DNA of 35,207 nt from Bdellovibrionales bacterium (GTDB taxonomy: Bacteria; Bdellovibrionota; Bdellovibrionia; Bdellovibrionales; UBA1609). The notes under the pieces are model-generated. The model searched no databases, had not been told where the DNA came from, and saw nothing but the letters and a program-made list of their open reading frames with translations. Made by a program: the position numbers and the translations under genes. The DNA is taken from NCBI GenBank assembly GCA_013216195.1, contig JABSOQ010000023.1, positions 1-35,207 of the forward strand. The letters are read 5' to 3'. Every line of letters begins with the position of its first letter. Position 1 is the stretch's first letter. This document shows positions 1 to 35,207 of the stretch, piece after piece.

Positions 1-139
1 ATAGAACCAGTGCTCGAGAAGCCTTGGGAACACAATTCATAATAGGAAAATTGCGATAGGTGAATAATTGTTGAAACAACAACATTGATGATAGGAGAAT
101 TGGTACAATCAGATATTATTAATTATTCAACATTCGTAC

Positions 140-547
140 TTGCCGAATAAACATAATCATATCGCCCTCTTCGTTGATGCCAGCAAACGGGCAGATTGGA
201 ATGTCCGGCGACATCCGTGGGCAAAACCACTCAATAAATTCTGGCGGTGTTTTGCCGATGACCTTTTTGCGACCTGCGTGCTTATGGCTATTTGTGGCTT
301 GGCTGTCTACTTGAGCTTCGTTTCTCTAACGATGAGCCTTCATCTTGATGTCGAAGAAGATTTTCGTGGCCGCATGAGCTCTATAATTGGAATGGGCTTT
401 TTGAGCATTGGCCCACTCATGAGCTTTCCCGTTGGCTTTTTTGGAGACTGGGTTGGCTATGAAACCAGCGTATTCGTGTCGGCAATTGGCTACCTCGTTT
501 TATCTGGTTTGTTGGCTTTTCTGCACTGGAGACAGTGGGAGGCCTGA
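140..547 (+). pseudogene. C-terminal fragment of an MFS transporter, probably truncated or decayed
   Basis: The second half reads as MFS transmembrane helices with a 'DVEEDFRGRMSSIIGMGFLSIGPLMSFPVGFFGDWVG' motif (MFS xxEFRGRxxSxxGMxFxxxxPxG type). The first ~40 aa are not MFS-like and there is no N-terminal domain upstream in the window. Confidence 0.5.
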
Positions 548-701
548 GAGCTCTAACCCGAGGCTAACACCGCCTTTTTCTCATTTTGAAAATGGGTCAA
601 AACACCCTCTTTTTAACAGTTTCGAGCTCTCACTAGCTTTCACTTGTTGAGATAGTTTAAAATATGGTAGTTTTTGGCGTATTTCGAAAAAGGACAGTGT
701 T

Positions 702-1262
702 ATGAGCCAAGTTGATGTTTTTTATGAAGCCACTCCGAACCCGAACTCTATGAAGTTCAATGTGACTCAAGCGATTGCAGATCAGTCTATGAACTTTTCT
801 AAAGAGACTGGTGCCATGACATCTCCTCTGGCGACCAAACTATTTGGCTTCCCTTGGGCATCAGAGGTCTTCATTGGCCCTAGCTTCGTGACTGTGACTA
901 AAGAGGACTGGGTCGAGTGGGAAATCCTGGCAGATCCTCTATCGAGCTTGATCAAAGAGCACATCGAAAATGGTGAGCCTGTACTGGTCGAAGCTGCTGA
1001 TGGTGCGGCAGAAACAGATGAAGATCCTAATGATCCCCAAATCGTAAAAGACATTAAGCGCATTTTGAATACTGAAGTTAGACCAGCTGTTGCAATGGAC
1101 GGTGGAGACATTGTTTTCTCAAAGTACGAAGACAATATTCTCTACTTACACATGCAAGGAGCCTGCGCTGGCTGCCCTTCTTCTATGATCACACTCAAAC
1201 AAGGCATTGAAGCACGAATGCAAGAGCTGCTTCCTGAAATCAAAGAAGTCGTATCCGTTTAA
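702..1262 (+). CDS. NifU/Nfu-family Fe-S scaffold protein (Nfu N-terminal domain plus NifU C-terminal CxxC domain)
   Basis: 'EATPNPNSMKFNV' Nfu_N start, and C-terminal 'RPAVAMDGGDIVF...GACAGCPSSMITLKQGIE' NifU domain with CAGC. Confidence 0.9.
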   Translation: MSQVDVFYEATPNPNSMKFNVTQAIADQSMNFSKETGAMTSPLATKLFGFPWASEVFIGPSFVTVTKEDWVEWEILADPLSSLIKEHIENGEPVLVEAADGAAETDEDPNDPQIVKDIKRILNTEVRPAVAMDGGDIVFSKYEDNILYLHMQGACAGCPSSMITLKQGIEARMQELLPEIKEVVSV

Positions 1263-1288
1263 GAGCTGAGTGCGCAGGTGTAGCTGGG

Positions 1289-1969
1289 CTAGAAGCAGTG
1301 TCGCTCACGTCGCATCTGCATATTTTTGACAACTGCGATCTTAAATTTTCTCGATGAGGTCTCTTCGTTGATCTCTCGCTTAAATTGGCTCACCGGCAGA
1401 GCTTCGTACTTAATCTTGATCGTTTTGAAAAGTCTTGGCAGCCTCTCGCCCGGTATTTGTACGTGGTGCAGGCCACCGCTGTAGCCGAACAAAAGGTAGC
1501 CGTCTTCAATGTGCTGTAAAATATCAGAAACACCACCTCGCACAGTCATTGGCTTACCGCTCGAGTCGAGACCATTCGCCCTCATCATTCGCCCCTCGGG
1601 TGCGAGACAAACAACCGAGTCTGGCTGAAGCTTGTGCATAAAGCCATCCCAAGAGTCGTCTTTCTTTCGAGTGATAGACACCACATCTGGTGCCATCAGT
1701 GACAACATCGGCCCAAGAAATGGTCGGTTCATAGTCTTGTCTGCAATTGGCAAAAGTGCATGCTTTGAGCCGTTCCACAAAAAGTGCCATGGCATAGTAG
1801 AGAGAAACAGAGGCTCAAAAAGACTCGTGTGATTCAAAAAGGCAAAAACACGAACTTGCCTCCAATCGTCTAGCTCTCGGCCTTCGACCCATGTGACCTC
1901 AAAGCGATAGAACAACCGAGCTATCAGTTTGACTGAGGCGATAAATAGAAACACGAAGATCCGCTTCAC
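1289..1969 (-). CDS. 1-acylglycerol-3-phosphate acyltransferase-like (PlsC superfamily) protein
   Basis: N-terminal TM segment, 'FLNHTSLFEPLFLS' (NHxxxxD/E-like block) and 'CLAPEGRMMR' (PEG block). Confidence 0.7.
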   Translation of the reverse strand: MKRIFVFLFIASVKLIARLFYRFEVTWVEGRELDDWRQVRVFAFLNHTSLFEPLFLSTMPWHFLWNGSKHALLPIADKTMNRPFLGPMLSLMAPDVVSITRKKDDSWDGFMHKLQPDSVVCLAPEGRMMRANGLDSSGKPMTVRGGVSDILQHIEDGYLLFGYSGGLHHVQIPGERLPRLFKTIKIKYEALPVSQFKREINEETSSRKFKIAVVKNMQMRRERHCF

Positions 1970-3657
1970 ATCGACCAGCTTTCCATACCAAGCGAATACC
2001 CCAAGGTGCCTTGAGGCCGAGTCACCCTATCTTGAACAAAGTAGAGTTTGTACTTGTCATTGAAAAGATACAAATCGGGTTTCAATTGAGAGAGCCTTCT
2101 AAAGGCCTTCTTCAGTATGCGCAAGCGCTTAGTCTCATCGAACTCACTCTCTGCTAATCGAATCAGCTCTTTCAGTTTGGCATCTTGAAAGTGACCTGGG
2201 TTTGTCCAGGGGTTGCCGTCATCTTCAGACTCGTACCAAGACTTTAAATTCAATTCATAAGGAAGCCACGAACTGTAAATGTAAACGGCGTCTGCTCCAC
2301 CGCCTTCAAATGATTTCATTGCCTCAAGAAAGTCTTGTCGCTCAATAACAACTTTCACCCCAGCAGATCTCGCCTGCTCTTGAAGCAAGGTCAAAAAGGG
2401 TTCAAACTGACGATCAAAACTAATTACTCGCAACTCAAGAGGCGAGCTACCCTCACCTTGGTCTAAGACTCCGTCTTTGTCTGAATCAAACCAACCAGCT
2501 TCACCTAGTACCGCCTTGACTGCTGATGCGCTAACCAATTCACTCTGGGCTATGCTCTCTTCGGCAACTGTTGCCTTATTTGCATTATTGAGACTAGCAG
2601 TTTCATTAGCAGGCTGATTCGAAACCCCTTTGACTTCAACTCCTGCTGGATGATCAGCTGGCCAAGGCCCTACAGCCAGCTCCAGCATTCCGTGATAGAG
2701 CTTGGTATTGAGCAATGATCTTCGAGACAAGGCCAGAAGTGATTCACGAACCTTCAAGCTACGAAGAGCTTTGTTTTTGTGGTTGAGCACCAAGGTGTGG
2801 CGCCCACGCAAGCGGTACCCTTCGGCCTTAACCGACGACCAGTGCGATAAACGTTTTAAAGCCTGTTCAGCCTTTACGAACTCTGCCGGATTTGCCACTT
2901 CAAAAAAATCAATTTCACCATTGGTCGCAGCGTCTAACTGCTGTCTCTGCCCCTCGTACCATCGGTACTCAAGGCTCTTAATACCGCTCCATAGACCAGG
3001 CCGAGAGAATGCCCACTCAGGGTTCTTTAAAAGCACGAGTTTTTTACCCGGCTCAAAGCTCTCGAACATGAAGGCACCACTCGTTGGTGGAAACTTAGCC
3101 GGCGCTTTAGCCGAGCCCTCAAAGTGGAACCTTGGGTAAATTAAAAGATTTAAAGCCACAGCTTTTAGGTTCGAGGGCGACCGTGTTTGAAAATCGATAG
3201 AGAACTTTCTGTCATCTTTGACCCTGATACCCTTAATCCGAGCATCATAAACTCCAAAATACATAGATTTGAAATTCTCGTCGCCATGGCTCCGAATCGT
3301 AAACTCCACATCCCAAGCACTTAAGGGCTGGCCATCTGACCACTTAAGGCCATCTCGAAGTACAAACTCAAGTGACTTCTTATCGGCGGACCATCTGTAG
3401 CTCTCTGCCAAGCGAGGCTCAAGCTCACCGGTCTTAGGGTCACGCCGTAGTAGTGATTCATACATGAGGCTCTGAACTTGCCAAAAATTCACATCGCCTT
3501 GTGAGTGCAGCTTAACGTGGTAAATCGGATTTGTGAGACCAATTCGAAGCACGCCCTCTGGAGCAGATAGCTGTCTCGTCTCCGGCTCAAAACAGCCACT
3601 GACAAATACCAAAAGCGCAATTGTGAAAAGCCAAGCCCTATAGCCTACTTGACCCAT
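1966..3657 (-). CDS. ABC transporter substrate-binding protein, family 5 (peptide/oligopeptide type), lipoprotein
   Basis: Lipobox-like 'LLVFVSGC'; SBP5 signatures such as 'LAESYRWSADKKSLEFVLRDGLKWSDGQPLSAWDVEFT' and 'GWFDSDKDGVLDQGE'. Confidence 0.85.
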   Translation of the reverse strand: MGQVGYRAWLFTIALLVFVSGCFEPETRQLSAPEGVLRIGLTNPIYHVKLHSQGDVNFWQVQSLMYESLLRRDPKTGELEPRLAESYRWSADKKSLEFVLRDGLKWSDGQPLSAWDVEFTIRSHGDENFKSMYFGVYDARIKGIRVKDDRKFSIDFQTRSPSNLKAVALNLLIYPRFHFEGSAKAPAKFPPTSGAFMFESFEPGKKLVLLKNPEWAFSRPGLWSGIKSLEYRWYEGQRQQLDAATNGEIDFFEVANPAEFVKAEQALKRLSHWSSVKAEGYRLRGRHTLVLNHKNKALRSLKVRESLLALSRRSLLNTKLYHGMLELAVGPWPADHPAGVEVKGVSNQPANETASLNNANKATVAEESIAQSELVSASAVKAVLGEAGWFDSDKDGVLDQGEGSSPLELRVISFDRQFEPFLTLLQEQARSAGVKVVIERQDFLEAMKSFEGGGADAVYIYSSWLPYELNLKSWYESEDDGNPWTNPGHFQDAKLKELIRLAESEFDETKRLRILKKAFRRLSQLKPDLYLFNDKYKLYFVQDRVTRPQGTLGYSLGMESWSM

Positions 3658-4187
3658 TTGACCTTATGACCGGCTGATAAGAGCTCAACCCACTCTTTGC
3701 TCACTGATTGCAAAACCTTCTGGGCAAACTCACTCGGGTCGACATTCAAATCTTGTAAGCAAGATGTCTCCACTGGGGTTCCTTCATTGCGAATATTCAA
3801 TGCGAAATGAATCAAACCACTGACTGGTGAGAGGGTTGCTATCGAAATGCTAAGCTTGCCATTTTTTACGAAAAGATCATCACCATCTCGCACGACTTCT
3901 TCGCCAAGTAGATCACTGACATTGGCCATCACTAACCTCTGCAGCGCGACTGTAGCTGGTAAGGTTTGGCCAAACACCTCGACAATAAAATGCAACATCT
4001 CTGAGCCAGCAATAGAGTCACCAGCCCGCAAATCTTCAACATCGACAATCTTATCATCTGGTATGTCACACGCACCCACCCACGACACAATTGAATCGCC
4101 TTGAACACCATAATTTTCATAGGCAAACAAAGACCTCAACTGACTCCCGTCATAAGCAAACTGCTCAGTGATCCATTTAGTCTTCAT
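3645..4187 (-). CDS. DUF366-like family protein
   Basis: 180 aa; 'YDGSQLRSLFAYENYGVQGDSIVSWVGACDIP' recalls DUF366 proteins (from memory). Overlaps queC upstream and the SBP5 gene downstream. Confidence 0.6.
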   Translation of the reverse strand: MKTKWITEQFAYDGSQLRSLFAYENYGVQGDSIVSWVGACDIPDDKIVDVEDLRAGDSIAGSEMLHFIVEVFGQTLPATVALQRLVMANVSDLLGEEVVRDGDDLFVKNGKLSISIATLSPVSGLIHFALNIRNEGTPVETSCLQDLNVDPSEFAQKVLQSVSKEWVELLSAGHKVKWVK

Positions 4188-4863
4188 AGGGCTTCACTCC
4201 CGCTTCATCTAATGCCCGATAAAACCTTTTGCAAGACTCGCATTGCCCACAATGCTTGTCGCCACTGCGGTAACATGGCCAGACCAGGCTCCAGTCGACA
4301 TCTAGGTTTTTCATATCTTCTACAATTTGGTTCTTTGTCAGCTCATGGCTATAACACTTCACTTTAACTGAATTTTGGGTACTGAAAGCAAAGCTTGCAT
4401 CGAGCGCAGTCATATATTCGGTTGAATTGTCAGGAAAAGTCGTAGCCTCTTCTTTATTGAAGCCAGGGATAATCACGCTAGCGCCGAGAGCCTCGGCAAA
4501 CGAGGCACCAATATTGAGAAAGACCCCATTCCGGTTGGGTACCCAGACACTCTTTGCCGACTCTCGAGAGGCTGCGAGGTCTTCAATCTGCACCTCGTCT
4601 CCGGAGGGCAAATCTTCTGGTGAAGTGTTCAATGATGACTTCGAAATTTCTGAGAAAAACTGCAAGGGTACAATGTGTTGCTTGAGACCAAGGCTCTTAC
4701 ACATTTTGCCAGAGCACTCGAGCTCCTTGTCTCTGGCATGTTGACCATAATCAAAAGTCACAACACCTACAACTTCAAGCTCAGCTACTGCCTTTAACAA
4801 ATTGTAGGTTGAATCAAGCCCTGACGAAAGCAGAACCACGGCCTTTTCTCGCTCCACTCGCAA
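4177..4863 (-). CDS. queC: 7-cyano-7-deazaguanine synthase QueC
   Basis: 'AVVLLSSGLDSTYNLL' PP-loop, 'VWVPNRNGVFLNIGASFAEALGA', C-terminal Zn site 'CYRSGDKHCGQCESCKRFYRALDEAG'. Confidence 0.93.
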   Translation of the reverse strand: MRVEREKAVVLLSSGLDSTYNLLKAVAELEVVGVVTFDYGQHARDKELECSGKMCKSLGLKQHIVPLQFFSEISKSSLNTSPEDLPSGDEVQIEDLAASRESAKSVWVPNRNGVFLNIGASFAEALGASVIIPGFNKEEATTFPDNSTEYMTALDASFAFSTQNSVKVKCYSHELTKNQIVEDMKNLDVDWSLVWPCYRSGDKHCGQCESCKRFYRALDEAGVKPYED

Positions 4864-4890
4864 TGACCTTTCTTCTGTGAACTTGTCACA

Positions 4891-6681
4891 CTAAAGCGCT
4901 ATTGAGCTCACCATCAATTGAATTGACTTCTGACCGGCAAACTCGTTCCAGCTAGGAGTAAATTGGATCTCGCTTACAGAATCAACACCTTCAGAAAACT
5001 TTTTAATAAGCTCTTCTGAGGCACCAAAATGAATGGCTCCGACGGGTCTTTCCATGCCAGCTTGAGAAAACTCGACCTTCAGATGCTTCTCTTTCAGGAC
5101 GCGGCAAGATCTCACATAAAGGTCACGAGCAACAAAGGTTGGCACCTGAAACCCGACACCGAAGGGCTCGAGAGCTTCAAGCCAATTGAGTGAGGCTGCA
5201 TGCACTTCGTCTAAACCCACCTCTACCAACAGCTCTTTCTCACTGCCTTCTGACTCAACCGTTTCGTTCTCTGATAACTGAGAATAATACTGCTCCAGCG
5301 CTTCACCAAAAGCCTCAGCATTTTTTACGTTGAGTTCAAAGCCAGCTGCCGCGTGATGACCGCCAAACTGATTCAGATGCTTTGCACATGCCTCTAAACC
5401 GCTGAGCACACTCTGACCGTCAAGAGCCCGGGCGCTACCTGAAATGATACCTTCTTTAAGTGTTCCAACAAATGAGCACTTAGACCGCCAGCGAACCAAC
5501 TCTGTTGCAACCAGGCCAATTACACCTTTGTGAAACTCTTCAGAAAACACCCATAAACATGAACCTTCATGCTCTTTTAAAGTGCGCTTAGAAATCGAGA
5601 CTGCTTCAGACTGAAGTTTGCGACGTCTCTCGTTTTCTTTAAGGGTTGTTTTCACCAATAGCTCAGCCTCAGAGCTATCTTCAGCAAGATAGAGATCTAT
5701 AGGTCTGACTGGCGATGACAATCGGCTTAGGGCATTCAACTTAGGCGCAAAGCGAAAGCCCAGGTCTTGAGAGGTCAAGGTTTTGCCGTAAAGGTTTAAC
5801 TCATCCATAAGAGCTCTTAGAGCGGGCCTCGGTGTTCTGCTCAATAGTTTAAGGCCATGCTTGCAGAGTATACGGTTGTCTTTCACCAGCGGGACCATGT
5901 CGGTGATAGTGCCGATGGTAAAAAAGTCGAGAAGGCTCTTCAGGTCAACTCTAGACACCTCTAACCCAGCCTCCGTCATCGCAACCTTGGTCGCCATTAG
6001 CAGATAGTAACCGACACCGGTTCCAGCCAGGTAACCCAGCCCAGACTCATCGTTAGGCTGATTGGGGTTTACCACAGTAAAGGCATCTGGCAGTGTGTCT
6101 TTAGCCTGATGATGATCAGTGATGATGACATCGACCTCGAGCTCTTTAGCCTTTTCGCAAGCGTTATGCCCTGTGATTCCAACATCTACCGTTACAATCA
6201 AACTGACACCTTCAGCCTTTAAAGATTCGACTGCATGGGCATGAAAGCCATAGCCTTCACTGAGTCTATCGGGCTGATAGACCTGAACGTTTTCAAAGCC
6301 CATCATTCGAAACCCTTCAGTCAACAATGACGCCCCTGAAGTGCCGTCTAAGTCGAAATCACCGTAGACCGCGATTCGCTCTTTAGCCTGCAAAGCCTGC
6401 ACGACTCTGCCCGCAGCTTTTTCCATATTCATGATTTTGTACGGATGAGTAAGGTTCTTCAGACTGGGTTTCAAAACGGCATCTAACTCTGAGCTGCGAT
6501 CGTAGCCATTAAATTTAAGAACCTTCTGTATCAAAGTTGGTAGAGTATCGAACTCATGATCTTTACGACCATCTTTAACCTCTATGGTTTGAGGCTTGTT
6601 CGAGTCTAGAGATTCATTAGAAAGTGACGGCTGACTAGGCTCCATGGTCCCCCCAAAAAGATGCACTTCATCTTGACTCAC
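4891..6681 (-). CDS. recJ: single-stranded-DNA-specific exonuclease RecJ
   Basis: DHH motifs 'AVYGDFDLDGTSGASLL', 'IITDHHQ', 'VNPNQPNDESGLGYLAGTGVGYYLL'; DHHA1 'GGHHAAAGFEL'. The true start may be the ATG at 6645, downstream of a GGGGGG tract. Confidence 0.93.
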   Translation of the reverse strand: MSQDEVHLFGGTMEPSQPSLSNESLDSNKPQTIEVKDGRKDHEFDTLPTLIQKVLKFNGYDRSSELDAVLKPSLKNLTHPYKIMNMEKAAGRVVQALQAKERIAVYGDFDLDGTSGASLLTEGFRMMGFENVQVYQPDRLSEGYGFHAHAVESLKAEGVSLIVTVDVGITGHNACEKAKELEVDVIITDHHQAKDTLPDAFTVVNPNQPNDESGLGYLAGTGVGYYLLMATKVAMTEAGLEVSRVDLKSLLDFFTIGTITDMVPLVKDNRILCKHGLKLLSRTPRPALRALMDELNLYGKTLTSQDLGFRFAPKLNALSRLSSPVRPIDLYLAEDSSEAELLVKTTLKENERRRKLQSEAVSISKRTLKEHEGSCLWVFSEEFHKGVIGLVATELVRWRSKCSFVGTLKEGIISGSARALDGQSVLSGLEACAKHLNQFGGHHAAAGFELNVKNAEAFGEALEQYYSQLSENETVESEGSEKELLVEVGLDEVHAASLNWLEALEPFGVGFQVPTFVARDLYVRSCRVLKEKHLKVEFSQAGMERPVGAIHFGASEELIKKFSEGVDSVSEIQFTPSWNEFAGQKSIQLMVSSIAL

Positions 6682-6754
6682 AAGACTAGTCTTGACGAAG
6701 CGCCTCTAGCAAGCCCATTGGGCTTGCCAGATAAAGTCATTTGTCAAAATTGGT

Positions 6755-7735
6755 TTAAGCAGGAGCTGACTCGAGCTCTTTCTTACCAGACTCAGTGAAG
6801 CGATCAGCAAAGATCACAAGAGGAGTCGCGACATAAATAGATGAGTACGTACCAATGATCACACCTAAGCCCAAAGTGAAGGCAAAGTCTTTGATCACGC
6901 CTCCTGCAATAAAATACATGGCAGAAACCGCAATCAATGTGGTGATCGAGGTGAGTAAGGTTCGGCTAAGAACATCATTAATTGATCTGTTACAGATCCA
7001 TTTAAAACCCTGATCTCGATAGACCTTCACATTTTCACGAATTCGGTCGAAGGTCACAATCGTATCGTTCAACGAGTAACCAATGATTGTCAAAACGGCC
7101 GCAAGAGTCTGTACATTCCCTTCGAAGTCAAAGATCGCAAATATACCCATCACGATAACTGAATCGTGAAATAGGCAGAACACCGCTCCCGGAGCATATT
7201 TGTAATCAAACCTTAAACCGATGTAGATCAAAATCATCAGCAAAGAGTAGAAAACTGCAAGAACACCATTTCGCTTAAGCTCTTCACCAATCTGAGGCCC
7301 AACCGAGTCTACACGGCGAATTGCAGCGCCTTGGTTCTCAAAACTCGAAGCTAAGCCGCTGGTGATTTTTTGAATGACTGCATTCACTTTTTCTTGAGTC
7401 TCTTTGTCGTCTTTGCCTTGAATCATATCCATACGAATCAAGAACTCATTCTCTTCGCCAATGGCTTGAACAGAGGCATTTTCAAAACCGATGGTCTTTG
7501 TAAAGTCTCTGACCTTGCCGCTGGTCACTTCGTCTTTAAACTGAACCTGAACCTCAGTTCCTCCAGCGAAATCAATGCCGTAGTCGAAACCCTCGCGAAA
7601 GATGTCTGCTAGCGCCACAAGAGAGACGACTACTGACAGAATCGCAAACGGTGTGCCGAGTTTAAAAAAGTCGAATTTACCTGGGTCTTGCTGGCGAGCT
7701 GGTCTTTTACCGTGTTTGTCTTTTCCCATTTTCAA
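6755..7735 (-). CDS. secF: protein translocase subunit SecF
   Basis: 'GIDFAGGTEVQVQF', 'IIGYSLNDTIVTFDRIREN', 'SRTLLTSITTLIAV'; directly follows secD. Confidence 0.96.
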   Translation of the reverse strand: MKMGKDKHGKRPARQQDPGKFDFFKLGTPFAILSVVVSLVALADIFREGFDYGIDFAGGTEVQVQFKDEVTSGKVRDFTKTIGFENASVQAIGEENEFLIRMDMIQGKDDKETQEKVNAVIQKITSGLASSFENQGAAIRRVDSVGPQIGEELKRNGVLAVFYSLLMILIYIGLRFDYKYAPGAVFCLFHDSVIVMGIFAIFDFEGNVQTLAAVLTIIGYSLNDTIVTFDRIRENVKVYRDQGFKWICNRSINDVLSRTLLTSITTLIAVSAMYFIAGGVIKDFAFTLGLGVIIGTYSSIYVATPLVIFADRFTESGKKELESAPA

Positions 7736-7743
7736 TAACTCCC

Positions 7744-9546
7744 TTAAACCTTAGCGATCTGCTTCATGCCCATTCTCAAAACCATATACTCAAGAATAGT
7801 TCGAGAAACGAAAATAGCAGTAAACATTGAAGTGATAATTCCACAAATCAGAGTGACGGCGAAACCACGAACAGGCCCTGTTCCGTAGTACATCAACACC
7901 ACACAGACAATGGCGGTTGTAATGTTAGCGTCGAAAATTGCTGAGAATGCATGGCCGAACCCATCTTTAATGGCTGCCATGGTTCCAGCGCCCTTTCTCA
8001 ACTCTTCTTTGACCCGCTCAAATATAATGACGTTCGCATCGACCGCCATACCAAGAGTCAAAACGATCCCCGCCACGCCAGGTAGAGTCAGTGTAGCTTG
8101 TAGCGAAGACAAAATAGCCAGCAACATGGCCACGTTTAACGCCAACGCGATATTGGCCACAATGCCGAGCTGTCGGTAGTACCCAAACATAAACAGAATA
8201 ATCAAAACCAAGCCGACTAGTCCGGCCTGCTTTCCCCTGTTGATAGCATCGATCCCAAGAGTCGGCCCTACTGTTCTTTCTTCAAGCTGAGTCAATGCTG
8301 CAGGTAGCGCACCCGCACGAAGCGCGGTGGCGACTAATTTACCCTCTGACATCGTCTTTTCGTAATCACGACCGCCCAGGGTAATCTGACCTTCACCCGC
8401 AATCTCACTTTGAATAGTAGGTGCAGACTGAATGACTTTGTCTAATACGATCGCCATTTGTTTCTCGATATTCTGACCGGTGAGAGTCGACATCGCTCTG
8501 GCACCTTCAACATTCATTCGAAAGTTAACAGCAGGTTTGTTGTAGCGGTCAAAACCCATGAAAGCATCTTCAAGAAGCTCACCCGAGATCACTTCACCAT
8601 CTTTGGTAGACAGTAGATATGGAGTCTTAGCAACCTCAAGACTTTCTGCTCCATCAACTTTCTCAAAAGCGATCATTGAACCCTCTGGAAGCTGGCTCTT
8701 AAGAGCATCATTGATCTTGTCTACGTACTCAGAATAACGAAGCTTTGTAACTGCGCCGGTTGCCATTGGCTTATCTGCAGAGCCGTCGGCCATATCTTCT
8801 TTACTGCCATCTTCAGCCTTTACAGGCTCTTCGTTTTCTTCAGGGTTACCCAATGTGAAGTTGCCAGCTTTCTCTGCCTCTACGATCATGCCCTGCAATT
8901 CTGCTGGAGACTTCTCATAAGAAACAATTCTGAAGTTGAGCTTAGCCGTTTTGTTGATCAGCTCTTTGGCTCGTGCAGACTCTTTGATACCCGGCAGCTG
9001 AATCAAGATACGGTCTGTACCTTGAGCTGCAATCGAAGGCTCACTCACACCGAATTCGTCAATACGGTTTCGAATCACTTCAATAGCCTGTTCAACGACC
9101 TGGTTCTTGTACCTCAACATGACATCGTCAAAATAGCGAAGCACAACTTCGTTCTGAGTTTCTGTCAAAATTTGAAGAGTTGCTGGGTAGCGGTCGTTTA
9201 CTAACTTTTTAACCCCCTCTACTTCCGCAGATGAGTTTACACTCACAACCACACGGTCGCGTTGATTTTCGGGGATCTCAACTTTTTGAAACGAAGCCCC
9301 TGCTTCTTTCAAGTCTTGCTCAAAGCTACCGGCCATTCGCTTTGTCTTCTCGCGAATGACGCCTTCAACGTCTACTCCCATTACGAGGTGAAGACCGCCC
9401 TGGATATCTAGACCATAAACTATCTTTTCTTTTGTGAACCACCAGTCGTCTTCACCAAAATCAGCGAAGTTAGGTACAAGGTAGACCACCGCCAAAACTA
9501 GAGCTGCTGCAATGATAGCCCAGCGAGCCTTTGGGTTTTCAATCAT
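7744..9546 (-). CDS. secD: protein translocase subunit SecD
   Basis: 'GLDIQGGLHLVMGVD', 'NRIDEFGVSEPSIAAQGTDRILIQLPG', 'LTLGMAVDANVIIFERVKEELR'. Confidence 0.97.
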   Translation of the reverse strand: MIENPKARWAIIAAALVLAVVYLVPNFADFGEDDWWFTKEKIVYGLDIQGGLHLVMGVDVEGVIREKTKRMAGSFEQDLKEAGASFQKVEIPENQRDRVVVSVNSSAEVEGVKKLVNDRYPATLQILTETQNEVVLRYFDDVMLRYKNQVVEQAIEVIRNRIDEFGVSEPSIAAQGTDRILIQLPGIKESARAKELINKTAKLNFRIVSYEKSPAELQGMIVEAEKAGNFTLGNPEENEEPVKAEDGSKEDMADGSADKPMATGAVTKLRYSEYVDKINDALKSQLPEGSMIAFEKVDGAESLEVAKTPYLLSTKDGEVISGELLEDAFMGFDRYNKPAVNFRMNVEGARAMSTLTGQNIEKQMAIVLDKVIQSAPTIQSEIAGEGQITLGGRDYEKTMSEGKLVATALRAGALPAALTQLEERTVGPTLGIDAINRGKQAGLVGLVLIILFMFGYYRQLGIVANIALALNVAMLLAILSSLQATLTLPGVAGIVLTLGMAVDANVIIFERVKEELRKGAGTMAAIKDGFGHAFSAIFDANITTAIVCVVLMYYGTGPVRGFAVTLICGIITSMFTAIFVSRTILEYMVLRMGMKQIAKV

Positions 9547-9857
9547 GTTGTTGCTTCCTTTTCGATGGGTGATGAAATTTGGCTTCTTAAAACCCGAACG
9601 TTAACGTCATCAGCAATCTCGAGCACCACGAACTGCTCAGTTATGCCATCAATAACGCCGTACAGACCACCTTGGGTCAATACCTTGTCACCACGCTTAA
9701 GATTCGTGACGAACTCTTGGTGCTTCTTAGCTCGGTTTTGCTGAGGTCTGATCAACAAAAAGTAAAAGGCGATAAAAATAAAAATCAATGGAACAAATTG
9801 CTCGAACATTGAGGGTTGTGCGGCCGAAGATTGAGCCCAAGCCCAGTTACTGAACAT
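9543..9857 (-). CDS. yajC: preprotein translocase subunit YajC
   Basis: 'FYFLLIRPQQNRAKKHQEFVTNLKRGDKVLTQGGLYGVI'; start of secD overlaps the stop by 4 bp. Confidence 0.95.
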   Translation of the reverse strand: MFSNWAWAQSSAAQPSMFEQFVPLIFIFIAFYFLLIRPQQNRAKKHQEFVTNLKRGDKVLTQGGLYGVIDGITEQFVVLEIADDVNVRVLRSQISSPIEKEATT

Positions 9858-9975
9858 GTGTATCCTCCAAAAAAATTTTCATTAAGATTAGAAGTGTCCA
9901 AAAACAACACTGGGCAACAAAAAAAGCAATGAAAATCGCGGGATAAATCGGCTTTGCAGGGCTAGACGCAAAGTG

Positions 9976-12092
<2,117 letters not shown>

Positions 12093-12294
12093 AAGCCCCT
12101 ACAAATAGACCAGAAATCTCTCAGGTTCATATCTAAACCCCACTGGTATCACAAGCAAAAAGGTATTTAGACGGCTGTTAACTCTCTGAACACCAGTGGG
12201 GCCTCAGACGCTTTCTAGGCCAAGTAAAATGTCTCAAAATGATGCACATTACTTGCAATCCCTACAGCCAAGTTGATCCTGGAGGCCATAAACT

Positions 12295-13011
12295 ATGACT
12301 ACCAAAATTACCTTATCAATCTTAGCCGCGGCTCTGTCTTTACCTGGAGTTGCTGAAGTCAAAGAAGATCAAACTCTTTCCCCTAGGCAAGCAATCTCTG
12401 AAGATCAGATTATTCAAAGCTACGAACAGCTCGCCCAGCTTGGCCCTCATCAATTTGCAATGAACCACGAGTCGGTAATGCAGCAACTGTTAGACCGCCA
12501 TTGCTCTGACAGACAAAGCCCTCCTGCTCCTGGGTTAACTTCGTCACTAGACGAGCTCGAGCGGGTTGGTTACCTGGGTAGCGAAGAGACGGGGCTAGAG
12601 ATGATGTTCCGGCAAAAGTGCTCAGCGTGGTTACATAGGTCTGCTCAATTTGCATCAGGTTACCCTAGCATCAATTTCGAAAACGAAGAGATCTTAGGCA
12701 TTCTTGATCACCTGCAAAGACCATCGGCTCAACAATCACTAGAACTCAATTGCTCTCTTCATGCCAAGGGCACACGCAATAGTTCTGAGTTCATCGCCGC
12801 CAATGCCGAGATTTACGATCGAGTGATAGCATCTGAAAACGAGCTTCGCACACGCTTTGGCTACAATAGAGGCTTCTTGGCCCACCAAAACACAGCCTTC
12901 TTCGCATGTCTTTCTAGCTTTTATGAGCAACGCCTACAGAACACCATTGTCACGTCCACAGAGGTTAATGGCGATAATACAATTGGTTTTAACAATGATG
13001 AAGCCCGTTAG
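12295..13011 (+). CDS. hypothetical secreted protein
   Basis: Signal-peptide-like N-terminus 'MTTKITLSILAAALSLPGVAE', GGAGG upstream of ATG; Cys-containing mature part; no family recognised. Confidence 0.75.
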   Translation: MTTKITLSILAAALSLPGVAEVKEDQTLSPRQAISEDQIIQSYEQLAQLGPHQFAMNHESVMQQLLDRHCSDRQSPPAPGLTSSLDELERVGYLGSEETGLEMMFRQKCSAWLHRSAQFASGYPSINFENEEILGILDHLQRPSAQQSLELNCSLHAKGTRNSSEFIAANAEIYDRVIASENELRTRFGYNRGFLAHQNTAFFACLSSFYEQRLQNTIVTSTEVNGDNTIGFNNDEAR

Positions 13012-13763
13012 GGGCAACTTAGAGGGTAGCTGACACCTTCAGTAGATGTTGCGATTTGCTCGATCAGCTCTGCAAGCTGATGAAGACTCTGGCAAGCGCA
13101 GAGAGCCCGCTGAACATCACCAGGAAAGGCACGCTCGACTTGTTCGAGCTCTTCAACTGAAAACGTGGTTGGCCTGCCGCCAGCTGCTTTCTCACGCGTC
13201 CTTCTAAGCTGCCTTCTTATGCTGCTCAGCTGATCATCAAAACTACGTAGTGCCTCTTCGATCGAGCTGATAATTGCGTTTTGAGTAATGTGATCATTCA
13301 CCACTTCGCCTTCTAATTGTGGAAAACCACCATAGGCGATATCTTGGCGATCAACTTCATATTGGCTGACTGTCGGCTCCGCCTCTTTACTTTTAACAAG
13401 AATGGCCTCGTCGCCTCGGAATTCAGGATGATCAAAATAAAACATATACTCTGGATAAAACTCAGGGTCCCCAGTCTGCTGCATATCTTCAAAAGCAAAA
13501 AAGCGCGCGCCCTCATTAGAAAACAAATAACTTCCATCTGAACCATTTCGATTTGCGGTGAAGCCCATAAAACCGTTACCGACAATCTCGACCCCACGAT
13601 TTGCTGGCCCTGTAATCGCCTGAGCGCAGGCCACTTCATATTCGTAGTTCGACTCTGCCCCTGAGCCCGCTGAGGCATCACCATAACTGCCTTGCCTACG
13701 AGTTTCTTGGGCATTCGCTGTAAACGCAAAAACCAGAATGAAAACACATATGATTCTGTTCAT
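13008..13763 (-). CDS. hypothetical secreted protein
   Basis: Signal peptide 'MNRIICVFILVFAFTANAQ', long ORF with a C-terminal 'CACQSLHQLAEL' segment; convergent with the preceding ORF, 4-bp overlap. Confidence 0.75.
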   Translation of the reverse strand: MNRIICVFILVFAFTANAQETRRQGSYGDASAGSGAESNYEYEVACAQAITGPANRGVEIVGNGFMGFTANRNGSDGSYLFSNEGARFFAFEDMQQTGDPEFYPEYMFYFDHPEFRGDEAILVKSKEAEPTVSQYEVDRQDIAYGGFPQLEGEVVNDHITQNAIISSIEEALRSFDDQLSSIRRQLRRTREKAAGGRPTTFSVEELEQVERAFPGDVQRALCACQSLHQLAELIEQIATSTEGVSYPLSCP

Positions 13764-13942
13764 AGTAATATTGTCTCAAGACCCATGCCTGCTCACAACC
13801 AAATTTGGCCGCAAAGGGCTAGGTCTTGGCCTATAGCGGGTGATACTTGGCCCCATTATCAAAGCAAGCTAGGGGCTGGGAACAGTGGCCCCACTGACGC
13901 ACAGCTTTTGACAGCGAATGAGCCCACAAGTATCTTTTCTGC

Positions 13943-15898
13943 ATGAAAAAAGTCGTTATCATTTGCTGTCTGATATTCTCATCTTATGCCCTATCTAAAG
14001 ACAACCCCGGTAGCTGCGTCTACCCCTCTGACAAAGCGAAATTCGGCAGCTTCCCTCCCCACACCAAAGTCAGGCGAGACTTCGATGGAGACGGAAGCAT
14101 CGACATGTTTTACCTTGCAGGCGAAGAGGATGTGCTCTCAACCTGCATATTTTTAAGTTACGGCACTGGTGAAAAGGCCGAGCGCATGTTGAAGCACTCA
14201 AGAGACGGCTATTATGACCCAGTCTTTTACTTTTCGGCCTCTCCTCGACCAGTATTCTTGTCACCGAAGCCTGTTGCCACAAAACAATGTGACAAAGACT
14301 CTTTTTACAATTTGATTCCTGCTGAGATGCGGCCTGAACTGATCGAGGCCTACAACACGTGGAGCAAAAGAACTCGAGACTTTAACGTGACCTACAACAT
14401 GGAGCCTGCTTTTCATGCTGTACACAACCTCTTCTTACTTCATGATGTCGAACTGTTTGATTTTTATCACTACTCAAAAAGAGATCTCACTAGGCAAGTA
14501 AAGGAGTACTTCCCACTAAAGAAAAGGGTTATTGAGGCAGCACTAAAAAGTGATGCTCTTTCAAAACCTTGCGAGAGCCATTTAAAAGACCTCCTAACAA
14601 AAACTGCCGCTCTAGTGAGAAGACATGAAGCCTACACTTCGCCCAAAAAAGGCGAGATCTTGTTTGCTAACGTGAATGACAACTTGAGCTTTCGCTCTTC
14701 AAAAGACATCAAAGAAAAGATCTACTTCCTGTTAGCGCAAGAGGCAGTGGTGGTTTTAGACGAAAACATCAAAACCCATGAAGGCGTCGATTATATTTTA
14801 GTTAAGCGAGCTAGCTGCAGAAGGGTTCATGATCAGCATTTTGAATTCAGCGAGAACTCGGTGCAATGGTCACAATGCCTAACCGACAACGAAACGAAAG
14901 CCCATCAAAAATCGGTTAGAGCCACCCTTAAAGGCTGGGGAAGCAGCTATTGGGGCGAGCAAAACAGTACAGAAAACAAAAAGTACATAAAACAGATCTA
15001 CAGGTCAGGTCACTCTGACGCCTCTTTCAAGGGCTATGTGGCTTTGAGGTTTCTGCGCCCAGCAAGCCACCCTGCCCCCAAGCCTCTTCTAGATCGGCTC
15101 GCCAAAGCAAAACTCCACTTGCACGGTGGGCACCGGCTTGATCTCTGGTCAGATGAAGACTTGAAAGTGACATCGAGTTCAGTTGGGCATTCACTCCAAA
15201 AGGACCTTAACCACCAGAACTACAACTTGCTCAGCAAGGCATTCCCTACACCTTATTTTAATGATGATCTTTCAAAAGGTAAGTATGAGCTCACCGGGCT
15301 CGAAAAGCTCTCACGCAGAGATTACAAGCCGTTTTATTCTTTCACTCAAGATGGTGCGACTTACACAGTTGTGCATGTGACCCCGAACAAAAATACTGTG
15401 ACTAGTGACGGCTACCCAAAAGATCAAGACTACATTGCTCTTTTAGATGATTCTGGCAAAGTCACAAAAATTGCAGAGGGCAACTACTTTACCAAACTGC
15501 CAAGTGGTAGGCCCTATTTTCGAGATCCGGGTCTAGCCAACTTTATTTATAGCTGGAGCTCGATACAAATGGATGAAAGCTCACAGCCAAATACTGTGAC
15601 CGCCTACCTCGAGAGCTGCAAAGAGAACAACAGCAAGAAAGACAAAGAGCATGATTGCCAAATGCCTGAGCTGGAGACCATCAAACAAAACTATCAGAAT
15701 TCAAAGTCAGAGATCACTCATGCTTTCGCTGTTTTTTCAAACTACGTCGACGACAACAACGTCAACTCGAACGAAATCGACGGCAAGTACATGTTTTGCA
15801 AAAAGCACATCTATTTCATTAGGGGCCAAGGCTCAAAATTTGAAGTTGTCGACAGCTGTGACACAAAGACTGATATGGGCGCAAGGGTTCCGTTCTAG
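13943..15898 (+). CDS. hypothetical secreted protein with a possible SH3-like segment
   Basis: Signal peptide 'MKKVVIICCLIFSSYALSK'; Asp-rich 'RRDFDGDGSIDMFYL' (FG-GAP/VCBS-like Ca site); 'ILFANVNDNLSFRSSKDIKEKIYFLLAQEAVVVLDE' resembles an SH3b repeat. Confidence 0.8.
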   Translation: MKKVVIICCLIFSSYALSKDNPGSCVYPSDKAKFGSFPPHTKVRRDFDGDGSIDMFYLAGEEDVLSTCIFLSYGTGEKAERMLKHSRDGYYDPVFYFSASPRPVFLSPKPVATKQCDKDSFYNLIPAEMRPELIEAYNTWSKRTRDFNVTYNMEPAFHAVHNLFLLHDVELFDFYHYSKRDLTRQVKEYFPLKKRVIEAALKSDALSKPCESHLKDLLTKTAALVRRHEAYTSPKKGEILFANVNDNLSFRSSKDIKEKIYFLLAQEAVVVLDENIKTHEGVDYILVKRASCRRVHDQHFEFSENSVQWSQCLTDNETKAHQKSVRATLKGWGSSYWGEQNSTENKKYIKQIYRSGHSDASFKGYVALRFLRPASHPAPKPLLDRLAKAKLHLHGGHRLDLWSDEDLKVTSSSVGHSLQKDLNHQNYNLLSKAFPTPYFNDDLSKGKYELTGLEKLSRRDYKPFYSFTQDGATYTVVHVTPNKNTVTSDGYPKDQDYIALLDDSGKVTKIAEGNYFTKLPSGRPYFRDPGLANFIYSWSSIQMDESSQPNTVTAYLESCKENNSKKDKEHDCQMPELETIKQNYQNSKSEITHAFAVFSNYVDDNNVNSNEIDGKYMFCKKHIYFIRGQGSKFEVVDSCDTKTDMGARVPF

Positions 15899-15943
15899 AT
15901 ATGCTCACTGCTGAGCTTTGAAATGTGCCCTTTGAGCCTAAAC

Positions 15944-15959
15944 ACACAACTAGTTGTGT
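15944..15959. repeat. 16-bp perfect palindrome ACACAACTAGTTGTGT
   Basis: Read directly; lies in the intergenic region ~45 bp after the stop at 15898. Confidence 0.8.
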
Positions 15960-16096
15960 CTACCTCTTGCGCTCACCCCAATTTGGTTTGCAAAAATTCA
16001 TGTTCAATTTTCAACTTAGCAATGCCGCAATCAACTGACTTGCCGTTTTTGCTGTATTTGAGCTTTAATGCCTTCGGTTTTTAAATTCAATTTTGG

Positions 16097-16993
16097 ATGG
16101 TTCACATGAGCATTAGAATATTGCCATTTATCTTTACTGTTTTTTTGGTCAACGATGCCTTTGCTGACAACACCACTTTAAAAGTTGTCACCGCAGTTGA
16201 AGGTTTTGGTGAACTGATGGTGGTTGAAGACTCAAGCTCTAGCGCACCCAAGCCAATTGGTGGTTTTGAATTCGATTTGTTCAATGCGGTTTGCAGACAG
16301 ATGCGAAGGTCTTGTGATTGGAGGGCCGTGCAAGGTGGCTGGAACGACACCCCATTCTTGGGCATCTTGAATGGCCTCAAGTCTGAAGAATACGATGTGG
16401 TTGTTGCTTTTCTCAGGGGAACTCAAGAAAGGTTCACCCATTTTTACCCGTCTGCTGCCTACCTGCAAACAAAGACCGTGTTTTACTCTACTGAGAACTC
16501 TCCACTTAAATTCGAAGTGGGCGAAATACCACACAAGCCTGAAGGTGAACCCGTTCGCTTTGCTACAGTGGGCGCATACAAAGACTCTGTCATAAAATAC
16601 TACGCTGAAGCTGGCTTTGGGCCTGAATCAGGTGTCTACGAAATCATAGAAGTCTCTAGCGATACCGAAGCTGCCGAGCTCGAGCTCGAAGGAATCGCAG
16701 ATTTTAGTTACTCTTCATCTGCTGCCACAGTGCTCAACGAGCGACTTTCGCAAACAGTTGTGATTCTACCTGAGCCTAGCTTAGAATGGGGACCTCGCTT
16801 CTACACAGACAACCCTTTTCTCACCACAGAGATAAACCTTGCACTTCAGAGAGTCGTTGCAAGCGGCGAGTACAAAACACTGCTACAGAAGTATCACCTC
16901 GACAACGAGGCCGCCCTAGTGCAGTCATTTCACTCTGACCCTAACATTGCAGATCTCAACATCATGCAAGATTTCTGCAGACAGGCTCTGTAA
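16097..16993 (+). CDS. periplasmic substrate-binding protein (SBP family 3, amino-acid type)
   Basis: Signal peptide, 'GFEFDLFNAVCRQMRRSCDWRAVQGGWNDTPFLGILNGLKSEEYDVVVAFL', terminal 'INLALQRVVASGEYKTLLQKY'. No permease or ATPase genes adjacent. Confidence 0.8.
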   Translation: MVHMSIRILPFIFTVFLVNDAFADNTTLKVVTAVEGFGELMVVEDSSSSAPKPIGGFEFDLFNAVCRQMRRSCDWRAVQGGWNDTPFLGILNGLKSEEYDVVVAFLRGTQERFTHFYPSAAYLQTKTVFYSTENSPLKFEVGEIPHKPEGEPVRFATVGAYKDSVIKYYAEAGFGPESGVYEIIEVSSDTEAAELELEGIADFSYSSSAATVLNERLSQTVVILPEPSLEWGPRFYTDNPFLTTEINLALQRVVASGEYKTLLQKYHLDNEAALVQSFHSDPNIADLNIMQDFCRQAL

Positions 16994-17103
16994 GACAAAT
17001 GAGACACTGAAAGGTGAGTTCGAGAATCAGGTGCCTTGAAATTCGCAAGGCAAACCTTTAACTCAAGTACTCCAAAGTGGCTCTCTGCAGTTTTGTTGAG
17101 GCA

Positions 17104-17131
17104 TAAAAAAACCGGGCTTTAAGGCCCGGTT
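17104..17131 (-). terminator. Rho-independent terminator oriented on the minus strand
   Basis: AACCGGGC-TTTAAG-GCCCGGTT 8-bp stem (17110-17131) preceded by an A-run on +, i.e. followed by a T-run on the minus strand. Confidence 0.75.
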
Positions 17132-17244
17132 CAAATCAATGGAGAACGCTGTAGGGGTCACTCATCCATGATTTACAAAAGAATTCCCATGCGTCGATAA
17201 CCAACCAAAACTCAACGTAAAGGAACTCCAATACAAACAAACTG

Positions 17245-17376
17245 TCACTTGTTTGAATTGCGGGAACGCAAATCTTTAACAAGCTGTACTCTTAAACCCG
17301 ATCCCAAAAGAGTGAGACTCACTCCAAAACCGAACAACCCAACACAGAATAAAAACAAAAAGAACTTATCGGTCAT
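17245..17376 (-). CDS. small hydrophobic membrane protein (43 aa), unannotated micro-ORF
   Basis: ATG with GAGGGGG ribosome-binding site: MTDKFFLFLFCVGLFGFGVSLTLLGSGLRVQLVKDLRSRNSNK*. Overlaps the upstream micro-ORF by 11 bp and is followed by a minus-strand terminator. Confidence 0.5.
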   Translation of the reverse strand: MTDKFFLFLFCVGLFGFGVSLTLLGSGLRVQLVKDLRSRNSNK

Positions 17377-17518
17377 ATTGCCCCCTCTCAATTTGGCCAA
17401 TTATTTGAAAGGCCCGGCGCTGTATGCGCTGCCTTTGTGGTTTTGTCTTAAAACCTTGAAGCTGAAGATTTAGTGCCTTCAACTCTTTGGTTAAGCGCTT
17501 GAGGTCTTGCAATGCCAT
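17366..17518 (-). CDS. small basic protein (50 aa), unannotated micro-ORF
   Basis: ATG preceded by GGAGG at good spacing (cGGAGGatttcatcATG): MALQDLKRLTKELKALNLQLQGFKTKPQRQRIQRRAFQIIGQIERGQYDR*. Confidence 0.5.
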   Translation of the reverse strand: MALQDLKRLTKELKALNLQLQGFKTKPQRQRIQRRAFQIIGQIERGQYDR

Positions 17519-17597
17519 GATGAAATCCTCCGTGATCTTCTCTCAACGCGCATCCCTCTCACTTGATCATCGCCATCCATAGCAGTTCTCAAATCAG

Positions 17598-17622
17598 AGG
17601 GAGCTCCCCCGGGAACCTCCCT
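17598..17622. repeat. GC-rich near-perfect hairpin (AGGGAGCTCCCCCGGGAACCTCCCT)
   Basis: 25-nt dyad with 6 bp + 1 mismatch + inner G/C pairs, upstream (minus strand) of the micro-ORFs. Confidence 0.6.
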
Positions 17623-18011
17623 GTCCCCTTCTCTTTAGGCCGCCTCCATGCTGCCCTCATTTACTGTGACGGATGTGCCACAGGTCTGGGTTAAACTGGA
17701 CTTAAGAAATCTGGCAAACTGGACCAATTGTTGCGCTAAACCCCTGAAAGTAGATTCAACTCGACATGAAAAGAGGTTCAGCAATTCGAACCGCCTGGCA
17801 GCGCTAAAAGAGGAGGAAACTGGTTCAAGCTAAAGTCGATTTATTGAGCAGTGACCAAGAACCTTCACCGGCTGTCAAAATTGAGGGCGAATCGCCCTGT
17901 TTTGTTAAGTTACTGAAACACTTCAGGATTCTACCAAAAAATCACCCACTGACCCGTGGCATCGGTGGTGAGTCTTTTGCAAATTTAGTTCAGCAAACAG
18001 GGAGATAAAAA

Positions 18012-18521
18012 ATGTTTAGGTTAGTTTCAGTTTTCTCAATACTTCTCGCCACCCCATTGGCCAGTGCGATGTTCTGCCCAATTCAAGAAGGTGCTTTTCA
18101 ACAAAACGGTTCTAGTTACACTTACTCAGAATGCGGGCAAATCGATGCTAGTGGTCAGCTTCATCAGAAGTCGAATTACATGTTACACACAAACGATCCT
18201 GGCCACCCCTGTGATTCGGTTATTGTCGAATTTGAATGCAAAGTCACAGCCTCTGATGGTTTCACCAGGCGAATTCCACTACAGAGTATTGTGCCCGCTT
18301 CGAGCAATAGACCTGGCCCATCCTGCGGGCAACTTAATGTGAACTACGACGACGCCTGCTACTTCGGAAGCCAGGCCATCTTCGCAGATCTGACTCACGA
18401 GGCATTTTGTGCAGAGTACGTCACACAGAGAATCAACAATGGCCAGACGGTCGACTTGAACAGACGCCCTACAGCTAGAGGCTTCGTTTTCGAAATGGCA
18501 CCAGGAAGTCAGACAGAATGA
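18012..18521 (+). CDS. hypothetical secreted protein
   Basis: SD 'gggaga' then ATG; signal peptide 'MFRLVSVFSILLATPLASA'; six or more Cys; 4-bp ATGA overlap with the next ORF. Confidence 0.75.
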   Translation: MFRLVSVFSILLATPLASAMFCPIQEGAFQQNGSSYTYSECGQIDASGQLHQKSNYMLHTNDPGHPCDSVIVEFECKVTASDGFTRRIPLQSIVPASSNRPGPSCGQLNVNYDDACYFGSQAIFADLTHEAFCAEYVTQRINNGQTVDLNRRPTARGFVFEMAPGSQTE

Positions 18522-18793
18522 AGACGTTCAAACATTTGCTTCAAGCGAACTTGCTCATTGGCCTCTTTGCATCTTCAGTATCATTCGCCGTAATTCCATA
18601 TATGAGCGTGAAAGGCAAAGTCATTGGTGTTTCAGAGAAATCAGTTACCGTAAAAGTCGGAAGGGTAAAAAAGGCCCTCCCCAAAGCCGTAGTGCGGTTT
18701 GATGGCAAACAGACTGGCAAAATGCAAACCCTGATGATGCCTGCTGGCCTTTGCACTGTGAACTTCGGCAATGCCCGCTGCTCAATAAACTGA
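18518..18793 (+). CDS. small basic secreted hypothetical protein
   Basis: Signal-like 'LLQANLLIGLFASSVSFA', basic mature part 'KGKVIGVSEKSVTVKVGRVKKALPKAVVRF', ATGA overlap with the upstream gene. Confidence 0.7.
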   Translation: MKTFKHLLQANLLIGLFASSVSFAVIPYMSVKGKVIGVSEKSVTVKVGRVKKALPKAVVRFDGKQTGKMQTLMMPAGLCTVNFGNARCSIN

Positions 18794-18843
18794 AGACCGC
18801 ACAGGGTTCAATTTTATTAGTGATTTCAGACACCTAAATGTAA

Positions 18844-18872
18844 TTGACAGCTGAGAGCCAAAAGCTTACCTT
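18844..18872 (+). promoter_or_regulatory. candidate sigma70-type promoter for the tRNA-Leu gene
   Basis: TTGACA - 17 nt - TACCTT, with the tRNA starting 24 nt after the -10-like hexamer; overlaps an 8-bp inverted repeat GAGAGCCA/TGGCTCTC (18853-18882). Confidence 0.4.
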
Positions 18873-18895
18873 TCTGGCTCTCAAAATTTCGAAAT

Positions 18896-18982
18896 GCGCT
18901 AGTGTCGGAATTGGTAGACGAGCTAGGTTGAGGGCCTAGTGGGGGCAACCCCGTGGAGGTTCAAGTCCTCTCTGGCGCACCA
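18896..18982 (+). tRNA. tRNA-Leu (anticodon GAG), CCA encoded
   Basis: Acceptor GCGCTAG/CTGGCGC, anticodon arm CTAGG-TTGAGGG-CCTAG, long variable arm TGGGGGCAACCCCG, T-arm GGTTCAAGTCC, terminal ACCA. Confidence 0.96.
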
Positions 18983-19134
18983 GCACTTTCCAGGAAGGCA
19001 ACACAACCATGCCTACCCCTGAGCAGAAATGATAACCACTAGTACGATTAGTTTTGCCTTGAGATGCCTAGCTTTCTGCCAGACACCCGAACCTATGTGT
19101 TTGTGCTTTCCAAAAAAGTGGCTAAACTAAGAAC

Positions 19135-19659
19135 ATGTCAGAACCAAGCTCACTCTACTTAAAAGCTCACATCAAAAAAACCGAATTGGATGCCTTTCTA
19201 TCTAGCTCCGTTCAACCGCCTTCAAAGTATAGCGATTGGGCAGACTGGCTTGCTACAAATCAAATGCATGATGGAGGCATCGGGCCAAAAGACATTGAGC
19301 AGATACAGTTCACCGCTAACAACGTGAAGCACTTTCTTGATCAGTGGCTAGGTGAAGTCGGAAACAATCGATTTCAAAAATACGACGAAGAGAGTGAGAC
19401 TTTCGAACTCTCCATGCTCGAGTTTTCTGACAACTACTTCGACTGCATTCAAGTGATGCACGTATTAAGAGAGCTCGCCAGCTACAAAAGCTCTGAAACC
19501 CCAGATTACTTGCTAATCAAAGGCTACAGCTTTGGCCCTGAACCCGATATCACGATAGAGCTAACGCCAAAAAAAAGCCGCATCATCAATGAAACTCCAC
19601 CAAATGCGCACGATGCATTCAAAAACCACATGGACGAGAGAGTGAAACAGCTATCATGA
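19135..19659 (+). CDS. hypothetical cytoplasmic protein
   Basis: 174-aa ORF, acidic, no signal peptide; no family recognised. Confidence 0.7.
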   Translation: MSEPSSLYLKAHIKKTELDAFLSSSVQPPSKYSDWADWLATNQMHDGGIGPKDIEQIQFTANNVKHFLDQWLGEVGNNRFQKYDEESETFELSMLEFSDNYFDCIQVMHVLRELASYKSSETPDYLLIKGYSFGPEPDITIELTPKKSRIINETPPNAHDAFKNHMDERVKQLS

Positions 19660-19951
19660 ACCTAAGGGTCTCTCTGGCCCCCGTCTATTTTGCTTGTTAT
19701 TTCTAAACTGAGATCATTTTTGACAAAACCCTGTGGGTCAGCCCCAGCAGACGAAGAAGCGGCTCCAATTCAATCTGAGCCCGCCTCAGCGTCAGATACG
19801 GCGAATTGTGACGTCCACGGCAGGGGTCAGAAACCTGCCAGGCCAAGCAAATTCTACCCTCTCTAGGGACCAAATTTGACACCCATAACGCCCCACGACA
19901 TCCCGCCTCTCGAAGACCATAATTTAGATTATAAAGTAAGGAAGTTTCCCA

Positions 19952-21823
19952 ATGAGAATATCCCCGCTCAGGGCATCGCTATGCCTCTTTGTGGCTATGT
20001 TTGCCACCACTACATTTGCCATACAAATCACTTACCAATCTGACGAAGTTGAAGTTAGCTCGTTTGCAAGCGTCTACCAGCGCGTGAGCGGTGGCGCTGT
20101 GAAGGTTTTCAACAGTGGCCTGAAGGCGCAACTTGGCGCTAGCGTAAAGTACACCTACGGTCACCAGCTCTCGTCGCCAGATGGCACCCCACTGTTTGGC
20201 CAAGGCAAGAGCCCTGACGAAGCCACTCAGAATGTTCTGCGGCAACTGATGTCAGCCCTCGAGAACAACAAATCAAGTGGATCGGGCTTTTTCATTGCAG
20301 AGAACCAAAATGGCCACGATTACTTGCTAACCAACGCCCACGTTGTAGACGGAGCTGATTGGGTCGGAATTTTGCCAAGTTTTGTTCGAGGTTCTGTTGA
20401 ACCGATTCGTGCTCAAGTCATTTGGCAGTCTTCTAACTCGATGGTCGACCTTGCGATCTTGAAACTCTCAGGCGATGCGAAAGCACAGGTAGATGCCATT
20501 TACGAAAGATACCCTGGCAAAGAGAAGTACATCTTCCCGTTTGCTGAAGTAGACCTTAGCGGTGACTACAGCGGCAAGAGCATAGCCACGGTATCTAACC
20601 CGCTTGGTAGCCCTGCACACCTCACGCAAGGCTCCGTCGAACAGGTTTCAAACGACATTCTAGATAGACCACAGCTTGCAGATTTGAAGGCAGCAAAGGG
20701 TAGCAGCGGCTCGCCAGTGTTCGACAACCGCGGAACCCTCGTCGGTATCATTTTCGCCGTCTACAACCCGCAAAGTTCAGCGACTGGCCAAAGCAACTCA
20801 ACCGTGTTTTTGCCAGCAAGTGTGATAAAAAAGGTTTTGCTACGTCAGCCCTTGCCGCTTCCGAGTCATGCACTCGTGTCATTGCCAGTGCAGTTCATGA
20901 CCGATCTTGATGCGGCCACTTACAGGTACTTGCAATCCCTTTACCCCGACAAGTACACGCAAGCCTTTGCTGATGTTCAAAATCTACCGGCTAGTTTGGT
21001 CACAGAAGACTGGTACTTCCCAGAAATTGGTGCTGACCTGAAGGCAGGTGATATCGTGCTGGCTGTCGATGGTCAGCCGACGTATATTAAAGACTTCAGC
21101 CAGTCTAGTAAGGTCAGAGTCGTCGAAACTGCTGAGGGCTTACAAGCGTTCACCAACTACCTGATGTTCAAATCAGACACTCGAATTGAGTTTACAGTTA
21201 TCGATGCTGAAACTCGCTCTGAAAAGACCGTCACCATTAATTACGGTGAAGCTCAACTAAATTACAACGCGGAGTTGTCTGCTATCACCGACACCTCAAG
21301 GTTTGATCCTTACTACGCGGTTGGGCCGGTGATATTCTCTGACCTCAACATTTCTTCATTTGCAGTGAGAGGGCCAACAGCTCTTCGCACCTATGCCATT
21401 GGTCGTATCCCTTATGGTGTTGAGATAAGAGCCTTCGACCCCAGCCGTGGCTCTGAGTCACAACGAGCCTCCTCTTACATTGGAGGTACCCATAGAGTTT
21501 TTGGAAGCTCGCTCATGGGTCGTATGCAAAACTCTCCATCGGCATTGAGTCGCGAGCAGGTGGATATTCTTCGACAAGGAGGCCGTAGCGACTTGCTTGG
21601 CTCCGGGTTTGTTGTGGTTACGGCTTTAGATGGCGAGGCGACCCCTGACCTTGAAACCTTCAAGCAATTGATTGCTCAGAAGAGAGAGCTTGGCATTCAG
21701 GTGGTGAGGGTCACTCTTGAGACCTACCTCTCAGACTTTGTCGGCTCAGAAACTGGCTTCTACCTCGACATTGGCGTCGAAGAATCTAGCGACACTGATG
21801 TATTGAACTCCATTTTTGATTGA
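19952..21823 (+). CDS. secreted trypsin-like serine protease (S1C/DegP-like) with PDZ-like regions
   Basis: Signal peptide; triad blocks 'GSGFFIAENQNGHDYLLTNAHVVDGA', 'MVDLAILKL', 'AAKGSSGSPVFDNRGTLVGI'; PDZ-like 'EIGADLKAGDIVLAVDGQPTYIKDF'. Confidence 0.88.
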   Translation: MRISPLRASLCLFVAMFATTTFAIQITYQSDEVEVSSFASVYQRVSGGAVKVFNSGLKAQLGASVKYTYGHQLSSPDGTPLFGQGKSPDEATQNVLRQLMSALENNKSSGSGFFIAENQNGHDYLLTNAHVVDGADWVGILPSFVRGSVEPIRAQVIWQSSNSMVDLAILKLSGDAKAQVDAIYERYPGKEKYIFPFAEVDLSGDYSGKSIATVSNPLGSPAHLTQGSVEQVSNDILDRPQLADLKAAKGSSGSPVFDNRGTLVGIIFAVYNPQSSATGQSNSTVFLPASVIKKVLLRQPLPLPSHALVSLPVQFMTDLDAATYRYLQSLYPDKYTQAFADVQNLPASLVTEDWYFPEIGADLKAGDIVLAVDGQPTYIKDFSQSSKVRVVETAEGLQAFTNYLMFKSDTRIEFTVIDAETRSEKTVTINYGEAQLNYNAELSAITDTSRFDPYYAVGPVIFSDLNISSFAVRGPTALRTYAIGRIPYGVEIRAFDPSRGSESQRASSYIGGTHRVFGSSLMGRMQNSPSALSREQVDILRQGGRSDLLGSGFVVVTALDGEATPDLETFKQLIAQKRELGIQVVRVTLETYLSDFVGSETGFYLDIGVEESSDTDVLNSIFD

Positions 21824-21832
21824 TTTATTTAA

Positions 21833-21852
21833 TGGCAGGTTTCAACCTGCCA
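21833..21852 (+). terminator. hairpin terminator after the serine protease gene
   Basis: TGGCAGGTT-TC-AACCTGCCA followed by caaaatttttg. Confidence 0.65.
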
Positions 21853-21913
21853 CAAAATTTTTGCTGTTGAATCTAAGTCCACCTCAGAACATTCTTACGG
21901 GCGACGAAAAATA

Positions 21914-21945
21914 CCAAAAAAAGAAGAGGCCTCTAACGGGCCTCT
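21914..21945 (-). terminator. terminator for the minus-strand L,D-transpeptidase gene
   Basis: AGAGGCC-TCTAACG-GGCCTCT (21925-21945); the A-rich flank on + gives a T-run on minus. Confidence 0.65.
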
Positions 21946-21985
21946 GATATCATCTGATAATTTTGATTTAGAAACGAGGGTGACT

Positions 21986-22744
21986 CTACCGCTCTCCACT
22001 GAAGTCAGCAAACAGCAGTGAACCACCTGCAATTTTAGTGACCACTGAGTCTTTCACACTCCAAGCCAACACAAAGCAACCCCAGCTTCTTCCCTGAATC
22101 ACATTTCTCTCTTGAACGTAGTCTGAGCCATGCAAAACGATGGCTCTAGGCCTAGCACGCGAGTTGGTACTCGATAGACCGTCTAACCTTATCGAACGAC
22201 CGTACTTGCCATAATAAATCTCAGAAACCCTGTAAAAGCCTTTTGAACTCATGTGAGAGCCTGAGATGTTACTCACCTCTTCAACGTAGCCATCGTGGTC
22301 GCGGTCCCCACCCGAGCCGTGAGCTGTACGAAGCGCCAATACGCTACCGCTGTTCATATCAATTACAAAGAAACGAACTTTGTTAGATCGTTTAGAGAAG
22401 TCGACAACTGTGATGTAGTTCTGGTTCGGAAAGTTACTTTTGTTTTTATCGAACTGACTTAAGGCCGCTGCCAAAAGGTTGTCGGGCACCATGCCGTGCG
22501 GGTCAATATGTGAGTACTTGTTGAATATTGCCAGCGGCAAAACCATATCTTCTGTGACTTCAAAGGAACTGTCACCGAAGGTCTCGTTAAGCTCAATTTC
22601 GGCTCTTTCGACTTCTGCAGCTGTTGGAGTGTCGATGCGGCCCATAGGCTTGATATCAGGCAACCTTTCGAGTTGCTCAGCATTTGCTGCAAAGTTGATA
22701 ACAAAAGTTGATAGTAAAAATAAAATGACTATTCTCATAAGCAT
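21986..22744 (-). CDS. murein L,D-transpeptidase catalytic domain family protein
   Basis: Signal peptide; 'ALRTAHGSGGDRDHDGYVEEVSNISGSHMSSKGFYRV...IVLHGSDYV...GRSWGCFVL' with H...GCF catalytic Cys context. Confidence 0.85.
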   Translation of the reverse strand: MLMRIVILFLLSTFVINFAANAEQLERLPDIKPMGRIDTPTAAEVERAEIELNETFGDSSFEVTEDMVLPLAIFNKYSHIDPHGMVPDNLLAAALSQFDKNKSNFPNQNYITVVDFSKRSNKVRFFVIDMNSGSVLALRTAHGSGGDRDHDGYVEEVSNISGSHMSSKGFYRVSEIYYGKYGRSIRLDGLSSTNSRARPRAIVLHGSDYVQERNVIQGRSWGCFVLAWSVKDSVVTKIAGGSLLFADFSGER

Positions 22745-22953
22745 GCCCCCTAAAAGCGTTACTAAAAGGCTTTTCGGAGCAGATGTTTAAAAAATGAGCT
22801 CAGCTCAAAGGGCTAGACATTTCCTAAACCTTCATAAAGGGGCTTATGTTACGACCCAGATGATGATCTCGTAGATTCTTTAAAAACGAAGCTAGGCTTG
22901 GGGTTTCAACCCTCAACTTGTTGTGGTGCAACTCGAGTGTATTCTGAATGTAT

Positions 22954-22998
22954 TCTTAATAAAAAAAGGCAGCTCTCAAAGCTGCCTTTTTATTAAGA
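22954..22998. terminator. bidirectional terminator
   Basis: TCTTAATAAAAAAAGGCAGC-TCTCAAA-GCTGCCTTTTTATTAAGA, long stem with A-run and T-run flanks. Confidence 0.85.
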
Positions 22999-23015
22999 CT
23001 GAATGAATAAGACAA

Positions 23016-23318
23016 TCAGTCGTCGTCTGGGTGCAAAACGCTTTCGCAAACTCTCCGAGTTGGGAAGCTAGCACCAAAGCATCTTCCGTTTCTTTTTGAA
23101 CATCTTCTCCAACCATCGCCAACATAACGGCACTCGTAGAAACTGTGGTTCAAAAGATCAACATAGTCACCCTCTGCCACTTGAATCGGTTGAATTTGGC
23201 CATCGATTTCCATCATAACTTCGATGGTATCGGTACCGTTCGCCTGTGGTGCTTGGAAGTCTGATGCGAATGCAGCGCTAACAAATAGCACAGCAAATAC
23301 AGCTAGTAGTTTCTTCAT
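23016..23318 (-). CDS. small cysteine-containing secreted protein
   Basis: Signal peptide 'MKKLLAVFAVLFVSAAFAS', mature ~80 aa with four Cys and a basic patch 'YVGDGWRRCSKRNGRCFG'. Confidence 0.75.
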   Translation of the reverse strand: MKKLLAVFAVLFVSAAFASDFQAPQANGTDTIEVMMEIDGQIQPIQVAEGDYVDLLNHSFYECRYVGDGWRRCSKRNGRCFGASFPTRRVCESVLHPDDD

Positions 23319-23487
23319 TATTCCCCCTAAGTTTGTATTCGTTTGTTTATTGTTGTTTAGAAAGAGTTACCACTGGGCTCGCAAAAGGCATAGCCAGCCA
23401 GAAGATTAAGTGTTCTCAAGCTGGTGAGAACACTTTAAGAGAAAAATACTTTGGCCCATCCCATGAAACCAGTAAGTAAAGAATCTG

Positions 23488-26400
23488 CTACTGATCACTC
23501 TCAACTAGAACCTGGCGCCTTTTGGGAGAAAACAAAATATAGGCAGCAGGCACGACATACAGTGTCAGCAGTAACGAGAAGCTGACACCCCCCAACACAG
23601 TGAGAGCCATCGGCACTCGCGTCTCACTGCCCGGCCCCAAAGACAGAGCCGGAGGAATCGCCGCTGCCAATGTCGCGGTTGTCGTCATAAGAATCGGCCG
23701 CAAGCGCACAGGGCAGGCCTCGAGCAAAGCTTCGCCTGTTGCCTTGCCTTGATCTCGAAGTTGATTCGTGAACTCGACTAGTAAGATCGAATTCTTTTTT
23801 ACGATACCCATGGTTAACAAGACTCCTATCACAGAGTAGGCATTCAAACTTTGGCCACCGAAAAACAAGGCAAGTACACTTCCCGTTAAACCAAAAGGGA
23901 TTGCTAAAAACACCAATAGCGGATCGAAAAAAGAGTTGAACTGACTCGACAACACCATGTAGGCCATCACTAAGCCCAGAAGCATAATCAAAATTGCCTC
24001 TCGGCCCTTCTCTTGAGGTGTCGAAGAGAAACGTATGTAGTACTTCTCTGGTAAGACTCTCTTGGCAATCTCTCGAATGCTATCGATAGCAGTACCTTGC
24101 TTGGCTCCTTGGGCCAGACTGCTGTCAACTCGAATTCCTCTAATGCGGTTCTCTCTGAACACATATTGAGGAGTCGCGGTATCCTCAACTTTCACTACTC
24201 GACTCAAAGGCAAGAGCTCGCCTCTATTGTTACGCACCAAGACTGGGTCGAGATCAGTCCGCTTCCTCCTGTTCTTTTCTGCTAACTGAACAAAGATATC
24301 AAACCGGGTGTTGTCTTTGGTATATTGAGCTGCAGCCACTCCCCCGAAAGTGGCATTTATAATACCGGCAATTTCGGCAACCTCTACCCCTCTTGAAATA
24401 GCGGCGGCTCGGTCAGGCACAATCTGAACCTCTGGAAGCTTCCTCACATCATCAGATCGAACTCCAACAAATAGGCCTGTCTCATCCATTTCTTTTTTCA
24501 TCTGAGCGTAAAGCTCTTGCTGAACACTGGCCTCAGGGCCATTGATTGTGTACTCAACTGGAGAGCCTCTTCTCCCACCGAGAGAAGAACCAAACCGGTC
24601 TCTAAGAATAATACGGATACCTTTAATCTCTTTCAGTTGCTTTCTCAGCTGTGCCGCAATTTCAAACTGTGATTGCTGTCGATCTTCAGGATCTTTTAAA
24701 ATGACAACCCCGTTACCACGGTTTCCCTGCCCGCCTTGACCAAAACCTCCGATAGCAACAAACGTTCTGGCAACACCGGGGTGCTCTCTCACAATCTCTT
24801 CGAACCTTGCGACTTTCTCATCAGTGTATTGCATTGACTTGCCCTCTGGGGCCAAAAAGATCACAAACAGCACACTGCGGTCTTGAGGCGGAATGAACTC
24901 ACTCTCTATTCCGCGAAGAGGTATTAAAGAGACTGCGAACACAACGAATGACCCAAAAAGCACTTTCTTTGGGTGATTCAAAGTCCACTGTAGTGATCGA
25001 CTGTATTTTTGTTTCAGCCCTTCGAGCACGCGATCAAAACCTTTGCCAAATGCTGTGATTCGGTTGGGTAGATCTAAAAACTGCGAGCACCTCATCGGAG
25101 CCAGAGTCAGCGCTTCAAGCGAGCTCAATGAAACTGCGACCGCGATTGTGACAGCAAACTCGAAGAAAAAGCGGCCCTCAATACCTTCAATGAATGTGAT
25201 CGGTACAAACACCGACACCAGGGCCAAGGTGGTCGCCAAAACGGCAAAGGTGATCTCACGAGCCCCCTTGAAGGCAGCGTTCACTCTGTCGAAGCCATGC
25301 TGCATATATCGTACGATATTCTCGAGCATAATAATCGCGTCGTCGACCACCACTCCAATGGCCAAAGCCAAGCCAAGGAGTGAAAAGGTGTTAAGGGTAA
25401 AACCAAATAAGTTAATGAAAATAAAAGAGCCTATGATCGCTGTCGGTATGGCTAGTAAAATATTAATCGTGGCTGACCAAGAACCCAGAAAAAGCCAACA
25501 CACAACCGAAGTCAGTAGGGCCGACAGCAACAAAGTGAAGACCAACTCACTTACGCTCTCCCTGATAAACTGAGTTCTGTCGAAGTTCACCTGCAATTCG
25601 ACTCCTTCTGGCAGAGTCTTGTTCAGTTCGGCCAAGCGAAGCTTAACTCGGTCAGCAGTTGCCGCCGCGTTCACACCTCTTTGCTTTTGCACCGCCATAC
25701 TCATTGCTGGGATGCCATTGACTCGTGAGATTCGTCGAAGATTTTCAATACCCTCATACACTTTCGCTACGTCTTTGATTCTCAATGGCACGAAGTTCGG
25801 AGCCCCACCTCTTCGGCTAATCACCATATTTTCAAACTGCTCAACTTCTGTGGCCTCACCCATTATTCGAATGAGATCTTCATCGTCTCCAAACTCTAGC
25901 TTACCGGCTGGAAGCTCTCGGTGCTCACGTCTAATGCTGTCTACAATATCTTGAGCAGTTAACTCATAGCGCTTTAGTTTTTTTGCATCGAGATCGATTC
26001 GAAGCATAGGCTCATGGTAGCCGAAAGGTCTTACCTCGGCGACACCTTGAACTGTTGCCAAGCGATCCCGAATTCTTTCACGAAACAAGATCATAATCTC
26101 TCTAAGTGAGAGTTTCTCAGCCCTCATGGCCACATACATTATAGGCTCATCATCGGCATTAGATTTAGTGATAACTGGGTTTTCTATGGTATCTGGCAGC
26201 TGCCTCTGAGCCCGGGCTAAGAGTGTTTGCGTCTCTTGCAAAGCAAAATCGATATCTCGAGACAACTCAAACTCAATGGTGATCTTCGCACTACCCCGCT
26301 CAGCCAATGAGCTTAAATTTCGAATGCCCTCCATTGACACCAGCACATTCTCTGCTGGCTCAATGATGTCTTTTTCAATCACAACTGGCGAGGCGCCCTC

Positions 26401-26553
26401 GTAGGCATAAGTTACTGTTACCACTGGAAAGTCGACGTCAGGGTTCTCATTGATGCCCATCTGACGAAATGAAATCACACCAAAAAAGATCAGGCCAAAC
26501 ATCAAAACCCATGCAAGTACAGGCCTCTGGATCGAAAGTGAAGACAAACTCAC
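23488..26553 (-). CDS. RND efflux transporter inner-membrane permease (HAE1/AcrB-like)
   Basis: 1021 aa; 'SIQRPVLAWVLMFGLIFFGVISFRQMGINENPDVDFPVVTV', 'GLALAIGVVVDDAIIMLENIVR', 'FGGQSLNAYSVIGVLLTMGIVKKNSILLVEF'. Confidence 0.95.
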   Translation of the reverse strand: MSLSSLSIQRPVLAWVLMFGLIFFGVISFRQMGINENPDVDFPVVTVTYAYEGASPVVIEKDIIEPAENVLVSMEGIRNLSSLAERGSAKITIEFELSRDIDFALQETQTLLARAQRQLPDTIENPVITKSNADDEPIMYVAMRAEKLSLREIMILFRERIRDRLATVQGVAEVRPFGYHEPMLRIDLDAKKLKRYELTAQDIVDSIRREHRELPAGKLEFGDDEDLIRIMGEATEVEQFENMVISRRGGAPNFVPLRIKDVAKVYEGIENLRRISRVNGIPAMSMAVQKQRGVNAAATADRVKLRLAELNKTLPEGVELQVNFDRTQFIRESVSELVFTLLLSALLTSVVCWLFLGSWSATINILLAIPTAIIGSFIFINLFGFTLNTFSLLGLALAIGVVVDDAIIMLENIVRYMQHGFDRVNAAFKGAREITFAVLATTLALVSVFVPITFIEGIEGRFFFEFAVTIAVAVSLSSLEALTLAPMRCSQFLDLPNRITAFGKGFDRVLEGLKQKYSRSLQWTLNHPKKVLFGSFVVFAVSLIPLRGIESEFIPPQDRSVLFVIFLAPEGKSMQYTDEKVARFEEIVREHPGVARTFVAIGGFGQGGQGNRGNGVVILKDPEDRQQSQFEIAAQLRKQLKEIKGIRIILRDRFGSSLGGRRGSPVEYTINGPEASVQQELYAQMKKEMDETGLFVGVRSDDVRKLPEVQIVPDRAAAISRGVEVAEIAGIINATFGGVAAAQYTKDNTRFDIFVQLAEKNRRKRTDLDPVLVRNNRGELLPLSRVVKVEDTATPQYVFRENRIRGIRVDSSLAQGAKQGTAIDSIREIAKRVLPEKYYIRFSSTPQEKGREAILIMLLGLVMAYMVLSSQFNSFFDPLLVFLAIPFGLTGSVLALFFGGQSLNAYSVIGVLLTMGIVKKNSILLVEFTNQLRDQGKATGEALLEACPVRLRPILMTTTATLAAAIPPALSLGPGSETRVPMALTVLGGVSFSLLLTLYVVPAAYILFSPKRRQVLVESDQ

Positions 26554-27830
26554 AGTGTCCTCCCAACCGCGCGAAGCAAAGAAATGTAAAGCAATTTGGC
26601 ATCAAAATACTTGCGGTCGTAAGCCGTTTGAGTTGTGACCAGAGTGTCTAGTGAATTCAACACCTCAAGCTCAGTAACAAGCCCTCTTCTGCGATCTTTC
26701 TCATTTTCTTGATAGCTTGCCTCTGCCGCAGTCACTGCTGTCTTCAATACTGACAGTTCACGCTCTAGGGTTCCAACCTGAACCACAGCAGCAACAACTG
26801 AGGCATTGAGTTGTCTTTTGAGATCCGCTAGCTCTGATTGCTGTTTTCTTAAGTTGATATTTTGAATCTGGTACTCACGGTAATCCTCACCACCAGAAAA
26901 AAGCTCCCAGCTTGCGGTAACTGTGATATCCCACTCTGAGTCGCGTAAAATACCAGCACGATCAAGGTAGTAGTTTCCGTCTAAATCCACAGTTGGAAAG
27001 AAACCACCTCTAGCCTCTTTCTTCTGCGCCTCTGTTTGCTGAATCTGAACTTCAAGCTGCTTGAGCAAAGGGTTGGACTTCGCTTGCTCTAACCAAACCT
27101 GCTTATCAAATGATTCTTTTTCGATAGAGACATCGTCTATCAGGGTCTCATTTGAGCTTTCTGCGCCTATTTGAGCAAAGAACTCTGCTTTGGCTGCCCT
27201 TAAGCGCGACTGCAAGCTCAACAAATCTGACTCGACACTGCTCAACCTCGACTCTGTTGCCAGAACATCAGCTTTACGTACCCTCCCAATTGAGGCGCGC
27301 TTCTTTAAAAAATTGAGATTGCCTTGTAGAAGTTCTTTTTGCCTCTTCTGATTTTTAACATCTGCTTCAGCGATCAAAATGTTGTAAAACTGACTTGCAA
27401 CCTCAAAAAGCAATTGGTTTTCTGCGTCAAGTTTTTGAAGCTTCGCCAGCTCAGGCTGCTTTGAAATCCGGTCTAAAAAAAAGTACTCAGAGGTACCAGC
27501 AAATATAGGCTGGGTTAAGTTGATCAAAGCTGTGTGCTGATAAGCCTCACCAAACCGGGCCTGCACGCCCCCGCCCCCTAGTGCGTCTCGCCAAACGTTG
27601 ATCGACCTGGCGGTGACCGTAGGCGACACTGCTGCCCACGATTGCTTGCTCTGAAGCTCAGCAATTGAAACGTCTCGTTGGGCGTTTTGCACAATGGCCG
27701 TCTTTTTTTTTGCTTGAAGAAATGCCTCTTGGAGAGTCAACCCCTTCGATTGGGATGTCGCCATCAGGCCAAACAGAAGAATCCATGCTTTTTTACCCAT
27801 GCGCTGACGATAGGCTTTTGTCGCGAACAT
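26550..27830 (-). CDS. TolC family outer-membrane protein
   Basis: 'LTLQEAFLQAKKKTAIVQNAQRDVSIAELQSKQSWAAVSPTV', two OEP-type coiled-coil repeats; overlaps the RND gene by 4 bp. Confidence 0.9.
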   Translation of the reverse strand: MFATKAYRQRMGKKAWILLFGLMATSQSKGLTLQEAFLQAKKKTAIVQNAQRDVSIAELQSKQSWAAVSPTVTARSINVWRDALGGGGVQARFGEAYQHTALINLTQPIFAGTSEYFFLDRISKQPELAKLQKLDAENQLLFEVASQFYNILIAEADVKNQKRQKELLQGNLNFLKKRASIGRVRKADVLATESRLSSVESDLLSLQSRLRAAKAEFFAQIGAESSNETLIDDVSIEKESFDKQVWLEQAKSNPLLKQLEVQIQQTEAQKKEARGGFFPTVDLDGNYYLDRAGILRDSEWDITVTASWELFSGGEDYREYQIQNINLRKQQSELADLKRQLNASVVAAVVQVGTLERELSVLKTAVTAAEASYQENEKDRRRGLVTELEVLNSLDTLVTTQTAYDRKYFDAKLLYISLLRAVGRTL

Positions 27831-27851
27831 GGCTAGAGAAATCTTGCTGAC

Positions 27852-28673
27852 TTACAGCAGTTGGGCGAATGCGCTCATGCCTTTTGCCAAGTAAAACGCG
27901 CTGATACCAAACAGCATACGCCAGGCATAGACCCTGAAGCGCTGATCTTCAATCTTCTGTAAGACTTTCTTACCCAAAAAACTTCCAAGAACACTCAAAG
28001 CGATAAATAGCGGCAACATGGCCCAGTACTCACTAGGGATCTCAATTGACGAACCAAACAGGGTTGCAAAGAAAACGACTTTAAAGGCATGCCCGATCAG
28101 AGAGATTGTAGCTTTAGTGCTTACCTGCTCAAAACGATCAGCAGAGGAATGAGCAAAAAACACGTCGATCATAGGCCCCGAAATACCAGCAGTAAAACTC
28201 AAGAAACCTATTGAAAGACCACAGAGTATCTGGTGGCCGGGTCGCAAAATATCCAGCCTCACCTGACTTTTTAGAACATAAGCCAATGGAGGCAGGCTAC
28301 CGAGTAGAACGTACACCCAGGCTTTGTCGAGCTCTGTGGATAACACAGAAAAAACGGCAAAAGTGATTAGCAGACCAAACGTCACCCTGAGCACTGGAGC
28401 CCAGAGAATGTGGTCTTTTAAAAGGTAGGCTCTTGAGCCATTTGATCCAGCCTGAATGATACCGTGAAGTATCGCAGCCGAGGCCACAGGCAGTATCCAG
28501 ACCAGGTAGCCCATTAGAATCAGGCCACCGGCCATTCCGAGAATGCCCGAGATCAGACTCGTTATGAATGTCACTATGGCTAAGCTCAGCAAGCTGACCT
28601 CCTCTGCAAACTCAGAATCGTCGATTTTCAAATATAAATAAATTGAATTAAAAGAATCTATTACTTGCTTCAA
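27852..28673 (-). CDS. sulfite exporter TauE/SafE (TSUP) family permease
   Basis: 'AIVTFITSLISGILGMAGGLILMGYLVWILPVASAAILHGIIQAGSNGSRAYLL' and second-half 'GFLSFTAGISGPMIDVFFA'. Confidence 0.85.
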   Translation of the reverse strand: MKQVIDSFNSIYLYLKIDDSEFAEEVSLLSLAIVTFITSLISGILGMAGGLILMGYLVWILPVASAAILHGIIQAGSNGSRAYLLKDHILWAPVLRVTFGLLITFAVFSVLSTELDKAWVYVLLGSLPPLAYVLKSQVRLDILRPGHQILCGLSIGFLSFTAGISGPMIDVFFAHSSADRFEQVSTKATISLIGHAFKVVFFATLFGSSIEIPSEYWAMLPLFIALSVLGSFLGKKVLQKIEDQRFRVYAWRMLFGISAFYLAKGMSAFAQLL

Positions 28674-28689
28674 AAGAATATGTTAGAAT

Positions 28690-29532
28690 TTGCACAGTAT
28701 GTTGGAACGATTGCAGACCCTTATCGAATTTGAACGGCTCGGCAGCACTGCGGCCGTCGCTGATACGTTGCGAATCACACAACCTTCGGTGAGCAAACGT
28801 CTATCACAGCTAGAGGCAGAGCTAGACCTACCGCTGTTCGAAAAAGTTGGGCGCAACTTAGTCTTAACTGACAGCGCTCGAGCCTTGGTGAACAGATGCA
28901 AGCCGCTAATCTCAGAACTCAAGTCACTCACTCACGAAATCAAACAGACCACGACCACAAACAAAAGTCTTCAGATCGGCGTCTCAGATTCTCTTCTTGG
29001 CTCGTGGGGAGCCATGGCATTTCAAAAGATCCAGAAGCTTAGGCCTGAGGTCTCTCTTTACCTGCATGCCCATAGAGGCCCTAGAGTAGTGTCCTTGGTT
29101 CGCTCTGGAGATTACCAGGTCGGAATGGTAGCTGGGCAACTCAAAGCTTCTTCAGACTTGGTTGAACTTTCCGCCAGAAAAGAGGAGATGGTACTCGTGG
29201 GTGCAAAAGATGGCTCAAGCTCTCTGATTGCTAGTGAAGAGAGCTCTCTGACCTGGAACGAAATAGGACAACAAGTGATCAACCAGGGCTACCGTGTCGA
29301 ACAAAGACTCGAATCATTCTTCGCAGTTGCTCAGATGGCTCAAGCCCGAATGGGAGCAGGCTTGGTGCCCCGCGGGGTCGCTGAGGCGTTGCGTTTGAAG
29401 AACACCGAAATCAAATCTCTTCGCCCAAAAGTTAATCGAACTGTAAAACTGATTGCCCGTAAAACAATTCTTCTTGATCCAGTTGTCAGAGATTGGTCAT
29501 CTGACTTAATCAAACTCTCAAACACGCTATAG
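28690..29532 (+). CDS. LysR family transcriptional regulator
   Basis: N-terminal HTH 'LQTLIEFERLGSTAAVADTLRITQPSVSKRLSQLEAELDLPLFEKVGRNLVLTDSAR'; likely start is the ATG at 28699; divergent from the TSUP gene. Confidence 0.92.
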   Translation: MHSMLERLQTLIEFERLGSTAAVADTLRITQPSVSKRLSQLEAELDLPLFEKVGRNLVLTDSARALVNRCKPLISELKSLTHEIKQTTTTNKSLQIGVSDSLLGSWGAMAFQKIQKLRPEVSLYLHAHRGPRVVSLVRSGDYQVGMVAGQLKASSDLVELSARKEEMVLVGAKDGSSSLIASEESSLTWNEIGQQVINQGYRVEQRLESFFAVAQMAQARMGAGLVPRGVAEALRLKNTEIKSLRPKVNRTVKLIARKTILLDPVVRDWSSDLIKLSNTL

Positions 29533-29603
29533 CAGTCCTGTTCAGAGGCTTTACAATTTTTTGAAGTTTACAGCAAACCACAGAGCACGCCGAGAAGCCC
29601 TAT

Positions 29604-30404
29604 ATGCAACGGTTTTGGGCATTATGTTTCTTTATAGTCTTAGTTGGCTGCGGCGAGACCTCATTTGAAGCTCGCAGTATCGATCTCGATTCACTTGGTG
29701 AAAATAATGATTTCTCTGACGTTGAAATCGAGGACGACTTCCCGGCTCCCGAGGATGAGCCTCCAGTTGAGCCGATTGTCATTGAAGAGCCACCTCAAAG
29801 AGATCCTGCAGAGCAACCTACGCCTCCGAGCTTTAAAGTTGATACCTTTTTCTTAGAATCACAAACCTTTCAGTTAGCTCGCGGACCAGCTCTTCGATGG
29901 GGTGGTTGCGAACCGGGCTACGAATCGCAAGGCGGCTATAACAGTGACACCCGCTGCGGTCGCGCCTTTTTTCATCCGGCGTTCTCAGAGCAATTGAACC
30001 AAGCCTTTTTTAAATGTGTTCAAGTGTCAGCGCGAGAGGCAGGTTACGCCGAGCCTGCTAGAGTCTTCATAAATCACTTGGGCAGCTACAATGATCGCAA
30101 TGCCAGAAACTCAAGTCGTTTAAGCAATCATGCTTTTGCACGGGCCCTCGACATCTCTAGTTTTTTGATTTACGACGAGCAAGACAACCTCACTAAAGTC
30201 AGCACCCTTTTGAGAAACTATACGGGCGCTCAAGCTGTTTTTTACGACTCTTTCCGGAGCTGTTGGAAAGATCACCTCTCTGAAAATTGCACACCAGGGC
30301 AGACCGAATACAAAGGGTCAATTGGACACGCTAGCTCAGAGCTTGGCGGCAACAGTTTACATAATGACCACATACATCTGTCATTTCCGAGATGTGCAGG
30401 ATAG
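29604..30404 (+). CDS. lipoprotein with extensin-like / DD-carboxypeptidase-fold C-terminal domain
   Basis: Lipobox 'IVLVGCG'; Pro/Glu-rich linker; 'SRLSNHAFARALDISSF...GNSLHNDHIHLSF' metallo-DD-peptidase-type motifs. Confidence 0.8.
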   Translation: MQRFWALCFFIVLVGCGETSFEARSIDLDSLGENNDFSDVEIEDDFPAPEDEPPVEPIVIEEPPQRDPAEQPTPPSFKVDTFFLESQTFQLARGPALRWGGCEPGYESQGGYNSDTRCGRAFFHPAFSEQLNQAFFKCVQVSAREAGYAEPARVFINHLGSYNDRNARNSSRLSNHAFARALDISSFLIYDEQDNLTKVSTLLRNYTGAQAVFYDSFRSCWKDHLSENCTPGQTEYKGSIGHASSELGGNSLHNDHIHLSFPRCAG

Positions 30405-30421
30405 GACAGGGAGAATTCGCT

Positions 30422-30847
30422 ATGATCAAGTTGCTCATCACCTCTACCCTCGCTCTGTTAGCTTCGAGCGCTTACGCAGAACCTAGCAATATTCGAGTTT
30501 TGCATTCTGGCACTAGTCAAAACGGTTACCACTACTTCATAACTGCACGCGAAGCGAGCCACGTTCTCGGACAAAAGTTTCAAGTCGAGCTCCGCTACTC
30601 GTGTGACAACTCAAAGCACACACACGAAGCTTTAGAAGCGCCAGTGCAAGACTCTTTTTCTGTTTGTGACCTTGACCCAAACTCAATCAAACTGAACCTG
30701 CAAAAATCAGCAATGGCACTTAAGGTGAAAGCGGCAGATCTAGATAGCTATTACGACCAGGTCGGCCAAGGGCTAGAAAGCCCCATCTTATACTGTGAAA
30801 CCAAGACTCAAGTCCGTTCATTTTCACTGAAACAAATCTGCAACTGA
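30422..30847 (+). CDS. hypothetical secreted protein
   Basis: ATG at 30422 (MIKLLITSTLALLASSAYA signal peptide) after a GGGAG ribosome-binding site; the longer start at 30392 overlaps the previous gene. Confidence 0.75.
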   Translation: MIKLLITSTLALLASSAYAEPSNIRVLHSGTSQNGYHYFITAREASHVLGQKFQVELRYSCDNSKHTHEALEAPVQDSFSVCDLDPNSIKLNLQKSAMALKVKAADLDSYYDQVGQGLESPILYCETKTQVRSFSLKQICN

Positions 30848-31014
30848 ACTGTTTCAGTTCAATACAAAAGTCTCAAACCAACAGGACCAAAGTGGATACA
30901 ATGCTGATTTCTAAGCTGAGAGAGAGTGCTTTGTCGTTTATTATTGAAGTGTTAACACAGTAAAAGCAGCACCTACCGATAAGATTACAGGTAGGTAATG
31001 TAGGAGATTGTCGT

Positions 31015-31173
31015 TTGAGTTTTTTGAATGCTCATTTGATTCTGAAGAAAAAGTACATCATGGCATTTTTGCTAATCGCTGTGTGCACAACTGCGGCCCA
31101 AGGCCTTATTTAGTGGAGCCTTATTTCTCAAGAGGGAAACTCAAAAGTCATCAACTTAGCTGGGCGCCAGCGT
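31015..31173 (+). other. interrupted 5' portion of the sensor histidine kinase gene, with in-frame TAG at 31111-31113
   Basis: TTG start after AGGAG: LSFLNAHLILKKKYIMAFLLIAVCTTAAQGLI*WSLISQEGNSKVINLAGRQR, in frame with the ORF at 31174. Confidence 0.65.
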
Positions 31174-32430
31174 ATGCTGAGCCAAAGAGTGGTCAAATTT
31201 GCTTTGATGCTTGACCAGCACCGCAGCAGCAAAAAAGAGACTGAGTATCTGGCATTAGAGCTTAAAACCAGCTTGGAGCTACTTGTTACCACCCACAAAA
31301 ATCTTAAAAATGGCAACGCCGAACTCGAAATCGACGCTGCATTTACAGACGAGATCGGAGAAGCCTACACAGCTCTAGATCCATCTTTAAAGCGCTTACA
31401 ATCAAGCGCTGAGTGCGTGCTGATGAACTGTGAGACCAAGGATGCAGCACTAGAGAAACTTTTCGCAGAGTCTGAACCTTTCTTGAAAAACATGAACCTC
31501 ATTGTGAAAATGAGTGAGCTGCACTCGAGTAGCCAAGTTGTTTTGCTGTCTCGCCTGGAGATCGGCTTCTATTTGGCAATATTGTTGCTGATGGGCTATG
31601 AGATATTTTTCGTGATGTTTCCGATGAACAAAATGTTAGCTGATCAACTTCGAGACCTAGCTATGCACCGCCAAGCTCTTTATCAAAAGGCACGCATGGC
31701 CTCGATTGGAGAACTGGCTGGCGGTGTTGCTCATGAGGTGAACAACCCACTAGCGATTATCAAAGGCTATCTTATCGCCTTGCAAAAGCACGCCAAGTTC
31801 CTAGAAGATGAAACTTTCCGCCATGGTCTTTCTAAAATCGAGTCTGCTAGGGAAAGAATCACTGGTATCATCGCCGGCATGAAAGCCTTCTCTCGTCCTG
31901 AGCAAGGCCGACCGTCTCAATTGAACTTAGCTGAAACTGTAGAGGAGTCTGTGAAAATCATTAGAGGTCTTTTCGAATCAGAAGGCCAAAACTTTGTCTT
32001 CACCGTTGACGAAAGCGCCAAAGGTGCATTCATCACCGCCGACAAAAGTAAATTTCAGCAAGCACTTGTGAACGTGTTGACGAATGCCAAACAAGCCAAC
32101 GATGACAAAAATGGCCGCAAGATCAGCATTCAACTTGAGTATGCCGATGATGTCGCTCAGATCAGGGTCCGAGATGAAGGCCCTGGTGTTTCGAGTGATA
32201 TTTCTCAAAGAATTTTTGACCCCTTCTTCACAACAAGAGCTGGTCAGCATGCTGTGGGCATGGGGCTCGCTATCGTCTACAGCTTCGTAAATGAAATGGG
32301 TGGAACGCTTAACTTCAGTAACAAGCAGCCAGGAGCTGAATTCGTCATGCAACTGCCCGCCTCGGCCGTTGATGCCAAGAAGGCTTCCTCAGAGAGGACC
32401 ACAAGTTCTCCGCAAGACTTAGCCTCATAA
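31174..32430 (+). CDS. sensor histidine kinase with PilJ-type (type IV pili methyl-accepting) sensor region
   Basis: Sensor '(VINLAGRQR)MLSQRVVKFALML', H-box 'GELAGGVAHEVNNPLAIIKGYL', N-box 'NVLTNAKQANDD', 'VRDEGPGVSSDISQRIFDPFFTTR', 'GMGLAIVYSFV'. Confidence 0.9.
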   Translation: MLSQRVVKFALMLDQHRSSKKETEYLALELKTSLELLVTTHKNLKNGNAELEIDAAFTDEIGEAYTALDPSLKRLQSSAECVLMNCETKDAALEKLFAESEPFLKNMNLIVKMSELHSSSQVVLLSRLEIGFYLAILLLMGYEIFFVMFPMNKMLADQLRDLAMHRQALYQKARMASIGELAGGVAHEVNNPLAIIKGYLIALQKHAKFLEDETFRHGLSKIESARERITGIIAGMKAFSRPEQGRPSQLNLAETVEESVKIIRGLFESEGQNFVFTVDESAKGAFITADKSKFQQALVNVLTNAKQANDDKNGRKISIQLEYADDVAQIRVRDEGPGVSSDISQRIFDPFFTTRAGQHAVGMGLAIVYSFVNEMGGTLNFSNKQPGAEFVMQLPASAVDAKKASSERTTSSPQDLAS

Positions 32431-32502
32431 TTCAATCTGATCGCCAAACCAATAATTCTTTTCTGCACACGCACTCGAATCATCTGTGCACAATGCTCAA
32501 GA

Positions 32503-32526
32503 CAACCAACAACCAACAACCAACAA
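32503..32526. repeat. heptanucleotide tandem repeat (AACCAAC)x3
   Basis: gac AACCAAC AACCAAC AACCAAC AATT, between two convergent genes. Confidence 0.85.
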
Positions 32527-32586
32527 TTAATGGTGAATGGTCGCGCAGCTTAGAATCTCATTGTGCAATCGGCTGCTTCGTCTTTA

Positions 32587-33480
32587 TCAATGATCGTGGG
32601 AGTGCCCACGCTCTAATGACCCATGCGAGTCATGCGAGTGGTTTGGGTAGCTGTTAAGAATTTCACCCGTACTGGCGCTTACCAACAGCGTAAAAGACTC
32701 AGCCTTTGAGATTTGGGTCACCAAATGCCAGGCCAGATCAAATTCTCCGTCAGTTTTAGCGAAGATAATCGGTTCGTTCACCATGGGCACAACTCGAAAG
32801 ACACCCTGCTCTTGGTAAGGAGCTCGAGCGATATTTGTGGCCTCCGCAAGATTGTATTTTATAGTGACATTAAAATCCTCGGGTACTTTTTGCAGTTGAT
32901 TCACAATCATATAAACCGACTGATCTTCTTTTTTGACCTGAAGTCTGACATAAGAGTCATAGACCTGATACCCGTGGCTTTGCTGTTCAAATTGAAAGGG
33001 CTGGGTAAGGCTCGTGCCTTTACTGTTTTTGCCCTCTTGCACAAGAGCACCTTCGGGCAGACCATAGGCACTCGCAAACTCGCTAGCCAAGTCAAAGGCT
33101 GCCTTACGGCTAAGATCAGACAGAGGGATATTCGGCCCCAATACCGCTCGGCTACCCTCAGGAGTTTGCATAACTTTGAACGGACTCATTGCTTTTTCAT
33201 TAAGCCAACTCATGTAAGCTTCGTTGTCTTCAATCGCCTGGGGCATACGCTCTTTTTTCGTAGCGTTCGATGCCAGGTCTTTCGATTCTGTGGTGCTATC
33301 CTTCACTACAACGTCTGATGCCTCAGCTGAGCTCTTTTTCTGGTTCTCATATTTGTGTTCCTTAGATGCTTGAGACCTTTTCTTAGCTTGATCTGAATCA
33401 GATGAGAGAAGACTCCAGGCAATCGCAACAAAAGCTACAGCCGCAAGTATCCAAATGTAGTTTTTTAAAGATTTGCTCAT
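32587..33480 (-). CDS. stand-alone thermolysin-type propeptide-like (FTP/PepSY) membrane-anchored protein with His-rich C-terminus
   Basis: N-terminal TM anchor; 'FQFEQQSHGYQVYDSYVRLQVKKEDQSVYMIVNQLQKV' FTP-like, 'LAWHLVTQISKAESFTLLVSASTGEILNSY' PepSY-like; no HEXXH; tail HSHDSHGSLERGHSHDH. Confidence 0.75.
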   Translation of the reverse strand: MSKSLKNYIWILAAVAFVAIAWSLLSSDSDQAKKRSQASKEHKYENQKKSSAEASDVVVKDSTTESKDLASNATKKERMPQAIEDNEAYMSWLNEKAMSPFKVMQTPEGSRAVLGPNIPLSDLSRKAAFDLASEFASAYGLPEGALVQEGKNSKGTSLTQPFQFEQQSHGYQVYDSYVRLQVKKEDQSVYMIVNQLQKVPEDFNVTIKYNLAEATNIARAPYQEQGVFRVVPMVNEPIIFAKTDGEFDLAWHLVTQISKAESFTLLVSASTGEILNSYPNHSHDSHGSLERGHSHDH

Positions 33481-34757
33481 TTCATTGTTATCGGCTCAAT
33501 GCCACGAGCAGAAAAGGCATTTCGCAACCTAGCCGAATGTCGAGAGCCAAACAGATTTTGATCGATGGTTAAAATCTTATCGAGTGCGGTTCGAAAGGTG
33601 TCGACGCTGTTGATGGGGCTCAAGTGCTCGATAAACAACTGCTCTAGCTCCTTTTCCTGCCCTGCCGCTTTAGCGTCTAGATAGGCCTCCCACCAAGCAG
33701 AGGTGTAGGCTAAGGCTAATGTGTAAAAATGGCCGTTAGCATTGAAACCAAACGTGCCAGGGCGCTCAAATAGAAAATCAATATCAGGCGCTCCAACGGC
33801 AGCTGGGTTTCGTGGCAAGTTCATCTGCCCGAAAGATCCAATTAAATCGTTGGATCTTACATTGAGCATACCCGGGCTGTTTTGAAACATGAGTGCTGAG
33901 TGAAAATCGGCTTGTGCCTCATTGATGGCTCCAGTGCAGCCCTCTGCCTGGTTACAGCAGCGAGTTCCTGCACACTCTCTATGAGTCGAGTTACTTTGCC
34001 TGTTCATATTGAGGTCTGATGCATAAGCAGCCACGGCATGACCGAACTCATGCACAACCACTTCACCCATCAGGGCTACCTCATGCGGGTTTCCAAAAGA
34101 GTTATTGAAGAATCCAAGCCTCAACGAAAAATCGAAGGGGCTAAAACTTCCATTGTTAAAACTGCCATCAAAGGCCTCTACCGTTAGCCCCTGACCTTGA
34201 GCAGGAGACCCACCGTTAGATTCGAAATATTCATTGGTAGCCATCAACCAGTAGTAGGCCGAGACTTGGCTCAAATGCTTATCTGGGTCGTTACCTTGGT
34301 ACAAATACTTGAAGTCACCAGCTGGCGCTCTCCCTGTTCGAGAAGCCCCGGCATTCAAAACGCGAATAGTTGAGTTCTGCAAAAAACCTGTGCTGTCTAA
34401 ATCGTCAATCTTAACGCCGAAGGTCTGGAGATCCGTGAGGTCAGAAGTGTAACTGTACCGAGTCATCTGACCGCCATTAGCCTCTACCACGTTTTTAAAA
34501 AACAGACAGGCATCGAACTCAGGATCTTCCAAACAATCAAGACCTCGAGCAGGTGGAATCACGGTGTTGTCATCTCGGTTGCCAGACCCATCATTGTTTG
34601 AGCCTGAAGAGGCGCTATTCACTTGTGCCGGGGAGCCAATACCGTTACCGGTTAGGCCACTAACACCTTTGCCAATCTCGTTCACAAGACCGCTTTGACA
34701 GTTCTGAAATAAAAAAATCAAAGGTATGACAAAGAGGATTGGGATCAATTTCTTCAA
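33477..34757 (-). CDS. thermolysin-like (gluzincin, M4/M36-type) zinc metallopeptidase lipoprotein without its own propeptide
   Basis: Lipobox 'IFLFQNC'; 'EVVVHEFGHAVAAYASDLN' (HEXXH) and 'GAINEAQADFHSALMF' (cf. thermolysin GALNExxSD); 'GHFYTLALAYTSAWWEAYLDA' in the C-terminal region. Confidence 0.75.
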   Translation of the reverse strand: MKKLIPILFVIPLIFLFQNCQSGLVNEIGKGVSGLTGNGIGSPAQVNSASSGSNNDGSGNRDDNTVIPPARGLDCLEDPEFDACLFFKNVVEANGGQMTRYSYTSDLTDLQTFGVKIDDLDSTGFLQNSTIRVLNAGASRTGRAPAGDFKYLYQGNDPDKHLSQVSAYYWLMATNEYFESNGGSPAQGQGLTVEAFDGSFNNGSFSPFDFSLRLGFFNNSFGNPHEVALMGEVVVHEFGHAVAAYASDLNMNRQSNSTHRECAGTRCCNQAEGCTGAINEAQADFHSALMFQNSPGMLNVRSNDLIGSFGQMNLPRNPAAVGAPDIDFLFERPGTFGFNANGHFYTLALAYTSAWWEAYLDAKAAGQEKELEQLFIEHLSPINSVDTFRTALDKILTIDQNLFGSRHSARLRNAFSARGIEPITMK

Positions 34758-35051
34758 GGCGCCCCCTTGTTTGTTCAGTGATTCTCTCCCTTTATTCTAA
34801 AAACTCCTCCTCAAACTGCCAAATTTCTAACAGTCTCAGTCTCACAATGAGACACTGTAAATAACTTTAACGGTGATGGATGGCTTGCGAGACTCTGGCT
34901 CTGCAACTATTCGGTGCATAACTACCGATAAGGTGAGACGGAGCAATCCAGCTGCTAGGGCGGCAAAGAATCTAGTATCCCTCCTGCAAACTAGAGAAGT
35001 TTGGCAAAAAATGCTTAAAGCCTAGGCAGTTACCTGGCCGATAATCTTAAT

Positions 35052-35207
35052 GTGAGAACAAAATGTTATGTTGTATTCTTTAGTTTGAGTGTAGCTCTTG
35101 GGCTTCCTGCCCAGGCGGAGGGTGAGGCTTACCAACAGTGCTTCAATGCCCTAGAAAAGCGCATTCAGTCTTACTGCAACTGTGAGATCGTCGGCAATGA
35201 GGTGCTC
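35052..35207 (+). CDS. secreted hypothetical protein, partial (runs off window end)
   Basis: GTG start: VRTKCYVVFFSLSVALGLPAQAEGEAYQQCFNALEKRIQSYCNCEIVGNEVL..., signal-peptide-like N-terminus, open to the window edge. Confidence 0.55.
   Translation, partial: MRTKCYVVFFSLSVALGLPAQAEGEAYQQCFNALEKRIQSYCNCEIVGNEVL

Follow-up and report, generated by a model that had tools for sequence, protein, structure and literature searches.

Must the propeptide of a thermolysin-like protease belong to the same chain as the enzyme, or can a neighboring gene supply it? The propeptides of M4 and M36 peptidases assist folding and inhibit the enzyme, and they are normally discussed as same-chain parts that are removed by self-cleavage. 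A locus in the 4.1 Mb draft genome of a Bdellovibrionales bacterium raises this question. We analyzed a stretch of 35,207 nucleotides from this genome (contig JABSOQ010000023.1, hereafter the window), in which a gene pair lying 450 bp from the contig end had been predicted to encode a metallopeptidase lipoprotein and, separately, its propeptide. The pair has the following features.

32587..32631, minus strand: C-terminal extension of the partner, DSHGSLERGHSHDH, and stop codon; lies beyond the +8 His of NSYPNHSH and is specific to the window
32587..33480, minus strand: predicted membrane-anchored, stand-alone FTP/PepSY propeptide (the partner), from the ORF, a family profile and a low-confidence model
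33477..33480, minus strand: ATGA stop/start overlap of the protease and partner genes, from the sequence
33477..34757, minus strand: predicted M36/M4-like (gluzincin) zinc metallopeptidase lipoprotein lacking a cis propeptide, from the ORF and its motifs
34794..34822, minus strand: promoter-like site TTGGCA-17-TAGAAT upstream of the gene pair

We favor, with a probability of about 70%, the reading that these two genes form one unit, in which a separately made, inner-membrane-anchored propeptide would act in trans on an M36-like protease lipoprotein, chaperoning its folding and inhibiting it. Promoter-like sites in the region are no more numerous than expected by chance. Judged by eye, the gene converging on the pair (window 31174-32430, plus strand) encodes a sensor histidine kinase.

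The window protease and its family

The protease ORF (34757-33477) encodes 426 amino acids from a TTG start that is directly preceded by AAGGGGG. Its N-terminus is a hydrophobic stretch running up to a lipobox-like FQNC, a form that recurs in many relatives, and a low-complexity linker of about 55 residues separates this lipobox from the first of four conserved cysteines (75, 84, 268 and 274). We infer from these features that the protein is a membrane-associated lipoprotein. The window protease carries the gluzincin signature of HExxH and a downstream glutamate in an NExxxD-type motif, with HEFGH at residues 236-240 and NEAQAD at 279-284, within GAINEAQADF. Sequence inspection and a search with the partner profile identified no cis FTP/PepSY pro-region at its N-terminus, where only the linker is found. 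Across protease ORFs, the partner profile matched none except true cis enzymes. The lipoprotein, its two motifs and its missing pro-region were thus as originally described, and so was the lack of a normal cis propeptide.

Searches of Pfam, NCBIfam and the PDB with each window protein singly gave nothing significant, so we used family profiles. For the protease alone, Pfam M36 scored 14.8 bits against a cut-off of 23.3. The window protein as a query found no match in the genome contigs; an alignment of relatives as a query found three loci in Bdellovibrionales/Bdellovibrionia MAGs. A nine-row profile of the protease family, searched against the whole PDB, matched only four fungalysin (M36) sequences at significance (best 7qp3, E 7.3e-11). 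Pfam M36 matched five of the nine family members at E<=0.01, with a best value of 5e-8. These PDB and Pfam matches suggest that the family is a distantly branching gluzincin of the M36/M4 type.

The third motif of the window protease departs from that of its relatives. It reads NGHFY (NGHFYTLALAY) where relatives have (G)EIH, which places a tyrosine at the position equivalent to His231. In thermolysin, His231 stabilizes the transition state. Among complete members with an intact HExxH, the window protease alone lacks His at this motif; all others keep it. Because of this substitution the activity of the window enzyme is uncertain: it could be low or absent, or a nearby histidine may substitute.

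The partner as a predicted FTP/PepSY propeptide

The partner ORF (33480-32587) starts with ATG and encodes 297 amino acids. One N-terminal transmembrane segment is followed by a charged low-complexity linker to about residue 85, a propeptide-like domain at about residues 95-283 and a His-rich tail; the window partner has no catalytic domain. The 4 bp overlap, the separate anchor and the missing catalytic domain were all found as first reported. The predicted topology is a single-segment anchor with an extracytoplasmic domain.

In the PDB, the partner-family profile had two significant matches. It matched the propeptide of pro-thermolysin (5a3y, residues 88-219) with an E value of 2.6e-6, or 5.5e-8 when built from 19 rows, and the alignment runs through the C-terminal end of that propeptide. 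The propeptide chain of vibriolysin MCP-02 (3nqy) was matched at 7.8e-4 with 11 rows and 0.045 with 19. The 19-row profile also matched ubiquitin, which we attribute to chance, as only 36 residues were covered. Among the 144 class genomes, the profile found the cis propeptide of a 714-residue M36-like protein (G014, E 2.4e-8), and it also matched the cis propeptide of an M4 enzyme in G048 whose domains are FTP, M4 and M4_C. A match in G097 was dropped, as it covered the transmembrane region only. The stand-alone partners of three genomes (G141, G142 and G143) exceed the curated cut-off of Pfam FTP (PF07504), with 34-38 bits against 21. Pfam PepSY (PF03413) matched three of 19 relatives below its cut-off (best E 0.0016) and gave no match to the window partner, which falls below every Pfam cut-off, FTP included. 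The proposed resemblance to an FTP+PepSY prodomain therefore holds for the family, through its profiles and the FTP scores of sister genes, but not for the window protein taken alone. No SRPBCC (CpaB) or lipase-chaperone (Lif) domain was matched above cut-off in the partner by Pfam or NCBIfam.

The available alignments were shallow, which limited structure prediction: AlphaFold2 runs on four-row alignments gave poor models, with pLDDT values of 50 and 38. The best Foldseek matches of the partner model (pLDDT 50) were the C-terminal domain of YpeB, in first place, the MCP-02 propeptide, the fungalysin propeptide 4k90_B and a putative lipoprotein (4exr), none at E<=0.001. These matches weakly suggest a propeptide fold. 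The top chains are PepSY or propeptide structures, the significant PDB matches of the profile are M4 propeptides and sister genes pass the FTP threshold, which together bear out the predicted fold.

The YpeB match also fits a different role, in which a PepSY-type partner would serve as a general anchor, localization or stability factor, as YpeB does for its hydrolase, and would make no contact with the active site. PepSY domains also occur outside peptidase propeptides. Against this, the sequence profiles indicate M4 propeptides, and the C-terminal segment with its His/Tyr/Phe at position +8 (see below) is conserved. We regard a general anchoring role as improbable. By the profile matches of its family, the partner is instead predicted to be a stand-alone, anchored FTP/PepSY propeptide.

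The end of the partner chain

We compared chain ends with the conserved GxIL motif in the final strand as the reference point. Among 18 complete class partners, 11 end exactly eight residues past GxIL, and 10 have His, Tyr or Phe at +8, compared with a background of 9%. The autoprocessed MCP-02 propeptide chain in the PDB likewise ends eight residues past the same motif, with His. Since the chains end where this processed propeptide ends, most partner genes specify a propeptide in its cleaved form. In the sister partner from G002, His at +8 is followed by three further residues, and in the window partner by a 14-residue His-rich extension.

The His-rich tail had been proposed to handle zinc. 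The tail is present in the window partner, but it is not conserved, and most relatives lack such a tail, so conservation lends the zinc role no support. The idea that this tail lets the partner supply the protease with zinc, or buffer it, would agree with the tail's composition and with the His clusters (at least four in 12 residues) in four of the 67 ORFs scanned, which were partners or downstream genes. Given the absence of the tail from most relatives, we consider zinc delivery very improbable. Three distant short partners (L149, L165 and L178) contain His-rich clusters positioned differently than in the window protein.

Pairing across genomes

We searched 144 genomes of the class with the protease and partner profiles. 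Proteases with an intact HExxH are encoded by 19 genes in 18 genomes, and all 18 also contain a partner gene. By contrast, the partner is present in one (G054) of the 126 genomes that lack an intact protease. This co-occurrence (18/18 vs 1/126) gives a Fisher p of 5e-22, a genome-level value that ignores shared ancestry. For the 19 protease genes, the partner lies immediately downstream with an overlap or short gap in 11 cases, upstream on the same strand in three, on another contig of the draft assembly in three, and in convergent or divergent orientation in one case each. In G142, the partner is upstream of a protease gene that is truncated by the contig end. Because the pairing persists through these rearrangements, it is better evidence of a functional link than a frozen operon would be. 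The G054 gene is an orphan partner-type gene (L081) in an assembly with no protease. G049 has two partner-type genes (L033/L092 and L039/L077) away from its single protease, which lies at a contig end.

Outside the class set we found 49 further pairs, elsewhere in the phylum and class, in searches that reached one phylum. Together with the 18 of 18 class genomes, they establish the co-conservation that the original prediction called for. Six extra proteases have an anchored FTP/PepSY-like partner directly downstream (G302, G304, G219, G326, G338 and, from the same taxonomic order, G071). The G326 protease (L139:2014-5526) has 1170 residues, with a long Cys-rich N-terminal region ahead of the catalytic domain. 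A family that we designate f12 comprises 43 proteases, mostly of 775-910 residues and mostly lipoprotein-like, each followed by a protein of 150-220 residues with an N-terminal transmembrane segment and a PepSY-like C-terminus. The two genes are usually separated by at most 25 bp, and by 520 bp in one case. The short f12 partners match Pfam PepSY weakly (best E 0.05). In a profile-profile comparison, their C-termini matched the class family with P 2.8e-4 over 67 columns, compared with at least 0.25 for decoys. His, Tyr or Phe occupies +8 in 14 of 24 short f12 partners, whose chains extend further. Taken together, the weak PepSY match, the profile-profile result and a fitting pattern of Trp at +3 and His/Tyr/Phe at +8 make it probable that these short partners are homologous to the class family. 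Single-chain enzymes with cis propeptides also occur in the phylum (G362, G162, G014 and G048).

The arrangement in the window could also have arisen trivially, either from chance neighbors or from a frameshift that split a normal pre-pro-protease gene. The 4 bp overlap of genes in different frames is what such a split might leave. However, the partner gene possesses a start codon and a transmembrane segment of its own and usually comes after the protease rather than before it, and the arrangement recurs in dozens of genomes in several gene orders. A trivial origin is therefore extremely improbable.

Partner genes are absent where catalysis has been lost. We identified 18 homologs without HExxH, and the downstream glutamate is also lost in all of those aligned. 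No partner lies beside these dead homologs, and genomes with only the dead form have no partner anywhere. A tree of 16 dead homologs placed them in one clade with 100% bootstrap support, so the loss of catalysis together with the absence of the partner counts as a single event.

Comparison with known systems

We compared the pair with systems that share its parts or its layout. The zymogens of M36 fungalysins and M4 thermolysins (MCP-02, 3nqy/3nqz; pro-thermolysin, 5a3y; Aspergillus Mep, 4k90) have homologous propeptide and catalytic domains and the same HExxH and downstream glutamate, and the partner ends where the MCP-02 propeptide ends. These zymogens are single chains with an N-terminal propeptide, whereas here there are two genes, usually with the protease first, and both products are predicted to be membrane-associated. 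The closest functional parallel is CpaA-CpaB of Acinetobacter, in which a metallopeptidase gene is immediately followed by a gene for a periplasmic-domain protein with a single N-terminal transmembrane segment, which was shown to be a dedicated chaperone for secretion of the protease (PMC4713064). Unlike the window partner, CpaB has a predicted SRPBCC domain and not a propeptide; CpaA, for its part, is exported by type II secretion and belongs to a different family. The NCBIfam CpaB model reached the window partner at E 0.029, far below its cut-off, and over the transmembrane segment and linker.

The lipase foldases Lif/LipB are membrane-anchored steric chaperones that do the work of a propeptide in trans, which is the role we propose for the partner. 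They differ from the pair in fold and in having a lipase as client. Lif/LipB have been compared to propeptides (PMC3352829) and treated alongside CpaB (PMC4713064). The partner has the foldase-type layout, a single N-terminal transmembrane segment and an extracytoplasmic domain with the client gene adjacent, according to its predicted topology.

The closest protease-inhibitor operon is that of emfourin and protealysin, an M4 protease described as intracellular (PMC9505478). This operon, in which an inhibitor is encoded beside an M4 enzyme (PMC9505478), is the precedent for a partner that acts as inhibitor only, in an immunity-like manner, and is dispensable for folding. The C-terminus of the partner also appears positioned to occupy the active site. 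The partner is nevertheless a homolog of propeptides, which are established as folding aids, and the mature enzymes have no cis propeptide to do the folding job. An anchor in the producer's own membrane fits a folding role at least equally well. An inhibitor-only partner thus seems unlikely to us. Emfourin is not known to derive from a propeptide, and protealysin retains a short cis propeptide.

Proposed mechanism

The action of the partner in trans as chaperone and inhibitor, as inferred in the original prediction, is supported in that propeptide homology, the lack of a cis propeptide and co-conservation were all borne out. Under our preferred reading of a chaperone and inhibitor in one, the protease would be exported, and the anchored FTP/PepSY domain would support its folding in the periplasm. 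With its C-terminal segment in the active-site cleft, in the manner of a cleaved propeptide, the partner would prevent activity within the cell. Release of the lipoprotein from the inner membrane would end its contact with the anchored inhibitor and so start activity.

A broader generalization is possible but falls somewhat short of even odds. Bdellovibrionota might, across the phylum, use zymogen-less M36-like lipoprotein proteases under the control of membrane-tethered trans propeptides, with activation by leaving the membrane and not by cleavage, possibly as self-protection in predation. Such a scheme suggests how predation-associated bacteria could bear protein-digesting surface enzymes without self-damage. 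With a conserved natural split, genetics could take apart the chaperone and inhibitor functions directly, and cleavage would not be required. Two protein families that are presently unannotated would also gain a likely function. Our literature search found no description of such a split system and nothing linking Bdellovibrio to fungalysin; Bdellovibrio and PepSY came up together only for another superfamily, judged by title.

Neighbors of the catalytically dead homologs

The dead M36-like lipoproteins are found at L004-L017, L020, L023 and L147 (for example, L010:1489-2691). Most of the copies we examined adjoin a gene for a subtilase, which matched Pfam S8 at E 2e-50 in both cases checked, and several are also next to a gene for a lipoprotein with HExMHH. 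A dead M36-like lipoprotein and an S8 subtilase may together form a pseudoenzyme-subtilase system.
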